Positions 1 through 64,000 of a DNA stretch of 64,000 nucleotides are shown here, piece after piece. The translations under genes and the position numbers were made by a program. Under the pieces are notes generated by a model, which ran no database searches, was not told the DNA's origin, and saw nothing but the letters and a program-made list of their open reading frames with translations. Origin of the DNA: Psychroserpens damuponensis (GTDB lineage: Bacteria > Bacteroidota > Bacteroidia > Flavobacteriales > Flavobacteriaceae); NCBI RefSeq assembly GCF_000826655.1, contig NZ_JXJO01000023.1, positions 62,001-126,000 on the forward strand. Reading direction: 5' to 3'. The first letter of the stretch is position 1. The number at the start of each line of letters is the position of its first letter.

Positions 1-55
1 TCCAATATGGCAATTTATGCTGACTTACAATATTTTCCCAAAAAACAATTCTCAT
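1..55 (-). CDS. Glycosyltransferase, N-terminal fragment (runs off left edge)
   Basis: An ATG at 55-53 on the minus strand opens a frame that stays open to the window edge and encodes 18 residues beginning MRIVFWENIVSQHKLPYW. This opening resembles the N-terminus of GT4-type glycosyltransferases (a beta strand, then a Q/ENI-S-HQ-P pattern). It starts two bases after the stop of the O-antigen ligase gene, so it would be the next gene of the same operon. Only the N-terminus is visible, so the family is a tentative inference. Confidence 0.5.
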   Translation of the reverse strand, partial: MRIVFWENIVSQHKLPYW

Positions 56-57
56 AG

Positions 58-1221
58 TTAATAAATAATTATGTCTTTACCTCTAATTCTATTATTAATT
101 ACACCGAGCAGTAACCAAACATAAAAAAACATAAAGCTACCAGATCCTAAAATATAACCTTCTACTACCATGTGGATGGTAAAAAAAAATAACATTGCAA
201 ATAACAATTTACCTTTATGATATGCATCTTCGGTACGATATAATTTTCTAAAGTAAGATAAGAATAAAACAATTAATGGAATAGCACCCAAAATACCTAA
301 CTGAGCAAATAAAACGCCCCAACTTGTACCTGGTTCAATTCTTCCATTAATTTCATTTATCTCACCTTTATTAGCAGATGCAAACCCGATACCAATCACT
401 GGAGATTGTTCAAATTCTTCATAACGATAACCCCATAATTCACTACGAGAAGCAAAATCATCACCTTGTTCTTCAGCATATTCATTTTTTTTATCAATGT
501 TTGCAGTATAAACACTCCAATATGGCACTGTTGCTCCAACTAAAATAATAACAAACGCAACAAGCTTGATTATTTTACTAAAATTCTTTCTAAACACAAG
601 TAAAAACAGAATAAACGAAGACAATATTCCACCTATAAGAGAACCTCTCGAACCAGCAAGTAATAAACAATAAAGGCAAACTAAAACCATTAAAATACAA
701 ACAATCAATAATTTTCTATCTATTTTTTTTTGAGTTGCTTTCCAAATAATTATCAACATCATCAGACTAGTTATTGGACCTATTAACATAGAGTGTGATG
801 TTAACCCTTGAAACATATCTGATCGACCAAACCCAGGAAATGCACTTGTAACATTACCTAAAAAAGATAATATTAAAACAGTAAATAATAATAGGTTTGT
901 ATATTTAAACACATATGTTCTAACCTCAGCTAGTGAGTCACTAAAAAACCATGGACTTAACATACAAAACACTAGTAAAAAGGAAACAAAGCGCTCATTT
1001 GCTTGAAAGTATGAAGGTATTGTATTACCAATAAGACTAAAAATAATAGCAAGAATAAAGAAGCTCATGATACCATCAAATCTTGGTTGTTTCGATACTA
1101 CAACACCCACAAAAGCGGCTCCAAAAATCGCATAATAAACAGCCATTGGTAGACCAGGTGTTACAGTAATAATATTATTTACTGCTAGAATTGCTAATAT
1201 GAGACCTATTTTTTTATACAC
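58..1221 (-). CDS. O-antigen ligase / Wzy-type polymerase family membrane protein
   Basis: This 387-residue protein is almost entirely hydrophobic, with about ten to twelve membrane segments. A long non-membrane loop lies around residues 240-300, and the short motif AGSRGSLIGG precedes it. That layout is typical of the Wzy_C / O-antigen ligase family, which either polymerises repeat units in the periplasm or ligates polymer to lipid A-core; sequence alone rarely separates the two roles. It sits inside a glycan locus with a flippase and glycosyltransferases, which supports a role in assembling the surface polysaccharide made by this locus. Its start overlaps the end of the upstream glycosyltransferase gene by 8 bp, indicating co-transcription and probably coupled translation. 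Confidence 0.8.
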   Translation of the reverse strand: MYKKIGLILAILAVNNIITVTPGLPMAVYYAIFGAAFVGVVVSKQPRFDGIMSFFILAIIFSLIGNTIPSYFQANERFVSFLLVFCMLSPWFFSDSLAEVRTYVFKYTNLLLFTVLILSFLGNVTSAFPGFGRSDMFQGLTSHSMLIGPITSLMMLIIIWKATQKKIDRKLLIVCILMVLVCLYCLLLAGSRGSLIGGILSSFILFLLVFRKNFSKIIKLVAFVIILVGATVPYWSVYTANIDKKNEYAEEQGDDFASRSELWGYRYEEFEQSPVIGIGFASANKGEINEINGRIEPGTSWGVLFAQLGILGAIPLIVLFLSYFRKLYRTEDAYHKGKLLFAMLFFFTIHMVVEGYILGSGSFMFFYVWLLLGVINNRIRGKDIIIY

Positions 1222-2371
1222 TTTGCAATACTTTTATATAATCTTTCACAAGTGACTTTATATCGATAGACCTCTTAAGTTTTTGAGGTGTTCTGTTTTG
1301 ATAGTATCCTTTAATACAAGTTACTAAATCGTGTACATTTTTTCCCTTAATTAACCATTTATCTTTGTCAGTTTCAAGAATAAGTTCTGCAATGCCTTGT
1401 CCTTCTACGGCAATAAAAGGCACACCACAAGCGTAAGCCTCAGTATACACACAACCAAAAGCCTCATAGTAAGATGGCATTACATACAAATCTAAAGTAT
1501 TATAAAATGTATTTAATTCTTGATGTGTCATTTCTTTCTGAAATGTGATATGCGATTCTAATTGATGTTTAACCACATAAGCCTTACAATCATTCAAGAG
1601 CGCTCCACTGCCAATAAAAGCAACATACAAATTTGCGATTCCTTGTTGAATGAGTTCCTGAGCCGCTTTAATTAATGTCATTTGATCTTTTAAAGGCCAA
1701 AAATTAGCAATACAACCTATTTTAAAAATAGTGTTATCTTTTAGACCGTCTATGGGATAAAATTTATTAGGATCTACGCCATTATACAACACATATTGTG
1801 ATCTCATTTTAATTTCTGAAAACGCTCGCACACAACTCAAGGTTTTTTCACTAACGCCAAGATGCAAGTCTATTTGATTACAAATAGAAACGCCATAATT
1901 TCTTACCCAATTTCTATGCCACGACAGATTACGTAAAACGCCATTTTCTAAACTCAATACATCAAAACCATGATGTTGTAACACCGTTTTAATTTTAGGG
2001 TTTTTGGTTTTTAATATATTTGCATAAAAACCATTTTCAGTTACATGCGTATGAGCTACAGTAATATTGTCACAATCTAGACTTATACTTTTTAATTTTT
2101 TAAGAAAAAATAATTTACTCAACCCATTAAACAGGCCAGACAATATATTTGAAGGCAATACCACTCTCTTGAAATAATAAACTTTTACACCCTCAAACTC
2201 ATAATCTTTTTGCTTAGAAAACAAAGACTTTGGTTTTAAAACCGTTACCTGATAATCACTTACGGCCTCAATTGCCTTAACTTGATCTAACACATATGGA
2301 CCTCTAAAATTATCTTTTGAAGGAAAAAAGGGCGTTATGACTAAATAATTTAGTTGTTTCGAGTTAAGCAT
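1214..2371 (-). CDS. GT4-family glycosyltransferase
   Basis: A 385-residue GT-B fold glycosyltransferase. The N-terminal half opens with a beta strand followed by PFFPSKDNFRGPYV, typical of the acceptor-binding domain. The C-terminal half carries the GT4 donor-binding signature, with an E-x7-E pattern in EAFGCVYTEA near residue 303 followed by CGVP. It should transfer a nucleotide-activated sugar to a lipid-linked glycan on the cytoplasmic face of the inner membrane; donor and linkage cannot be read from sequence. It lies 16 bp downstream of the sulfotransferase gene and overlaps the O-antigen ligase gene by 8 bp, so it belongs to the same operon. Confidence 0.85.
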   Translation of the reverse strand: MLNSKQLNYLVITPFFPSKDNFRGPYVLDQVKAIEAVSDYQVTVLKPKSLFSKQKDYEFEGVKVYYFKRVVLPSNILSGLFNGLSKLFFLKKLKSISLDCDNITVAHTHVTENGFYANILKTKNPKIKTVLQHHGFDVLSLENGVLRNLSWHRNWVRNYGVSICNQIDLHLGVSEKTLSCVRAFSEIKMRSQYVLYNGVDPNKFYPIDGLKDNTIFKIGCIANFWPLKDQMTLIKAAQELIQQGIANLYVAFIGSGALLNDCKAYVVKHQLESHITFQKEMTHQELNTFYNTLDLYVMPSYYEAFGCVYTEAYACGVPFIAVEGQGIAELILETDKDKWLIKGKNVHDLVTCIKGYYQNRTPQKLKRSIDIKSLVKDYIKVLQSV

Positions 2372-2387
2372 ATCGGTAAATAAAAAT

Positions 2388-3362
2388 CTATTTAAAAGGA
2401 TTTAAATGGTTATAATACATTCTTAACACACCTTTCATTCTATTTTTTTTAAAGGTCTTAGCTGATTTTAAATCTTCAAAATTTCTCAAACAAGAACTCA
2501 ACTCGCTAATATTAAGTAAATTAACATCGTTATCAATTTTATACTCTAAATATTGCATTTCAGACTTAAGCAACAACTCAACTTTCTGTAAAATTCCATT
2601 TGGTATCTTTTTATAAGATCCTACTGAATCTGTATTGACTTTTCTATTTAAATTTTTATGAGCTTCAGCTGCTTCATCATTATTGATAATAAAATTCTTT
2701 GTATTCAAGTATTCGCTTTCAAATTCGAGTCCTAACTTTGAAAACAAATCTCCCATTTGCTTATTTGGATCTTTTGTTAATTGCTCGTATCTAATTTTAA
2801 TAGTATTTTCATAAGGATTTTCTTCAATTAGCTTATAATAATAGTATTTAAGCAAAACAGCAGTATTTAATATGAATTTTTCATCTGCAAAATCATTATT
2901 ATTCCATCGTTTAATATAAGATACAATAACATCTCTAGGATCTCTAATAATCCAAACAATTGTTGCCTCTGGAAATAAATCATAAATTCGTTTGAGTCTC
3001 AAAGCATGAGCAGGTGTTTTTTCTCCCCAAAATTCTTTATTATTACTTTTCGCATAAGAATGTCCTATTTCCATTACAACTTGAGATAACTCTTTTCCTC
3101 TCAAATCCTCATTTGCATCGAAATATTTTTTTACTACAGTTTTTGCATTGTCATCATAATCCTTTAAACTATTATATAATTGTTTCCCTAAATATTTGTA
3201 TTCGAAATTTTTAGGATAGTCCTTAAGGTTAAGTAGTTGAATACAAGAAAACACCCAAGACTCAGGCATTATTGACAATTTAGGATGGTTGTTAACTATC
3301 CTTGACAATAATGTAGAACCGGATCGACTAGTTCCTACAATTAAAAGTGGAGATGCCTTCAT
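2388..3362 (-). CDS. Sulfotransferase (PAPS-dependent)
   Basis: A 324-residue soluble protein with the two PAPS-binding signatures of carbohydrate sulfotransferases. The 5'-phosphosulfate loop is GTSRSGSTLLSR near residue 10, and the 3'-phosphate motif is IIRDPRDVIVSY near residue 138. It probably transfers sulfate from PAPS to a sugar hydroxyl of the glycan made by this locus, although the substrate is inferred only from context. A good promoter-like element lies just upstream (3420-3451), so this gene may head a short transcript with the next glycosyltransferase and ligase genes. A second, different sulfotransferase is encoded at 4222-4929. PAPS-forming genes are not in the window. Confidence 0.85.
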   Translation of the reverse strand: MKASPLLIVGTSRSGSTLLSRIVNNHPKLSIMPESWVFSCIQLLNLKDYPKNFEYKYLGKQLYNSLKDYDDNAKTVVKKYFDANEDLRGKELSQVVMEIGHSYAKSNNKEFWGEKTPAHALRLKRIYDLFPEATIVWIIRDPRDVIVSYIKRWNNNDFADEKFILNTAVLLKYYYYKLIEENPYENTIKIRYEQLTKDPNKQMGDLFSKLGLEFESEYLNTKNFIINNDEAAEAHKNLNRKVNTDSVGSYKKIPNGILQKVELLLKSEMQYLEYKIDNDVNLLNISELSSCLRNFEDLKSAKTFKKNRMKGVLRMYYNHLNPFK

Positions 3363-3419
3363 TTTTTATTTACCTTTTAAATTATTATAAAACTATATTT
3401 TTAAATATTTATAATCGAA

Positions 3420-3451
3420 CAAAACTATATCTTTATTATATAAAGCCTCAA
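3420..3451 (-). promoter_or_regulatory. Bacteroidota-type promoter for the sulfotransferase operon
   Basis: On the minus strand the sequence reads TTG (3451-3449), 21 bp spacer, TAGTTTTG (3427-3420), matching the Bacteroidota primary-sigma pattern TTG-N19-21-TAnnTTTG. It leaves an untranslated leader of about 50 bases before the ATG at 3362. It lies in the 159-bp gap between two genes of the same direction, so it would be an internal promoter of the glycan locus. Confidence 0.5.
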
Positions 3452-3521
3452 CTTATATTTTCATTTCAATACGATAACTATGTTCATTTTTATCGTTTGC
3501 TTTAATTCATTGATTCCTATC

Positions 3522-4217
3522 CTATTTTTTTAGTTGATCAACTATTAGTTTGGCATGTGCTTTACTGTCGTAATGATGATCTAGTGGATTAGCATTTTTT
3601 AATTTATTAAGAACTAAGCCATCCTTTCCCAGACTGTGTTGATCTAAATTCACACTCACTATGCCTTCTGATTTACAATAAGCATCTATTCTTCTATTAA
3701 ATTCTACTGTAAGTTTTGTTCTGTCTAATTGTGAGACTTCAATTTCTTTTCTTGCCATCGCAACTTCTCCGGCAGAATCATCATCAAGAGTTGGTAATGG
3801 TGTACTAATAATTTTAACCTTAGCATAACTTGACATTTCTAAAATTAAACTTTGATAATTACTTATTGCAGTTTTTAACATAACATCTATATCTTCTCCA
3901 TATTTTTTAGATCTGTACCAGACGACAAATCCTGTATCTACTTCACCCATCATTATTATAATTTCATCATAAGTCTTTTTAGATACAGTTTCTCGAAATA
4001 TCTGATATGCTTGAGTTTTTGAGTTAGGATTCTCTAATCCAGAAACTGTAGCTCCTCCAACTGAACAAACTTCAAAATGTGTCATTGGGTTACTTATTAA
4101 AAATTGTCTATCACCAAATACAACAACATGAGAGTCTCCTAAAACAAGTACTTTTTTTGTTGATAATAAATAGTGAAGCTTTCTTAATTTACCTGAAATA
4201 GCACTTCTTAAACTCAT
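3522..4217 (-). CDS. SGNH/GDSL-like protein of unknown substrate
   Basis: A 231-residue protein not recognised beyond fold-level features. Near residue 25 it has VLVLGDSHVVVFG, resembling block I (GDS) of SGNH hydrolases. A glycine block (VGGATVSGL) follows, then MGEVDTGFV near residue 91 where SGNH enzymes usually have GxND, and finally a D-x3-H arrangement (HHYDSKAHAKL) near residue 218 that could supply the catalytic Asp/His. Those pieces fit an esterase or deacetylase acting on a glycan, but the block III Asn is missing, so catalytic activity is uncertain. It lies 4 bp downstream of the second sulfotransferase gene, so the two are probably co-expressed. Confidence 0.6.
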   Translation of the reverse strand: MSLRSAISGKLRKLHYLLSTKKVLVLGDSHVVVFGDRQFLISNPMTHFEVCSVGGATVSGLENPNSKTQAYQIFRETVSKKTYDEIIIMMGEVDTGFVVWYRSKKYGEDIDVMLKTAISNYQSLILEMSSYAKVKIISTPLPTLDDDSAGEVAMARKEIEVSQLDRTKLTVEFNRRIDAYCKSEGIVSVNLDQHSLGKDGLVLNKLKNANPLDHHYDSKAHAKLIVDQLKK

Positions 4218-4221
4218 AATC

Positions 4222-4929
4222 TTAAAAATTATATTCGAAAAATTTTATATCTTCTTTGTACAATTCTGTCACTCTTTCTTTCATTGCTATAGTGTATACT
4301 TCTCGATAATCAAACACCTTTTTATCTTTAGTTTTATTCAAATGAATTAAAGATTGATTCACACCTATATGTTTACTTATAGATTCAAAATCAGTTTCAA
4401 AATTCTCAAATCGACCCACAAAATCGACAACAATTTCTCCTTTTGCATTGGTAATATATTTATACTGCGGTATAAAATGAACCCATTCACTAACGCGCTC
4501 AGGAGTTAACCACCTCATGACGAAATCTTCAAAGGTATTAACTTGAGACATCACTTCGTCTGAAAACTGTTTGTCTTGAGGGTTCATTCCTCCCTTTTTC
4601 AAAAACCCATAAGCCGAATGTAATCGATCCCAAGGATTTCTCACAAACGTAAATTTATAATAGGCATTAAATCGTTTTTTTCCAAATAATTTTAAAAAGC
4701 GCATATAACTTGGATGGCCAAAACCACCTGCTTGATCTCCATATAAACTTTTTATAATAGAAATACCACCTGCTTTTGGGATATGTACAAACACACTCTT
4801 AGTAGCATCAAAACATTGGTAGACATGACCTTCTTCACGTCTCAACTTCTGATACTCTTGATATTCTTGGTATTCCTTTACCTTTTCTCTAAAACGTACT
4901 GGAACTAATGCTCTATATATCCTTTTCAT
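4222..4929 (-). CDS. Sulfotransferase family 2-like protein
   Basis: A 235-residue protein with FVHIPKAGGISIIKSLYG near residue 48, the PAPS 5'-phosphosulfate loop of the Sulfotransfer_2 family (usually HIPKTGGTS). TFVRNPWDRLHSAYG near residue 98 is the 3'-phosphate-binding block. The family sulfates carbohydrates; bacterial members are common in capsule and O-antigen loci. Here it sits 9 bp downstream of the flippase gene. The N-terminus contains a short EYQEYQEYQ repeat that may be a coiled helix. It differs clearly from the other sulfotransferase at 2388-3362, so two positions or sugars may be modified. Substrate is inferred from context only. Confidence 0.8.
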   Translation of the reverse strand: MKRIYRALVPVRFREKVKEYQEYQEYQKLRREEGHVYQCFDATKSVFVHIPKAGGISIIKSLYGDQAGGFGHPSYMRFLKLFGKKRFNAYYKFTFVRNPWDRLHSAYGFLKKGGMNPQDKQFSDEVMSQVNTFEDFVMRWLTPERVSEWVHFIPQYKYITNAKGEIVVDFVGRFENFETDFESISKHIGVNQSLIHLNKTKDKKVFDYREVYTIAMKERVTELYKEDIKFFEYNF

Positions 4930-4938
4930 TAGTGAGGT

Positions 4939-6441
4939 TTAGCTGTTTTTTCCCTTTCTATTAATCAATGATTTTATAAACTGTTTATCCTCTTGAGTAT
5001 TAAATACCAAAAATAGACTTGTAAAAATAAGATACGTAGTGCATAAAGCAACAAATAGCCATAACGGTTGTCGTAAATTATCAAGAAAACCAAATCCAAA
5101 ATAGTAGTAGGCTAATGCAATAACAAAATACACAACTATCATTTTCAAATAAGATAAACTGAAAGGTTGAATTTGTTGATTTGTATATAACATAGATACA
5201 GCATAAATACCTTGTACTGACAATGCTAATAATTTCACTATCCCTATACCAATTAGGCCATATTTGGGAATTAACAGTAAATACCCTGTCATACTTAAAA
5301 CAGCTACAATTATAGAATTATTACGACTCACACGTTCTAAACCTGTCATATTAAGCATCATACCAACGGAGCCTGTACTAATATTTATAACTTGTGCAAT
5401 CAACAATAATATTAACACTTGACCTCCTAATTTAAATTCTTCACCAAACACACTAAGAATAGGTTGATTATAAACAATTAAAAATATAATAAGCGGAAAT
5501 GTCAACACATAAATGTATTTACAACTGGCTTGATAGTATTTTTTAAGCTCCACCATTCTATTTTCAGTATGTAATTGTGAAATAATAGGTGTAAATATCG
5601 CATTTACAGATAACAATATTGTTGGCACAAAAGCAGTTAACGTCAAGGCTATAGAATACACCCCTAAATCTTTAGTAGTTAAATAAATGGCTAGCAATAT
5701 TTTATCACCTTCTCGTTGAAGAAGGCCCACCGAATTTGTTAATAACATATTATTTCCAAAATTCCGCTCTTCTTTATTTATTTTAGTAGTTGATTTTAAA
5801 GATAGTTTTAGCATTTGCTTGGGTAGCAATTTTTTAATCAACCAAAAAAACAGCCCTAGAGCCACTATAGCACCAATAATTTCTGCCCAAATATAACCTT
5901 CTAATTGATAACCCATGGTTATAAAACCAACAGCAACAGCAATTTTAATAGGTAGGCGAACAAAATGTCCAATGAGTGTACTTTTTCTAACCTCCTGTAA
6001 ACCTCTAATCGTTTGATCACAGAGGGTAATGATCGCATTAACAATGAGTAAAATTCCGAAGTACGATAAGTAAGGTGTTAATTCAGGAGAATTTAAAAGT
6101 GTATTAGCAATAAAATCTGGAAACAGAAAAAATAAGGATGCACTAATTATAGACATCACAAGCGTAATACCTAATGTTTTACGCAAATACGTATGCAGCT
6201 GTGTATAGTTTTTTTGAGCCAAGTATTTTGAGATAAAGCGCACTAAACCATTACCTAAACCTAAACTCAAAAACACAGATAACACTGCTACGACGGTCAT
6301 CCCAAGTGCATAAACACCTAACATATCTGCACCTAGCTCTTTGGAGATGTATATTTTAAAGAAAAAACCAATGGCTACAGAAAAGAGTGTACCTGCGAAA
6401 TAAATGCCTGCTTGACCTGTTATTTTTTTTGCTATAGACAT
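4939..6441 (-). CDS. Wzx-type polysaccharide flippase
   Basis: A 500-residue integral membrane protein with about 14 predicted membrane segments, starting MSIAKKITGQAGIYFAGTLF, typical of oligosaccharide flippases in the MATE/MOP superfamily. It should move the lipid-linked repeat unit from the cytoplasmic to the periplasmic face of the inner membrane. In a Wzx/Wzy system it would partner with the ligase/polymerase at 58-1221. Its ATG overlaps the stop of the upstream glycosyltransferase by one base (TAATG), suggesting coupled translation. Length is in the family range and no disruption is seen. Confidence 0.88.
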   Translation of the reverse strand: MSIAKKITGQAGIYFAGTLFSVAIGFFFKIYISKELGADMLGVYALGMTVVAVLSVFLSLGLGNGLVRFISKYLAQKNYTQLHTYLRKTLGITLVMSIISASLFFLFPDFIANTLLNSPELTPYLSYFGILLIVNAIITLCDQTIRGLQEVRKSTLIGHFVRLPIKIAVAVGFITMGYQLEGYIWAEIIGAIVALGLFFWLIKKLLPKQMLKLSLKSTTKINKEERNFGNNMLLTNSVGLLQREGDKILLAIYLTTKDLGVYSIALTLTAFVPTILLSVNAIFTPIISQLHTENRMVELKKYYQASCKYIYVLTFPLIIFLIVYNQPILSVFGEEFKLGGQVLILLLIAQVINISTGSVGMMLNMTGLERVSRNNSIIVAVLSMTGYLLLIPKYGLIGIGIVKLLALSVQGIYAVSMLYTNQQIQPFSLSYLKMIVVYFVIALAYYYFGFGFLDNLRQPLWLFVALCTTYLIFTSLFLVFNTQEDKQFIKSLINRKGKNS

Positions 6442-7511
6442 TACTTATTATATAATTTAAAAACTTCTTGTTCCCATTGTTTAATTACAATCTTCCAATC
6501 AAATTGTTTTGCCAAGTTTATAGCGTTCTTAGAGTTTAATTGTAATAACTCTGGTTTCTCTATAAGTTCTTGCATGGTTTCAATCATTTGCTGTAATGTT
6601 TCTACAACAAATCCATTATGCTTATGAGAAATCCATTCATTAGCACCATAATCTGAATACACTAAAGAGGGCACACCTGCTGCTGCAGTTTCTAAAGTTA
6701 CTTTAGGAAAACCTTCAGATCTTGATGGCAAAACGTGCAAATCTACTGTTTTTAATAAGTTAGCTAAACTATTATGATCAATTATTCCATGAAAAATAAT
6801 ATTATCTAATTCCTCTTCTTCAATTTTAGTTATCAATTCTTTTTTATCTGCACCATCTCCAACAATATGAAATTTGATGTTTTTAAATTTCTTTGCCAAG
6901 TCTAACACATCAAAGATTCCTTTCCTTTCTATTAAGCGACCTATATATATTATATTATTAAGACTAATGATCTGTTTTTCAGGGCTTAAAAATGGAATTA
7001 AATCCAAACCTAAATACAACACTTGCTCCTCAGAAGAAATACCATGATGCTTAAAATTATATGATTTAAGATACTGTGTAATAGAATACAGCTTGTCGAA
7101 CTTGCTGTAATGATCAACAAATGATTTATAATCTCCATGTACACTTAGTGAAGATTCTAAGTTTTTCTCATCAAAAATACCTTCAACAGTACTTATACTT
7201 TTCTTATTAAATAATTTTAGCAAAAAAAAGTTCCAACCAACAATTTCTCCTTTTGGTAAATAAGCAATATCACACCAAAAAATTCCTAAAAAGTAAGATA
7301 GATACTTAAAAAACTTATGAGGTTTATTAGTTTTTATAAGACGAACTCCTGGTATATTTATATTTGAAAGATTTCCAGAATACAAAACTATTGCTTTAAC
7401 ATCAAACTTTTGCTTATCAATATATTTGGCTATCGCTAAACAATTTAAGTTTTGAGCATTAGTACTATTAATATATCCTCCTAGAAAAATCTTAATTTTT
7501 TTATTACTCAT
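6441..7511 (-). CDS. GT4-family glycosyltransferase
   Basis: A 356-residue GT-B glycosyltransferase. The donor-binding half contains NIIYIGRLIERKGIFDV near residue 187, a hallmark of GT4 enzymes (usually GRL.. KG), and SRSEGFPKVTLETAAAGVP near residue 285 with the E-x7-E pattern. It probably adds one sugar to the lipid-linked repeat unit; donor sugar unknown. It sits between the putative nonulosonate transferase (1-bp gap) and the flippase (1-bp overlap), in the tightly packed part of the operon. Confidence 0.85.
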   Translation of the reverse strand: MSNKKIKIFLGGYINSTNAQNLNCLAIAKYIDKQKFDVKAIVLYSGNLSNINIPGVRLIKTNKPHKFFKYLSYFLGIFWCDIAYLPKGEIVGWNFFLLKLFNKKSISTVEGIFDEKNLESSLSVHGDYKSFVDHYSKFDKLYSITQYLKSYNFKHHGISSEEQVLYLGLDLIPFLSPEKQIISLNNIIYIGRLIERKGIFDVLDLAKKFKNIKFHIVGDGADKKELITKIEEEELDNIIFHGIIDHNSLANLLKTVDLHVLPSRSEGFPKVTLETAAAGVPSLVYSDYGANEWISHKHNGFVVETLQQMIETMQELIEKPELLQLNSKNAINLAKQFDWKIVIKQWEQEVFKLYNK

Positions 7512-7512
7512 T

Positions 7513-8643
7513 TCAATTAGTAACTATCAATTTTGATAACTCCTTATTATCAAAAGGTTCAAAAAATTTATTAGACCAACCTATGACTAATTTACTATCA
7601 TTCTCCCAACTTCCTACGTGTGAATTATAATATATCCATAAATCCAACAAAGATTTATTTTTTTGGATTGGATATTTATATTCTTCAAGAAAGATATGGT
7701 TTCCTTGAGGTATTTTTTCATTAAATAAAAAGTATGTAGGAATCCCTTCTTCTGCCATTTCAAAAGCAGCTGTAGAGAAAAAGGTGACGTTTATTAAAAC
7801 CTCTTCAGTATTTAAAACTGCATTGTCTGCTAAAACATCAACATAGTCGAAATCTTGAGAAATAGATTTTAAATCAACAGCATTATTATGTCTAGGGTGT
7901 TGTTTTAAAATAATTTTAGGTCTTCTATCTCTAGGAATTTTAGTAAACTCCTCTAATGTCTGTTTTAGCTTTGCGAACATCTCTAAATTCATTTGCTTTC
8001 CAACATCTGGCATAAATTGTAGCATAAATACAATTTTATCTCTCCCTTCAAAACCTTTAGTTGTAAGTTTCTTCTTTAAAAAATAACCTAATACGTGAAT
8101 TTTATTTGGATAGTATTCTAAATCTTGTCTAAAAACATCTTTAAAAGCGCTTCCCCAAACTGCAACTTCTTTATCGTTTTGTACAATATGTATAGGCGCT
8201 TCACCATTATTATTAAAAAAACCTGTTTGTTCTTTATTGATAATACCGTGTTGATAATCTATAATTCTAGATTTAGGGTTATACCCTCTCCAAAACCCTC
8301 CTAAAGAATTACTCAGTGTAAAAACAACATTTGCCTTATAACGATTTGATGTAAAAAATCTATAAAACTTACCAATGAATTGCTCCCTAGTTTCAAAATT
8401 TTTAAAAAGTAAAAGTGGAACCAATTTTCTTAAGACAAACACAAAAAACAAGTTGAACTTTTCAGCCTTTGGATTAGAAGGCTTTAATGAATTTTTATCT
8501 GGTTCTTCAACAAGCTTATAACGAATATTATTTTTATCACAAAAGTCAACAAAAGGTTTGAATAAAAGATTTTCATTCGCAACATCTCTATTAAAATGTT
8601 GCGGATAATAAAATATAACCTGATTTTTTTCAGATGTTGACAT
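7513..8643 (-). CDS. Putative GT-B transferase with sialyltransferase-like HP and S-T motifs
   Basis: A 376-residue cytoplasmic protein without a clear family by eye. The C-terminal half has KIILKQHPRHNN near residue 245 and NVTFFSTAAFEMAEEG near residue 287. Bacterial sialyltransferases of the GT52/GT38/GT80 type share an 'HP' motif and a Ser-Ser/Thr motif in this order, contacting the CMP moiety; capsule polysaccharide and CDP-glycerol transferases also use similar HP loops. It lies 13 bp downstream of the CMP-sugar synthetase gene, so transfer of CMP-legionaminic acid is an attractive inference. It could equally be a capsule-type transferase using another donor. Confidence 0.5.
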   Translation of the reverse strand: MSTSEKNQVIFYYPQHFNRDVANENLLFKPFVDFCDKNNIRYKLVEEPDKNSLKPSNPKAEKFNLFFVFVLRKLVPLLLFKNFETREQFIGKFYRFFTSNRYKANVVFTLSNSLGGFWRGYNPKSRIIDYQHGIINKEQTGFFNNNGEAPIHIVQNDKEVAVWGSAFKDVFRQDLEYYPNKIHVLGYFLKKKLTTKGFEGRDKIVFMLQFMPDVGKQMNLEMFAKLKQTLEEFTKIPRDRRPKIILKQHPRHNNAVDLKSISQDFDYVDVLADNAVLNTEEVLINVTFFSTAAFEMAEEGIPTYFLFNEKIPQGNHIFLEEYKYPIQKNKSLLDLWIYYNSHVGSWENDSKLVIGWSNKFFEPFDNKELSKLIVTN

Positions 8644-8656
8644 TTCAGAATAGATT

Positions 8657-9346
8657 TTAAAACTCTTTTTTGCTAGCTAGAAATTCTGCAAACTCCCAAT
8701 CTAATGGTGTGTCTATGTCGACAGAAGAAACATCATCCATTTGGTGTTTTATGATTTTTTTAAAATCTCCAATAGATTTATCTTTTATTGACTTAGGTTT
8801 AATAATATAAATCGCACCATTTAACTCCCAAACCTTAGGCACATCTTGTCGCCTTAAAACCTTACTTTCTTTACTCTTTTTTAAAAATGCATCATCATCT
8901 TCTTCAAATAGAACGTAATATGGGTTAGCACTTGTTTCTTTTACAGAAACGACCATATCTAAACTGTCATTATATAATGATAAGGCTTCCTTTATATGCT
9001 TTTGATTTCTAAATGGCGATGTAGGTTGCAATAAAATAATAACATCAGGTTCATTACCATTAATCAAAGTATATTCTTTTAATGCATGAAGTATCACATC
9101 TCTTGAACTTGCCGTATCTGAAGCGAGGTGATCTGGTCTTAAAAACGGAACCTTTAGCCCTGTTTCTTCAGCTATATCTTTAATTTCTGTAGAATCTGTA
9201 CTTACATAGATGTATTGATTTTCAAAAAGACCCTGTGCAGCTTCTATGGTATAATGAATTAAAGGTTTCCCATTTAACAATTTAATATTCTTACCTGGCA
9301 CTCCTTTAGAGCCTCCTCTAGCTGGTATGACAATTAATGGTTTCAA
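8657..9346 (-). CDS. CMP-nonulosonate (probably CMP-legionaminate) synthetase
   Basis: A 229-residue cytidylyltransferase beginning MKPLIVIPARGGSKGVPGKN, the nucleotide-binding signature of NeuA/LegF/PseF enzymes. LLQPTSPFR near residue 105 and a C-terminal DIDTPLDWEFAE block complete the family pattern. It activates a nine-carbon acidic sugar with CTP to give the CMP-sugar donor. The neighbours point to legionaminic acid rather than pseudaminic acid, because a hydrolysing 2-epimerase and a legC-type aminotransferase are present and no PseG or PseH is seen. It is 2 bp downstream of the CBS-nucleotidyltransferase gene. Substrate preference among Neu5Ac, Leg5Ac7Ac and relatives is inferred. Confidence 0.85.
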   Translation of the reverse strand: MKPLIVIPARGGSKGVPGKNIKLLNGKPLIHYTIEAAQGLFENQYIYVSTDSTEIKDIAEETGLKVPFLRPDHLASDTASSRDVILHALKEYTLINGNEPDVIILLQPTSPFRNQKHIKEALSLYNDSLDMVVSVKETSANPYYVLFEEDDDAFLKKSKESKVLRRQDVPKVWELNGAIYIIKPKSIKDKSIGDFKKIIKHQMDDVSSVDIDTPLDWEFAEFLASKKEF

Positions 9347-9348
9347 AA

Positions 9349-10395
9349 TTAAAATTTTATAGTATTAATATCTCTCTGTGCCTTTTCAAAATCTTCATGT
9401 TTACCAACATCGAGCCAATAACCCACTAATGGGTAAGATACAACCTTTTTATTTTCGGCAATTAATTTCTCCATTAAATCGGTAGCATTAAAATGTGTGC
9501 CTTTAGGAATATATTCTAATACTGAACGTTTCATAAGGTAAATCCCACCATTAGAATAATACGTGTAGGTTGGTTTCTCTTTAAAATCTATCACTTGACC
9601 TTTAGACGTTTCTAAAACCGCATAAGGAATACTAACATTGTAAGGAATGGTCACCACGGCAAAGTCTGCATCTTTACTTAAAAAATCTAAATAAAAATTT
9701 TCGTAGTCTAGATTAGTCAACACATCAGAATTTGATACCAAAACATGTTCATGTTCTAAATTCTCAATTTTTGAAACAGAGCCAATAGTGCCTAAGGGCT
9801 CATCTTCCCAAACATAGTGAATGGATCTATTTTTATCTTTGCCATCACCAAAATAATCTACAATTTGGTCTCCTAAATATTTTACCGAAAACCAAAAATC
9901 ATCAATTCCATAAAGCGCTAAACGATCAACATTGTGTTCCATTATAGATTTGTCTCCAACTTTAAGCAATGGTTTTGGAACTGTTTCAGTTAATGGTCGT
10001 AATCGTGTTCCTTTTCCTCCAGCCATAATAATGGCATCAATTGGCAAATACGAACGCATATGCCTAAAATTCACAACATTAACAACTGTATCATTAACAT
10101 CAATTACTGGTATGATTCTGAAATTTTCTTTTCTGTATTCTATGATTTGATGAATATCTCTTGAGCCTTTTCTTATATATCTAGGACTTGATTGAATAAT
10201 CTCACCTACAGGTTGATCAATAGTCACTCCTTTTAATAAACCTCGTCGCACATCACCATCTGTTAATGACCCTTTAAGTTTATCATCTTTGTCAACCACG
10301 AATACAATGGCATCACTTGCTAAATCATTTAAACGTTGTAATGATTCTCTAATGGATGTTCCGGTAGTTATTAAATGATTTCTAAAATTAATCAT
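9349..10395 (-). CDS. CBS-domain sugar-1-phosphate nucleotidyltransferase (PtmE-like)
   Basis: The N-terminal 110 residues form a pair of CBS domains (VFVVDKDDKLKGSLTDGDVRRGLL and a second copy with RIIPVIDVNDTVVNVV). The rest is a nucleotidyltransferase with IIMAGGKGTRLRPLTETVPKP near residue 122. This architecture matches Campylobacter PtmE, which makes GDP-glucosamine for the GDP-linked legionaminic acid route. I place the start at the ATG at 10395 (MINFRNHLITTG): it overlaps the neuC stop by 8 bp (ATGATTAA), whereas a start at 10461 would add 22 unconserved-looking residues inside neuC. The CBS pair may sense an adenine nucleotide. Substrate (GlcN-1-P or another hexose phosphate) is not settled by sequence. 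Confidence 0.82.
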   Translation of the reverse strand: MINFRNHLITTGTSIRESLQRLNDLASDAIVFVVDKDDKLKGSLTDGDVRRGLLKGVTIDQPVGEIIQSSPRYIRKGSRDIHQIIEYRKENFRIIPVIDVNDTVVNVVNFRHMRSYLPIDAIIMAGGKGTRLRPLTETVPKPLLKVGDKSIMEHNVDRLALYGIDDFWFSVKYLGDQIVDYFGDGKDKNRSIHYVWEDEPLGTIGSVSKIENLEHEHVLVSNSDVLTNLDYENFYLDFLSKDADFAVVTIPYNVSIPYAVLETSKGQVIDFKEKPTYTYYSNGGIYLMKRSVLEYIPKGTHFNATDLMEKLIAENKKVVSYPLVGYWLDVGKHEDFEKAQRDINTIKF

Positions 10396-11491
10396 ACTGT
10401 TGTATTGTTTTAATAATCGAATTTGCTGTGTTAGATTTATAATATACATTATTACCTTCAAAATCAGGTAACTTTAAGGCTTCAGTTGTTTTTTCAATTA
10501 TGCTTTTTGAATCAAAAGCTACATCAAATACATTATCTCCATGCGCTCTACCTTGTTGTCTAGAGCCAACATTTATAACATACTTCCCAAAAGAGGCGGC
10601 TTCAATAATACCGCTAGAGGTATTACCAATCATTATTTTAGCATAATGCATGGCAGAAAAATAATTGACTTTCCCAAAATTTTCTATCAACACAATCCTT
10701 TCAGGTATTTGAGCTTTCAATTCATATAATTGCGTTCTATAAACGCTTCCAAGTGTATCTGCATTTGGCATTGTAATGACGATATTAAGTGTATCACTAA
10801 TTGCCGCTAAAGCTTCTCTCATATGCTTTGCATAAGACAAGTTCGCATCGACTGCAACGGTTTCCGGATGAAATGTAACCAAGGCAAAGTCTTCATTTTT
10901 AATCGCAAATGCTTCTAAAAAAGGTGATTTTTCTAAGGGCTGAAAACTCGACATATTATCTAAACTCAATGCTCCTACATTAAATATATTTTCAGAGGAT
11001 CCTGTAAGGGCTTCTACTTTTGTTTTATACTCTAAAGTTGATACAAAATGGTATTGCGACGCAAGTGTAATTTGATGACGGTAAATATTATCAATTGCAC
11101 CTAAGGTGGTTTCGCCTCCATGAATATGCGCTAACTTAACGCCAAATGGAATGCTCGCTTGTACAGCTGCACTCATTTCAAAACGATCACCTAAACAAAA
11201 AACCAAATCAAAGCTGTTAGTTTGCCAAAATTCTGAAAACTTAAGCACTGTATTTCCATAGGATATAGCGATTCCTTTTTGAGAATCATCAGCTTCTAAT
11301 GACGCTATCTCATGAATTACATCGTAACCTTCGGCTGCTATATTGGTTAATGTGTAACCGTGAGTTTTTGAAAGATGTGTCCCAAACGCAATAATTTCTA
11401 GTTGAAAATAATCATCAATTTTCAATTTCCGAAGTAATGGTAAATAAATTCCATAATCTGCTCTAGAACTTGTTAAAACTCCTATTTTCAT
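10388..11491 (-). CDS. neuC: Hydrolysing NDP-N-acetylhexosamine 2-epimerase (NeuC/LegG)
   Basis: A 367-residue protein beginning MKIGVLTSSRADYGIYLPLL, the signature of hydrolysing 2-epimerases (NeuC, LegG). These release NDP while inverting C2. KLAHIHGGETTLGAIDN near residue 123 and IGNTSSGIIEAASFGKYVINVGSRQQGR near residue 285 are the other family blocks. Downstream of a 4,6-dehydratase and aminotransferase it most likely acts on a 2,4-diamino sugar nucleotide, giving 2,4-diacetamido-2,4,6-trideoxymannose for the NeuB-type synthase. It overlaps neuB by 4 bp. A plain sialic-acid role is possible but less likely given legB and legC. Confidence 0.88.
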   Translation of the reverse strand: MKIGVLTSSRADYGIYLPLLRKLKIDDYFQLEIIAFGTHLSKTHGYTLTNIAAEGYDVIHEIASLEADDSQKGIAISYGNTVLKFSEFWQTNSFDLVFCLGDRFEMSAAVQASIPFGVKLAHIHGGETTLGAIDNIYRHQITLASQYHFVSTLEYKTKVEALTGSSENIFNVGALSLDNMSSFQPLEKSPFLEAFAIKNEDFALVTFHPETVAVDANLSYAKHMREALAAISDTLNIVITMPNADTLGSVYRTQLYELKAQIPERIVLIENFGKVNYFSAMHYAKIMIGNTSSGIIEAASFGKYVINVGSRQQGRAHGDNVFDVAFDSKSIIEKTTEALKLPDFEGNNVYYKSNTANSIIKTIQQYD

Positions 11492-12510
11492 GATAGATCA
11501 GTCCAATTTAATTTATCATAGGCTTTTTTGTCTGCTAACAATGTTTTACCAATAACAGTCGTCCATTCCATTGCAGAAATCCCGTCTCCAGGTCGTAAAG
11601 CAATAATATCGGACTCTTTAAGTGTCGTTCCTTTTAAAATATCGTGTCTTAGATGGATACTTTTTCTAGCGATATGAATATTTTTAGTTTCGCTCGCACT
11701 TGGCTCTTTAATTCCGTTACCACTTATGGCTAATTCAATATTTCTAATGGCACTAACCATGTCAACCAGCTCATTGGGCTCTAAAGACGCTTTGTGATCT
11801 GGACCTTTTAAGCTTCTATCTAAGGTAAAATGTTTTTCTATAACTGTTGCACCAAGAGCCACTGCTGCTGTAGGCACTTCAATGCCTAATGTATGATCAG
11901 AATACCCAACTTTTACTCCTAAGCGCTCGCCTATAGTGAGCATAGCTTTAAGATTAACATCTTGCATTGGCGTGGGATATTCGGTATTACAATGTAAAAC
12001 TGTAAGGTGCTCTTTTTTTGTTCCGAAGGAAACCAAAACGTTTATAGCGGCTTCAATTTCTTCTAAGTTCGCCATACCTGTTGATAATACAATTGGCTTT
12101 TGAGTTTGGGCAATAGCTTTTAAATATGGATAATTGGTAAGCTCACCACTTGGTACTTTAAACATATCAAAATGTAAAGATTCTAAGTATTGAATCCCTT
12201 CTACATCAAAAGCTGTTGAAAAAAACTGAATACCTTTTGAGTTACAATACGTAACTAACTCTTTATGATCTGCGTCACTTAATTCTAAATTTTTAAGCAT
12301 TTGATACTGCGAGTCATCACCATCACCAATGTTTTTAGATTGGTAAGCGGCTTTCTTTGCACTGGGACTTACAATCGTATCAGCCTTAAAGGTTTGAAAT
12401 TTCACATAATCAACCTTAGCCTCAACAGCAGCATCAATAAGTTGTTTAGCAACATTGATATCTCCATTGTGATTTACTCCTGCTTCTGCAATAATTATAA
12501 CTCTACTCAT
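11488..12510 (-). CDS. neuB: Nonulosonic acid synthase (NeuB/LegI)
   Basis: A 340-residue enzyme with the NeuB TIM-barrel start (IIAEAGVNHNGDINVAKQLI) and a C-terminal antifreeze-like SAF domain from about residue 280 (RKSIHLRHDILKGTTLKESD). It condenses phosphoenolpyruvate with a six-carbon aminosugar to give a nine-carbon acid. The order legB-legC-neuD-neuB-neuC around it suggests legionaminate as product (LegI activity). Start and stop overlap both neighbours (8 bp with the acetyltransferase, 4 bp with neuC), so the block is translated as one operon. No damaged motif is seen. Confidence 0.92.
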   Translation of the reverse strand: MSRVIIIAEAGVNHNGDINVAKQLIDAAVEAKVDYVKFQTFKADTIVSPSAKKAAYQSKNIGDGDDSQYQMLKNLELSDADHKELVTYCNSKGIQFFSTAFDVEGIQYLESLHFDMFKVPSGELTNYPYLKAIAQTQKPIVLSTGMANLEEIEAAINVLVSFGTKKEHLTVLHCNTEYPTPMQDVNLKAMLTIGERLGVKVGYSDHTLGIEVPTAAVALGATVIEKHFTLDRSLKGPDHKASLEPNELVDMVSAIRNIELAISGNGIKEPSASETKNIHIARKSIHLRHDILKGTTLKESDIIALRPGDGISAMEWTTVIGKTLLADKKAYDKLNWTDLS

Positions 12511-13135
12511 ATGAAATAGTTCTTCCTGGATTACCTACAATTTTTGAATGGTCTGGAACATCACTTAACACCACAGCTCCTGCTCCAATAATAACATCAC
12601 GACCTATGGTTATATTTTCTTTAATTACCGCATTAGCACCAATAAATGATTGTTCTCCAACAGTTACATTGCCAAGTAAAACTGCACCTGGAGCAACATG
12701 AACACCGTTTGATATCACACATTCATGCTCTACAATACAACCTGTATTTAAAATACAATAATCACCAATTTTTGCCATAATGTTTACGGTAGCATTTTTA
12801 GCAATAAAATTACCTTGACCAATAATAATTTCTTCGGAAATTTGAGACGATGGCGCAATGACATTTAAAAGTTGTTTGTTCTCACTTAAAATTAATTGAG
12901 CTACCTTTTTCCGAATAGTATTGCTGCCAATGCCTAAAACATAATCATAAGGTTTATCCCAATTAGAAAACGTAGCATCACTCTCAAATCCTAAATACTC
13001 TAGACCAAAAGGGTTAACCTCCATTTTTTGTTGTTCAGTATAGAACTGTAAATTCATTTGACTTGCTTTTGCACTATCTGCAACAACCAAACCATGACCA
13101 GAATAGCCTACTAAAACAATTTTATTATCTAACAC
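12503..13135 (-). CDS. NeuD/PglD-family sugar N-acetyltransferase (LegH-like)
   Basis: A 210-residue protein with the PglD/NeuD plan. An N-terminal Rossmann-like lobe opens IVLVGYSGHGLVVADSAK, and a left-handed beta-helix of hexapeptide repeats follows from about residue 95 (IAKNATVNIMAKIG, VIIGAGAVVLSDV). VEHECVISNGVHVAPG contains the catalytic-type histidine. It most likely uses acetyl-CoA to acetylate the 4-amino group of the sugar nucleotide made by the aminotransferase upstream. It overlaps legC by 11 bp and neuB by 8 bp. Confidence 0.85.
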   Translation of the reverse strand: MLDNKIVLVGYSGHGLVVADSAKASQMNLQFYTEQQKMEVNPFGLEYLGFESDATFSNWDKPYDYVLGIGSNTIRKKVAQLILSENKQLLNVIAPSSQISEEIIIGQGNFIAKNATVNIMAKIGDYCILNTGCIVEHECVISNGVHVAPGAVLLGNVTVGEQSFIGANAVIKENITIGRDVIIGAGAVVLSDVPDHSKIVGNPGRTISYE

Positions 13136-14267
13136 TACTTGGTATATTTACAATGCGTTCTTCGAGAAATATAGCATTTTTTTGATTATCCTTTTGGAAT
13201 TTCTCATACATAGGCAATCTAAACATCAATTGCCATATTGGTCTTGTCATGACACTTTCACTATTAGTATATTTCAAAAAAGCGTCTCTGTCTTGTTTAT
13301 TTTCAAGTTCAACACACATTAACCAATAGTTAGCTTTTGTATTTGGCAATTCTGTTCTAAAATTTAGGCTTTGAGTTTTAAAAAAATCAGCATATATCTC
13401 AGCTATATTTCTTTTTTCAGCTAAAAAGGTATCTAACTGTTCTAATTGGGCACAAGCTAATGCTGCATTTAAATTGGGCATTCTATAATTATACCCTAAC
13501 TCATCATGAAAATACTCATAAGGATGTGGCTGTTTAGCCGTTGTCGTTAAGTACTTTCCTTTTTCGGCAAGCGACACAGAATTACTCACAATTGCACCTC
13601 CACCTCCAGAGGTTACAATTTTATTACCATTAAATGAAAACACACCTAACTCTCCAAAACTCCCAGTGGGTTTGCCTTTATATTCGCTACCAAGTGATTC
13701 GGCCGCATCTTCAACTATTGGAATATTCCATGCCTTACAAACTGATATGAGTTCATCTAAATGCACAGGAAACCCAAAAGTATGCATTGGCAAACACGCA
13801 CTAATTTTTCTTCCAGTTTTTTTATTATAGCAACCATCATCTCTTAATTCGCCATAGTCTTCTAAAAATGCAGAAACTGCTTTTGGCGATAATCCCATGG
13901 TGTCTAGATCTACATCTAGAAATACAGGATGTGCATGATTATATATAATTGCATTTGCGGTTGCAACAAAAGTTAATGCTTGTGTTAGAACTTCATCACC
14001 AGCTTTTACACCTACTAAGCGCAAAGCTACTTGTATACCTGCTGTACCATTAACAACTGCTACTGCTTTTTGAGTTCCAGTAATTTGCACCATTTGATCT
14101 TCAAATTGATCTACAAATTTCCCAACACTAGACACAAAGGTGGTATCAATACAACGTTCTAAATAGTTTTTTTCTTTTCCTCGAAATTTAGGCACATGTA
14201 ATGGTATAAATTCACGTGTGTCATATAAATTTTTAATGTATTCTGTGACAGGTTTAAAATTCTCCAT
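13125..14267 (-). CDS. legC: LegC-type PLP aminotransferase
   Basis: A 380-residue DegT/DnrJ/EryC1-family aminotransferase. VEDAAESLGSEYKGKPTGSFG near residue 190 and FSFNGNKIVTSGGGG near residue 212 give the PLP-binding block, with the lysine of NGNK as the probable Schiff-base residue. The enzyme should add a 4-amino group to the 4-keto-6-deoxy sugar made by LegB, using glutamate. The N-terminus (KNLYDTREFIPLHVPKFRGKEKNYL) resembles LegC proteins more than PglE or ArnB. It overlaps legB by one base and the acetyltransferase by 11 bp. Confidence 0.88.
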   Translation of the reverse strand: MENFKPVTEYIKNLYDTREFIPLHVPKFRGKEKNYLERCIDTTFVSSVGKFVDQFEDQMVQITGTQKAVAVVNGTAGIQVALRLVGVKAGDEVLTQALTFVATANAIIYNHAHPVFLDVDLDTMGLSPKAVSAFLEDYGELRDDGCYNKKTGRKISACLPMHTFGFPVHLDELISVCKAWNIPIVEDAAESLGSEYKGKPTGSFGELGVFSFNGNKIVTSGGGGAIVSNSVSLAEKGKYLTTTAKQPHPYEYFHDELGYNYRMPNLNAALACAQLEQLDTFLAEKRNIAEIYADFFKTQSLNFRTELPNTKANYWLMCVELENKQDRDAFLKYTNSESVMTRPIWQLMFRLPMYEKFQKDNQKNAIFLEERIVNIPSSVR

Positions 14268-15457
14268 TACATTTTAGAGTCTAAATATTTACCAGTTTCT
14301 TTATGACCGAAATCGGGAATCATATGATGAAACAGGTCTACCAAAACATTTTTGTTCCATGATTTCTGAAATTTTAATTGTTCAATAGTATCTGAAAAAT
14401 GATTTAATTTATCATTATCATAAGTTGCCTCGTTCTTGATGATACCTATTCCGCTAAAACGTTCCATGTCTAAAATTTCAGAATCTGTAAAAAACTCTTC
14501 AAAATCCTTTTCACCAGTTGTATCACTTTTAGTAAATAGACAAGGCCATTTTTTATTAGCTATATGTTTTTCAATATCTGTTCGTGCCTCTTCTTCAGTC
14601 TCACACACATGCGGTTCGTAACCTAGATTTTTTAAATATTTAACGGCAATATCAGCAAAAGAAATTAGGTGTAATGACTCTTCCAATTTCGGAAAAAATA
14701 TATCTCTATTATCACCTAAAATACAAGATGACAAACACAGTTCTCCAGCCTCTTGAGGGACTACAAAATAACGTTTGATATCATTAGGCGCAACAATTGG
14801 TTGTTTCTTTTGAATGCGCTGATTAAACCCGTGAAGTAATGAACCATCAGAAAATGCTACATTAGCAAATCGTGCCGTAGAAATGTCAATTTGCTTGCTT
14901 CTTCGCATTAGAAACATTTCCATAATGCGTTTTGAAGCTCCCATCATATTTACGGGATTTGCAGCTTTATCTGTAGACACACAAAAATACTTCTTAGCAT
15001 TTTTATTTATTGATTGCTGTATCGTTTTATCTGTATTAAAGATATTGACGTTAATCATTCGCATTAAAGTGAACGGATCTTTTTCGCTCCTCACATGTTT
15101 AAGCGCAGATAAATTTAAAATATAATCATAGTGACCATCTGCCTCGATAAAAGCATCATATTCTACCGAGCCTATATCTAATGCAAAGGTTTTGAAATCA
15201 CCTTTAATATAACCAAATGAACTTCGTATATCTCTTACCAATTCAACAAGATTATTCTCACTAATATCTACAACGTGTAGCTTTAAAGGATCTCTTTTAA
15301 AAACCTCTTTAACAACTGCTTGGCCAATAGAACCTGCACCACCTAAAACTAAGAATTTTGATGTTGATACTTTTGTATACAACGCGTCTTGATTAGACTG
15401 AATATCTCTAGTAAACAGCATCTTATTTCTACCAATAAGTTCTAATGGTACACTCAT
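14267..15457 (-). CDS. legB: NDP-sugar 4,6-dehydratase (LegB)
   Basis: A 396-residue soluble SDR enzyme of the polysaccharide-biosynthesis (CapD/FlaA1-like) family. The NAD(P)-binding glycine motif GGAGSIG is at residues 39-45. The active-site region reads STDKAANPVNMMGASK near residue 178: the TDK triad is intact and Met replaces the usual Tyr of YxxxK, as in PglF-type dehydratases. It should convert UDP- or GDP-GlcNAc to the 4-keto-6-deoxy sugar, the first committed step of the legionaminic pathway. It is the first gene of the overlapping leg block; a 129-bp gap separates it from wecB upstream, in which I found no good promoter. Confidence 0.88.
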   Translation of the reverse strand: MSVPLELIGRNKMLFTRDIQSNQDALYTKVSTSKFLVLGGAGSIGQAVVKEVFKRDPLKLHVVDISENNLVELVRDIRSSFGYIKGDFKTFALDIGSVEYDAFIEADGHYDYILNLSALKHVRSEKDPFTLMRMINVNIFNTDKTIQQSINKNAKKYFCVSTDKAANPVNMMGASKRIMEMFLMRRSKQIDISTARFANVAFSDGSLLHGFNQRIQKKQPIVAPNDIKRYFVVPQEAGELCLSSCILGDNRDIFFPKLEESLHLISFADIAVKYLKNLGYEPHVCETEEEARTDIEKHIANKKWPCLFTKSDTTGEKDFEEFFTDSEILDMERFSGIGIIKNEATYDNDKLNHFSDTIEQLKFQKSWNKNVLVDLFHHMIPDFGHKETGKYLDSKM

Positions 15458-15586
15458 AGATTATTACAATTTTTCATGAAACTTTTGCTCCTAATTATCT
15501 AATTGCAATAATACGATAATTTGACAAGGCTTAAAAGTTTAAATCTACACTTTCAAGACGTCACACTAGGATACAAGTAACTAAAA

Positions 15587-16690
15587 TTAGTTTAAAACCG
15601 CATTTGAAATCACTTCTAAAACACGTTCAGTTGCTTTTCCATCCCATAGTTGAGGGATTTCTCCTTGTTTATAATCTCCAGAAATCACTTTTTCAACGAC
15701 TTCTAGTATGTTTTTTTGATCAAAGTGGAGTAAAGTATTTGATCCAATATTAATGGTGCTGGGTCTTTCAGTATTTGGTCTTAACGTCAAACACGGAATT
15801 TGTTTATAAGTCGTTTCCTCTTGAATCCCTCCACTATCTGTTAAAACCATGGCGCTATTATGAACGAGATTTTGAAAACACAAATAATCCATGGGCTCTG
15901 CGATAATTAAATTATCAATGTTTTCAAACTCTACCTCTAAACCATTAGATTTAATATTCTTAAGCGTCCTTGGATGCATCGGGAAAATAATTTTTCTAGA
16001 AGATGGCAAACTCTTAATAAGTGACAACAATGCTTCTAAACCAGTTTTATTATCTACAGTTGCTGGCCTATGTATGGTCATTAAGATATAATGCCCTTTC
16101 TCTAAATTATAGGTTGATAGCAGCTTTTGATTAATAATATCTTTTTCAAAGGCAAACAATGTATCTATCATAGTATTACCAACAAAATAGATCTGATCTC
16201 TTGATTTACCTTCTTTTAATAAATTATCGAGCCCACTCTGTTCGGTAACAAAATAAAAATCGGTTATTTCATCGACAAGTATTCTATTAATTTCCTCTGG
16301 CATAGAACGATCAAAACTTCTTAGACCACTTTCAAGGTGCCCTAATTTAACTCCCATTTTATAGGTAGTTAAAGCAGCCGCTAATGTAGAATTCACATCT
16401 CCTGGCACAATAACCATATCTGGCTCAAAGGATAACATCACTTTTTCCAAAGTCATCATAATTTCACCAACTTGAGAATTTGCCGATGCTGGCTTAATAT
16501 TTAGAAAATAATCTGGCCAAATATCTAACTGTTTAAAAAAAACATCAGCCATTGAAGTATCAAAATGCTGACCAGTATGTACAATTTTAATATCAAATTG
16601 ATTAGAAAATCGTTGTTCGGCGACTTTTTTAAATTGAGTCACTTTAATATAATTTGGTCTTGTACCAACAACAAGTAAGACTTTTTTCAT
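15587..16690 (-). CDS. wecB: UDP-N-acetylglucosamine 2-epimerase, non-hydrolysing
   Basis: A 367-residue enzyme beginning MKKVLLVVGTRPNYIK, the WecB/MnaA signature. VPGDVNSTLAAALTTYKMGVKLGHLESGLRSFD and LTDSGGIQEETTYKQIPCLTLR-type blocks follow (quoted here only as landmarks around residues 95 and 283). It interconverts UDP-GlcNAc and UDP-ManNAc in the cytoplasm and supplies glycan precursors. I prefer the ATG at 16690 over an in-frame start at 16735: the extra 15 residues are not family-like, and a -7 element at 16748-16755 would leave almost no leader for the longer form. It is the first gene of the minus-strand glycan locus. Confidence 0.9.
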   Translation of the reverse strand: MKKVLLVVGTRPNYIKVTQFKKVAEQRFSNQFDIKIVHTGQHFDTSMADVFFKQLDIWPDYFLNIKPASANSQVGEIMMTLEKVMLSFEPDMVIVPGDVNSTLAAALTTYKMGVKLGHLESGLRSFDRSMPEEINRILVDEITDFYFVTEQSGLDNLLKEGKSRDQIYFVGNTMIDTLFAFEKDIINQKLLSTYNLEKGHYILMTIHRPATVDNKTGLEALLSLIKSLPSSRKIIFPMHPRTLKNIKSNGLEVEFENIDNLIIAEPMDYLCFQNLVHNSAMVLTDSGGIQEETTYKQIPCLTLRPNTERPSTINIGSNTLLHFDQKNILEVVEKVISGDYKQGEIPQLWDGKATERVLEVISNAVLN

Positions 16691-16747
16691 TATTAAAATT
16701 TTATAATCATATTGTAGACACCATATCAAATTCAAGGATCCACGTTA

Positions 16748-16755
16748 CAAATATA
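16748..16755 (-). promoter_or_regulatory. -7 promoter element upstream of wecB
   Basis: The minus strand reads TATATTTG, an exact TAnnTTTG match, about 58 bases before the ATG at 16690. A -33 TTG at the right distance was not found, so this is a half-supported promoter. Confidence 0.4.
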
Positions 16756-16862
16756 TTCTAATTTTCATGAGGCTATCTATAGCTTACTAATAAATTAAAA
16801 TTGATTAGTTATAATAAAAAAAACGTGATTAAACTACATTTTAACTAAAATATGTAATTAAA

Positions 16863-16894
16863 TTGTTTTTGAATTTTTCTTTTTACTACTTTTG
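16863..16894 (+). promoter_or_regulatory. Bacteroidota-type promoter of the first T9SS cargo gene
   Basis: TTG at 16863-16865, a 21-bp spacer and TACTTTTG at 16887-16894 match the Bacteroidota primary-sigma consensus. The leader to the ATG at 16995 would be about 95 bases and is AT-rich. Confidence 0.55.
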
Positions 16895-16994
16895 CGCTCC
16901 CCTCTATCTACACAAAATCTTATTACCAAATTCATTAACTAATATTATTAAATCTTTAATAAATAAGATTGTAGAATTAAAATTTATTTAAATC

Positions 16995-19900
16995 ATGAGA
17001 AAAATCTACGGATTACTAATAACAATTTTGTTTTGTGCATTTGGTAATGCTCAAACAGTGGTCACTATTGATAGAGAAAATGGACCTGGTCCAACCGCTA
17101 CTGGTAATGACGCTTCTATTACCTCAATAGGCTTATCTAGAGGTGCTGGAGTCACACAAAGAAACGGAACTGCATTTTCAACAAGAAATTGGAATAGCTC
17201 GAGCCAAGCGACAGCAGAAACCAATAATGATTATTTAGAATGGTCAACATCTACAAATGCTAATTATGATATTCAAATTACTGAATTAGATATAAAACTA
17301 AGACGTAATACAGATGGACCTTCGGATTATCAATTATTTTATAGTTTAGATAATTTTGCAACTCCAGGAATCGCATTACACGCACCATCAACCTTAGCCG
17401 TTACTACTGACATAATCGTTAACGTTAATGGATTTACTATAAACTCTGGACCTTCTGGAACTATAACGTTTAGACTATACGCATGGAATGCAGCTACAAA
17501 TGCTGGATGGCTTCGTGTGAGAGGTCAAACGTCATGGAGTGCTTTTGGCATTGCTGTTCCGGGTGCTAGACTTATAGGAACCGTCACACCTATTTCGGTT
17601 AATAGTTCTAATTCAAATATTGTAACTACACCTTTTGATCCTACAGATAATATCGATTACTCTAGTTATTCTGCTACTTCTGGGTTAACCACGAGTAATG
17701 CTATAAAAATAGGTGAATTTACAATTCAAGATGGTGGAGACTCTTTATCAGATGCCGACTTACTTACTACAATTTTAACAGACTTAGAGTTAGACGTGAC
17801 TAACAGTTCTACAATTGCTGCAATGGCAATTTTTGATGGAACAAGTAACATTTCAGAAGTAACCACCGTTACTGAAACCACAGTATTCTCAGGAATTTCT
17901 GGACTATCTGCTCCTGATAATGGATCTAAAACGTTTGATTTATACGCTACATTTAATTCGTTAGTTGTAGATAACACGCAATTTCAAACCTCTATAAATG
18001 TTGCAATTGCAGATGGAATATTAGGATCAGTTTTTGATGCTATTGACGCTGGAGGTGCTCAAACATCGATAGCTGGTGATGATAACAGAATTGAAGTTAC
18101 CGCTACACAATATGTTTTTGTACAAGATCCTTCAGATACATTTCAGTTTGAAGTTATGAAACCATATCCTACTGTAATGGCTGCTGATTTAAATGGCAAT
18201 CAAGATGTAGATTATAATATAACTATCAATGTTCTCGCTGCTGGTTCACTTGATCCAGCATTTATAACATATACTATGACTAATGGTTTTGCGACTTTAG
18301 ACACTATTGTTTTTACTGAAAAAGAAACTGCAGCTACTTTATTAGTTTATGGTGGCGCTTTTGCACCTACCACAAGTAACACTTTTACAGTTGAAGGCCC
18401 TTTACTTACAATCGCATCTCAAGATTTTGATGGTTCAACTCCAGAATGGACATACACTTCAAACACTGCAACATTTGATAATGGTTGGGGAACTGACGGT
18501 TATTATGATGTGATTGATTTAGCAAATGCTACACCATTAAATTACAATTCATTTTCAAATAATATTTTTGGTGAGAATGATTTAAACGATGAAGGAAATG
18601 GCACAACAGGTTATGCCACATTAACATTTGCTACTTTAGATATTAGCTCTTATGAAAACATTAAACTTACATTTGATTGGCAAGTCGTTGGTTATAACGG
18701 GAATAATGACGACGTGAGATATAGACTTTTTTATGATGGTGTTGCACAACCTTATGTAGTTTTATTTGACGGTAATGGTGCTCCTACAGATGATCAAGGC
18801 ACAGTTTGGCTATCTATTCCTGACACTGTTAACACCGTTGGTTTTCAATTAGATGTTAGAAACAATGGCTTAATTGGATATTCTGGATTTGACAATTTTA
18901 GCTTAGTGAGCACTTTTGATGGGTTACTATATGTAGATAATGGCTGGACTCCCAACCCACCATCTGACACCACAGGTTCAGACAATGTATATATCTATGA
19001 TGGAACTTATATCATTGGATCAAATATCGAAGCGAATAACTTCTATGTTAGCCCAATAGCAACTACTTCAATTTCAGCTGGACAATCTTTAACTGCGAAC
19101 GCTAGTATTATAAACAACGGAACGATAGAAATGAATTCTGTTTCTACAAGTTATTCGTCATTAATATCAGATAATGTAGAAGGAGAAGTTATTTATAATA
19201 GACATGTAAACACATTTGCCGATTCGGGCTCTACTACTGGTCAAAATGATTTTGTATCAGCTCCAGTAACAAATAGCAATCAAACATTCTCTGTAATTAG
19301 AACAGCTAATACAGATATTCCTTCAGGACCAATTGGAGGCGTATTCTCGTATCTATTTGGCCCTTTCGACAATAATGCCAACACGTTTATTAATTACACT
19401 ACTGCAGATGATGCCACAATCATTATTCCAGGTTTAGGATATAGAACAGCTTCTGACACTCCAACAGGGTCTACATTTGAATTTGTAGGAGATGTAGAAA
19501 CCTCTAGCATTACTACGCCAATTACTGTAGGCACAAATAGCGATTTCAATTTAATTGGTAATCCGTTCTCTTCGTACATTAAATTGTCGAATTTTTTAAC
19601 AGACAACATTACACAATTTAGCCCAGCTAACTTTGGAGTTTATGGTTATGATGGCTCTGCAACTGACGGTTATACCATCTGGAATCTAGCTTATTCGGAT
19701 GCGAACCCAACTGCGCTTATCACTCCAGGTCAAGGTTTCCTAGTTGCTGCTAAAGCAGGCGGAGGAAGCATTGCCTTTGATATAGACTCTCGTTCTATAG
19801 GAACAACAGAAGACTTTATCTTAGGCAGAGTAGACAACACAAATCTTGCGCATGTACAACTAGAAATGGCAAATGATATCTATACGTATAAAACAGACTT

Positions 19901-20531
19901 TTATTTTAATGATAATGCAACTCTAGGTATGGATGCTGGATATGATTCAGGAATCTATCATGATGACGCTCCAGAATTTGCAATCTACTCTCATTTAGTT
20001 ACCAACAATAATGGATTAAAGTTAGGAGCCCAGTCTGTAAATTACGATGCGATAAACGATGTTATTATACCTTTAGGAGTTAATGCTAACCAAGGAGAAC
20101 AACTAACAATTAGCATATTAGAACACAACATCCCTGAAGGCACTGAAGTGTTTTTAGAAGACACAGTGAACAACACATTTACCTTATTAAATACTTCAGA
20201 TTTTGTATTTACTCCAAATGTTAACCTATCAGGTACAGGACGATTTTTCTTAAGATTTTCTTCGGAAGCATTATCAACTTCAGAAAATAACTTTGAAACC
20301 ATTCAAATTTACACAACTAAAGCACCTAAAACCTTGTTTATAAAAGGAGCGCTTCAAAGTGATACAACTCTTGAAATTTATGATATACAAGGTCGAATGA
20401 TTTTGAACACTTCCTTAGATAGTCGTAATAATTCTAATCAAATAGATCTTTCAGAATACACAACTGGTATTTATGTTGTAAAATTAAATAACGGAAGTTC
20501 TCAAAAATCTCAAAAAGTAATTATCGACTAA
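16995..20531 (+). CDS. Large T9SS type A cargo protein (1178 aa)
   Basis: A secreted multidomain protein. Residues 1-19 are a Sec signal peptide (MRKIYGLLITILFCAFGNAQ, cleavage before or at the Q). Residues 20-190 look like a beta-sandwich. Residues about 207-380 form a module with IKIGEFTIQDGG that recurs in the next gene. Residues 460-640 include a further sandwich-like region (YENIKLTFDWQVVGYNG). From about residue 730 to the end the protein is homologous to the two following proteins. The last 75 residues are a T9SS type A sorting domain (LEIYDIQGRMILNT ... YTTGIYVVKLNNG). It should cross the outer membrane by T9SS and be anchored or released. No catalytic motif was recognised; an adhesin or structural role is a guess. 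Confidence 0.85.
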   Translation: MRKIYGLLITILFCAFGNAQTVVTIDRENGPGPTATGNDASITSIGLSRGAGVTQRNGTAFSTRNWNSSSQATAETNNDYLEWSTSTNANYDIQITELDIKLRRNTDGPSDYQLFYSLDNFATPGIALHAPSTLAVTTDIIVNVNGFTINSGPSGTITFRLYAWNAATNAGWLRVRGQTSWSAFGIAVPGARLIGTVTPISVNSSNSNIVTTPFDPTDNIDYSSYSATSGLTTSNAIKIGEFTIQDGGDSLSDADLLTTILTDLELDVTNSSTIAAMAIFDGTSNISEVTTVTETTVFSGISGLSAPDNGSKTFDLYATFNSLVVDNTQFQTSINVAIADGILGSVFDAIDAGGAQTSIAGDDNRIEVTATQYVFVQDPSDTFQFEVMKPYPTVMAADLNGNQDVDYNITINVLAAGSLDPAFITYTMTNGFATLDTIVFTEKETAATLLVYGGAFAPTTSNTFTVEGPLLTIASQDFDGSTPEWTYTSNTATFDNGWGTDGYYDVIDLANATPLNYNSFSNNIFGENDLNDEGNGTTGYATLTFATLDISSYENIKLTFDWQVVGYNGNNDDVRYRLFYDGVAQPYVVLFDGNGAPTDDQGTVWLSIPDTVNTVGFQLDVRNNGLIGYSGFDNFSLVSTFDGLLYVDNGWTPNPPSDTTGSDNVYIYDGTYIIGSNIEANNFYVSPIATTSISAGQSLTANASIINNGTIEMNSVSTSYSSLISDNVEGEVIYNRHVNTFADSGSTTGQNDFVSAPVTNSNQTFSVIRTANTDIPSGPIGGVFSYLFGPFDNNANTFINYTTADDATIIIPGLGYRTASDTPTGSTFEFVGDVETSSITTPITVGTNSDFNLIGNPFSSYIKLSNFLTDNITQFSPANFGVYGYDGSATDGYTIWNLAYSDANPTALITPGQGFLVAAKAGGGSIAFDIDSRSIGTTEDFILGRVDNTNLAHVQLEMANDIYTYKTDFYFNDNATLGMDAGYDSGIYHDDAPEFAIYSHLVTNNNGLKLGAQSVNYDAINDVIIPLGVNANQGEQLTISILEHNIPEGTEVFLEDTVNNTFTLLNTSDFVFTPNVNLSGTGRFFLRFSSEALSTSENNFETIQIYTTKAPKTLFIKGALQSDTTLEIYDIQGRMILNTSLDSRNNSNQIDLSEYTTGIYVVKLNNGSSQKSQKVIID

Positions 20532-20559
20532 TCAAATAATTACAATTTAAATTCTACTA

Positions 20560-20587
20560 AAGCACACCTAACAAGTGTGCTTTTTCT
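20560..20587 (+). terminator. Intrinsic terminator after the 1178-aa cargo gene
   Basis: AAAGCACAC (20560-20568) pairs perfectly with GTGTGCTTT (20576-20584) around a 7-base loop, and the T run continues to 20586. It sits 29 bases after the stop codon, so the next cargo gene needs its own promoter. Confidence 0.85.
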
Positions 20588-20642
20588 GTTATAGATAATG
20601 TTAAAATTTTTTTTAGTAACATTTTAATAATACTACTTCATA

Positions 20643-20670
20643 TTGTAATTAAGAAGAATTAATATATTTG
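20643..20670 (+). promoter_or_regulatory. Bacteroidota-type promoter of the 1857-aa cargo gene
   Basis: TTG at 20643-20645, a 17-bp spacer and TATATTTG at 20663-20670. The spacer is slightly short but the -7 element is exact. The leader to the ATG at 20740 is about 65 bases. Confidence 0.5.
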
Positions 20671-20739
20671 TAATCCCTTATTTCAAAAGCCCTATCAGGC
20701 TTTTTTATTTTATTAATTAATAGCACATATCTACAACAC

Positions 20740-23700
20740 ATGAAACATTTTTACCTATTTTTATTACTTTTATTTATTTCAAGTATTGGTTTTAGCCAAA
20801 CCATTGCGCTTCAAGATTTTGAAGCCTCTGCTCAAACTCCTGTTCTAAATTTCTCAGATTCAGGAGGAACCTATTCCACTGATGATGGACCTTATCCTGT
20901 TGGAGATAATAATTTCGTTTCTGGCAGCAGAGGATGGGAAGCAAATAACACAACATCTACAATTACATTTTCTTCAGTTGATATTAGCGCTTTTAGTAAT
21001 ACACGTTTAGACTTTAGATTAGCTTCATTTGCTGGCTCAAGTGGAAATGGAAATGATGATTCTGATTTTGTTTTAGTAGAAGTGAGTTTGGATGGTGGAG
21101 CTTCTTTTTCAGATGAACTTGAAATCAATGGAAACAATAATGCAAAATGGTCTTTTGATACAGGAACAGGAGTTGCTACCACTCCTTATGATGGCGATAA
21201 TAATCAGACTAATTTCACACCATCTGCAGGTGGCTATTTAACCTCTGAAGGTTATAGTTATATTTCAATCACGAGTATTCCAACTACCACCCAATTAGTT
21301 ATTAGAATAACATTGCAAAATAACAGTGGTAATGAATATTGGATTATTGACGATGTTGTTATCTCTGGTGTCGCATCATCTGGCCCAGTAAACCCAACAA
21401 CCTTTACAGCGACACCATTATCTTCTTCCCAAATAGATCTTGCTTATGATGATAATGCTGCAGGTGATGATATTATCATTATTTTTGATACAGATAATAC
21501 ATTTACAACTCCAACAGGATCACCTACAGCTGTTGGAACTTCTTTTGCAGGAGGAACAATCCTATACGACAGTAATGGCACAGGAACGTATAACCATACT
21601 GGTCTAACCGAAGGAGCTACCTATTACTACAAAGCCTACTCGTATGATGGTGCAGAGTATTCATCTGGTTTGAGTGCCGATGCGACAACCATAATCAACT
21701 GCCCTAGCATAACAGATTTAACAATTGATAGTTATACAGATACGGAAGCTATAATTAGTTGGACAAATGGTGGCACAGAAAATGCGTGGGAAATTGTCGT
21801 TCAACTAAACGGCTCAGCAGTACCTGCTGATACTCCTGGGTATGGCACTGCAACATCTAGTAACCCACATACCGTATCATCATTATCAGACAATACACTT
21901 TATGAAGTTTATGTTAGAGCTAATTGTACCACTGAGAGTAACGGATTTAGCACTTGGGAAGGACCTGTTACCTTCACAACAGAAATCACACCTCCTCAAG
22001 GTAGCACATGTGAAGACCCAATAAATTTAGGAACATTACCATATGTTGCTTTAGGAGAAACTACAAATGGATTTGGAGATAATTATTCTGGATCACCTGG
22101 AGATTCTGGCTGTGGTAGCACTAGTTCATATTTAAATGGAGATGATATAGTATATGCATATACTGCTGATGAAGATGGAACTATTAATGTAAATTTAACC
22201 AACATTACAGATAACTACACTGGTGTCTTCATTTACGACTCTTGTAACGATATAGGATTTAGTTGTCAAGCAGGTAATGTAAATTCATCTAGTACAGCAG
22301 ATTTGAATATCCCATTATTCCCTGTAAATAATGGACAAACTTATTATATTGTTGTATCTACATGGGCAGATCCGCAAACAACAACTTATGATCTTTCTAT
22401 AACTAAAGGGACATCAAACTTAGCTAACATCATTGAATCTGGTTTTGATGAACCAAACAATATCGATTATACGTTATATGATGACGTCACAAGTGGATTA
22501 GATGATACTAACGCAATAAAAATTGGAGAATTCACTATTCAAGATGCCGGAGAAACATCTTCAGACTCCGATGCTTTAAGCACTACCTTAACAGACATTT
22601 CTTTTGATATTGTAGGATTTGCTAATATAGCCGCAATTGCTCTTGTAGATGACTCAACTGCTATGATTAATAATCTTGCTGAAACATCAACTGTAAATGC
22701 GACGACGTCATTTTCAGGTTTAAATATACAAGCTGCAGATGATGGCACAACAACTTTTAGCGTGTATGTTACCTTTGATAATACAAGTGTTACTGATAAC
22801 GATCAAATTCAATTAACAGTGAGTGCTGCTACTGCAAACCCTAGTGGTTCTGTATTTACCTTAGCTGATGCTGGATCAGCAGAAACAACACTTAATGGTG
22901 ACGATAACAAAATTGAAGTCACTGCAACAACTTTAATTATTGACACAAACGTATCAAATGTAGAAGTTAATGCTATTATGTCGCCTTCACTAACTGTTTT
23001 GGCTGTTGATGACGAAGCTAATGTAGATTTTGACTCTGGCAACGTTACTCTAACACCTTCTGTAGCAAATATTTTTGGAATTTCTGCGTCTTACGTAGAA
23101 GCAACAGTATCTGGCACTGCAACATTTAATAATTTAAGTTTTGACACTGTTGGTTCAGGATATACATTGACAGCGAGCTCTGGTAGTTTGACTACTGACA
23201 CAAGTATATCTTTTGATGTGACTCCTGCAGGACCTGGTGGTGGCACTACAGATTTATTTTTCTCTGAATATATTGAAGGGTCTAGTAATAATAAATGTCT
23301 AGAAATTTATAATGGCACAGGAGCTGATGTTGATTTATCTTTATATGACATTTACATTTATATAAATGGTAACCCCATACATTCACCATCAAGTGATATA
23401 ATACTATCAGGTACTTTGATTGACGGAGAGGTTTACGTTATTTGTGATGATGGTGCAGATACAGAATTTTTAGCAGAGGCAGATATGACTCCAACATCTA
23501 ACTTTTATAATGGTGACGACGCTGTTGCTCTAGTTAAAAATGGAGTTATGGTTGATCTTATTGGTAATATTGGGTGTGATCCTGGTTCTAGCTGGAATGA
23601 AGGCGGTAATAATACAGCTAATAGTACTTTAGTAAGAAATAGCGATATATGCTCTGGAATTACAATCGATCCTGAAAACTCGCCTTGTGATTTCCCAACT

Positions 23701-26313
23701 TTAGCGAGTGAATGGACAAGTTTTGCTTCAGATACAGTTTCAAATCTTGGATCTCATACAGCAACCTGTGGTATTATACCAACGTGTAACACATTTGCAG
23801 GAAATGGCTTAACTGGTTCTGGAGGTCCTGTGGGAAATGGTAGCTTAGAAGCATGTGCAATCTCTGGTACCGAAATCACATTTACATTCACAAAAGCTGA
23901 AATGATATCTTTAAATGATGTACTCGTTTTTTACATCGATAGTGAAACTGGAGGTATTATGGATACATCAGGTTTAAATGATACTGCTGATGGACAGCGA
24001 ATAGCTATTTCTGGTTATAATGGAACTACACGTTCTACGGTTACTTTTCCTCCTGGTTTTATGCCAGAATATGCTATTGCTTTAGACAATGGAGCAGCTA
24101 ATCTTTTTCAATTAGATGCTAGTTCACATATATTTATTCAAGATGCTAGTTTAGCAATATCTGATGACGATTACACATTTTCAATAGATTTTACTAATAT
24201 CAATACTACTCCAAATTCTGAAAGTTTCAACATTTTAGCTACTTATTTAAGTGATACTGCAGTTCGATCTAATGAATCTATAGGGCGTACAACAGCAACT
24301 GCTGTAAATCCTGGAGCAAGTAATCCGTTAGAATTTGAAACTTATTATCAAGTCAATAGTGGTTTTCAAGGTGGAAAAGCACCATCTCTTGCAGATGGAT
24401 TATGGTCAGAAAGCGCATCATGGTTTAATGGAAATGCACCTTTAGCTGGTGATGAGATTACAATTAACAACGTTATTACGCAAGACACTGATTACATAGC
24501 AGGATTAATTGACATTACTGGAGCAAATTCGTTAACCGTTGATTCTGGAACTGCACTTGCTATAACTGGAGGAGTAACAGGAACAGGTAGTATAAATATA
24601 GACGGTAAACTTGTATTAACTGAAGGTGGATACACAAACCTCACTCCAACTTACGGTAATGGCTCTACCTTAGAATACAGAAATATTAGTGGAATATACA
24701 ATCGTTTCAATGAATGGAATAATGGCACCTCTCTAGGTGTAGGTGTTCCAGATAATATAATTATCGAAAACGCCACTTTAGACATTACAAATTCTGAGCA
24801 AGCCAGTTTTGTTGATTTTACGGTAGGTTCAAATTTAGATTTATTAACTAATGGTAGCTTAACTGTTGATGCTACTGAAAGCTTAACTATTGGTGGAGAT
24901 TTAAACATTTCCGCAGGAAACTTAGATTTAAATTCAATTTCTAATGATTATTCTAGTCTAATAATTGACGGAACTGCAACTGGAGATGTGATTTATAAAC
25001 GACACATCAACACGTTTGCAAATAATCCTATTACTGGAAATAATGATCTTGTATCAGCTCCTGTTACTAATGCCAATCAAACTTTTAGCGAGTTTAGAAA
25101 CATAAATACCAACATCCCATCTGGAACTATAGGTGGTGTGCCTTCATATTTATTTGGTTCTTTAGATAATGACACCAACGTATATATTAACTATACTACT
25201 GCAAATGATAATAATATACTATCTCCAGGTACTGGATATAGAACAGCAACAAACACTGCTACAACGACTCTAACGTTCGTTGGAGACGTACAAACTAGTG
25301 ATGTATCTGTAGCCATTAATATTGGTGCAGCGAGTGAATGGAATTTAGTGGGTAATCCGTACCCATCATATATTAGTAGTGTAGAATTTTTAAATGAGAA
25401 TGCTGCCTTATTAGACGAAGATGCCGTAGGAATTTATGGTTATGATGGTGACGCTGGAAGTGGTTGGAGAATTTTGAATTTCAACACCACCAATAGCACA
25501 GATTACAATATGGCTCCAGGACAGGGATTTTTAGTTGCTGCTGAAAGTGCAGGTACTGTAAACTTTACAACAGCAATGCAAACGATTATTGGTGATGATG
25601 ATTTTATCCCTTTAAGAACAGAAAATAATAAGCATTTAAGACTTCAAATAGAAGGAGGCGATGCAAACTATGAAACTGATTTCTACTTCAATGATAATTC
25701 TACTTTAGGTCTAGATCCTGGTTACGATGCTTCTATTTATGACGCAAGCTTACCAAGTTTCTATTTATATTCTCATTTGGTTGAAAACAACACAGGACGA
25801 TCTATGGCAATTCAATCCTTAGGATCTACAGATTTAAGTGCTGTTAGTATTCCGTTAGGTGTACATGCAAATCAAGGTGAACAAATTACGTTTAGCATTG
25901 TCGAGTCTACTTTACCTGCAACCGTAGAAGTTTACTTAGAAGACACTATAGCCAATACGTCTACTTTGTTAAATAGTACAGATTATATTTTAACACCAGA
26001 TGTTAATTTAACTGGTACTGGCCGCTTTTTCTTAAGATATACTGAAGACGCATTATCAACAACAGAACAAAACTTTAATAATTTAAATATCTATAACTCA
26101 ACAGTAACGAAAGAGGTTGTCGTTGCTGGTCAACTTTTAGAGAACACTACTTGCAACATTTATGATATTCAAGGTAGAATAGTATCTACAACCGAATTAA
26201 ACGATACGACCTTAGAGAACAGAATTGATGTCTCTACAGTAAGTACTGGTATTTATATTGTGAAGTTAAAAAATAATAATCTAGAAAAAACTCAAAAATT
26301 AGTTATCAAATAA
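20740..26313 (+). CDS. Very large modular T9SS type A cargo protein (1857 aa)
   Basis: Signal peptide MKHFYLFLLLLFISSIGFSQ. Reading along: a sandwich domain at 20-210 (YWIIDDVVISG); two fibronectin III-like domains at about 212-320 and 322-418; a domain at 424-556 resembling bacterial pre-peptidase C-terminal folds (GDDIVYAYTADEDGTINVNL); a 557-730 module shared with the preceding gene (IKIGEFTIQDAG); a lamin-tail-like domain at about 838-1010 (FFSEYIEGSSNNKCLEIYNG); further sandwich domains to 1400; then the C-terminal region of about 440 residues common to all three neighbours, ending in a T9SS type A sorting domain (CNIYDIQGRIVSTTEL). It is exported to the cell surface or medium. No protease or glycosidase motif was found, so binding or adhesion is likelier than catalysis. 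Confidence 0.85.
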   Translation: MKHFYLFLLLLFISSIGFSQTIALQDFEASAQTPVLNFSDSGGTYSTDDGPYPVGDNNFVSGSRGWEANNTTSTITFSSVDISAFSNTRLDFRLASFAGSSGNGNDDSDFVLVEVSLDGGASFSDELEINGNNNAKWSFDTGTGVATTPYDGDNNQTNFTPSAGGYLTSEGYSYISITSIPTTTQLVIRITLQNNSGNEYWIIDDVVISGVASSGPVNPTTFTATPLSSSQIDLAYDDNAAGDDIIIIFDTDNTFTTPTGSPTAVGTSFAGGTILYDSNGTGTYNHTGLTEGATYYYKAYSYDGAEYSSGLSADATTIINCPSITDLTIDSYTDTEAIISWTNGGTENAWEIVVQLNGSAVPADTPGYGTATSSNPHTVSSLSDNTLYEVYVRANCTTESNGFSTWEGPVTFTTEITPPQGSTCEDPINLGTLPYVALGETTNGFGDNYSGSPGDSGCGSTSSYLNGDDIVYAYTADEDGTINVNLTNITDNYTGVFIYDSCNDIGFSCQAGNVNSSSTADLNIPLFPVNNGQTYYIVVSTWADPQTTTYDLSITKGTSNLANIIESGFDEPNNIDYTLYDDVTSGLDDTNAIKIGEFTIQDAGETSSDSDALSTTLTDISFDIVGFANIAAIALVDDSTAMINNLAETSTVNATTSFSGLNIQAADDGTTTFSVYVTFDNTSVTDNDQIQLTVSAATANPSGSVFTLADAGSAETTLNGDDNKIEVTATTLIIDTNVSNVEVNAIMSPSLTVLAVDDEANVDFDSGNVTLTPSVANIFGISASYVEATVSGTATFNNLSFDTVGSGYTLTASSGSLTTDTSISFDVTPAGPGGGTTDLFFSEYIEGSSNNKCLEIYNGTGADVDLSLYDIYIYINGNPIHSPSSDIILSGTLIDGEVYVICDDGADTEFLAEADMTPTSNFYNGDDAVALVKNGVMVDLIGNIGCDPGSSWNEGGNNTANSTLVRNSDICSGITIDPENSPCDFPTLASEWTSFASDTVSNLGSHTATCGIIPTCNTFAGNGLTGSGGPVGNGSLEACAISGTEITFTFTKAEMISLNDVLVFYIDSETGGIMDTSGLNDTADGQRIAISGYNGTTRSTVTFPPGFMPEYAIALDNGAANLFQLDASSHIFIQDASLAISDDDYTFSIDFTNINTTPNSESFNILATYLSDTAVRSNESIGRTTATAVNPGASNPLEFETYYQVNSGFQGGKAPSLADGLWSESASWFNGNAPLAGDEITINNVITQDTDYIAGLIDITGANSLTVDSGTALAITGGVTGTGSINIDGKLVLTEGGYTNLTPTYGNGSTLEYRNISGIYNRFNEWNNGTSLGVGVPDNIIIENATLDITNSEQASFVDFTVGSNLDLLTNGSLTVDATESLTIGGDLNISAGNLDLNSISNDYSSLIIDGTATGDVIYKRHINTFANNPITGNNDLVSAPVTNANQTFSEFRNINTNIPSGTIGGVPSYLFGSLDNDTNVYINYTTANDNNILSPGTGYRTATNTATTTLTFVGDVQTSDVSVAINIGAASEWNLVGNPYPSYISSVEFLNENAALLDEDAVGIYGYDGDAGSGWRILNFNTTNSTDYNMAPGQGFLVAAESAGTVNFTTAMQTIIGDDDFIPLRTENNKHLRLQIEGGDANYETDFYFNDNSTLGLDPGYDASIYDASLPSFYLYSHLVENNTGRSMAIQSLGSTDLSAVSIPLGVHANQGEQITFSIVESTLPATVEVYLEDTIANTSTLLNSTDYILTPDVNLTGTGRFFLRYTEDALSTTEQNFNNLNIYNSTVTKEVVVAGQLLENTTCNIYDIQGRIVSTTELNDTTLENRIDVSTVSTGIYIVKLKNNNLEKTQKLVIK

Positions 26314-26334
26314 CTAACATTTATTACAAAATCT

Positions 26335-26368
26335 AAAAAGACATATTCTATTGAGTATGTCTTTTTTT
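26335..26368 (+). terminator. Intrinsic terminator after the 1857-aa cargo gene
   Basis: AAAAAGACATA (26335-26345) pairs with TATGTCTTTTT (26356-26366); the stem can extend inward through TTC/GAG. A run of T follows. It is 22 bases after the stop codon. Confidence 0.85.
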
Positions 26369-26526
26369 TATGCTTTATAACTTCTGAAATGTGACCTTCT
26401 AAAACCCTAAGTGTCTAAAAGCTGAATACTTATTAACACGAAAACGTTTGCGCTCATAAGTATAGTTAAACTTAATTATCTTTAAATATTCTTATATATT
26501 TTAGGAGTTAACATAAATGATTTATC

Positions 26527-28800
26527 ATGATGAAAAAATACTTTGATTCAAGTTTTATTATTACATTATTAGTAACACTTACAACAAGCCTATCCTTTAG
26601 TCAATCTAACCATACAGTAACATTTTCTGGTACTTCTAGTGATTTTAATGCTACTGAAAAAATTTGGGGAGGCGATGATGTAGATTACTATGTAACTTTT
26701 GATGACACCTATATGTATTTTGGAGCATTTAGAGTGAATGGATCAACTTTTGGAGCTTATGATCATTTCACAGTGTATTTAGATACAGATCCTCAACCGA
26801 GTTTAACAGCAGGTAATGGAAGTACGACAGGTTTAAATTGGGACAACCAAACACCAACCATGCCTTATAATGCAGATCACAGATTTGTTATTAGAAGTAA
26901 CGCTACAGGCGAGTCTTTTCATCATAAATACACAGGAGCTTCATGGGATGATCAAACCGGTGGTTCAACATCAAACTTTACTCAGTTCACTACAAGTACT
27001 GCTCTCGAAATAAGAATTCCAATTGCTAACATTGATAATGCAAAAGGTATTTACTTCTCTATGTTTATGTCTTATGGAGGAGGTGGTGGAGGATTTTTTG
27101 GCGCAAACGACGTCAATTATCCAATTTCATTTTCTGGAAGTACATTCTCAGGTTACTTTGGAGGTATTGGCTTAACATCAACTGGATGCAACCCAATAGA
27201 CTATAAAAACCAACCTATACAAGATGAACTTGTAAATGCTAACCCTTTAGCAAACACTAAATATGCGTACATAGACATTAATAATAATGATTATACTGTG
27301 ACTGGAGACATTGCTTTAGTTTCAGGAGGAAGTGGTAGTGTTGCCGCAGGAAAATCCTTAACAATTGATGGCAATTTTGATATTGATGGTTATTTTGAAT
27401 TACAATCAATATCTAACTCATACTCAAGTATAATACCAACGACATCTACTGGTGATATAACTTATAAGAGACATGTGAATTATGCTGCAGGTTCAGGAAC
27501 GTCTACAACCGCAAATGATTTAATTAGCACACCTGTAGCCGGTATGACCTTTGGAGATTTAAGAATGGATCCTAATACTAATATTCTCTCAGGTACGGTA
27601 AATGGTAATGGTCCTTTTTACCTTTTTGGACCATTTGATAATAGTAGTGTTAATAATTATGTGTTGTTTGAAGATGCCGTGGATGATGGCATAACTCTAG
27701 AAACAGGCGTTGGCTACCGAACTGGCTCAACAGATGGAGGCACTTATACTTTTACTGGAACTATAGAAACCGGTAATATACCAAAGACCATAACTACGCC
27801 TGCGGGAGGAAGTGAATGGAATTTAATAGGAAACCCATACCCTTCATATATTAATTTATCAGAATTTTTAAGTATTAATAGTAGTAAATTTGACACAAAT
27901 GCAGTTGGAGTTTATGGTTACGATGGTACAGCTACTGATGGTTGGGCGATTTGGAATACGTTATATTCACTGATAAACCCAAACGCTGTAATTACACCTG
28001 GCCAGGGATTTTTTGTGGCTGCTGCTTCAGCAAGTGAAGTTGTAAATTTCAATACAAATATGAGAGCTATCGGTTCTAGTGATGATTTCATACCAATGCG
28101 CACTACTTCAGCTATAACTAATGTACAATTAAATATGTCGTCTTCTACAGATAGTTTTAATACCGACATCTACTTTACAGAGTTCTCTACATTAGGATTA
28201 GACCCTGGTTTTGACTCTAGTTTATTTGGCGGTACTATTCCTACATTTTCAGTATACTCGAATCTAGTTGAGCAAAACAATGGAGTACCATTTGGTATTC
28301 AAGCAGTAGGCGAAACAGATTACAATGATGTCACAATACCTCTAGGTGTAAGTGCTAATCAAGGTGAACAAATAACATTTAACATTACCACATCTACAGT
28401 ACCAAATACAGTAGAAGTGTATTTAGATGACACTGTAGAAAACACATCTACTCTTTTATCAACAACTGATTATATTATCACACCTGCTTCAAATTTATCT
28501 GGTGTAGGTCGTTTCTATTTAAGATTTACTGATAATTCATTATCTACTGTTGAAAATAGCTTTGACGATTTAGATATTTTTATGGCTTCAAGATCAAAAG
28601 AAATTATCGTTAACGGTCAAATATCAGAACACTCTATATGCGAACTATATGATATACAAGGAAGATTAATTTTAACATATAACCTTGACACTACTAATTC
28701 ACAAAACCGAATTAATGTTTCTAACGTAAATACTGGTATATATGTTATTAAATTATCAAGTAATGATTCAAAGTTATCTAAAAAGATTATTATAGATTAA
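26527..28800 (+). CDS. T9SS type A cargo protein (757 aa)
   Basis: Starts with two adjacent ATG codons (26527 or 26530) and a signal peptide ending near TSLSFSQ. Residues about 27-215 form a distinct beta domain with a glycine run (GGGGGGFFG) and an aromatic-rich face (IWGGDDVDYYVTFDDTYMYFG), possibly a carbohydrate-binding or DOMON-like fold. From about residue 309 the sequence parallels the C-terminal region of both upstream proteins (TYKRHVNYAAG; EWNLIGNPYPSYINLSEFL). The end is a T9SS type A sorting domain (CELYDIQGRLILTYNL, GIYVIKLSSN). No clear promoter was seen in the 150 bases upstream and no terminator follows, so read-through into the peptide-kinase genes is possible. Confidence 0.83.
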   Translation: MMKKYFDSSFIITLLVTLTTSLSFSQSNHTVTFSGTSSDFNATEKIWGGDDVDYYVTFDDTYMYFGAFRVNGSTFGAYDHFTVYLDTDPQPSLTAGNGSTTGLNWDNQTPTMPYNADHRFVIRSNATGESFHHKYTGASWDDQTGGSTSNFTQFTTSTALEIRIPIANIDNAKGIYFSMFMSYGGGGGGFFGANDVNYPISFSGSTFSGYFGGIGLTSTGCNPIDYKNQPIQDELVNANPLANTKYAYIDINNNDYTVTGDIALVSGGSGSVAAGKSLTIDGNFDIDGYFELQSISNSYSSIIPTTSTGDITYKRHVNYAAGSGTSTTANDLISTPVAGMTFGDLRMDPNTNILSGTVNGNGPFYLFGPFDNSSVNNYVLFEDAVDDGITLETGVGYRTGSTDGGTYTFTGTIETGNIPKTITTPAGGSEWNLIGNPYPSYINLSEFLSINSSKFDTNAVGVYGYDGTATDGWAIWNTLYSLINPNAVITPGQGFFVAAASASEVVNFNTNMRAIGSSDDFIPMRTTSAITNVQLNMSSSTDSFNTDIYFTEFSTLGLDPGFDSSLFGGTIPTFSVYSNLVEQNNGVPFGIQAVGETDYNDVTIPLGVSANQGEQITFNITTSTVPNTVEVYLDDTVENTSTLLSTTDYIITPASNLSGVGRFYLRFTDNSLSTVENSFDDLDIFMASRSKEIIVNGQISEHSICELYDIQGRLILTYNLDTTNSQNRINVSNVNTGIYVIKLSSNDSKLSKKIIID

Positions 28801-28850
28801 ATTGCGTTGAAAATAAAAGCGATAACATTTTTAAATATTATTTTTTTACT

Positions 28851-28858
28851 TACTTTTG
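28851..28858 (+). promoter_or_regulatory. -7 promoter element upstream of the 53-aa peptide gene
   Basis: TACTTTTG is an exact TAnnTTTG match 20 bases before the ATG at 28878. At the -33 position only TTT (28828-28830, 20-bp spacing) is present instead of TTG. It would give a very short leader and a separate transcript for the peptide-kinase-nucleotidyltransferase genes. Confidence 0.45.
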
Positions 28859-28877
28859 TCCACTATATAAGATTACA

Positions 28878-29039
28878 ATGAAAAGAACTAGTCCTCAAGA
28901 TCAAATTACACGTAAGGAAGCTATCAGAAAGATGGGCAAGTACGCAGCTCTTACAGCGATGGGTACTTTTCTTATTCTTAATCCAAAGAAAGCTCATGCT
29001 ACTTCGCCTCCAGATCCAGGTGGAAATCCATTTGATTAA
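28878..29039 (+). CDS. 53-aa leader-like / exported peptide
   Basis: A short frame from ATG 28878 to TAA 29039 encodes 53 residues. The first 20 are charged (MKRTSPQDQITRKEAIRKMG). A hydrophobic stretch follows (YAALTAMGTFLIL), then NPKKAHA and a 12-residue tail TSPPDPGGNPFD. AHA fits an AxA signal-peptidase site, and RK before KMG resembles a weak twin-arginine signal, so the mature product may be only about 12 residues. The gene has a -7 element just upstream and ends 14 bases before the kinase gene. It may be a modified-peptide precursor or a small exported factor. Not matched to any known family by eye; coding status is inferred from start position, promoter and composition. Confidence 0.65.
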   Translation: MKRTSPQDQITRKEAIRKMGKYAALTAMGTFLILNPKKAHATSPPDPGGNPFD

Positions 29040-29053
29040 TACTATATTTAATT

Positions 29054-30190
29054 TTGAAAGCGGATTTAGCTCCTAAGCACATTCGTAAAATTGACGACTC
29101 CATAATCCTTTGGTTTAAAGAGTCTAATAGATACGTCGTAGTACCTCAACATACTTGGACGTTAATTAGCCTATATATAGAATCTAAAAATAAAGATGCT
29201 TACCTCAATCACCTCGAGCACGAACTCCAATTAGGAGATTTAGACGCATCTACTGCTATATTTACAGAAATCTCTAAGTTTTTAATTGAAGTTAACGTAG
29301 GTTCTAATGATGATAACGCAACCGTTACATCTGCTGTATCACCAAAATTAGACATCGAAAGATTTTATCAATTTGACACCAAGTGTGTCAAAATAAATTT
29401 TGAATCCACACGTATTGAAAGTATAATACATCCTCAAATTGAGCATCATTTATCAAATAGAAATGTAACTGTTGATACTGAATTTGACATATTCAAAATT
29501 AAGGATTTTTTGTATATTCATAAAAACAAGAAACACATTGGGCGATATCCAACTCATGCATTTCATCTTCTTCAAGGACGATTTGCGTTAGAATTAACTA
29601 ACACTATTCATGATAAACATGCCGACGATTGGGTTGCTACATTTCATGCCTCTACTGTAGCTAACACAAAAGAAGCCATTATGATTATTGGAGATTCTGG
29701 CAATGGAAAAAGCACATTATCTGCACTATTAATGACTAACGGTTTTGATTTATTGGCAGACGACTTTACGCCTTTACATCTTGACACGAATCTATACCGA
29801 TATCCGAGTGCAATATCAATAAAAAAAGGTGCTTTCAGTATTTTAGATGCTGAAATATCTAACTTCAACAACTTGAAGATTCATACCAATGGTCCTAAAA
29901 AAGTGAATCTTAAATATGTCCCTCAAAATCTCAGTTTTACTAATAAAAATTCCCATTTTCCGTGTACTAAGATTGTCTATGTTAAGTTTGATAAGACTAA
30001 ATCGTCTGAATTGCATCACATTTCCGTAGAAAAAATAGTAGAGACCTTAATTCCAGATTCTTGGATTTCTCCAAATGAACATCATGCTCACAAATTCATG
30101 AATTGGCTTAATGATATTACCTGTTATGAATTAACATATAGTGATAATGATTTTGCTATTAGTAAATTTAAAGCGTTATTTAATCAATAG
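29054..30190 (+). CDS. PqqD-like domain fused to HPr-kinase-like P-loop kinase
   Basis: A 378-residue protein starting at a TTG codon; no in-frame ATG lies before the kinase domain. Residues about 5-82 have the strand-strand-helix pattern of PqqD-like RiPP recognition elements (ILWFKESNRYVVVPQHTWTL ... IFTEISKFLIEV). The C-terminal part is HPr-kinase-like: FHAS at 197-200, Walker A GDSGNGKS at 213-220 and LLADD at 233-237, the counterparts of the HprK P-loop and catalytic Asp block. HPr itself is not an obvious substrate, because the HprK N-terminal domain is absent. Relatives accompany lasso-peptide and exosortase-linked loci, where some phosphorylate a peptide. Here the 53-aa peptide is the likely partner; that is inference. 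Confidence 0.78.
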   Translation: MKADLAPKHIRKIDDSIILWFKESNRYVVVPQHTWTLISLYIESKNKDAYLNHLEHELQLGDLDASTAIFTEISKFLIEVNVGSNDDNATVTSAVSPKLDIERFYQFDTKCVKINFESTRIESIIHPQIEHHLSNRNVTVDTEFDIFKIKDFLYIHKNKKHIGRYPTHAFHLLQGRFALELTNTIHDKHADDWVATFHASTVANTKEAIMIIGDSGNGKSTLSALLMTNGFDLLADDFTPLHLDTNLYRYPSAISIKKGAFSILDAEISNFNNLKIHTNGPKKVNLKYVPQNLSFTNKNSHFPCTKIVYVKFDKTKSSELHHISVEKIVETLIPDSWISPNEHHAHKFMNWLNDITCYELTYSDNDFAISKFKALFNQ

Positions 30191-30243
30191 CGTATTTTAA
30201 ATTTGCATATAATAGTACTATAACCAAAATTTCTTACTGTAAT

Positions 30244-31293
30244 TTGTTATCAACCAAACGCACATACCAAGACACACTAAAACTTATTGCAGAAATATTG
30301 TGCGTAAACAAACCAACACAAGAACTTGAAAAATCATTAACAAGCTCTGAGATTGATTGGGAGTATTTTGTACAATTATCAAGTGAGCATTTAGTGTTAA
30401 CGACGGCATACTGCAGACTAGAACAGAAAGAATTATTAAATTATTTACCAAAAGAATTAGTAGATTATTTAGAAGAGATTACCAACATTAATCGCAATAG
30501 AAATCTAGCATTATTAAATGAAATTAAGGCAATTGCAATCTGCTTTAATGAACACAATATACCGTATGTATTTTTAAAAGGTGCCGCTCTATTAATTGGA
30601 GGTTACTGTAAAGATTTGGGTGAACGTATGATATCTGATTTGGATATTTTAATTCCAAATGAATATATTAATCACGCTTATAAACTCATACAATCTTTAG
30701 GATATGATCAAGAAAAAAACTTCAATTATAGCGTAAAAAATTTCAGGCATTTAGCACGACAATTTAGCAATAGTAAATTGGCTGCTATAGAATTACATCA
30801 CTCGGTGGTAAATACAAATTGTGCACCTAAAATCAATTATAGGTTGATATTTGATACGTCAGAGAAAGTTGATAATATTTACATACCAAATACCTATTAC
30901 CTCAATTTGATCACTATTATTGGTGTTCAAACAAACTCCAATGGGTATCGCTACAAACAGTGGTTTTTACGAAGTTTGAGTGATAGTTTAACACTTAAAT
31001 TAAGTCATGAAACTCAACTAATTGAAGATTTTAAGCATGATAAAATCGTAAAAGACTATTTGTCTAAATTATACACAATATTTAATTGTTGTGACATTAA
31101 ACCAACTAATGTAACACTAACAAAACTAAACAGACGTTATCTATTTAGAATAAACCATATAGGTTATCATAAATTTTCACATAAAGTTAAATTCATTTAT
31201 TACAATATCACAGAACGCATTACATTATTTTTCAATAATAAAAGTTATAGAAACCATTGTGTCAACTCGCTTAGATCAAAACTAAATCGTTAG
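30244..31293 (+). CDS. NTP_transf_5-type nucleotidyltransferase family protein
   Basis: A 349-residue protein with YVFLKGAALLIGGYCKDLGERMISDLDILI-type core around residues 109-138 (LKGAALL, then DLDIL with the metal-binding aspartates), the hallmark of the NTP_transf_5 family. Family members are found beside HprK-like kinases in peptide-tailoring and exosortase-associated loci; their reaction is largely unknown. The chosen start is a TTG at 30244, as no upstream ATG exists in the open frame; att/ata codons upstream make the true start uncertain. It lies 53 bp after the kinase gene. A small C-terminal half rich in aromatic and basic residues has no recognised motif. Confidence 0.75.
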   Translation: MLSTKRTYQDTLKLIAEILCVNKPTQELEKSLTSSEIDWEYFVQLSSEHLVLTTAYCRLEQKELLNYLPKELVDYLEEITNINRNRNLALLNEIKAIAICFNEHNIPYVFLKGAALLIGGYCKDLGERMISDLDILIPNEYINHAYKLIQSLGYDQEKNFNYSVKNFRHLARQFSNSKLAAIELHHSVVNTNCAPKINYRLIFDTSEKVDNIYIPNTYYLNLITIIGVQTNSNGYRYKQWFLRSLSDSLTLKLSHETQLIEDFKHDKIVKDYLSKLYTIFNCCDIKPTNVTLTKLNRRYLFRINHIGYHKFSHKVKFIYYNITERITLFFNNKSYRNHCVNSLRSKLNR

Positions 31294-31501
31294 AAACATG
31301 ATGTTAATTTTAACTATAATAGTTCTTTACTAGCTTATAAATGCGAAACTTAGCAGTTTTAATTCAACTTAGAATCTATAAAATCTAAAATATTTTAAAA
31401 TAATAACAAATAGAATAGCTTTAATAGGCTGTTGAGTCAATAAATTCAGCAAATTAGTCAATTATAATTTACAAAAAACCAAGTAATTTTAGAAATTATT
31501 T

Positions 31502-31509
31502 TAACTTTG
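31502..31509 (+). promoter_or_regulatory. -7 promoter element upstream of the outer-membrane barrel gene
   Basis: TAACTTTG matches TAnnTTTG, 60 bases before the ATG at 31569. No TTG was found at the -33 distance. The rest of the 275-bp gap after the nucleotidyltransferase gene shows no terminator or gene. Confidence 0.4.
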
Positions 31510-31568
31510 CCAATTGTTACAAAGCATGAAGGTTTAAGTTTTACTTAACGTAACTTTATTTTATCATA

Positions 31569-32156
31569 ATGAAAAAAACAATTTTAGTATTAACACTCTT
31601 AGCACTTTTTTGCTATGATAGTCAAGCCCAATCTCATCTTACAAAAAGAGAATTAAGAGATACAGATGCATGGATCTTATCTGCAGGTATTAATGCAACA
31701 GGAAGTCTTGGTTCTAGAAATCCATTTAAAAATGTAGATGATTTTCAATTTAGAAATCCTTTTGTGGTTGGTATTCAACATAAATGGTCAAGATTATTTT
31801 CAATTGAGCAAGATTTCTCAATAAATGGTTTTACTGAAAACACTATAATTGATGGAAATCCAGTTCCTGAAGATTACACATACTTTTCAACTAACACATA
31901 TTTAAAATATTATTTTTCTGACCATTTATGGGATGAAAGATGGATCGACATATATGCTGGTGGTGGTTTAGGAGTTTTTCGCATTGATGAATATAACACC
32001 TCTGCCAATGTTGTGTTAGGTGGTATTTTATGGATAAACCCTAGAATAGGTGTGAGCTTTCAAGGTGTTGGTAAATTTGCTTTTAACCACGACGATAACT
32101 TATTTGCTAATAATCATATTCAATATATGCTTCAAGGTGTTTTTAGACTTGACTAA
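31569..32156 (+). CDS. Small outer-membrane beta-barrel-like protein
   Basis: A 195-residue protein with a signal peptide (MKKTILVLTLLALFCYDSQAQ). The mature part alternates polar and aromatic residues in strand-like runs (WSRLFSIEQDFSINGF, TYFSTNTYLKYYFSD, WIDIYAGGGLGVFRI) and ends in an aromatic-rich strand (IQYMLQGVFRLD), as expected for an eight-stranded outer-membrane barrel. No OmpA peptidoglycan-binding tail is present. It has its own promoter element and a strong terminator, so it is a single-gene unit. Function is unknown. Confidence 0.7.
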   Translation: MKKTILVLTLLALFCYDSQAQSHLTKRELRDTDAWILSAGINATGSLGSRNPFKNVDDFQFRNPFVVGIQHKWSRLFSIEQDFSINGFTENTIIDGNPVPEDYTYFSTNTYLKYYFSDHLWDERWIDIYAGGGLGVFRIDEYNTSANVVLGGILWINPRIGVSFQGVGKFAFNHDDNLFANNHIQYMLQGVFRLD

Positions 32157-32178
32157 GCAAAACAAATTTAACTCATAC

Positions 32179-32214
32179 AAATCCTCAAATATATTTTTTA
32201 TTTGAGGATTTTTT
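32179..32214 (+). terminator. Intrinsic terminator after the barrel gene
   Basis: AAATCCTCAAATA (32179-32191) pairs with TATTTGAGGATTT (32199-32211) across a 7-base loop, followed by T. The arms are 13 bp and the A-rich 5' flank lets it work in both directions, which suits the convergent peptidase gene at 32265. Confidence 0.85.
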
Positions 32215-32264
32215 ATATCTACATTTATCCATAATCTCTCATAAATCCTTTAGTTGAAATCTTT

Positions 32265-33152
32265 TTAATAACCAGCAAAATTAAAACCCAACATTGTTTT
32301 TACCTTGTTATAAATTAACGGAAAATTAGATCTAAAATCTTGTGGTGATTCGATAAAGGTTTCTACAATAACAGAAATAAATTCAAACTGATTAGTATAA
32401 GCATAATCTCTTAAAAAATTAGAGTCCACTAACCTAGTTTTTAATTTTTGATCGTTGTCTAACATAGTTGTAAGCTCTACAAAAGCATCCAAAAATATTG
32501 CAGCACTGGTGCTTGATCGTCGTACTTTCATATAATAAAAATGAATAGCGTGCGTAAATTCATGGACGGCTAAATTGAGATTATCATCTTCTATCTCATA
32601 ACCATGTAGCACATCTTTCCAAGACAATACTAACGCTCGCAAACCTAAATTAAACTCTCCCTTATGATATGTTTTATTGGTTTGTGAATAAAACGCCTCA
32701 GGATAAAAGATAATGCGCTCCACAGACTCAATATTATAATCTCTTAAACCAAAAGTCAATTTTGTTAATGTAGCAGATAACACGAGCTTCATCTCCTCTG
32801 TAACATCAATATCCTTCCCAATAAACTCTGTTTCACTTATGATTTTATAAACCCTATGCTCAAAATAAGATTGATGCTTTATTGACAATCTTTGATAGAA
32901 TTTAAAATTTTTATTAAGTAAAGACTTTTGAGAATTGGTGAGTTTCTTTTTTCTAAAATACACATGATTAAAAAATAGCTTTTTGTTTATATATTCTACA
33001 TAAGCCATTTCAAAAAAATAGAATAATCTACCTATAAAAAAAATAACCATTAAAAATGCTGCAACCAATAAAACATAATTAGCGATTACTTTTTCCTCTT
33101 CATTAAGCTTACTGTATTGTAGAGATAAAATAATAATTGAGTTTATGGACAT
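32265..33152 (-). CDS. MtfA-like zinc metallopeptidase, membrane anchored
   Basis: A 295-residue protein with one N-terminal membrane segment (residues about 23-47) and a C-terminal domain containing HEFTH at residues 197-201, the zinc-binding HExxH motif. It is preceded by VLSWKDVLHGYEIEDDNLNLAV, a pattern characteristic of the MtfA/peptidase M90 family. In E. coli MtfA interacts with the Mlc repressor; no such partner is visible here and Bacteroidota homologues probably have other substrates. The transmembrane anchor is an addition relative to E. coli MtfA. The gene stands alone, convergent with the barrel gene. Confidence 0.78.
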   Translation of the reverse strand: MSINSIIILSLQYSKLNEEEKVIANYVLLVAAFLMVIFFIGRLFYFFEMAYVEYINKKLFFNHVYFRKKKLTNSQKSLLNKNFKFYQRLSIKHQSYFEHRVYKIISETEFIGKDIDVTEEMKLVLSATLTKLTFGLRDYNIESVERIIFYPEAFYSQTNKTYHKGEFNLGLRALVLSWKDVLHGYEIEDDNLNLAVHEFTHAIHFYYMKVRRSSTSAAIFLDAFVELTTMLDNDQKLKTRLVDSNFLRDYAYTNQFEFISVIVETFIESPQDFRSNFPLIYNKVKTMLGFNFAGY

Positions 33153-33294
33153 GGTATTGTACTGTTTATTTTATGGTCTTCGGAAATATCAACTAAAACG
33201 TTAAATTGAGCGACACATTCAACTAATATAATGCTAAAAATACATTTGTGTTTAGAGTTTTAAGTTTCATTTTGCCACCACCCAAAATACGCCA

Positions 33295-33344
33295 CTTTGA
33301 AAATAAAAAACCTAAGCTTATAAATTCAAGCAAGTTTGATTTAA
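33295..33344. repeat. Direct repeat, copy 1 (partial terminator copy)
   Basis: Fifty bases identical to 33409-33458 except for one T/C difference in the CAAG(T/C)TTG segment. On the minus strand this copy holds only the loop and 3' arm plus T-tract of the tRNA-Arg terminator, with no nearby matching 5' arm. Confidence 0.85.
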
Positions 33345-33408
33345 TATGAATACTAGACAAACTAACGGTTTGGATTAGCTCCTTATGTCGCTTTTCCTCA
33401 AAGCTCAG

Positions 33409-33458
33409 CTTTGAAAATAAAAAACCTAAGCTTATAAATTCAAGCAAGCTTGATTTAA
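33409..33458. repeat. Direct repeat, copy 2 (within the tRNA terminator)
   Basis: Second copy of the 50-bp repeat. It makes up most of the tRNA-Arg terminator hairpin and contains a perfect inner TCAAGC-AA-GCTTGA hairpin. In copy 1 the same inner stem keeps pairing through a G-T wobble. Confidence 0.85.
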
Positions 33459-33476
33459 CGCTTAGGTTTTTTATTT
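33415..33476 (-). terminator. Intrinsic terminator downstream of tRNA-Arg
   Basis: The arms 33415-33431 and 33460-33476 are perfectly complementary over 17 bp (core CCTAAGC/GCTTAGG flanked by A and T tracts) around a 28-base loop. On the minus strand the stem is followed by TTTTTTATTTT. The symmetric A/T flanks make it potentially bidirectional. Confidence 0.85.
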
Positions 33477-33481
33477 ATTCG

Positions 33482-33555
33482 TGACCTCGAGAGGATTCGA
33501 ACCTCCAACCCTCAGAGCCGAAATCTGATATTCTATCCAGTTGAACTACGAGGCC
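33482..33555 (-). tRNA. tRNA-Arg (anticodon TCG)
   Basis: The minus strand folds into a full cloverleaf of 74 bases. The acceptor GGCCTCG pairs with CGAGGTC (one G-T pair), the D stem is GTTC/GAAT, and the anticodon stem TCAGA/TCTGA holds loop TTTCGGC. The T arm is GGAGG-TTCGAAT-CCTCT. The anticodon TCG reads CGA-family arginine codons. CCA is not encoded. It begins 17 bases after the yqeY stop codon, so it may be cut from the yqeY transcript; the terminator follows at once. Confidence 0.93.
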
Positions 33556-33572
33556 TTTTTATACCATAAAAT

Positions 33573-34019
33573 CTAAGCTAACTTTGCCTTTACAATAGTA
33601 GAAATAGTCTTTCCATCTGCTTGTCCAGCGAGTTCTTTATTTACTATTCCCATCACCTTACCCATATCTTTCATTCCTTCTGCTCCAACTTGCTCAATGG
33701 TCATAACAACAACTTTTTCTATTTCTTCTTCACTAAGCGCTTCAGGTAAAAACTGACTAATAACTTCAGCTTGATCTATTTCTGGCAAGGCCAAATCCTT
33801 ACGATCTTGCTCTAAATATATTGCAGCACTATCTTTACGTTGCTTCACTAGTTTAGATAATATCTTAATTTCTTGCTCTTCGGTTAATTCCCCTCCTTCT
33901 CCAGACGTTTGAGCTAGTAAAATCTCAGATTTAACAGCACGTAATGCTGCTAATGCAGTTTGATCTTTAGCTTTCATTGCTGCTTTCATGGCAGTCATTA
34001 CTTCAGTTTGTAAACTCAT
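33573..34019 (-). CDS. YqeY / GatB-YqeY domain protein
   Basis: A 148-residue helical protein of the YqeY family, related to the C-terminal tRNA-binding tail of GatB. Family landmarks are MKAKDQTALAALRAVKSEILLAQ, a conserved QRKDSA block near residue 60 and GMKDMGKVMGIVNKEL near residue 115. The role is unknown, perhaps linked to tRNA or amidotransferase metabolism. I take the ATG at 34019 (MSLQTEVMTAMK) as start, since the 12 residues of the longer frame are not family-like. A terminator separates it from ftsZ, and tRNA-Arg follows 17 bp downstream. Confidence 0.88.
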   Translation of the reverse strand: MSLQTEVMTAMKAAMKAKDQTALAALRAVKSEILLAQTSGEGGELTEEQEIKILSKLVKQRKDSAAIYLEQDRKDLALPEIDQAEVISQFLPEALSEEEIEKVVVMTIEQVGAEGMKDMGKVMGIVNKELAGQADGKTISTIVKAKLA

Positions 34020-34097
34020 GATGTATTCTATTTTATTGAATAGCGAAGATAACAAAATTGAACTTATAATTTGATGCTAATATTTCCGAAGAACACA

Positions 34098-34136
34098 TAA
34101 AAAAACCCGAAAAGTTAGTTAAAAATTTTCGGGTTT
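34098..34136 (-). terminator. Intrinsic terminator at the end of the dcw cluster
   Basis: On the minus strand AAACCCGAAAA (34136-34126) pairs with TTTTCGGGTTT (34113-34103) and a T run follows. It lies 34 bases after the ftsZ stop and marks the 3' end of the division operon. Confidence 0.85.
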
Positions 34137-34169
34137 AACAAAGTGTGAAACACTAAACTAAATTTGCTA

Positions 34170-36116
34170 CTAATCTACGTTGTCGTGTAAAAATGAATTG
34201 TTACTTCTTAGTTGAATATCGTCGTTTTCATCACTGGAAACAGATGTTCGAGAAGCGTTGGTTTCTGATGAATGCTGAGCATTCTCTAAATTCACACCTT
34301 GCCTTTTATAAGCAGGTTCTTTTTCAATTTCGTCAATTTTAGCAGTATTAAACTTGTAATTGAAATCTTTCATCTTACGTCGTCTCTCATCTGCTCTATC
34401 TTTTAACAAGTCTGAAATTGGACTATTCATAGGATCAATTTCTTCTCCTATATGCAATTCGCTTTCTTCTGGCTCTACAGTCTTTTTTTCAAAAACGATC
34501 TCTTCTTCAGTTTCTGGCTGCTTTGTCGTTTTTGTCTCATTCATTGCAGAATCGTAAGTCGAAAAATCATCTAAAGTATAACGCTTCTCGCCTTCATCAT
34601 TAGCCTCTGGCACTGGTATCACTTCTACATGCTCATTAACTTCTAGGTCTTTCACATCATCTTCTAATGTAAAAAATGTGGTATCCTCTTCTTTGATAGT
34701 CTCTGGCTTTTCTTCAACCTCTTCTTCCGAAGCATTATAAGATAGTGGCAAATCAAAAGTTAGTGTAATTTGCTCTTCTTCTACCTCTTCTATAACAGTT
34801 TCTTTAGCCTCTTGCACTGGAGTAATAATGAACTCTTCTTCTTGAATTTTATGATCTAAAACTTCATCATACACAATATTGATATCTCTAATGATATCTG
34901 TAGTGGCAATTAAATTTGTTTCAAAATTACCAACAACTGTATCTGTATCTTCTTCATCATCCATTAAAGTATGAATCACAACTTCTGGTGCTTTTGGCTC
35001 TTCTTTTTGAAGAATAATATCTGGTCTTATAATTGCTGGATCAGGTTCTTTTATATGTACTTCTTCGTTTTTTTCGTCTTCTAAAGCATGCACAACTTTC
35101 TTTTGTTCTGTATTAGAAATTTCATGTTGCTGGTCTAAATCAAAACCCGTAGCAATAATGGTTACAGAGATGGATTCTTGTAAAGACTCATCTTCACCAA
35201 CACCCATAATAATATTTGCGCCATGACCTGCTTCATTTTGAATATGGTCATTGATCTCTCCTATTTCATCAATAGTAATTTCTTCTGCACCAGAAACGAT
35301 AAGCAACAATACGTTTTTAGCTCCAGTAATTTTATTATCATTTAATAATGGTGAATCTAAAGCTTTCATGATCGCCTCTTGCGCTCTAGATTTTCCAGAT
35401 GCCGTAGCCGATCCCATGATGGCTGTCCCACTGTTACTCAATACTGTTTTAGCATCACGTAAATCAATATTTTGTGTATAGTGATGTGTAATAACTTCAG
35501 CAATTCCTCGAGATGCTGTAGCTAAAACCTCATCTGCTTTTGAAAAACCTGCTTTAAAACCTAGATTTCCATAAACTTCACGTAATTTATTATTATTAAT
35601 AACCACTAATGAGTCTACATGAGCTCTGAGTGTATCAATACCTTTAGCCGCTTGTTCGTTTCTTGTTTTACCTTCAAACTGAAAGGGTAGCGTTACAATA
35701 CCTACAGTTAAAATATCTAACTCTTTAGCTAGTTTAGCAATAATTGGCGCAGCTCCTGTCCCTGTTCCTCCACCCATACCTGCAGTGATAAAAACCATTT
35801 TGGTATTTGAACCTAACATACGACGTAAATCCTCTATACTCTCTACAGCCGCTTGCTCTCCTACATCTGGATTTGCTCCTGCTCCTAAACCTTCGGTTAA
35901 ATTAACTCCTAATTGTATTTTGTTCGGAACACCACTATTTTGTAGTGCTTGGGCATCTGTATTACATATCACGAAATCAACACCATTAATCCCTTGTAAA
36001 AACATGTGATTAATTGCGTTGCTTCCACCTCCACCAACACCAATCACCTTAATGACGTTTGATTGGTTTTTTGGTAAATCAAATGCAATGTTGCCTAATT
36101 CATTGTTGTTGCTCAT
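34170..36116 (-). CDS. ftsZ: Cell division protein FtsZ (long Bacteroidota form)
   Basis: A 648-residue tubulin-like GTPase that assembles the division ring. GTP-binding landmarks are GVGGGGSN at residues 26-33 and GGGTGTGAAP at 115-124, the tubulin signature. The GTPase and C-terminal subdomains end near residue 325. About 270 residues of very acidic, glutamate/threonine-rich linker follow, then a basic patch (ADERRRKMKDFNYKF, near residue 580) and a short tail. E. coli FtsZ has only 383 residues; long linkers are usual in this phylum. It is the last gene of the dcw cluster, 80 bp after ftsA, and is followed by a strong terminator. Confidence 0.96.
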   Translation of the reverse strand: MSNNNELGNIAFDLPKNQSNVIKVIGVGGGGSNAINHMFLQGINGVDFVICNTDAQALQNSGVPNKIQLGVNLTEGLGAGANPDVGEQAAVESIEDLRRMLGSNTKMVFITAGMGGGTGTGAAPIIAKLAKELDILTVGIVTLPFQFEGKTRNEQAAKGIDTLRAHVDSLVVINNNKLREVYGNLGFKAGFSKADEVLATASRGIAEVITHHYTQNIDLRDAKTVLSNSGTAIMGSATASGKSRAQEAIMKALDSPLLNDNKITGAKNVLLLIVSGAEEITIDEIGEINDHIQNEAGHGANIIMGVGEDESLQESISVTIIATGFDLDQQHEISNTEQKKVVHALEDEKNEEVHIKEPDPAIIRPDIILQKEEPKAPEVVIHTLMDDEEDTDTVVGNFETNLIATTDIIRDINIVYDEVLDHKIQEEEFIITPVQEAKETVIEEVEEEQITLTFDLPLSYNASEEEVEEKPETIKEEDTTFFTLEDDVKDLEVNEHVEVIPVPEANDEGEKRYTLDDFSTYDSAMNETKTTKQPETEEEIVFEKKTVEPEESELHIGEEIDPMNSPISDLLKDRADERRRKMKDFNYKFNTAKIDEIEKEPAYKRQGVNLENAQHSSETNASRTSVSSDENDDIQLRSNNSFLHDNVD

Positions 36117-36196
36117 AAACCTACTTTTATTCTATTTAAACTTTATTCCCCAAACACCCTCGAAAGTCCTACCCATTCAAAGCTGTATGTACTATT

Positions 36197-37537
36197 TTAT
36201 TCTGCGTTATCTAAAAAATCTTTAACGCGCTCTGTTAACTTATCTAGAAAAGATTTACGCTCTTTTTTAGGAGCTTCAACAATCTCTTCTACGTCTTCTT
36301 CTATTGTATTTTCTTCGGAAACATCAACTGCCACATTAGACATCTCTTCAACTTCTTTTTCGATACGTTTACGCTCTTGTCGTTTTAAACCATCCATTAC
36401 TAATCCAACAGCTGTTGCAAATAACGGACTTGCAATATCGTCATCACTACCACCTGCTAAATGCTCGTTTGGATAACCTATTCTGGTATCCATTCCTGTG
36501 ATATATTCAACCAATTGTTTTAAATGCTTTAATTGAGCACCTCCACCTGTTAAAACAATACCTGCAATTAGTTTTTTCTTTTGCTCTTCGTGACCATAAT
36601 TTTTAATCTCTACATATACTTGCTCTATAATTTCTACAACACGAGCGTGTATAATTTTTGAGAGATTTTTTAATGTGATCTCTTTAGGTTCTCTACCACG
36701 TAATCCAGGAATAGAAACAATCTCGTTATCTTTATTTTCTCCTGGCCATGCCGAACCAAATTTTATTTTTAATAATTCAGCTTGCTTTTCAATGATTGAG
36801 CAACCTTCTTTAATATCTTCTGTAACCACATTACCTCCAAATGGAATTACTGCAGTATGACGAATAATCCCATCTTTAAACACTGCTAAATCTGTGGTAC
36901 CACCTCCTATATCAATTAAAGCAACTCCAGCTTCTTTTTCTTCTTGACTTAACACTGCGTTTGCAGATGCTAAGGGTTCTAATGTAATGCCTTCTAATTC
37001 TAAACCAGAACTTTTTACGCAACGACCAATATTTCTAATAGACGATACTTGCCCAACAACCACATGGAAATTGGCTTCTAACCGTCCACCATACATCCCA
37101 ATTGGCTCTTTAATTTCTGCTTGGCCATCAATTTTATATTCTTGCGGTAACACATGAATTATTTCCTCTCCAGGAAGCATCACCAATTTATGCACTTGAT
37201 TGATTAAACGATCAATATCCTCTTCATCGATTACAACTTCAGAGTTTGCTCGAGTAATATAATCACTGTGTTGTAAACTTCTTATATGCTGTCCTGCAAT
37301 ACCAACAGTAACATCTTCTATTTTGAGACTCGCTTCGGCTTCGGCTTCTTGAACAGCTTGTTGAATGGATTGAATCGTTTGTGTAATATTATTTACGACA
37401 CCTCTATGCACACCCAAACTCTTAGATTTTCCTATACCTAAAATTTCGGCTTTGCCATATTCATTTTTACGACCAATCATAGCCACAATTTTTGTGGTTC
37501 CGATATCTAATCCTACTGAAATTTTATTATTCTCCAT
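36197..37537 (-). CDS. ftsA: Cell division protein FtsA
   Basis: A 446-residue actin-like ATPase that tethers FtsZ to the membrane. The start KISVGLDIGTTKIVAMIG is the phosphate-1 loop, and VALIDIGGGTTDLAVFKDG near residue 205 is the phosphate-2 loop. VLTGGGAQLKHL near residue 330 is the adenosine block, and the SHS2/1C insertion is present. The C-terminus has a charged linker and ends in an amphipathic helix (FLDKLTERVKDFLDN), the probable membrane anchor. It sits 4 bp downstream of ftsQ. Confidence 0.95.
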   Translation of the reverse strand: MENNKISVGLDIGTTKIVAMIGRKNEYGKAEILGIGKSKSLGVHRGVVNNITQTIQSIQQAVQEAEAEASLKIEDVTVGIAGQHIRSLQHSDYITRANSEVVIDEEDIDRLINQVHKLVMLPGEEIIHVLPQEYKIDGQAEIKEPIGMYGGRLEANFHVVVGQVSSIRNIGRCVKSSGLELEGITLEPLASANAVLSQEEKEAGVALIDIGGGTTDLAVFKDGIIRHTAVIPFGGNVVTEDIKEGCSIIEKQAELLKIKFGSAWPGENKDNEIVSIPGLRGREPKEITLKNLSKIIHARVVEIIEQVYVEIKNYGHEEQKKKLIAGIVLTGGGAQLKHLKQLVEYITGMDTRIGYPNEHLAGGSDDDIASPLFATAVGLVMDGLKRQERKRIEKEVEEMSNVAVDVSEENTIEEDVEEIVEAPKKERKSFLDKLTERVKDFLDNAE

Positions 37538-37541
37538 CTGC

Positions 37542-38261
37542 TTACTTTTTGGTGCAAATCACTTGCTTATCAAACTTTAAATTCACTAGCTTATAATTTC
37601 CTAGCGAATCATCTTTCATTGCCTTCTTATAGAACGCTTTTAGATTATTAATTTTTTTATCTAACAATGTTAATGCTCCTAAATGAATATTAAAATCATG
37701 ATTTCTAAATTTCAAATCAACTGTTTTGTCTTCGTTTTGATGAATCACAACTACGTGCTTCAGCAAAAAGTCGTCACTTTGTATTTTTTTAGCAATAGCA
37801 TATACATTTGCTAGATCATTTTTCTCAACAAAACCTGTAATTAGAGGCACGCGTGCAGTACGATTTGTTGATAACGGCATATACGAACCTGTTTCATCAA
37901 TGTAGTACGACGCATTTGTGCTCACTCGAGCAATAGGTTTTTTTTGTTCAATTTCAGCAGTGATTATTCCGTCAACAGTCATAAACACTTGCGCTTGCTT
38001 AATCATAGGATTGGAGTTTAGGGCAGATTCCAATCGATTCAAATCTATAATTTCTTTAGGCTTATTTGCAACACTCTCTTGATTTTGTATTAACAATTTA
38101 CTAACAGTCTCATGAGTCACAAAAAGAATATCATCATCCACAAATTTTATTTCGGGAGTTTCAACTATTCTTGATGCATTTCTTATTGACGAAAACGCAT
38201 ACAAAAATACAACTAACACTAGTAGTAATACAACTTTTATGTAGTCATAATTAATTCGCAT
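37542..38261 (-). CDS. ftsQ: Cell division protein FtsQ/DivIB
   Basis: A 239-residue bitopic protein: a short cytoplasmic tail, one membrane segment (VVLLLVLVVFLYAF, residues about 10-24) and a periplasmic POTRA-like plus beta domain. Sequence similarity to E. coli FtsQ is low, as is typical, but the position between murC and ftsA and the topology identify it. It links FtsL/FtsB to the divisome. Its start overlaps murC by 11 bp. Confidence 0.85.
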   Translation of the reverse strand: MRINYDYIKVVLLLVLVVFLYAFSSIRNASRIVETPEIKFVDDDILFVTHETVSKLLIQNQESVANKPKEIIDLNRLESALNSNPMIKQAQVFMTVDGIITAEIEQKKPIARVSTNASYYIDETGSYMPLSTNRTARVPLITGFVEKNDLANVYAIAKKIQSDDFLLKHVVVIHQNEDKTVDLKFRNHDFNIHLGALTLLDKKINNLKAFYKKAMKDDSLGNYKLVNLKFDKQVICTKK

Positions 38262-39603
38262 AACTCAGTGCTTTTTTTATATGCTTCACCTCTTCTCCAA
38301 TATCTCCAGCTCCTATGGTTAAAACAACAGGAGCATCACTATTTTTTATTTCGTTAACCAATTCTGTTTTTTGAACTAATTTTTTGTTTTTATGTTCAAT
38401 TTTATCTAACAACCATTGGGACGTTACACCTTCTATGGGTAATTCTCTAGCAGGATAAATATCTAACAATAAAATGTCATCAAACTGAGACAAACTCTTA
38501 GCAAATTCATCAATAAAATCTCGAGTTCTCGTGTATAAATGCGGCTGAAATATCACCAATACTTTTGCATCAGGATACATTTCTCTCACAGCCTGATGTA
38601 CTGCATTAATTTCTTCTGGATGATGCGCATAATCATCGATATACACTAGATTATCTGTTTTTATTTGATAGGTAAATCTTCGTTTCACACCTTTGTACGA
38701 TGCTAGAGCTTTGGCGAGCTGCGGCTGAGGGAGACCATATTCTACAGACATCGCCAAGGCTATTAATGCATTCGACAGGTTATGTCGTCCAGGTAGGTTA
38801 AATTTGAAATTTTTTAGTAATGTAGTTGGCGTTTTAACATCAAACTCATAGCTACCATTTACTATGTTTATATTTTCTACGGAATAATCACTATCGTCTT
38901 CAATACCATAGGTAATTCCTTTAATTGGCAATCCGTTTTTAACAAATAGCTTCCCGTTGGGTTTTATTTTTTTTGAAAAATCTTCAAACGATTTCACAAG
39001 TTCTGATGCATCACCATAAATATCTAAATGATCTGCATCCATTGACGTGATACAAGCAAAATCTGGTGAGAGGGTTAAAAATGAACGATCAAACTCATCG
39101 GCTTCTACCACAGACACCTCTGTTCCGTTGAGGATTAAATTAGAATTATAATTCTCGCTTATTCCTCCAAGAAAAGCAGTTACTTCAACATTACAAGTAT
39201 TCAATAAATGACCTAAAATACTTGTTGTTGTTGTTTTTCCGTGGGTACCAGCAACAGCTAAACAAAACGTTTGTCTCGTAATTTCACCTAAAACTTGAGA
39301 ACGCTTCATAACATGAAACCCATTGGTCATAAAATAATGTAACTCAGTATGAGCTTTTGATATGGCAGGCGTATAAATAATTTGTGTTGTATTTACATCT
39401 AAAAATGCAGCATCAATTTGGCTAACATCATCTTCAAAATGTATAGAGACTCCTAAATTTTCAAGCGCATCTGTAATATCAGATTTGGTTTTATCATAAC
39501 CACCAACCATTAATCCTTTAGCCACAAAAAAGCGCGCTAATGCAGACATACCAATGCCTCCAATACCTACAAAATAAACGCTATGTGCTTGCTCTAATTT
39601 CAT
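38251..39603 (-). CDS. murC: UDP-N-acetylmuramate-L-alanine ligase
   Basis: A 450-residue Mur ligase. The N-terminal Rossmann motif is [13 protein letters not shown]. The ATP P-loop is [12 protein letters not shown] near residue 119. [10 protein letters not shown] near residue 168 and [10 protein letters not shown] near residue 311 are the metal- and substrate-binding blocks specific to MurC. It adds L-Ala to UDP-MurNAc in the cytoplasm. It overlaps murG by 4 bp and ftsQ by 11 bp, in tight operon packing. Confidence 0.95.
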
Positions 39604-40697
39604 TTACTGTTTAATAATTTTTCTACTTCGTTAGCAATATCACTTGTCGCATTTACTAATGCTAGTTGCTTTATATTTAGACTTAATTCCTTTCTCATTT
39701 CCGAAGAAGACATTAACACATCAAACTCCTGTTCAAACTTTGCATCTAAGTCACTTTCTTTAAGCAAAATAGCTGCCTTTTTATCTGCAATAGCCTTAGC
39801 ATTCTTGGTTTGATGATCTTCGGCTACATTGGGTGATGGTATAAATATCACAGGCTTACCAACGACACAAAGCTCTGAAACCGAACTTGCTCCAGCCCTA
39901 GAAATAATAACATCTGCTGCAGCATAAGCCATATCCATTTCATTTAAAAACGCGTGCACTTGTACGTTTTCTAAGCTATTATATTGCTTGTACTGTTGAT
40001 AATATAATTTGCCACATTGCCATATCACTTGAATATTTTGAGTTTGAAAATACGTTAACTGCTTTTCAATTAACCGGTTAACACGTCTTGCCCCTAAACT
40101 ACCGCCTAAAACCAAAAGTGTGTGCTTGCTATGAATTAAATTAAAAGCATCCTTACCCTCAATATGTTTACGTTCTATATCTAATAAATCTTTTCGAATG
40201 GGATTACCCGTTAAAATGATTTTTTCCTTCGGAAAGAATTTTTCTAACCCTTCATAAGCCACACAAATTTTATCAACCTGTTTAGCGAGCAACTTATTCG
40301 TAATTCCTGGATAAGAATTTTGTTCTTGAATTAAGCTAGGAATCCCTTTAGAGGTTGCCGATTTTAATAATGGACCACTTGCAAAACCACCTGTTCCAAT
40401 AACCACATCTGGTTGAAACTGATTAATGATTTTTCTAGATTTTAATAAACTCGACATAAGTTTAATGGGAAACGCAAGGTTTTTTAACGTCAGTTTTCTC
40501 TGTATTCCAGAAATCCAAAGCCCCTTAATTTCATAACCAGCTTGTGGCACTTTTTCCATTTCCATACGATCTGAGGCTCCAACGAATAAAAACTGAGCAT
40601 CTGGAAAACGAGATTTTAATTCGTCGGCAATAGCGATTGCAGGATAAATATGACCTCCTGTTCCTCCGCCTGATAATATAATTTTATAGTAACTCAT
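39600..40697 (-). CDS. murG: UDP-GlcNAc:lipid I N-acetylglucosaminyltransferase
   Basis: A 365-residue GT28 enzyme. The N-terminal glycine loop [12 protein letters not shown] and the C-terminal block [13 protein letters not shown] are the MurG signatures. [23 protein letters not shown] near residue 262 binds the donor nucleotide. It converts lipid I to lipid II at the inner face of the membrane. It is flanked by ftsW (1-base overlap) and murC (4-base overlap). Confidence 0.95.
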
Positions 40698-41890
40698 TAA
40701 ATGGTTTCGCTTAAAATTTCTAATGGATTATCTTCACTAACTTCTTGTCCTTTTATTTGCTCTCGCTTAGCACTAACGCTTAGTACTATTCCTATTGCTA
40801 AACACGTCATCCAAATTGATGTTCCGCCACTACTAATAAGCGGCAAGGTTTGACCAGTTACAGGAAACAACTCTACAGCTACAGCCATGTTTATCAAAGC
40901 CTGAAAAATAATGGGTAAGCCAACTCCTAAAACAAGCAATTTTCCGAAGACTGTATCCGACTTTTGCGATACAATTACGATTCTAAATAACAACCAAGAA
41001 TATAATAACAGTAAAAATAAGCCGCCAAGTAAACCGTATTCTTCTATAATAATGGCAAAAATAAAATCTGATGAGGATTGAGGCAACACATTTTTTTGAG
41101 TGCTTTTTCCAGGGCCTTTACCTTGTATTCCGCCTGATGCTATTGCTATTTTTGCGTTTTCTATTTGATAATCTGCTTCGGTATCTTCTCCATTAGCAAA
41201 ATTTTCAATTCGACTGGTCCAAGTGTCAACTCGGTTTGGCATAACATCTGGAAATGCTTTAGCAATCAACACAAAAAGTGACAAAGCCAAAATCCCACCG
41301 CCTATAATGATAGCAAGGTATTTAATAGGATATCCTCCTATAAAAGTTAACATCATGACCATTAAAAATATAATAGCCGTCGTCGAAAAATTAGCTGGCA
41401 AAATTAAAATTAGCACAAAAAATACAGGAGCCCATAATGGCAATAACGTTTCTGTAAAAGTCACTTTTTTATCTTGAATTTTAGATAAATATCGGGCAAC
41501 GTAAACCATTAACACCACAGCAGCCAATGTTGACGTTTGAAATGACATACCCACAAATGGAATTTGAATCCATCGGCTCGCATTAGCACCATCAATTGTA
41601 GTTCCTTGCAGCATTGTCACAACCAATAAGACAATAACTATAGGAATCATCACCATTGACAATCCTCGAAAATAACGATACGGAATTTTATGAACGCCAT
41701 ACATAATCGCAAACCCTAAAAAGAGATGCATTAAATGTTTTACAAAAAAACCAAAGGTGTTGCCAGCACCTCCAACATAAGCCAAATTACTCGCAGCACT
41801 ATACACAGGAAGAAATGAGAAAATTGCTAATAATGCAGCAATTGCCCAAATTAATCGATCGCCTTTTATGTTATTAAATAGTGTTTGCAC
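40697..41890 (-). CDS. ftsW: Septal peptidoglycan glycosyltransferase FtsW (SEDS)
   Basis: A 397-residue polytopic protein with about ten membrane segments. SEDS landmarks include the large periplasmic loop with a [18 protein letters not shown] run near residue 245-270 and [18 protein letters not shown] near residue 275, the region of the catalytic Asp. [10 protein letters not shown] near residue 350 is the conserved C-terminal motif. It polymerises lipid II at the septum together with the FtsI encoded nearby. A 123-bp gap separates it from murD. Confidence 0.93.
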
Positions 41891-42013
41891 TGTTTTCCCC
41901 TAATATATTTTAGTTTTTTATCATTTTAATAGTGGTATGACTCAAAACCTCTTAATGTTATCATTTAAATAAAACGTTGAGTCGCAGCTCCTTTTACATG
42001 CCAACCGCACTTT

Positions 42014-43351
42014 TTACAAATTTCTTACTGCGTCCTTAAATTGACGGCCTCTATCTTCATAGTTTTCAAACAAATCAAAACTAGCGCATGCTGGCGACAA
42101 CAATACATTATCTCCAGCCTCAGCAACTTTATAAGCTATTTTAACCGCTTCACTCATAAATTGAGTTTCTATAATAACATCTACCATACCGCCAAAATTC
42201 TCCATCAATTTTTGGTTATCTACACCTAAACAAATAATAGCCTTCACCTTCTCATTAACAAATTGAAACAACTCTTTATAATTATTTCCTTTATCTACAC
42301 CACCAACAATCCAAACAGTTGGAGCATCCATGCTTTCTAAAGCAAAATAAGTGGCATTTACATTAGTTGCCTTAGAGTCATTGATATATTGTACTTTATT
42401 AATTTTAAGTACATTTTCTAGACGATGCTCTACCCCTTGAAAGTTTTCTAAACTCTCACGAATTGTTTGTTTTCTAATTTTTAACAAATGCGCTACGGTA
42501 GAAGCAGCCATTGCATTTTTAATGTTATGTTTTCCTTCTAATGTTAAATTTTTTGTCGGCATAATTATCTGGTTGTTATCTATTGTTATTTTTATATTCT
42601 CTTTATCTAAGCACGCTCCATTTTCAATGGTTTTCATCAATGAAAATGGTAATAATGTGGATTGAACAGGATGCTTGTCTAACCAATCTAAAATGACGTC
42701 ATCATCTCCATCGTAAATGAAATAATCATCTTTAGTTTGATGTTCTGCAATCCTAAATTTTGAGGCGATATAATTCTCATACTGATAATCATATCGATCT
42801 AAATGATCTGGTGACAAATTGGTTAAAACCGCTATATGCGGCTTAAAATCAATAATATCATCCAATTGAAAACTACTTATCTCTAACACATAATTTTCAT
42901 AATCATGCTCTAATATTTGCTTAGCAAAACTATCTCCAATATTACCTGCTAAACCAACGTTTAAATCCTGTTTTAGTAAGTGATGTGTTAGCGTTGCTGT
43001 TGTTGTTTTCCCGTTACTTCCGGTTATTCCAACAAGCGTTGCATTGGTAAATTTTGAAGCAAATTCAATCTCAGAAACCACCGTAATTCCTGTTGCTCTA
43101 ATTTTTTGTACTAGATCAACTTTATCAGGAATTCCTGGGCTTTTCATGATAATATCTGCGTTCAGAATTTTTTCTTCGGAATGCTCGCCATCCTCAAATT
43201 CAATCTCATTATGTTTAAGAACTTCTTTATACTTTTCTTTTATTATTCCTTTATCTGAAACAAAAACATCATAACCTTTAGCCCTTCCTAAAAGCGCTGT
43301 TCCAACTCCACTTTCTCCTCCTCCTAGTATGACTAATCTTTGTCTTTTCAT
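42014..43351 (-). CDS. murD: UDP-N-acetylmuramoylalanine-D-glutamate ligase
   Basis: A 445-residue Mur ligase. The start is RLVILGGGESGVGTALL. The ATP loop is GITGSNGKTTTATLTHHLL near residue 106, and LTNLSPDHLDRYDYQYENY near residue 173 and YINDSKATNVNATYFAL near residue 319 complete the MurD pattern. It adds D-glutamate to UDP-MurNAc-L-Ala. It lies 76 bp after mraY in the dcw order. No defects are visible. Confidence 0.95.
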   Translation of the reverse strand: MKRQRLVILGGGESGVGTALLGRAKGYDVFVSDKGIIKEKYKEVLKHNEIEFEDGEHSEEKILNADIIMKSPGIPDKVDLVQKIRATGITVVSEIEFASKFTNATLVGITGSNGKTTTATLTHHLLKQDLNVGLAGNIGDSFAKQILEHDYENYVLEISSFQLDDIIDFKPHIAVLTNLSPDHLDRYDYQYENYIASKFRIAEHQTKDDYFIYDGDDDVILDWLDKHPVQSTLLPFSLMKTIENGACLDKENIKITIDNNQIIMPTKNLTLEGKHNIKNAMAASTVAHLLKIRKQTIRESLENFQGVEHRLENVLKINKVQYINDSKATNVNATYFALESMDAPTVWIVGGVDKGNNYKELFQFVNEKVKAIICLGVDNQKLMENFGGMVDVIIETQFMSEAVKIAYKVAEAGDNVLLSPACASFDLFENYEDRGRQFKDAVRNL

Positions 43352-43427
43352 TTTTTTTATTATACGCTACCAAGCAGAATCTAATTTTATTGATATGGAT
43401 TCCGCATCACATACGGTATGACAAGTT

Positions 43428-44669
43428 TTACCTAATCTTTAATGTCACTATTGAAATAATAGCTAACAGGATACCTACAATCCAAAATCGTGTAACTATT
43501 TTACTTTCGTGGTATCCAGATTTTTGATAATGATGATGTAAGGGCGACATTTTAAAAATGCGTCGACCTTCGCCATATTTCTTTCTTGTGTATTTGAAAT
43601 AACTCACCTGCATCATCACCGATAAATTTTCGGCTAAGAAGACACCACACAACACAGGAATCAACCACTCTTTTCGAACAGCAATAGCAATAACCGCTAT
43701 AATTCCTCCAATAGTTAAACTACCTGTATCACCCATAAATACTTGAGCTGGATATGTATTGTACCATAAAAACCCAATTAGCGCACCTACAAAAGCAGCT
43801 ATATAAATCGTGATTTCTTCAACTCTAGGGATGTACATTATATCTAAGTAATCTGAGAAAATAATATTACCCGAAACCCAAGCAAATATGCCTAAAGTGA
43901 GCACAATTATCGCAGAAGTCCCAGCCGCTAAACCATCTATTCCATCGGTTAAATTTGCACCATTTGACACAGCTGTAATGATAAATATGGAGGCAAGTAT
44001 AAAGATGATCCAAGCATATTTTGACAAATCTGGGCTAATCCAAGTAATTAAATCTGCATAATCAAACTCATTACTTTTCATAAACGGAATTGTGGTCTTT
44101 GTAGACTTAGCCTCTTCTTCAAACAATTGAGAAGGTGAAATATTTGGATTCTCAGCTAAAAGCACATTTTGTTGCTCTTGAGGCAACTTTTCTTTCATAG
44201 TAACATCTTCATGAAAATACATAGTTGCTCCAACGATAACACCTAAACCAACCTGACCTAGCACTTTAAAACGCCCTTTTAATCCCTCTTTATTGTTTTT
44301 AAATTTCTTAATATAATCATCTATAAAACCAATAACTCCCATCCAGACCGTCGTCACTAACAAAAGAATGATGTAAATATTTTCGAGCTTAGCTAATAAT
44401 AAAACAGGAATTAACGTTGCCAAAATAATAATAATGCCACCCATTGTTGGCGTACCAGCCTTTTCTACCTGACCTTCTAGACCAAGATCACGAATAGTTT
44501 CTCCTACCTGCTGCTTTTGAAGAAAGCGAATAATACGTTTTCCAAAAATTGTAGAAATTAACAAAGACAGAATAATAGCTACAGCAGCTCTAAAGGTTAA
44601 AAACCCAAAAAGAGATGCTCCAGGAAACTGAAACTGCTGTTCTAAATATTCAAATAAATAATATAACAT
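43428..44669 (-). CDS. mraY: Phospho-MurNAc-pentapeptide transferase MraY
   Basis: A 413-residue integral membrane enzyme making lipid I. Family motifs: GTPTMGG near residue 72, GFIDDYIKK near residue 114 with the catalytic Asp pair, [17 protein letters not shown] near residue 235 and [10 protein letters not shown] near residue 317, then [10 protein letters not shown] near residue 375. It is about 50 residues longer than E. coli MraY; the extra length is a soluble loop near residues 155-205, as is common in Bacteroidota. It starts 7 bp after the murE stop. Confidence 0.95.
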
Positions 44670-44676
44670 TGATTGC

Positions 44677-46140
44677 TTATTTCTGTAATTGTTTTAAAAA
44701 TTCTTGTACTGTTTTGAAATCATCAAAATCAAAGCGTTCTCCTTTAATTTCTTGATACGTTTCATGACCTTTTCCTGCTATTAGGATGATATCTTTAGGG
44801 CTTGCTAATTGACATGCCGTTTTTATAGCTTGTTTTCTATCTACAATAGACATTGTTTTTTTAAAATTTTGAGGCTCAACTCCTTTTTCAATAGCCTCTA
44901 TAATAGTTTCTGGAACTTCACTTCTTGGATTATCGCTAGTAAAAATGACTTTAGTACTTAAAGCCGAAGCGATATGTCCCATTTTAGGACGCTTTGATGT
45001 ATCGCGATCTCCTCCACAACCCACAACTGTAATAAGTTGTTCGTTATTTGTGCGAATACTATTAATTGTTTCTAACACATTTTTTAAGGCATCTGGCGTA
45101 TGTGCATAATCTACAATTGCTGTGATTTTTTCTTCGGAAATGAGATACTGAAAGCGACCACTTACACTTTCTAGTTCACTTATTAAGCGTAAAATCTCAA
45201 CTTTTTCAAGTCCTAACAATTCAGCTACACCATAAATTGCCGTAATATTATAGGCATTAAAATCACCTATGAGTTTTGTCCATAATTCGACATCGTTCAA
45301 CTTTAAAAGCAAGCCACTAAATTCATTTTCTAAAACCTGCGCTTTATAATCTGCATATGTTTTTAAAGCATAGGTATAGGTTTTAGCCTTAGTATTTTGT
45401 AGCATGATTAAACCATTTTTATCATCAATATTTACTAATGCAAATGCCGTTTTAGGCAAATTATCGAAAAATCTTTTTTTCACATCTCTATACTCTGCAA
45501 ATGTGTCGTGATAATCTAAGTGATCGTGTGAAAGATTGGTAAAAATACCACCTTCAAAATGCAAACCATCGGTACGTTTTTGGTGAATACCATGAGAACT
45601 CACTTCCATGAAACAAAACTCAACACCAGCATCATTCATTAATTTTAAATACGAATTGATCGTTAACGAATCTGGAGTAGTATGTGTCGCCTTATATTCA
45701 GTAGTATCAACCATAATTTTAACTGTTGACAACAATCCAACTTTATAGCCTGCATTTTTAAACAACTGATATAAAAGCGATGCAATGGTTGTCTTTCCGT
45801 TAGTTCCTGTAACACCAACCAAGCGTAGATTTTCCGAAGGGTTTCCGAAGAAATTAGAAGCCATATATGCTAATGCTACATTTGCATCTTCAACCTCTAT
45901 ATACGTAACACCATCTACTAAATGACTTGGTAAAACCTCACATACAATAGCAATTGCACCTTGCTCAATTACAGCATCAATAAATTGATGACCATCAACA
46001 GTTGATCCTTTAATAGCAACAAAAACATCACCGTTTGATACCTGACGAGAATCAAAATACATGTCATTAATAGCCACACTCGTGCTACCCACGACTGCAT
46101 TTATAGTAACCTTATATAATATGTCTTTTAATTGTATCAC
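44677..46140 (-). CDS. murE: UDP-MurNAc-tripeptide ligase
   Basis: A 487-residue Mur ligase. The ATP loop is [15 protein letters not shown] near residue 108. [10 protein letters not shown] near residue 154 and [11 protein letters not shown] near residue 178 are substrate motifs. [13 protein letters not shown] near residue 405 carries the DNPR motif that marks meso-diaminopimelate-specific MurE, so the cell wall is probably of the mDAP type. It overlaps ftsI by 4 bp. Confidence 0.95.
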
Positions 46141-48140
46141 GATGTTCTTAAAACAATGGTTTGATTTTGTTTTACTTTAATACCTTTATTCACAGATTGC
46201 GACGTTATAGTCCCAGCACCTTCCATTTTTACTTTGAGTCCCATGTTCTCTAATAATGCTAAGGCATCCATAGCAGGTAAGCCAATTACACTTGGCATTA
46301 TGGTTTTATAGGTTTGAGCCGTTTCATAAAACATGTGGTAATCTGCATCAGTTTTTTTATCTACAACCTCTAAAGACTCTAAAGCGTCTACCAAAGGTGT
46401 TTCGGTATAAATTTTTTGAGCTATTCTTTTAAATACAGGACCAGAAACATCTGCTCCATAAATACCTATTTTTGTACTCGGTTTGTGTATTACTACGATA
46501 CATGAATATTTTGGGTTATCTGCTGGAAAATAACCTGCAAAAGACGACACGTACTTTCTATCTTTTCTCCACGCTTCGTAATCATTATAATCTGTTCTTG
46601 CTGTTCCAGTTTTTCCTGCCATTGAAAAATTTTCAGAATACATTCTTCTTCCAGTTCCTCTAACCACTACATTTTTTAATATCTCTTTGATTTCGGCCAA
46701 TGTTTTATCTGAACATATTTTTTGACTGATCACCTCTTTATCAAAAGTTTCTATTTCTCTATCAAATTCTTTTACTGCATTTATAAATCGTGGCCTCACC
46801 ATTTCACCATTGTTAGCAATAGCATTGTAAAATGTTAAAATTTGCAATGGTGTCATTTGCAAATTATACCCATAAGCCATTGACGGTAATGCATTTTTAC
46901 TCCAAATAGCATCTCCTGGTTCTGGAATAATAGGTTTTCCTTCACCAATTAATGACACTCCAAGAGTATCATGAAGTTTCCAACTTTTGAGACGGTTGAG
47001 AAATTTTCTAGGCTGCTCTGAATAGTGATCATCAACAATTGTCGCCATACCAATATTAGATGACACCTCTAAAGCTCTTGCTGCTGAAATTTTACCATAA
47101 CCACGAGAATCGGTTATTGTTCTGCGATAAAAACGCTTACTTCCCTTTTTAGTATCAACAATAGTAGATGTATCAATAACTCTATCTTCTAAAGCTGCCA
47201 TTAAAGCCATGACTTTAAATGTAGATCCAGGTTCATGACTTTCTCCTACAGCATAATTAAGACGCTCATAATAGTTTCCTTTTGTACTCCTACCTAGATT
47301 TGAAATAGCTTTAATTTCACCAGTTTTTACATCCATAACAACGGCACAACCATGATCTGCTTCATAAGTTTCTAACTGCCCTAAAAGCGAATAATGTGCG
47401 ATATCCTGAATATTAACATCTATCGTCGTGTAAATATCATAGCCATCTTGAGGCTCTACTTGATCATAATCAACGATTGGTTTCCACTTACCGCTGCCTA
47501 TTTTCTGCATGAGTCGTTTCCCATTTTTGCCACGTAGATATTTTTTACCGAAATAGCCGTCAATTCCTGGTCTGGTTACATTTCCGTCGTCATCAATCTT
47601 TTCATAACCAATGGTACGCTCAGCAATACCACCCATTGGGTGATCACGCTTTTCTTCTTGAGTCACTATAAGTCCGCCTTTGATTGCGCCAAGATTTAGC
47701 ATAGGAAAGTTTCGCAGTCTAATGTATTCTGAATAGCTAATATTGCGCGCTAGGAGGAAATAGCGATTTCTATCTAACCTTGCTTTTTTAATTCTTTTTA
47801 AATAATAACTGGATGGCTTACCAGAAAACTTAGAAAGTGAATCTGACAAAGGCTTGACAAGCGCATTAAACACATCGTTTTTAGGCTGAATAGCATCAAT
47901 TCTAATATCATACTTTGGGATTGAAGTTGCTAATAAACTTCCATCAGACGAATACACGTTACCTCTATTTGCAGGAATATCCATATCTTGAATGTTACGT
48001 TCTTCTGCCATTGCGATATACGCCTCACCTTGCACAAACTGAATTGTGCATAACTTAAATACCACAGCAAGCGCGAAGACAAACATACTGCCAGCCACGA
48101 AATACAATCTGTTTAATATGTTAGTTTCGGTTATTGCCAC
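46137..48140 (-). CDS. ftsI: Septal class B penicillin-binding protein FtsI (PBP3), PASTA-tailed
   Basis: A 667-residue bitopic transpeptidase. One membrane segment at residues about 10-30 is followed by the dimerisation domain (IPANRGNVYSSDG). The active-site series is HEPGSTFKVMAL (SxxK, near residue 305), SSN (near 362) and GKTGTAR (near 512). A C-terminal PASTA domain (MPSVIGLPAMDALALLENMG, from about residue 617) is absent in E. coli FtsI but usual in Bacteroidota. It cross-links septal peptidoglycan with FtsW. It lies 4 bp after ftsL. Confidence 0.93.
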   Translation of the reverse strand: MAITETNILNRLYFVAGSMFVFALAVVFKLCTIQFVQGEAYIAMAEERNIQDMDIPANRGNVYSSDGSLLATSIPKYDIRIDAIQPKNDVFNALVKPLSDSLSKFSGKPSSYYLKRIKKARLDRNRYFLLARNISYSEYIRLRNFPMLNLGAIKGGLIVTQEEKRDHPMGGIAERTIGYEKIDDDGNVTRPGIDGYFGKKYLRGKNGKRLMQKIGSGKWKPIVDYDQVEPQDGYDIYTTIDVNIQDIAHYSLLGQLETYEADHGCAVVMDVKTGEIKAISNLGRSTKGNYYERLNYAVGESHEPGSTFKVMALMAALEDRVIDTSTIVDTKKGSKRFYRRTITDSRGYGKISAARALEVSSNIGMATIVDDHYSEQPRKFLNRLKSWKLHDTLGVSLIGEGKPIIPEPGDAIWSKNALPSMAYGYNLQMTPLQILTFYNAIANNGEMVRPRFINAVKEFDREIETFDKEVISQKICSDKTLAEIKEILKNVVVRGTGRRMYSENFSMAGKTGTARTDYNDYEAWRKDRKYVSSFAGYFPADNPKYSCIVVIHKPSTKIGIYGADVSGPVFKRIAQKIYTETPLVDALESLEVVDKKTDADYHMFYETAQTYKTIMPSVIGLPAMDALALLENMGLKVKMEGAGTITSQSVNKGIKVKQNQTIVLRTS

Positions 48141-48144
48141 GTTA

Positions 48145-48462
48145 TCAATTCTGTGTTTTTACTTTTATTTTTATTGGTGGATTTTCTGAAATTAGCAATC
48201 CTTTCTTTTTCATTTCAATTTCAATTTGAGATGCTTTTTTTAGCCTCATCAAAGTGCCTCGTCCATCTACAAATTGAGATCTTAAATCTTTAGCTTCGTT
48301 TTTTAATCGCGCAATTTCATAGACCTTTTGATCTGCACTATGCGAACTTGCAATCATTATGATTGCTAATACCGAAATGAAAATGATAATCCTCCAATTT
48401 TTGAACGAATCATCACTCACTAAAAATTTACCTCTTAATATGCTGTAAATGTTCTTTTTCAT
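48145..48462 (-). CDS. ftsL: Cell division protein FtsL
   Basis: A 105-residue bitopic protein: a cytoplasmic N-terminus of about 25 residues, one membrane helix (IIIFISVLAIIMIASS) and a periplasmic heptad-like coiled coil (VYEIARLKNEAKDLRSQFVD). It has low sequence conservation, as usual for FtsL, but size, topology and position between rsmH and ftsI identify it. It forms the FtsQLB scaffold. It overlaps rsmH by 4 bp. Confidence 0.85.
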   Translation of the reverse strand: MKKNIYSILRGKFLVSDDSFKNWRIIIFISVLAIIMIASSHSADQKVYEIARLKNEAKDLRSQFVDGRGTLMRLKKASQIEIEMKKKGLLISENPPIKIKVKTQN

Positions 48463-49361
48463 AACTTCTCAGCAATACGAAGCTTTGCACTTCTTGCTCT
48501 GTTATTTATTTTTATTTCTTCTTTTGTTGGAATTATTAATCCGCCAACTTTTTTTAGTGGTACTTCAAAATTTCCAAATACATCACGCTCTGGCTCTCCT
48601 TCAAATAGACCATTTCTAATAAATCGCTTAACTAATCTATCTTCTAACGAGTGATACGAAATCAAACTTAATCGTCCTCCTTTTACTAAAATTTCTGGCG
48701 TTTGCTCCAAAAACTCTTTTAAGGCTTCAATTTCTTGATTCACTTCAATACGAATGGCTTGATAAATTTGAGCCAAGACCTTGTTTTCTCTTTGATGATT
48801 TAAAAACTTTTTAAGCGCTAACTTCAATTGCTCGCTTGTTTTTATCTCGTTATCTTTTCTTGCCATCACAATTGCACTTGCCATTGCTGGCGCTTGTCGC
48901 AATTCTCCATACTGAAACAACACTTGCCTAATTTGTTCCTCATCATAATCATTAATCACATGATAAGCTGACAATGCATCATCCTGATTCATTCTCATAT
49001 CTAAATCTGCTTCAAAACGCGTAGAAAAACCACGTTCGGCAACATCAAATTGATGTGATGACACACCAAAATCTGCCAAAATACCATCAACTTGCTTTAC
49101 ACCATGAAATCTTAAAAAACGCTTTGCATACCTAAAGTTTTCATTTATTAATGTAAAACGGCCATCATCAATTGCATTTAAAAGCGCATCCTTATCTTGA
49201 TCAAAAGCGAATAACTTTCCGTTAGGTCCTAAATGCTTTAATATCTCCTTACTATGACCACCACCTCCAAAGGTGACATCAACGTAAACACCGTCAGGTT
49301 TAATATCTAAACCATCAACAGTTTCTTTAAGCAATACAGGGTTATGATATTCCATCTTCAT
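48459..49361 (-). CDS. rsmH: 16S rRNA (cytosine1402-N4)-methyltransferase
   Basis: A 300-residue SAM-dependent methyltransferase starting M(K)MEYHNPVLLKETVDGL. The ATG at 49361 or at 49355 is the start; MEYHNPVLL is the more usual N-terminus. VDVTFGGGGHSKEIL near residue 27 binds SAM, and ADFGVSSHQFD near residue 96 and LISYHSLEDRLVKRF near residue 213 are family blocks. It modifies the ribosomal P-site. It overlaps mraZ by up to 20 bp. Confidence 0.95.
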   Translation of the reverse strand: MKMEYHNPVLLKETVDGLDIKPDGVYVDVTFGGGGHSKEILKHLGPNGKLFAFDQDKDALLNAIDDGRFTLINENFRYAKRFLRFHGVKQVDGILADFGVSSHQFDVAERGFSTRFEADLDMRMNQDDALSAYHVINDYDEEQIRQVLFQYGELRQAPAMASAIVMARKDNEIKTSEQLKLALKKFLNHQRENKVLAQIYQAIRIEVNQEIEALKEFLEQTPEILVKGGRLSLISYHSLEDRLVKRFIRNGLFEGEPERDVFGNFEVPLKKVGGLIIPTKEEIKINNRARSAKLRIAEKL

Positions 49362-49809
49362 CGTCTTGTCCCATTACTTCTTCAGCTAAATCGGCAAAGT
49401 CTCCAGTTGCGTCATCAATAGCTTTTTCATATTTATCTTTATCCCAAATTTCAATAATGTTGATTGCAGACGACACTACGATGTCTTTGGTAATTCCTGA
49501 AAAAGCAACTAAATCTTTAGGAATTAACAATCGTCCTGCCGAATCAACCTCAACCTGCTTTAAACCAGCCGTAAAACGACGAATGAAATCATTATTTTTC
49601 TTTTTGAAGCGATTAAGCTTATTCACCTTTTGCATCAAAACTTCCCACTCTGTCATAGGATATAATTCCAAACAAGGTTGAAAAACCGCACGTTTAAGCA
49701 CAAAACCATTTTGCAACACAGGAAGCAACTGCTTTTTTATGGCAGCAGGTAACATGAGCCTTCCTTTGGCATCAACTTTACACTCGTATGTTCCTATTAA
49801 AGGGTTCAA
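49342..49809 (-). CDS. mraZ: Transcriptional regulator MraZ
   Basis: A 155-residue protein with two AbrB-like SpoVT/MraZ repeats. The first has YECKVDAKGRLMLPAAIKK near residue 8; the second has VEVDSAGRLLIPKDL near residue 90, both with the DxxGR motif that contacts DNA. In other bacteria MraZ forms rings that repress the dcw operon by binding repeated GTG-containing boxes. Three such boxes lie just upstream here (49864-49887). It is the first gene of the cluster. Confidence 0.95.
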   Translation of the reverse strand: MNPLIGTYECKVDAKGRLMLPAAIKKQLLPVLQNGFVLKRAVFQPCLELYPMTEWEVLMQKVNKLNRFKKKNNDFIRRFTAGLKQVEVDSAGRLLIPKDLVAFSGITKDIVVSSAINIIEIWDKDKYEKAIDDATGDFADLAEEVMGQDDEDGIS

Positions 49810-49843
49810 AATGATTGATTTACTAACTATAACGATTAAGAAT

Positions 49844-49851
49844 CAAAGATA
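49844..49851 (-). promoter_or_regulatory. -7 element of the mraZ/dcw promoter
   Basis: The minus strand reads TATCTTTG, an exact TAnnTTTG match, about 35 bases before the ATG at 49809. The -33 region has no TTG and is occupied by the GTGG repeats, as would suit a regulated promoter. Confidence 0.5.
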
Positions 49852-49863
49852 TTGAAAATTTTA

Positions 49864-49887
49864 CCACTATTTACCACTATACTCCAC
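49864..49887 (-). promoter_or_regulatory. Probable MraZ operator, three GTGG repeats at 10-bp spacing
   Basis: On the minus strand GTGG occurs at 49887-49884, 49877-49874 and 49867-49864, exactly one helical turn apart, the last two within the longer repeat GTGGTAAA/TA. MraZ is known to bind tandem G-rich boxes with a 10-bp period in front of its own gene. The site covers the -33 region of the mraZ promoter, consistent with repression. Confidence 0.65.
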
Positions 49888-50071
49888 ATTTGTTGATAAA
49901 TTTATAATTGACAAGTTTTTGTAGCGTTCCTATTTCCGAATAAAAACACGTAAACACTTACTATCAGAGAACTAATTTTAAAAAAGGACAACTTATTTCA
50001 ATTGTTAACATCTTCACCTATACTAAACTTTAACGAGTGAAATAATGTGTAAGAGTTTTAATTGAATTACC

Positions 50072-50079
50072 TATATTTG
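50072..50079 (+). promoter_or_regulatory. -7 promoter element upstream of the alpha/beta hydrolase gene
   Basis: TATATTTG is an exact TAnnTTTG match 27 bases before the ATG at 50106. No -33 TTG was found. It would make the hydrolase transcript divergent from the dcw cluster across a 296-bp gap. Confidence 0.45.
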
Positions 50080-50105
50080 TTTTTAAGTAAAATGACTAAC
50101 CATTA

Positions 50106-50870
50106 ATGGCACACCGTTTAAAGAAAGAGAAAGACTATAGGTATATTGAAGTTGGAGAAGGCAAACCTTTAATCGTTTTACACGGTTTAATGGGTGGTTT
50201 GAGTAATTTTGATGCTGTAACTACCTATTTTAGCGAAAAAGGCTATAAGGTGATCATCCCTGAACTGCCTATTTACACCATGTCACTTATTAAAACCAAT
50301 GTTAAAAATTTTGCAAAATACCTGCATGATTTTATAGAATTCTTGGGATTTGACAGCGTTATTTTACTCGGAAATTCGCTTGGCGGACATATTGGTCTAT
50401 ATCACACCAAATTATACCCTGAAAAAGTTAAAGCACTCATCATCACTGGTAGTTCTGGTTTATACGAAAGCGCCATGGGTGGAGGCTACACTAAACGTGG
50501 TGACTACGAGGTGATAAAGAAAAAAGCACAAGATGTATTTTACGATCCTGCAGTTGCTACTAAAGAAATAGTTGATGAAGTTTATGAAACCGTAAATGAC
50601 AGAAATAAGCTCATCAAAACCCTTGCCATTGCAAAGAGTGCAATTCGTCATAATATGGCAAAAGATTTGCCAAAAATGACATTACCTGTTTGCATTATTT
50701 GGGGTAAAAATGACAATGTCACACCTCCTGAAGTAGCTGAAGAATTTAATGAATTATTGCCAAATTCTGAATTATTTTGGATTGACAAATGTGGTCATGC
50801 TGCCATGATGGAACATCCTCAAGAATTTAATGACATCTTAAATGCTTGGCTTGAAAGTAAGAAGCTTTAA
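50106..50870 (+). CDS. Alpha/beta-hydrolase
   Basis: A 254-residue alpha/beta-hydrolase fold protein. LHGLMGGLSNFD near residue 24 forms the oxyanion-hole loop. LLGNSLGGHIGLY near residue 91 contains the nucleophile Ser in GxSxG form. GKNDNVTPP near residue 200 holds the acid residue and KCGHAAMMEHP near residue 225 the catalytic His. No signal peptide, so it is cytoplasmic. Substrate is unknown; fold members cleave esters, lactones or C-C bonds. It is followed at 67 bp by engB in the same direction, an arrangement that may be co-transcribed. Confidence 0.88.
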   Translation: MAHRLKKEKDYRYIEVGEGKPLIVLHGLMGGLSNFDAVTTYFSEKGYKVIIPELPIYTMSLIKTNVKNFAKYLHDFIEFLGFDSVILLGNSLGGHIGLYHTKLYPEKVKALIITGSSGLYESAMGGGYTKRGDYEVIKKKAQDVFYDPAVATKEIVDEVYETVNDRNKLIKTLAIAKSAIRHNMAKDLPKMTLPVCIIWGKNDNVTPPEVAEEFNELLPNSELFWIDKCGHAAMMEHPQEFNDILNAWLESKKL

Positions 50871-50937
50871 TTCCCAAAATATATTTTAATTTTAGTTTCT
50901 AATAGTATTTACTTCGGAAATTGGAAAACACAAAACC

Positions 50938-51546
50938 ATGGTCATAAAAACAGCCGAATTTATTGTAAGCAACTCTGAAGTAGACAAATGCCCGAAAGAC
51001 CAGATACCTGAATATGCTTTTATTGGTCGAAGTAATGTTGGTAAGTCCTCACTAATCAACATGATTACCAATCATAAAAATTTAGCTAAGACCTCAGGAC
51101 GTCCTGGAAAAACACAGCTTATTAATCATTTTTTAATTAATAAAGAATGGTTTTTAGTGGATTTACCAGGTTATGGATACGCTAAAGTATCAAAAACTGC
51201 CAAACGAAAATTTCAAAAATTCATCACTAATTATTTTGAAAAACGTCGTCAATTAGTATCAGCATTTGTACTTGTAGATATTAGACATGAACCTCAAAAG
51301 ATTGATTTGGAATTTATGGAGTATTTGGGTATCAGTCAAATTCCGTTTTCGATCATATTTACTAAAGCAGATAAACTAAAGCCAAAAGCTATTGAGCGAC
51401 ATGTTGAAGACTACTGCAATAAGATGTTAGAAACCTGGGAAGAGGTGCCTAGTTATTTAGTCACGTCATCATCAAAAGCTATTGGACGAGAGGACGTATT
51501 ACAATTTATAAGTGATACCAATACTGAGATTGAAGGATTGAGGTAA
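50938..51546 (+). CDS. engB: Ribosome biogenesis GTPase YihA/EngB
   Basis: A 202-residue TRAFAC GTPase. G1 is GRSNVGKSSLIN near residue 30, the G2 threonine lies in SGRPGKTQLINHF, G3 is DLPGYGYA near residue 79, and G4 is TKADK near residue 142 (TKAD form). It is needed for 50S subunit assembly in well-studied bacteria. A start at ATG 50938 gives MVIKTAEFIVSNSEV, the usual family N-terminus. Confidence 0.94.
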   Translation: MVIKTAEFIVSNSEVDKCPKDQIPEYAFIGRSNVGKSSLINMITNHKNLAKTSGRPGKTQLINHFLINKEWFLVDLPGYGYAKVSKTAKRKFQKFITNYFEKRRQLVSAFVLVDIRHEPQKIDLEFMEYLGISQIPFSIIFTKADKLKPKAIERHVEDYCNKMLETWEEVPSYLVTSSSKAIGREDVLQFISDTNTEIEGLR

Positions 51547-51651
51547 GCTATGGCTGAGTCTAACTCATAAAGTTTCACCTGTGTTCAACCTGACTAATAA
51601 CTTACATCTAAAATAGCATGTGCCAAGAATTACTTGAAAACATATAACATA

Positions 51652-51849
51652 ATGGAATTCATTTTTGAATTGATATTACGCTGTATTTTACATTATCCAG
51701 GAGCATATATTAGACGGTTTATATTTGAAGAAGAACATGACATTGAATATTATTTAAAAGACTCCTTAATAAACACCTTTGTATCACTTTTAGTGATTAC
51801 TTTTTTAATCGTCATTTTTATTGTTTCAAAACATTTTTTCTTCGGATAA
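51652..51849 (+). CDS. Small membrane protein, uncharacterised
   Basis: Sixty-five residues from ATG 51652 (MEFIFELILRCILHYPGAYI). A TTG start at 51634 is possible but gives an atypical N-terminus. There is an amphipathic aromatic first helix, an acidic middle (FEEEHDIEYYLKD) and a C-terminal membrane segment (FVSLLVITFLIVIFIVS). It lies 105 bp after engB in the same direction and ends 7 bp before the end of a convergent permease gene. The composition looks coding and membrane-directed. I do not recognise the family. Confidence 0.55.
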   Translation: MEFIFELILRCILHYPGAYIRRFIFEEEHDIEYYLKDSLINTFVSLLVITFLIVIFIVSKHFFFG

Positions 51850-51856
51850 AGGCTTT

Positions 51857-52951
51857 TTAACTCTTCACATCCAAAGCGTCTCTCAACGCATTTCCAATTA
51901 ACATAAAAGACATAACTAGGACCATAATACAAATTCCTGGAATTAGTGCTAAATAAGGTTTCCCGAGAATGATATAATTATAATGATCTTTTATCATTGC
52001 TCCCCAACTTGCCATTGGTGGTTGTGCTCCAATACCAAGAAAACTCAAGCCACTTTCTATAAGAATAGCTGCAGCAAAATTAGCTGCAGAAATGACAATG
52101 ATTGGCGCCATGATATTTGGCAAAATATGTTTAGTAATAATTCTATAATCATTGAAACCCATGGCCTTAGCAGCAGTAACATATTGCATTTCTTTTGCGC
52201 TTATTATTTGTCCGCGAACTACTCTAGCCACTTCTACCCACATGGTTAAACCTACAGCTATAAATACTTGCCAAAATCCTTTATCTAAGGCCAAAGTAAT
52301 AGCTATAACTAATAAAAGCGTGGGAATTGACCAAGTCACATTAATAATCCACATGATGAAAGCATCAATTTTCCCTCCATAATATCCAGCAATACTTCCG
52401 AAGAAAATACCAATTACCAATGAAATAAAAACAGCAATGAATCCTATAGAAAAAGAAATTCTAGAGCCTACCAAAACTCTACTTAGTAAATCTCTTCCGT
52501 ATTTATCTGTACCAAAAAGAAAGGTTTTATTTTGAATATAAGGCTTATAATTGTCGTTAGGAAAAACGTTTAGATTGATAGATTTATCTGCTCCAACTAA
52601 ACCATCTGAAGCGTATTCTGTATACAGTAAGGTATTGTTTTCTATTTTATATTTTGATATTGGAATTTCTGTATCACTACTTTTGGTTCCAAATAATAAT
52701 TTTGAAGCGAAGTTTTGATTGTTTTCTATTTCCGAAGGAATACTAAGCATTTGCACCTCAAAACCGGGACGTTGAGAATGGATTGACAAGTGCATTTGAT
52801 TGGCGTTTTGAGAATGGTCTGGCGCAATCACATAAGCAAACAATGATAATAGGCCAATTATTACAATTAGGCAAAAACTTAAAACGCCCCAAAAATTCTT
52901 TTTGAATTTTCGGAGCGCTAATTGTGATAATGAGTCGCTTGTGTTGCTCAT
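51857..52951 (-). CDS. ABC transporter permease, OppC/DppC family
   Basis: A 364-residue inner-membrane permease. TM1 lies at about 22-43. FLFGTDKYGRDLLSRVLVGSR near residues 144-164 is the family signature that precedes the permease domain. TM2-6 follow, with AAKAMGFNDYRIITKHILPN near residue 262 as the EAA loop that contacts the ATPase. The segment between TM1 and the signature is longer than usual by roughly 50-60 residues. Oligopeptide or nickel transporters need a second permease (OppB), two ATPases and a binding protein; none is adjacent, so partners must be elsewhere. It abuts the protease gene by 1 base. Confidence 0.85.
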   Translation of the reverse strand: MSNTSDSLSQLALRKFKKNFWGVLSFCLIVIIGLLSLFAYVIAPDHSQNANQMHLSIHSQRPGFEVQMLSIPSEIENNQNFASKLLFGTKSSDTEIPISKYKIENNTLLYTEYASDGLVGADKSINLNVFPNDNYKPYIQNKTFLFGTDKYGRDLLSRVLVGSRISFSIGFIAVFISLVIGIFFGSIAGYYGGKIDAFIMWIINVTWSIPTLLLVIAITLALDKGFWQVFIAVGLTMWVEVARVVRGQIISAKEMQYVTAAKAMGFNDYRIITKHILPNIMAPIIVISAANFAAAILIESGLSFLGIGAQPPMASWGAMIKDHYNYIILGKPYLALIPGICIMVLVMSFMLIGNALRDALDVKS

Positions 52952-52952
52952 T

Positions 52953-55142
52953 CTAGTTCTTTACAGACGTCGCTACTTTTTTAATTTCGTAGGTCATTTT
53001 AAGGTCATTTAATACATTAAGTGCCTCTTCAATATAAACATCTTTACTTAAGCTAGAATGCCAACGTACGCGTTTTTCTTTTAAAATTGAATCTTTATCC
53101 ATCAATTTCATCTCATATGGCAATGACTCAAATGTTAGATTTGTTGTATAATCAGATAGTTTTTCAAAACGCTTAGACTCTTCTTCATTAATGTTTAAAG
53201 TTTTTTTATAATCTTCGTAATTAAGCGAGTACATTTCTCTATCTCTTATTCTTTTTACCCATTTAGCATTTTCGTCGATAAGTTTTAACTGCTCGTTGTT
53301 TGCCATACGCTTTTTACTGTTTGCGATAGTTGTATCATAATCATAATAACTTCCCCAAACTTTATAATCTGCAGCTTGTATTTTATCCCAAGCTAATGGA
53401 TTTTCTTGATCTTTTTCTCCAATATCAATGTAGCTATAACGGTCTGGCACAACGACATCACTTTTAACACCTTCTAACTGTGTTGAACCGCCATTAATTC
53501 TATAGAATTTTTGAGTTGTAAATTTTAAAGCTCCCATATCGCCTTCGCTATTTTGTCTTACCATACGGTTAAGATCTAATACGTTTTGTACAGTACCTTT
53601 ACCGTAAGTTTGCTTACTTCCAATAACGATTGCTCTTTTATAATCTTGCATTGCTGCTGCTAATATTTCTGAAGCTGAAGCAGATAATTCATTAACTAAG
53701 ATCACTAAAGGTCCATCCCAAACAATAGATTTATCTCTATCAGTTAAAATTTCTTTAGGCTCACCAGCCGTTTTAACTTGCACAATAGGTCCTTCTTCAA
53801 TAAACAATCCTCCCATATCTACAACAGTTTGTAAAGATCCTCCTCCATTATTTCTCAAATCGAGCACGATACCTTCTACACCTTCTTCTTTTAAGCGCTC
53901 TAACTCGCGTTTTATATCTGATGCGGCATTTCGATTGTTGTAATCTTCAAAATCTACATAAAACTTTGGCAGGTTTATCACACCAAATTTCTTATCATCT
54001 TTAATTACTGTAGATGATTTAGCGTAGGTTTCTTCTAACTCTACAATATCTCTTTTAATGGTAATATCTTCAATTGTACCATCTACTTTTTTTAGTGTTA
54101 AGGTTACATTTGTACCTTTTGGACCTTTGATAAATTTAATGGCATCATCTAAACGCATACCAACAATATTGACACTTTCTTCTTCATCTTCCTGCTTCAC
54201 TTTCATGATTTGATCACCAACCTCTAATTCATTTTGTCTCCAAGCTGGACCACCACTAATAATTTCATTGACTATAGTGGCATCCATTTTTTTCTGAAGC
54301 CTAGCTCCAATACCTTCAAAATTTCCAGACATTGCTACATCAAAGCGATCTTTATCTTCTGGCGCAAAATAGAATGTATGCGGATCAAACTCCTCTACAA
54401 TTGCATTGATAAACACCGCAAACCAATCTTTACGCTGTCTATCATCTATAAAATCATAAAGCTCATCTAGAGATCTTTTTGTTGCATCTCTAGCATCTGC
54501 TTCTAAATCTTTTGTAGATTTTTTTAATATCTCATCATTTGCTTTTTGAAGTTTTTCATATGCAGCAGCGCTCATATCTTCTAAAGTAATGTCGTTGTTT
54601 TTAGCAAATTCTTGATCGCTTAATAAATCGTCATAGTTAGCAATTGTAGAAAATTTTAATTGTTGTCTCCAACGCTCTTTCATTTGCTTTTTAGATGTCA
54701 CATAGCTTAACTTTTTATAGTCTGTTGAAAAATCTTCAGCTCTTGAAAAATTAAAAGGTTGAGACAACACTTCTTTATAAAGGTTTTTTGATTCTGAAAT
54801 TCGCTTCAATAAGCGTTCATGCGTTAAATTAAAGAACGTAAGATCGTAAGCTTTAATTTGATCATCTAATTGGTCTTTGTAAGCGGCAAACTCTTCTATA
54901 TCTGACTTATAAAAATAGCGCTTAAACGGGTCTAGTTGTTCTAAATAGTCTGTAAAAACAGCTTCAGAGAATCCATCGTTTATATCCTGCGGACTAAAAT
55001 GTCCTTCTTCTAAAACGTAAGTAATTAATTGAATTAACAATTTATCTTTATTAGGATCTTGAAATTTCTTAGTAGTAAAACTGCAAGAGGCAAATGCTAA
55101 TAGCAAAACCAATAGTGACAGTTTATAATTCCTTTTCATCAT
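52953..55142 (-). CDS. Carboxy-terminal processing protease (Prc/Tsp, S41)
   Basis: A protein of about 729 residues. The start region has ATGs at 55151, 55142 and 55139; I use 55142 (MMKRNYKLSL), which puts a lipobox LAFASC near residue 20, suggesting an outer- or inner-membrane lipoprotein facing the periplasm. A PDZ domain near residue 240-330 and the S41 catalytic block ELSASASEILAAAMQDYKRA (near residue 480) with the lysine of TYGKGTVQ give the Ser-Lys dyad. A DUF3340-like C-terminus follows. It degrades or trims periplasmic proteins tagged by apolar C-termini. It shares an operon-like junction with the permease gene. Confidence 0.9.
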   Translation of the reverse strand: MMKRNYKLSLLVLLLAFASCSFTTKKFQDPNKDKLLIQLITYVLEEGHFSPQDINDGFSEAVFTDYLEQLDPFKRYFYKSDIEEFAAYKDQLDDQIKAYDLTFFNLTHERLLKRISESKNLYKEVLSQPFNFSRAEDFSTDYKKLSYVTSKKQMKERWRQQLKFSTIANYDDLLSDQEFAKNNDITLEDMSAAAYEKLQKANDEILKKSTKDLEADARDATKRSLDELYDFIDDRQRKDWFAVFINAIVEEFDPHTFYFAPEDKDRFDVAMSGNFEGIGARLQKKMDATIVNEIISGGPAWRQNELEVGDQIMKVKQEDEEESVNIVGMRLDDAIKFIKGPKGTNVTLTLKKVDGTIEDITIKRDIVELEETYAKSSTVIKDDKKFGVINLPKFYVDFEDYNNRNAASDIKRELERLKEEGVEGIVLDLRNNGGGSLQTVVDMGGLFIEEGPIVQVKTAGEPKEILTDRDKSIVWDGPLVILVNELSASASEILAAAMQDYKRAIVIGSKQTYGKGTVQNVLDLNRMVRQNSEGDMGALKFTTQKFYRINGGSTQLEGVKSDVVVPDRYSYIDIGEKDQENPLAWDKIQAADYKVWGSYYDYDTTIANSKKRMANNEQLKLIDENAKWVKRIRDREMYSLNYEDYKKTLNINEEESKRFEKLSDYTTNLTFESLPYEMKLMDKDSILKEKRVRWHSSLSKDVYIEEALNVLNDLKMTYEIKKVATSVKN

Positions 55143-55365
55143 ATCAATCATATTTTATTAAATGTAAATTAAATAACCTTATCCTATTTAAAAGGTAATA
55201 AAACTTGTAGATTATTTACATAATTTCTACTAAAGTAAAAGAAAAAACCATGCCAATAAAATGAGAAGCTAATAATTTTTTGTTAAAGCTTTATTTATAG
55301 GAATTTCAAGCGTCTTTACGTATTTTAGCGACACGCAAACAATTAGAAAAACCATTCTTTTTTTT

Positions 55366-56145
55366 ATGTCAAAAAAGCCACTTATTTTAGTCACTAATGA
55401 TGATGGAATCACAGCTCCAGGAATTAGAGCATTAATTGAAGTTATGAATACCATAGGCGACGTGGTCGTTGTTGCTCCTGATAGCCCACAAAGTGGTATG
55501 GGACACGCTATCACAATTAACTCTACGCTTCATATTGAACAGGTCACTATAGATGATGGTCATCAAGAAGAATACAGTTGCTCTGGCACACCTGCAGACT
55601 GCGTAAAACTTGGTGTAAAACAAATTTTAGATAGACGTCCAGACTTGTGCGTATCTGGAATTAATCACGGTTCTAATTCGTCAATCAATGTGATTTACTC
55701 TGGTACGATGAGTGCAGCAATTGAAGCTGGTGTTGAAGGAATTCCTGCCATTGGTTTTTCACTATCTGACTATAATTGGAGTGCTGATTTTGAGCATTGT
55801 AAAACTTACGTCAAAACTATTGCTGAGAACGTTTTAAAACATGGTTTGGATAACGGCACTGTGTTAAACGTTAATTTTCCGAAGTTAGAAAAAAGCGATG
55901 TTAAAGGCATAAAAATTTGCCGTCAAGCAAAAGCCAATTGGGAAGAAGTATTTGACAAACGTCAAAACCCTAATGGAAAAGATTATTATTGGCTAACTGG
56001 TAAATTTGTAAATTTGGACCAAGGTGAAGACACAGATGAATGGGCTTTAGAAAACGGTTATGTATCGGTTGTTCCTGTTCAATTTGATTTAACAGCACAC
56101 CACAGCATTCAAGAATTAAACACATGGGTATTTGATGAAAAATAA
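55366..56145 (+). CDS. surE: 5'/3'-nucleotidase SurE
   Basis: A 259-residue phosphatase starting MSKKPLILVTNDDGITAPG; the NDDG aspartates bind the metal. VVAPDSPQSGMGHAIT near residue 37, CSGTPADCVKLG near residue 72 and SGINHGSNSSINVIYSGTMSAAIEA near residue 97 are family blocks. It dephosphorylates nucleoside monophosphates and helps survival in stationary phase in other bacteria. It overlaps the next small gene by 11 bp and heads a surE-small protein-lpxB unit. Confidence 0.94.
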   Translation: MSKKPLILVTNDDGITAPGIRALIEVMNTIGDVVVVAPDSPQSGMGHAITINSTLHIEQVTIDDGHQEEYSCSGTPADCVKLGVKQILDRRPDLCVSGINHGSNSSINVIYSGTMSAAIEAGVEGIPAIGFSLSDYNWSADFEHCKTYVKTIAENVLKHGLDNGTVLNVNFPKLEKSDVKGIKICRQAKANWEEVFDKRQNPNGKDYYWLTGKFVNLDQGEDTDEWALENGYVSVVPVQFDLTAHHSIQELNTWVFDEK

Positions 56146-56419
56146 AGATATAGTTATAGGTATTGTGATAGGATTAGCTTGCAGTTGTGTTGGCCTTGTT
56201 GTGGTTCTTTTGATCTTCGGAAAAGGGAATTCTATAAATGATTCGCTTGATATTGCAATAAATCAAGGTGTATTCACTAAATTAATGAGCATGGGAGCAA
56301 TCCCAAACCTTGCCGCTTTTTTCTTATTCATAAAAAAGAATCAAGACGCTAAAGCACAAGGGGTTCTAATAGCAACTGTAATGGTAGCTGTAACAACATT
56401 AATTATCAGGTTTATTTAA
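56135..56419 (+). CDS. Small membrane protein between surE and lpxB
   Basis: Ninety-four residues from ATG 56135 (a TTG at 56132 is also in frame). Three hydrophobic segments are visible: IVIGIVIGLACSCVGLVVVLLIF, NLAAFFLFI and GVLIATVMVAVTTLIIRFI, so it is an integral membrane protein. It overlaps surE by 11 bp and ends 8 bp before lpxB, so it is translated with both. No family is recognised. Its fixed position suggests a lipid or envelope role, but this is inference. Confidence 0.75.
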   Translation: MKNKDIVIGIVIGLACSCVGLVVVLLIFGKGNSINDSLDIAINQGVFTKLMSMGAIPNLAAFFLFIKKNQDAKAQGVLIATVMVAVTTLIIRFI

Positions 56420-56427
56420 CTATATAC

Positions 56428-57537
56428 ATGAAATATTACATCATAGCTGGCGAAGCCTCTGGAGATCTTCATGCATCCAATTTAATGAAAGCATTATATC
56501 AACAAGATGATAATGCTGATATTAGATTTTGGGGAGGCGATTTGATGCAAGCTGTTGGTGGCACTTTGGTAAAACACTATAAAGAACGACAATTTATGGG
56601 TTTTGCTGAAGTTATCATGAATCTCAGAAAAGTACTTGGGCACATAAAATTTTGCAAGCAGGATATTGAAAATTTTCAACCAGATGTGATTATTTTTATA
56701 GACAATTCTGGATTTAACTTACGCATTGCTAAATGGGCAAAAGCTAAGAATTTCAAAACGCATTATTATATTTCTCCGCAAGTTTGGGCATCACGAGCAG
56801 GTCGTGTTGAGAAAATCAAACAAGATGTGGATGCTATGTATGTGATTCTTCCTTTTGAAAAAGAATTTTATGCCAAATATAATTATAATGTTCATTTTGT
56901 TGGCCACCCTTTAATTGATGCTATTGCAGATAGAAGTCAGGTAAACCCAATAGCATTTAGAAAACAATATAAGCTATCTAAAAAGCCAATAATCGCACTT
57001 CTTCCAGGAAGCCGAAAACAAGAAATCACAAAAATGCTTGGCGTTATGCTAAGTCTTGTGAATGATTTCTCAGACTATCAATTTGTTATTGCTGGTGCTC
57101 CTAGTCAGGATTTTGAATTCTACAAGCCCTTTATAAAACAAGATAATGTTGCTTTTATATCTAATAAAACCTATGATTTATTGAGTGTGTCTACAGCAGC
57201 TTTAGTCACTTCTGGAACGGCAACTCTAGAAACTGCGCTTTTTAAAGTACCGCAAGTGGTTTGTTATAAAGCTAATCCTTTGTCGTATCAAATTGCTAAA
57301 CGTATTATTACTTTAAAGTATATTTCGCTCGTTAATCTTATTATGGATCGTGAAGTTGTGACAGAATTAATTCAAGGTGACTTAAACACAAAACGACTAA
57401 AAACAGAACTAACTAAAATACTAGATGATGATAATCGTGTTGCATTCTTTATTGATTATTACGATTTAGAGAAAAAACTAGGCGGAAAAGGTGCTAGTGA
57501 AAAAACAGCGAAGTTGATTTATGACAGTTGTAAATAA
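56428..57537 (+). CDS. lpxB: Lipid-A-disaccharide synthase LpxB
   Basis: A 369-residue GT19 enzyme. The start YYIIAGEASGDLHASNLM is the LpxB signature. FWGGDLMQAVGG near residue 35, PDVIIFIDNSGFNLRIA near residue 87, YYISPQVWASRAGRV near residue 113 and LLPGSRKQEI near residue 192 are further blocks. It joins UDP-2,3-diacylglucosamine and lipid X at the inner membrane, confirming a lipid A-bearing outer membrane. It follows the 94-aa membrane protein by 8 bp. Confidence 0.95.
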   Translation: MKYYIIAGEASGDLHASNLMKALYQQDDNADIRFWGGDLMQAVGGTLVKHYKERQFMGFAEVIMNLRKVLGHIKFCKQDIENFQPDVIIFIDNSGFNLRIAKWAKAKNFKTHYYISPQVWASRAGRVEKIKQDVDAMYVILPFEKEFYAKYNYNVHFVGHPLIDAIADRSQVNPIAFRKQYKLSKKPIIALLPGSRKQEITKMLGVMLSLVNDFSDYQFVIAGAPSQDFEFYKPFIKQDNVAFISNKTYDLLSVSTAALVTSGTATLETALFKVPQVVCYKANPLSYQIAKRIITLKYISLVNLIMDREVVTELIQGDLNTKRLKTELTKILDDDNRVAFFIDYYDLEKKLGGKGASEKTAKLIYDSCK

Positions 57538-57564
57538 CATTGTTGACAACCCTAACATTATTTT

Positions 57565-57593
57565 TTGAACTTCATTACTTAATTCTATATTTT
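57565..57593 (+). promoter_or_regulatory. Candidate promoter of the NlpC/P60 lipoprotein gene
   Basis: TTG at 57565-57567, an 18-bp spacer and TATATTTT at 57586-57593, which differs from TAnnTTTG only in the last base. The leader to the ATG at 57617 is about 18 bases. Confidence 0.35.
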
Positions 57594-57616
57594 TAGCCAC
57601 AATTACTGAGCTCTAC

Positions 57617-58138
57617 ATGAAAAAAATTATATTCCTACTTATATTAAGTGCATTTTTTGCAAGTTGCAACTCCTCAAAACGCGTTGTTACAAAAAAATCG
57701 AAGACTACAAAATCTAGTAATAAACGTCATACATCACCATCGGCATCTACGCCAAAAAAAGTGGCAAACATTATAGATTATGCTAAAACTTTTGAAGGTA
57801 CTCGTTACAAATATGGAGGCACCACCAAAAAAGGCATGGACTGTTCTGGTCTAGTGGTTACTGCGTTTAAAAAAGAAGACGTGCTTTTACCAAGAACAAC
57901 AGGAGACTTATCAAAACGTGGCGATTGGATAGACGTAAAGAAAGTAAAAGAAGGTGATTTATTATTTTTTGCAACTTCAAAAAACAACCGTCGCGTTAAT
58001 CATGTTGGCATTGTAACTTCAAGTAGACCTGGTCATGTAGAATTTATACATGCATCATCAAGTAGAGGCGTGATGATATCAAATCTCGCAGAACGCTATT
58101 GGTATTTGGCTTATGTTCAAGCAAGACGGGTTTTATGA
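57617..58138 (+). CDS. NlpC/P60-family (C40) lipoprotein
   Basis: A 173-residue protein with a lipoprotein signal (MKKIIFLLILSAFFASCNSS; lipid-modified Cys at about residue 17). A short basic, serine-rich linker follows, then the NlpC/P60 domain. KKGMDCSGLVV near residue 72 contains the catalytic Cys, RRVNHVGIVTS near residue 127 the His, and HASSSRGVMI the third polar residue. It should cleave peptidoglycan stem peptides in the periplasm as a gamma-D-Glu-mDAP endopeptidase. It stands alone between lpxB and comEC. Confidence 0.9.
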   Translation: MKKIIFLLILSAFFASCNSSKRVVTKKSKTTKSSNKRHTSPSASTPKKVANIIDYAKTFEGTRYKYGGTTKKGMDCSGLVVTAFKKEDVLLPRTTGDLSKRGDWIDVKKVKEGDLLFFATSKNNRRVNHVGIVTSSRPGHVEFIHASSSRGVMISNLAERYWYLAYVQARRVL

Positions 58139-58196
58139 TATCTTTTAATGTTGTAGAATATTTACTATAGTATAGATTATTTACTATATTGAGGTT

Positions 58197-60233
58197 GTGA
58201 AACCTCTAAATACAGTTATAATTAAACTAACGCTCTGCCTTATTATAGGCATAGTACTTTGTCATTACTTCACTGTATCGCTTATAGTTATAAGTTATTG
58301 TTTACTCGCCCTATTTGCTTTGCTAGGTATTTGTTCTTATGTTTTAAACAGAACCTTTAAAAAGACCATCTGGTTTGGCTGTATTGCGTACATTCTCATG
58401 ATTTGTCTAGGAATCTATACTTACCAAACTCACAATCAATTAAATTTTAAAAAGCATTACACAACACTTCACTCTACTGATGTTAAGGATACCAAATTAA
58501 TCCGTCTCAAAATTAGAGAACGATTAAAGTCTTCAACCTATTATGACAAATATGTAGTGGAACTTATCGCTATAAATAAGGCGTCTGTTAATGGAAAATG
58601 TTTACTAAACATTTCAAAAGACAGTTTAAACGCAGCCTATACAATAGACGATGTGCTCATTACATCTACAAATTTTAAATCCTTACCATTTCCTATAAAT
58701 CCAAATCAATTTAATTATAAAGCCTATTTAGAAAAACAATATATCTATCATCAATTAAGTGTTAGCGATCATGATATATTAAAACTAAAATCACCTGAAA
58801 CAACAGTATATGGATTATCTGATCAATTAAGGCAAACTATAAATAAGAAATTAAATTATTACAACTTTAAGCCCGAGGAGTTAGCCATTATCAATGCCTT
58901 ATTACTTGGTCAACGCCAAGATTTGAGTCAAGATTTACAACAAAACTATGTTAACGCTGGAGCGATTCATATTTTGGCTGTTTCAGGTTTGCATGTCGGC
59001 ATTATTTTATTAATACTTTCACATTTTTTAAAACCTTTAGAACGTTTTAGAAACGGAACAGTATTAAAAGTGATTATTCTAATCACCCTCTTATGGTCTT
59101 TTGCGCTTATTGCTGGCTTATCGGCCTCGGTCACAAGAGCCGTAACCATGTTTAGCATTGTGTCTGTTGCCCTTCATTGGAAACGTGCGACAAACATTTA
59201 CAACACCTTAGCAATTTCAGTATTTATTTTGCTATTATTTAAACCTTTATTTTTATTTGATGTTGGTTTTCAAATGAGTTATTTAGCGGTATTGGCCATA
59301 GTAAGCCTGCAACCTTTACTTTACAACATATGGAAACCAAAATGGAAAGCTATAGATTATTTTTGGAAAATACTAACCGTAACCATTGCTGCTCAGTTTG
59401 GTGTTGTCCCTATTAGTTTATACTATTTTCATCAATTTCCAGGTTTGTTTTTCATCTCTAACTTGGCAATAATTCCATTTTTAGGACTCATTTTAGGTAT
59501 TGGTATTTTAGTTATTGTACTGGCTTTATGTAATATTTTACCTCAATTTTTAGCAACTATTTATGGGTTTATCATTAGTGTAATGAATGACATTATAAAG
59601 TGGGTTGCGAACCAGGAACTCTATGTATTAAAACATATTTCATTTGATATTACACATGTTATTGCCTTTTATAGCTTAATAATCGCTTCTATTTTTATGT
59701 TTAAAAAACAACATTTTAAACCTATCTCGTTTTTCCTAATTGCTATATTATTAGTTCAAGGAGCTTATATGCATTCAGCATTTAAAAACAGTAACGAGGC
59801 TTTTATTATTCTTCATAAAAGTCGTTATAGTATGATATTTCAGAAATTAAATTCAGAATTAAAAATTTCACACAATTTAGATAGTATGTCGTTATCTAAA
59901 GATAAGATTATTACTAATTATAGCGTCGGAAATTTTATAACTTCAAGCACGTTAGATACCTTACAATCGGTATATCAATTTCACGATAGAACCCTACTCA
60001 TTATTGATAGTTTAGGTGTTTATAATGTGAAACGTTTTGAGCCTGATTATGTGTTACTGCGTAATTCTCCTAAGCTTAATATGAATCGTGTTATAGATTC
60101 AATTAACCCTAAATATATTATTGCAGATGGGAGTAACTATACATCTTACGTGAAACGCTGGAAACAAACTTGCTTAAAAAGAAAACTCCCTTTTCATTAT
60201 ACTAAGGAAAAGGGAGCTTTTATTATAAAATAG
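58197..60233 (+). CDS. ComEC/Rec2-family DNA uptake channel
   Basis: A 678-residue polytopic protein from a GTG start at 58197. An N-terminal part with DUF4131-like features (FPINPNQFNYKAYLEKQYIYHQL near residue 168) precedes the competence domain (AVSGLHVGIILLIL near residue 261, LSASVTRAVTMF near residue 304, FDVGFQMSYLAVLAIVSLQP near residue 355). The C-terminal 130 residues end IIADGSNYTSYVKRWKQTC and lack an HxHxDH-type metallo-beta-lactamase motif, as in other Bacteroidota ComEC. It would carry single-stranded DNA across the inner membrane. The terminator hairpin lies inside its last codons. Confidence 0.87.
   Translation: MKPLNTVIIKLTLCLIIGIVLCHYFTVSLIVISYCLLALFALLGICSYVLNRTFKKTIWFGCIAYILMICLGIYTYQTHNQLNFKKHYTTLHSTDVKDTKLIRLKIRERLKSSTYYDKYVVELIAINKASVNGKCLLNISKDSLNAAYTIDDVLITSTNFKSLPFPINPNQFNYKAYLEKQYIYHQLSVSDHDILKLKSPETTVYGLSDQLRQTINKKLNYYNFKPEELAIINALLLGQRQDLSQDLQQNYVNAGAIHILAVSGLHVGIILLILSHFLKPLERFRNGTVLKVIILITLLWSFALIAGLSASVTRAVTMFSIVSVALHWKRATNIYNTLAISVFILLLFKPLFLFDVGFQMSYLAVLAIVSLQPLLYNIWKPKWKAIDYFWKILTVTIAAQFGVVPISLYYFHQFPGLFFISNLAIIPFLGLILGIGILVIVLALCNILPQFLATIYGFIISVMNDIIKWVANQELYVLKHISFDITHVIAFYSLIIASIFMFKKQHFKPISFFLIAILLVQGAYMHSAFKNSNEAFIILHKSRYSMIFQKLNSELKISHNLDSMSLSKDKIITNYSVGNFITSSTLDTLQSVYQFHDRTLLIIDSLGVYNVKRFEPDYVLLRNSPKLNMNRVIDSINPKYIIADGSNYTSYVKRWKQTCLKRKLPFHYTKEKGAFIIK
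60186..60222 (+). terminator. Intrinsic terminator overlapping the 3' end of comEC
   Basis: CTCCCTTTTC (60186-60195) pairs perfectly with GAAAAGGGAG (60207-60216) over an 11-base loop and is followed by CTTTTATT. The stem is inside the last 16 codons of comEC, before the stop at 60231-60233. Convergent transcription from the thioredoxin gene begins 12 bases further on. Confidence 0.7.
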
Positions 60234-60244
60234 CATCTAAATAT

Positions 60245-60799
60245 TTACTCTTGAAACTCTCCTTTAAACGCTTTGTAGTACGTATTAAATTCGTCTTGAG
60301 TTGTAATATTCTTATAGTCGTTAGACTGAAACAACTTTAAATACAATTCTATTTGCTTTGGTTTCATATAACCACTAATTGGTTGTATCACACTGCCTAC
60401 TTCATCAAAATATACAATTGTAGGATATGCTCTAACACCGAGATGACGTGACAATTGGTGCACACTATTTCTACGGTTTTTCAATTCTTCCTTATAGCCT
60501 GGGTTTTTGAACTCTGCGTTTTTATAATTAACTACAGAATTTCCTTCTGCATTAAACTTTACAGCATAAAAATTCTTGTTTACAAAAGCGACAACATCTT
60601 TATTATGAAAGGTGTTTTTATCGAGCATTTTACAAGGACCACACCAATTGGTATAGACATCCATCATGATTTTTTTAGGATTTTTCTTTTGAGCTGCAAG
60701 CGCTTCTTCAAAAGTCATCCAATTAATTTCTGTTGACTGTGCTATTGCAGCGCTTGAAGACATCAAGACTATTGTAACTATAACTAGTATTCTTTTCAT
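60245..60799 (-). CDS. Periplasmic thioredoxin-family protein
   Basis: A 184-residue protein with a signal peptide (MKRILVIVTIVLMSSSAAIAQ) and a thioredoxin-like domain of the Thioredoxin_7 type. The active site is DVYTNWCGPCKMLDKNTF near residue 48-65, with the WCGPCK dithiol motif. RAYPTIVYFDEVGSV near residue 121 holds the cis-proline region. It likely reduces or isomerises disulfides in the periplasm. The gene stands alone, convergent with comEC. Partner proteins are not visible. Confidence 0.87.
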   Translation of the reverse strand: MKRILVIVTIVLMSSSAAIAQSTEINWMTFEEALAAQKKNPKKIMMDVYTNWCGPCKMLDKNTFHNKDVVAFVNKNFYAVKFNAEGNSVVNYKNAEFKNPGYKEELKNRRNSVHQLSRHLGVRAYPTIVYFDEVGSVIQPISGYMKPKQIELYLKLFQSNDYKNITTQDEFNTYYKAFKGEFQE

Positions 60800-60923
60800 T
60801 TGTTATTTATTTTTTTTACAAGGTCAAATAGAATTCGCCATCAACTACATTGAGATATAAACCCATCTTATTGCTGCGGCTCATTTTATGATTTGATTTG
60901 TTGCAAAAGTTATTCCGAACTTA

Positions 60924-60952
60924 CAAAAAATGCTCCTAAATAGGAGCATTTT
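60924..60952 (-). terminator. Intrinsic terminator after the 708-aa peptide transporter gene
   Basis: AAAATGCTCCTA (60927-60938) pairs with TAGGAGCATTTT (60941-60952) with a very tight loop, and on the minus strand the stem ends in a T run. It lies 25 bases after the stop codon of the transporter gene. The remaining part of the gap to the thioredoxin gene shows no feature. Confidence 0.82.
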
Positions 60953-60977
60953 AAGTTATTTTAACGATTATATTCGA

Positions 60978-63104
60978 TTAACGAACACCATGCATTAATT
61001 TTTTTAATACTGGATTTAATACGAATATAATAAGTCCTGCAACGATTGGTACCACTGTAAATATTAAAAAGAACGTAGACAAACTATATTCTTTAGTTAT
61101 GTTTTCTATTTGTCCACCAACTACTGCTGCCATTTTATTTCCAATTGCAATTGCCAAATACCACATACCAAACATTAAGGCTATCATCCTTCCTGGCACT
61201 AATTTACTAACGTAAGACAGTCCTACTGGCGACAAACAAAGTTCACCAAGGGTATGGAATAAATAAGCTAGAATTAACCAAATCATACTTACTTTAACAC
61301 CATCTACAATACCGAACGCTCCAAAAGCTAACAAACCAAACCCTATACCCATCACACTTAAGCCTATTGCATATTTAGTAGCTGCACTTGGATTGTATTT
61401 GCTTTCCCACCATTTAGAAAAGAATGACGCGAAAACAATGATAAAAAATGAATTTAAAATACTAAACCATGATACTGTGATTTCTACTTCATTATCTCTT
61501 ACTTTAGTCACGGTTGCATTAACAAAGCCATCATCCTTACTTTCTGCTATAGAATGAGCTAATAATTCTGATTTTTTCTCATCTGTAGAAACGAAAGAAA
61601 ACTCGGTTAACTCCTTATTTTTATTAATAATAATTTTGCTATCACCTACTTTATAATCTGCATAAGGTTCTCCAACAGTAATTGTTTTTGTCACAATTTT
61701 TTGCGAAGCATCTGTAGTCATATTTTGAGTTACAGGAATGTATTTAAATTGCAACTCACCTTTATCATTTTTCACTTGATTGCCGTCTTCATCTAACTCG
61801 GCTTGTTCAATTGCGCTGTAGCTCACATCGTAAGCCGTAGTGTTAAAATCTCTATTTAACATCCATCCAACAATTCCCCACATTAAAATGAAACAAATCA
61901 CTAGTACAATATTCGATCCAGGTATTTTTTTAAATGTTTTTTTCCAAAGAATAAATAATACATAGGAAATAATTATTAATGGGATTACTGTAAGCAAGGT
62001 ATTAACAACATTAAACATGGTGGCTGCACTTCCGCTTAATAATCTATCAACATTATCTCTTGCAAAAATGACTAATGAAGATGCTCCTTGTTCAAATGAC
62101 ATCCAAAAAAACACGGTAAAGAATGCAAATACAATAAAAGCAATCATTCTATCTCTTACGACTCTTGTATAACGCAATATTCTTCCTATTACAAGAACTA
62201 AAAACAAAGCTAATGCAAAAAGTACGGCTGTATATTGCCCTTCAAAATCTCCTATTTGTAAGAAAGCGAACATATCAATTCCTGCAATTTTAGACATTGG
62301 ATCGTTAACCGCATAACCAAGACCTATAATAGATGAAATAGCTATTAAAACTTTATCTAGAGTTGTGAACGGGTTTGCTGGTTCTTCTTGTTCTTCAATA
62401 GAATCTTTAACTACAACACTATCTTCATTAATATTTTGAGGTAATTCTACTTCATGTTCCTTAGAAGGTTTAGCTCCAATTTTTCCAAATAATGGACCTG
62501 CTAACCAAAATTGAATGGTCCCTAAAAGCATGAAAATTCCGGCTAAACCAAACCCATAAGCCCATCCTACTTTTTCAGCTAAATAACCACAAAGCATCAT
62601 TCCGAAAAACGCACCTGCATTTACTCCCATATAATAAATAGTGTAAGCACCATCTTTCTTTTCTGGATGCGTTTTATACATATCAGAAATTATAGAAGTC
62701 ATTGTTGGTTTAAAGAAACCTGTACCAACCACTAATAAAAACAATCCAAAGTATAAAGAGAATTCCGTTTCTAAAGCCATTGACGCATGTCCAGCTGTCA
62801 TTATTAAAGACCCAATAATAACAGCCCAACGATAACCGGTATATTTATCGGCAAGCCAACCTCCAATAATTGGAGTAATATAGAGCAACATAGCATACGT
62901 ACCAAAAAGTGCACCTGCATTTTCTACTGTCCATTCCCAACCTGGATTGTATCCAATTGCAGCCATAGTAAGAAAATTAACAAGTAATACACGCATTCCG
63001 TAAAAAGAAAAACGTTCCCACATTTCGGTAAAAAATAACACAAAAAGTCCGGCTGGATGCCCCAGAACTTTATCTTTAAATAAATTTTCGATATCTGTAT
63101 TCAT
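60978..63104 (-). CDS. POT-family proton-coupled peptide transporter
   Basis: A 708-residue major facilitator transporter of the POT/PTR family. ExxERFxFYG is present as E27MWERFSFYG (residues 27-36), the proton-coupling motif. FKPTMTSIISDMY near residues 131-143 is the PTR2 signature. Twelve or more membrane helices are visible. Residues about 418-546 form a large soluble insertion between two C-terminal helices, so the protein is some 150-200 residues longer than E. coli DtpA. It should import di- and tripeptides. A related transporter lies upstream, 68 bp away. Confidence 0.92.
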   Translation of the reverse strand: MNTDIENLFKDKVLGHPAGLFVLFFTEMWERFSFYGMRVLLVNFLTMAAIGYNPGWEWTVENAGALFGTYAMLLYITPIIGGWLADKYTGYRWAVIIGSLIMTAGHASMALETEFSLYFGLFLLVVGTGFFKPTMTSIISDMYKTHPEKKDGAYTIYYMGVNAGAFFGMMLCGYLAEKVGWAYGFGLAGIFMLLGTIQFWLAGPLFGKIGAKPSKEHEVELPQNINEDSVVVKDSIEEQEEPANPFTTLDKVLIAISSIIGLGYAVNDPMSKIAGIDMFAFLQIGDFEGQYTAVLFALALFLVLVIGRILRYTRVVRDRMIAFIVFAFFTVFFWMSFEQGASSLVIFARDNVDRLLSGSAATMFNVVNTLLTVIPLIIISYVLFILWKKTFKKIPGSNIVLVICFILMWGIVGWMLNRDFNTTAYDVSYSAIEQAELDEDGNQVKNDKGELQFKYIPVTQNMTTDASQKIVTKTITVGEPYADYKVGDSKIIINKNKELTEFSFVSTDEKKSELLAHSIAESKDDGFVNATVTKVRDNEVEITVSWFSILNSFFIIVFASFFSKWWESKYNPSAATKYAIGLSVMGIGFGLLAFGAFGIVDGVKVSMIWLILAYLFHTLGELCLSPVGLSYVSKLVPGRMIALMFGMWYLAIAIGNKMAAVVGGQIENITKEYSLSTFFLIFTVVPIVAGLIIFVLNPVLKKLMHGVR

Positions 63105-63125
63105 AGAAAGTATATATAGTTAGAA

Positions 63126-63157
63126 AGAAAAACCCTAACATTAATTCAATGCAAGGG
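63126..63157 (-). terminator. Weak intrinsic terminator between the two peptide transporter genes
   Basis: On the minus strand CCCT-TG-CATT-loop-AATG-TT-AGGG forms two short stems with a symmetric internal loop, followed by TTTTT. Its stability is modest, so it may only partly stop transcription between the transporters. Confidence 0.45.
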
Positions 63158-63172
63158 CTATTAATTGTAATT

Positions 63173-64000
63173 TTAGTTTTGAATATCTTTATCACCAAGC
63201 TCATAACCTTCTTGCTCGAAGGTCTGATCATCATTTATAATTCTCTCATTATCCTCTGCACCATGAGTAAGTCGCTTTAAAGGTTTTAATAATAAAATTA
63301 CAAGTAATCCAAAAATAACTGTAAATATTGTGATCCCAGAGAAAATGGCATATTCACCAAATTCTGAAGCAGACTCACCAATTACTCCTGCTACTTTATT
63401 TCCTAAACCTGTAGCAGCAAAATAAACACCCATCATAAGTGATGCATATTTTACTGGTGCTAATTTTGTAATAAAAGATAGTGCCACTGGTGAAGAACAC
63501 AGCTCTCCAATAGTATGAAATAAATAAGCTAATACTAACCATTGCATACCTGAGCTTCCTTCTGCATTAAATTCTGCTGCTGCAAAAATCATGAATACGA
63601 AACCAAGTCCCATAATCATAGTACCAACTGCCATTTTAAATAATGATGACGCTTCTTTACCTTTTAGTTTACGCTTTGCCCAATATCCTGCTACTAAGGT
63701 TGCAAAAATGATTATAAATCCAGCATTTAACCCTTGAAACCAAGTTGCTGGTATCTCCCAACCAAATAACATTCTATCTGTATTAGTCTTCGTATATATA
63801 CTCATTAATCCTCCAGCTTGTTCAAAAGCTCCCCAGAATACGATTACTATTAAAAATGAAAGTAATAATACTAAGTAACGATCTTTAGATATTTGATTTT
63901 CTAAATTTTTGTAAATCATCATCATGACTCCTGCAACCACAGCAATAAAGATGTATAAAGCTGTATAACCCCAACTATCTACTCCTTCGTAAGTATATCC
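63173..64000 (-). CDS. POT-family peptide transporter, C-terminal part (runs off right edge)
   Basis: The frame from 63173 continues open to the window end, adding at least 20 residues (ending GYTYEGVDSWGYTALYIFIA before VVAG) upstream of a GTG at 63940; the GTG is therefore probably internal. The visible 275 residues carry the C-terminal half of a POT transporter, with VFWGAFEQAGGLMSIYTKTNTDR near residue 37 of the GTG frame and YLFHTIGELCSSPVALSFITKLAP near residue 138. It is a paralogue of the neighbouring 708-aa protein but lacks its large soluble insertion in the visible part. The N-terminal half lies outside the window. Confidence 0.85.
   Translation of the reverse strand, partial: GYTYEGVDSWGYTALYIFIAVVAGVMMMIYKNLENQISKDRYLVLLLSFLIVIVFWGAFEQAGGLMSIYTKTNTDRMLFGWEIPATWFQGLNAGFIIIFATLVAGYWAKRKLKGKEASSLFKMAVGTMIMGLGFVFMIFAAAEFNAEGSSGMQWLVLAYLFHTIGELCSSPVALSFITKLAPVKYASLMMGVYFAATGLGNKVAGVIGESASEFGEYAIFSGITIFTVIFGLLVILLLKPLKRLTHGAEDNERIINDDQTFEQEGYELGDKDIQN

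Follow-up and report, generated by a model that had tools for sequence, protein, structure and literature searches.

A conserved peptide, kinase and nucleotidyltransferase operon beside T9SS surface proteins suggests surface-linked, phosphate-based modification of a peptide in Bacteroidota

Linear polyphosphorylated peptides (LPPs) were described by Popov et al. 2026 (PMC13381572) and, according to the parts of that paper available to us, are regarded by its authors as restricted to Bacillota. In the same parts, the kinase LppK phosphorylates Ser3 of AQSNWK, tyrosine is not accepted in place of the serine, and LPPs and paeninodins alike are said to have no known biological role (PMC13381572). 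The paeninodin-type and pseudomycoidin lasso peptides share some of these components, as their clusters, in the available part of the source, contain an HprK-like kinase with a His-Lys-Asp-Asp motif (a feature of the lasso kinases), a nucleotidyltransferase, and a PqqD-like B1 protein (PMC9266682).

The window analyzed here, a 64,000-nucleotide stretch of the Psychroserpens damuponensis genome (contig NZ_JXJO01000023.1, positions 62,001 to 126,000 of the forward strand), encodes a precursor-like peptide, a P-loop kinase, and a nucleotidyltransferase (NTase) (Table 1). An earlier note, made from the sequence alone, had placed these genes on one strand with gaps of 14 bp (peptide to kinase) and 53 bp (kinase to NTase), which our coordinates confirm, and had read them as a peptide-modifying system. 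This reading is supported by the present analysis, with the kinase probably acting on the peptide. That note mentioned neither the link with the T9SS surface proteins encoded upstream nor the resemblance to the Bacillota LPPs.

Table 1 Features of the locus within the window.
Feature	Position	Strand	Remarks
MOD of third T9SS-type protein	19134-20312	+	C-terminal part of a ~1179-codon open frame
Second T9SS protein (1857 aa, LTD domain)	20740-26313	+	PF18962
MOD of 1857-aa protein	24850-26094	+	
T9SS-sorted surface protein, 757 aa	26527-28800	+	Directly upstream of the peptide
MOD of 757-aa protein	27322-28581	+	
Por_Secre_tail of 757-aa protein	28624-28797	+	PF18962, TIGR04183
Bacteroidetes-type -7 promoter element TACTTTTG (TAnnTTTG)	28851-28858	+	27 bp upstream of the peptide ATG
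Precursor-like peptide gene	28878-29039	+	53 codons, ATG start
Ser43, proposed phospho-acceptor	29004-29006	+	Inferred
RRE-HprK fusion kinase gene	29054-30190	+	378 codons / 378 aa, TTG start
N-terminal RRE (PqqD-like) domain of kinase	29054-29293	+	Residues 1-80
Kinase His198, first of the His-Lys-Asp-Asp set	29645-29647	+	Invariant in 34/34 rows
Kinase P-loop GDSGNGKS with Lys219	29690-29713	+	Residues 213-220; K219 invariant in 34/34
Kinase Asp236-Asp237	29759-29764	+	Both invariant in 34/34
NTP_transf_5 nucleotidyltransferase gene	30244-31293	+	349 codons / 349 aa, TTG start

The closest known system, as far as the available parts of the LPP paper go, is the LPPs of Bacillota (PMC13381572). 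Like the window locus, the LPP pathway there combines a precursor with a conserved N-terminus and a variable tail, an RRE, an HprK-like kinase, and an NTP transferase, with no cyclase, judged for the window type from the gene families shared among neighborhoods; its serine also lies close to the tail start, and its clusters, like some loci of the window type, are often found near polysaccharide genes. However, the RRE is discrete in LPP and fused to the kinase in the window, and the leader carries a YxxP motif in LPP, whereas it is RKEAxKKMGKYAALTA-like here. The full motif YxxPxVLxHQxIxFETxxS, as given in those parts, is absent from our peptide alignments. The LPP cluster further includes a peptidase resembling SipW and an exporter resembling MsbA, neither of which is among the gene families common to neighborhoods of the window type. 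In the window system, which belongs to Bacteroidota rather than Bacillota, the peptide has T9SS surface proteins as its paired genes' products.

Peptide, kinase, and NTase form one operon with a conserved promoter. The -7 element seen earlier ahead of the trio is kept 23-30 bp ahead of the peptide in 17/17 genus loci including the window (1.12 expected from base shuffles) and stands ahead of the kinase in none of the 17. A further TAnnTTTG lies at 30198-30205, ahead of the NTase, which is preceded by one in 8 of the 17 genus loci; by eye, no clear -33 element was found in the window. These 17 loci, also used for the pN values below, were drawn from 23, leaving out a duplicate (L029), three of other lengths (L035, L041, L042), and two from other genera (L044, L045).

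Structure prediction and fold search gave the kinase an HprK/PEPCK-like fold, PEPCK ranking above HprK, of the same superfamily, because its alignment spans more residues. As the whole-model fold search did not cover the N-terminus, residues 1-85 were predicted alone and gave an RRE, a three-stranded winged helix of ~80 residues that matches solved RREs (Foldseek E-value 0.047); the three top-ranked structures are RREs of lasso-peptide B1 proteins, each solved together with its leader. The PqqD winged helix proposed for the first ~80 residues was therefore recovered as a predicted fold. At the sequence level, 0 of 34 kinases matched PF05402 at E<0.1 and no PqqD model matched the window kinase at E<1, nor was there any PqqD-profile match in the Bacteroidota kinases L179 and L181. 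Among fused proteobacterial relatives, L187 matched lasso_PqqD_Strm (2.4e-6) and PQQ_PqqD (3e-4), and L288 and L186 matched TIGR04353 (4.9e-4 and 0.017), all below curated cut-offs; three of the six fused-size relatives scanned (L287, L295, L296) gave no PqqD match at E<0.05.

The kinase matched two HprK families, both below cut-off: Hpr_kinase_C at 21.8 bits (cut-off 33.3) and HprK_rel_A (TIGR04352) at 62.6 bits (curated cut-off 200). The P-loop and LLADD blocks pointed out earlier are both present, and a PDB sequence search matched HprK/P chains, with a best E of 5.7e-5, along with other P-loop proteins, the alignments being confined to the region of the P-loop. By our own residue matching, His198, Lys219, and Asp236-Asp237 would be the His-Lys-Asp-Asp set of the lasso kinases. 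On the predicted models, the kinase is an RRE fused to an HprK/PEPCK-like domain with its catalytic residues intact. The third gene, rightly assigned to NTP_transf_5, scores 110.4 bits against PF14907 (gathering cut-off 31.2), with K112, G113, D132, D134, and E183 invariant (23/23); its PDB sequence search gave one match, at E 0.68.

The 53-aa peptide consists of a variable start, a conserved leader (residues 10-41), and a Pro/Gly-rich tail, TSPPDPGGNPFD. It is the most conserved gene of the trio in the genus comparison, with a within-genus identity of 74-92% versus 44-61% for the kinase and a pN of 0.078 (0.025 for the tail) versus 0.313 for the kinase and 0.392 for the NTase. This conservation rules out a chance small ORF, and no family matched it in Pfam or NCBIfam at E<=1 or in PADLOC at E<=0.01. 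Of 77 distinct leader-tail pairs, 75 have serine at the seventh residue past the leader proline (Ser43 in the window), one has tyrosine (L134), and one, from a frame that stops early, lacks the residue; the pairs are not independent, since about half come from the genus or its close kin. They were condensed from 83 frames by merging duplicates and removing those that lacked the leader pattern; one frame whose leader was not parsed is also outside the 77 and likewise has serine there. Many of the tails read AQS. In peptide alignment A1, the G007 peptide (L029) was left out as identical to that of G004. Weak peptide-profile matches in three f52/g353 genomes, in frames of 304-305 codons, were set aside; the one inspected (L238) has a leader beginning SRREFLDKA.

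Some genomes carry several peptides, and tails are long and variable in Gelidibacter and some others, as might be expected of a secreted signal or antimicrobial unrelated to surface architecture. We consider this very improbable, given a tail that is nearly invariant in the genus and the lack of an exporter among the gene families common to at least 3 of 32 neighborhoods. That comparison yielded 17 such families, one representative of each, apart from the kinase, NTase, and upstream T9SS (MOD) protein, being scanned against Pfam, and SPase, SipW-like peptidase, MsbA-like exporter, and cyclase were likewise not among them.

Another reading starts from the leader, which resembles a signal peptide and ends in AHA (A-x-A): the peptide could be a small exported protein whose signal is kept for export, with the kinase acting elsewhere, for instance on a T9SS protein or on a precursor of a polysaccharide. 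The presence of TatC and of polysaccharide-type genes near six loci would agree with this. Signal peptides, however, seldom hold a fixed sequence, and here the tail and Ser43 are kept as well as the leader; moreover, the best structural matches of the kinase N-terminus were solved with leader peptides, and peptide and kinase co-occur, so that we find this reading improbable. As for the route, none of the 77 distinct Bacteroidota leaders has RR at the twin position, which reads RK (73 leaders) or RN (4), leaving classical twin-arginine export unsupported in Bacteroidota despite TatC; most of the proteobacterial peptide candidates have RR. The best 12-residue hydrophobicity averages 2.07 in leaders versus 2.57 in MOD protein starts (25 proteins; MOD is defined below), a weak hint on the export route.

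We then considered linkage and distribution in samples of 299 genomes from the family and 395 from the phylum. The peptide was upstream of the kinase in 22/22 other loci first examined and in 36 of 38 named loci, with the NTase adjoining in 37; these 38 (L148-L185), of 44 kinase loci, were taken as strong, and six weaker ones (L186-L191) were left uncounted. In the family, the peptide profile matched 32 of the 299 genomes, of which 28 also have the kinase and 4 have the peptide alone, while 1 genome has the kinase alone (Fisher p 6e-34; the kinase and MOD thresholds in this count, E<1e-50, were chosen after the score gaps were seen). One of these matches, in G338, may be spurious as a peptide-only case, since it contains two internal stops and scanning the frames at that site turned up no intact peptide. 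Two genus genomes (G011, G022) gave no kinase match. The small gene thus remains the neighbor of the kinase in different genera, and the two genes co-occur, so that the reading passes the test of conservation in relatives set by the earlier note.

Other known systems were compared. The transglutaminase-like lasso protease, lasso cyclase, and transporter had been noted as missing, and indeed a search of the window genome (99.5% complete) with PF13471 found nothing at E<=0.001, and neither cyclase nor exporter is among the families common to kinase or peptide neighborhoods. A lasso cluster is rejected because the genome lacks a PF13471 match and the shared neighbors include no cyclase; the serine also lies near the tail start here and at the C-terminus in paeninodin-type lasso peptides, in the available part of the source (PMC9266682). 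By their model names, HPr-rel-A systems (TIGR04352/TIGR04353) similarly combine an HprK-related kinase and a chaperone of the PqqD family, but PqqD is fused in the window kinase, and its score rules out a canonical member. The SynChlorMet models ScmC and ScmD (NCBIfam) weakly matched some proteobacterial relatives of the kinase. The SynChlorMet cassette carries radical SAM enzymes, which are not among the families common to at least 3 kinase neighborhoods; a radical SAM gene in three peptide-only loci looks like housekeeping. Anti-phage defense was set aside, as no trio protein had a PADLOC match at E<=0.01.

Upstream of the peptide, the window encodes T9SS-sorted surface proteins sharing a C-terminal module of ~420 residues, here called MOD; PF18962 recognized a C-terminal T9SS type A sorting domain in both the 757-aa and the 1857-aa protein, and TIGR04183 did so in the former. 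The encoding of a T9SS module just upstream of the peptide, and its recurrence in dispersed MOD-peptide pairs, is a new observation. Of the 38 named kinase loci, 34 have a MOD gene upstream of the peptide, and in two genomes that carry six peptides apiece, 11 of the 12 peptides are <=116 nt from a MOD gene (start codons as picked by script), the twelfth following another peptide. No kinase lies within the stretches fetched around the 12 peptides of G425 and G638. A strong MOD was found in 29/29 kinase genomes, MOD counts being lower bounds since scoring was limited to 6 candidates per genome.

The T9SS proteins might nevertheless be bystanders of an LPP-like trio, adjoining it through shared ancestry or clustering of surface genes. 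The neighborhood is largely syntenic, 17 of 22 loci having ftsZ inside the stretch that was fetched, and the peptide's own promoter element means that co-transcription with the MOD gene is not required. Some MOD genes also stand alone: the other three found in the window genome have no peptide beside them, and G092, G110, G165, and G335 have a strong MOD without a peptide, G165 (99% complete) lacking the kinase too. No MOD was found beside some peptides (L116, L126, L127, L131, L133, L136, L169, L178), of which L126, L127, and L136 are at contig ends; a distance of 2 kb separates MOD and peptide in L120, and proteobacterial kinase loci gave no MOD match in the fetched stretches. Against this stand the dispersed pairs, the pairs without a kinase nearby (L117, L128, L132, L134), and the strong MOD in every kinase genome, which tracks the kinase even between congeners (G299 vs G073, G305 vs G083). 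We therefore hold the bystander account to be rather unlikely.

By analogy, it is on balance probable that the operon is an LPP-like peptide-modification pathway whose product acts with the MOD-bearing T9SS surface proteins. The peptide would be a precursor whose leader is gripped by the kinase-fused RRE; the HprK-like domain would phosphorylate Ser43, at a fixed distance from the leader, and the NTP_transf_5 enzyme would add a nucleotide or sugar to the phosphate. The leader would route the peptide across the inner membrane, ordinary signal peptidase freeing a tail of about a dozen residues, and the modified peptide may then act with the exported proteins, for example as a bound or attached decoration, as the gene coupling hints. 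This LPP-like reading draws on the RRE and HprK/PEPCK folds, the PqqD-model matches in some fused relatives, the invariant His-Lys-Asp-Asp residues, the fixed serine, the low pN of peptide and tail, the linkage of the trio, its co-occurrence, the strong MOD and MOD-peptide pairs, and the action of LppK on the serine of AQS, the triplet of many tails. Counted against it were the PF05402 result, the three fused-size relatives without a PqqD match, the E-value of the RRE, the rank of PEPCK, the absent LPP leader motif, the tyrosine in L134, the peptide-only and kinase-only genomes, the strong MOD and the three other MOD genes without a peptide, and the peptide's own promoter element.

That the trio recurs in relatives next to large secreted surface proteins is suggestive of a peptide modification that is based on phosphate and tied to the cell surface. 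More tentatively, and with considerable doubt, a short phosphate-linked, possibly sugar-bearing peptide, produced in the cytoplasm on a dual signal/RiPP leader, may be exported to become the dedicated partner or attached group of T9SS surface proteins whose MOD would be the docking module, making this a new maturation system for Bacteroidota surface proteins that would descend from a peptide, kinase, and NTase core also present in Proteobacteria. Gene pairing and co-occurrence tie an LPP-like enzyme set to a defined class of exported proteins, which makes its function testable by knockout and surface proteomics. If the reading is right, the locus would present an RRE joined to the very kinase it serves and a leader with a possible second role in export, and it would carry the chemistry beyond Bacillota into Bacteroidota and, in outline, into Proteobacteria. 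Among 293 Gammaproteobacteria, 28 genomes have canonical HPr-rel-A members (>300 bits) and 11 have divergent ones (65-104 bits), some of them fused like the window kinase.

The trio genes run in one direction, 14 and 53 bp apart, as the earlier note had described, and the -7 element that it placed in front of them is indeed present. A TAnnTTTG element lies 23–30 bp ahead of the peptide gene in 17 of the 17 genus loci compared, the window counted (1.12 expected from base shuffles). The same element precedes the nucleotidyltransferase gene (NTP_transf_5) in 8 loci and the gene of the RRE-HprK fusion kinase in none. Because it is kept before the peptide and not before the kinase, the peptide gene seems, from sequence, to begin its own transcription unit.

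Features of the trio and of the upstream genes bearing the MOD module
Feature	Position	Strand	Basis or remark
Third MOD, C-terminal region of a gene	19134-20312		upstream of trio
MOD-bearing complete gene, T9SS type A C-terminal sorting domain	20740-26313		upstream of trio
MOD-bearing complete gene, T9SS type A C-terminal sorting domain	26527-28800		upstream of trio
TACTTTTG	27 bp 5′ of peptide ATG	+	sequence; TAnnTTTG type
Peptide gene, 53 codons	28878-29039	+	sequence
Kinase gene, 378 codons	29054-30190	+	sequence
Nucleotidyltransferase gene, 349 codons	30244-31293	+	sequence

A search for the kinase gave matches in 20 of 22 further genomes of the genus, in 2 of 11 from elsewhere in the family and in 0 of 23 from elsewhere in the order. 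The earlier note had made its proposal depend on the small gene being kept beside the kinase in relatives, and the peptide lies 5′ of the kinase on the same strand in all 22 of these loci, one of which (L045) has the order peptide, nucleotidyltransferase, kinase. Within the genus, identity to the window copy is 74–92% for the peptide, 44–61% for the kinase and 33–51% for the nucleotidyltransferase, with pN values of 0.078, 0.313 and 0.392, respectively (136 pairs, 17 genus loci), and of 0.025 for peptide codons 42–53. Judged by this conservation, the peptide is a real gene, and the strongest constraint in the trio falls on its smallest gene, above all on the tail.

Among 299 family genomes, the peptide profile matched 32 and the kinase profile 29 strongly and 4 more weakly. 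Both were present in 28, the peptide alone in 4 and the kinase alone in 1 (Fisher p 6e-34, the E<1e-50 cut-off having been chosen after the score gap was visible). The peptide-alone genomes (G180, G318, G326 and G338) are 82–92% complete, the G338 match containing two stops; the kinase-alone genome (G092) is 82% complete, with its kinase at a contig start. Named relatives of the trio locus are mostly Psychroserpens. A strong kinase is present in 38 of the 44 named loci, many of which overlap genomes already in the other samples; among the 38 are loci of Gelidibacter, Mangrovimonas, Arcticiflavibacter, Subsaximicrobium and Aureivirga, and of MAGs labelled Prolixibacteraceae. A peptide of at least 70 bits lies 5′ of it in 36 of the 38, and a nucleotidyltransferase frame adjoins in 37. 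The two exceptions for the peptide are L182, which begins at a contig end, and L181, whose candidate scores 12 bits. Of 395 genomes sampled across the phylum, 5 had the peptide, all from the window's family and including its own genome, three further weak matches in longer frames being set aside. In one locus (L114 8221-9364, genome G085), the kinase is split over two frames of 302 and 92 codons, possibly through decay or sequencing error.

We compared 77 distinct leader-tail pairs, drawn from 83 Bacteroidota frames and about half from the genus or close kin. At the seventh residue past the leader proline, 75 pairs have Ser and one has Tyr; the remaining one comes from a frame that stops short of this position. 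The sequence beyond this serine differs widely among genera, from PPTPGWGS to Gly- and Asn-rich tails of ~50 residues. A leader-guided kinase would need just such an arrangement: a lone serine at a constant distance from a conserved leader. In the linear polyphosphorylated peptides (LPP) of Bacillota, the kinase LppK acts on Ser3 of the core AQSNWK; phosphorylation is lost in S3A, and S3T and S3Y are not phosphorylated either (PMC13381572). The AQS of that core is also present in many tails here.

The predicted RRE and kinase fold, the catalytic residues, the conserved leader and serine and the promoter element are directly supported. In the mechanism that we propose, the RRE would grip the leader, the kinase would phosphorylate Ser43, and the nucleotidyltransferase would build on this phosphate. 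A parallel for the last step is PsmN, which is reported to add hexoses (review PMC9266682), whereas deletion of lppN, the LPP nucleotidyltransferase gene, caused no change in its host (PMC13381572). The leader might double as an export signal, cleaved after A-x-A. TatC is present, but the 77 distinct Bacteroidota leaders read RK (73) or RN (4), never the twin arginine RR.

Trio linkage, co-occurrence and pairing with MOD are likewise direct observations, and the product may work together with the MOD proteins. This module of ~420 residues precedes the C-terminal region in all three window sequences. The N-terminal parts of the five MOD proteins scanned vary (LTD + fn3; YDG repeats; FG-GAP + peptidase M43), two of the five giving no match. 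A MOD gene lies 5′ of the peptide in 34 of the 38 named loci, and in each of them a distance of between 2 and 406 nt separates the peptide start from the closest MOD stop. Two genomes of another genus carry six peptides each, scattered genome-wide, and 11 of these 12 start at most 116 nt from a MOD stop, the twelfth coming after another peptide. Strong MOD matches occur in 34 of the 299 genomes, including 29 of 29 kinase genomes and 30 of 32 peptide genomes, and congeners unlike in kinase are also unlike in MOD (G299 vs G073; G305 vs G083). Counting against the link, however, strong MOD occurs without the peptide in G092, G110, G165 and G335, three more MOD genes in the window's own genome stand without a peptide, and no MOD was found beside the peptide in L116, L126, L127, L131, L133, L136, L169 and L178, of which L126, L127, L136 and L178 are near contig ends.

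Seventeen gene families recur in at least 3 of 32 loci; one member of each was scanned against Pfam to identify it. Besides the trio enzymes and MOD, they include an OmpA-like protein, YqeY, FtsZ, FtsA, FtsQ, Mur ligase, M90 peptidase, and polysaccharide and UDP-sugar dehydrogenase genes. None is a signal peptidase, ABC exporter, lasso cyclase or lasso protease, in agreement with the earlier note, which had listed lasso cyclase, protease and transporter as missing. The remaining families come from peptide-only loci and comprise GyrB, malate/lactate dehydrogenase, pseudouridine synthase, radical SAM and glyoxalase genes. Polysaccharide biosynthesis genes lie near the kinase at L110, L115, L118, L119, L123 and L139, with UDP-sugar dehydrogenase in five.

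By analogy, the trio most likely works like LPP, whose clusters also have polysaccharide genes nearby. However, the LPP leader motif is absent from the peptides, and the peptidase and exporter of the LPP cluster are not among the families shared by the trio loci, and we therefore do not file the trio as LPP. The authors of the LPP work regard that family as confined to Bacillota and describe its biological role as unknown (PMC13381572). In the open-access literature (subscription papers and preprints being outside this scope), we found nothing combining HprK, nucleotidyltransferase and PqqD, T9SS and HPr kinase, or RiPP, Bacteroidota, T9SS and precursor peptide. Lasso-peptide papers turned up for the combination of HPr kinase, lasso peptide and nucleotidyltransferase; HprK-related kinase and RRE with HprK each led to PMC13381572 alone, and RRE with twin-arginine to unrelated metagenome work alone. 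New here is a testable, putative link of an LPP-like trio to surface proteins.

Small ORFs whose leader is twin-arginine-like are frequent upstream of divergent HprK-type kinases of Proteobacteria, whether or not NTP_transf_5 is present; we saw them at L186, L187, L287, L288, L291, L292, L294, L295 and L296. The peptide profile backs those of L186, L187, L287, L288 and L296, the others resting on a loose pattern; L188, L189, L248-L250, L284, L285, L286, L289, L290 and L293 had no convincing upstream leader ORF. The L186 genome holds two peptide-profile matches in all, both ORFs directly 5′ of the kinase. Since such ORFs are often found upstream of these kinases, the leader-peptide and kinase core may predate the T9SS link. 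Proteobacterial kinase loci (L186 5135-6457, L295 5917-6372, L292, L294) hold between one and three short ORFs with an RR leader, and some of these ORFs end in Gly-rich tails; they could represent a wider precursor family.

A 195-aa exported-looking protein at 31569-32156, without a Pfam or NCBIfam match, lies 3′ of the trio in 21 of the 22 kinase loci first examined. Relatives of it lie at 12 of 32 loci in different genera, one being a 447-aa OmpA/OMP beta-barrel protein near a peptide (L117), and it is possibly an outer-membrane barrel tied to the trio system. Finally, a 50-nt direct repeat (33295-33458; two copies, 98% identical, 114 nt apart) lies in the stretch that separates the genes of the M90 peptidase and the YqeY-like protein.
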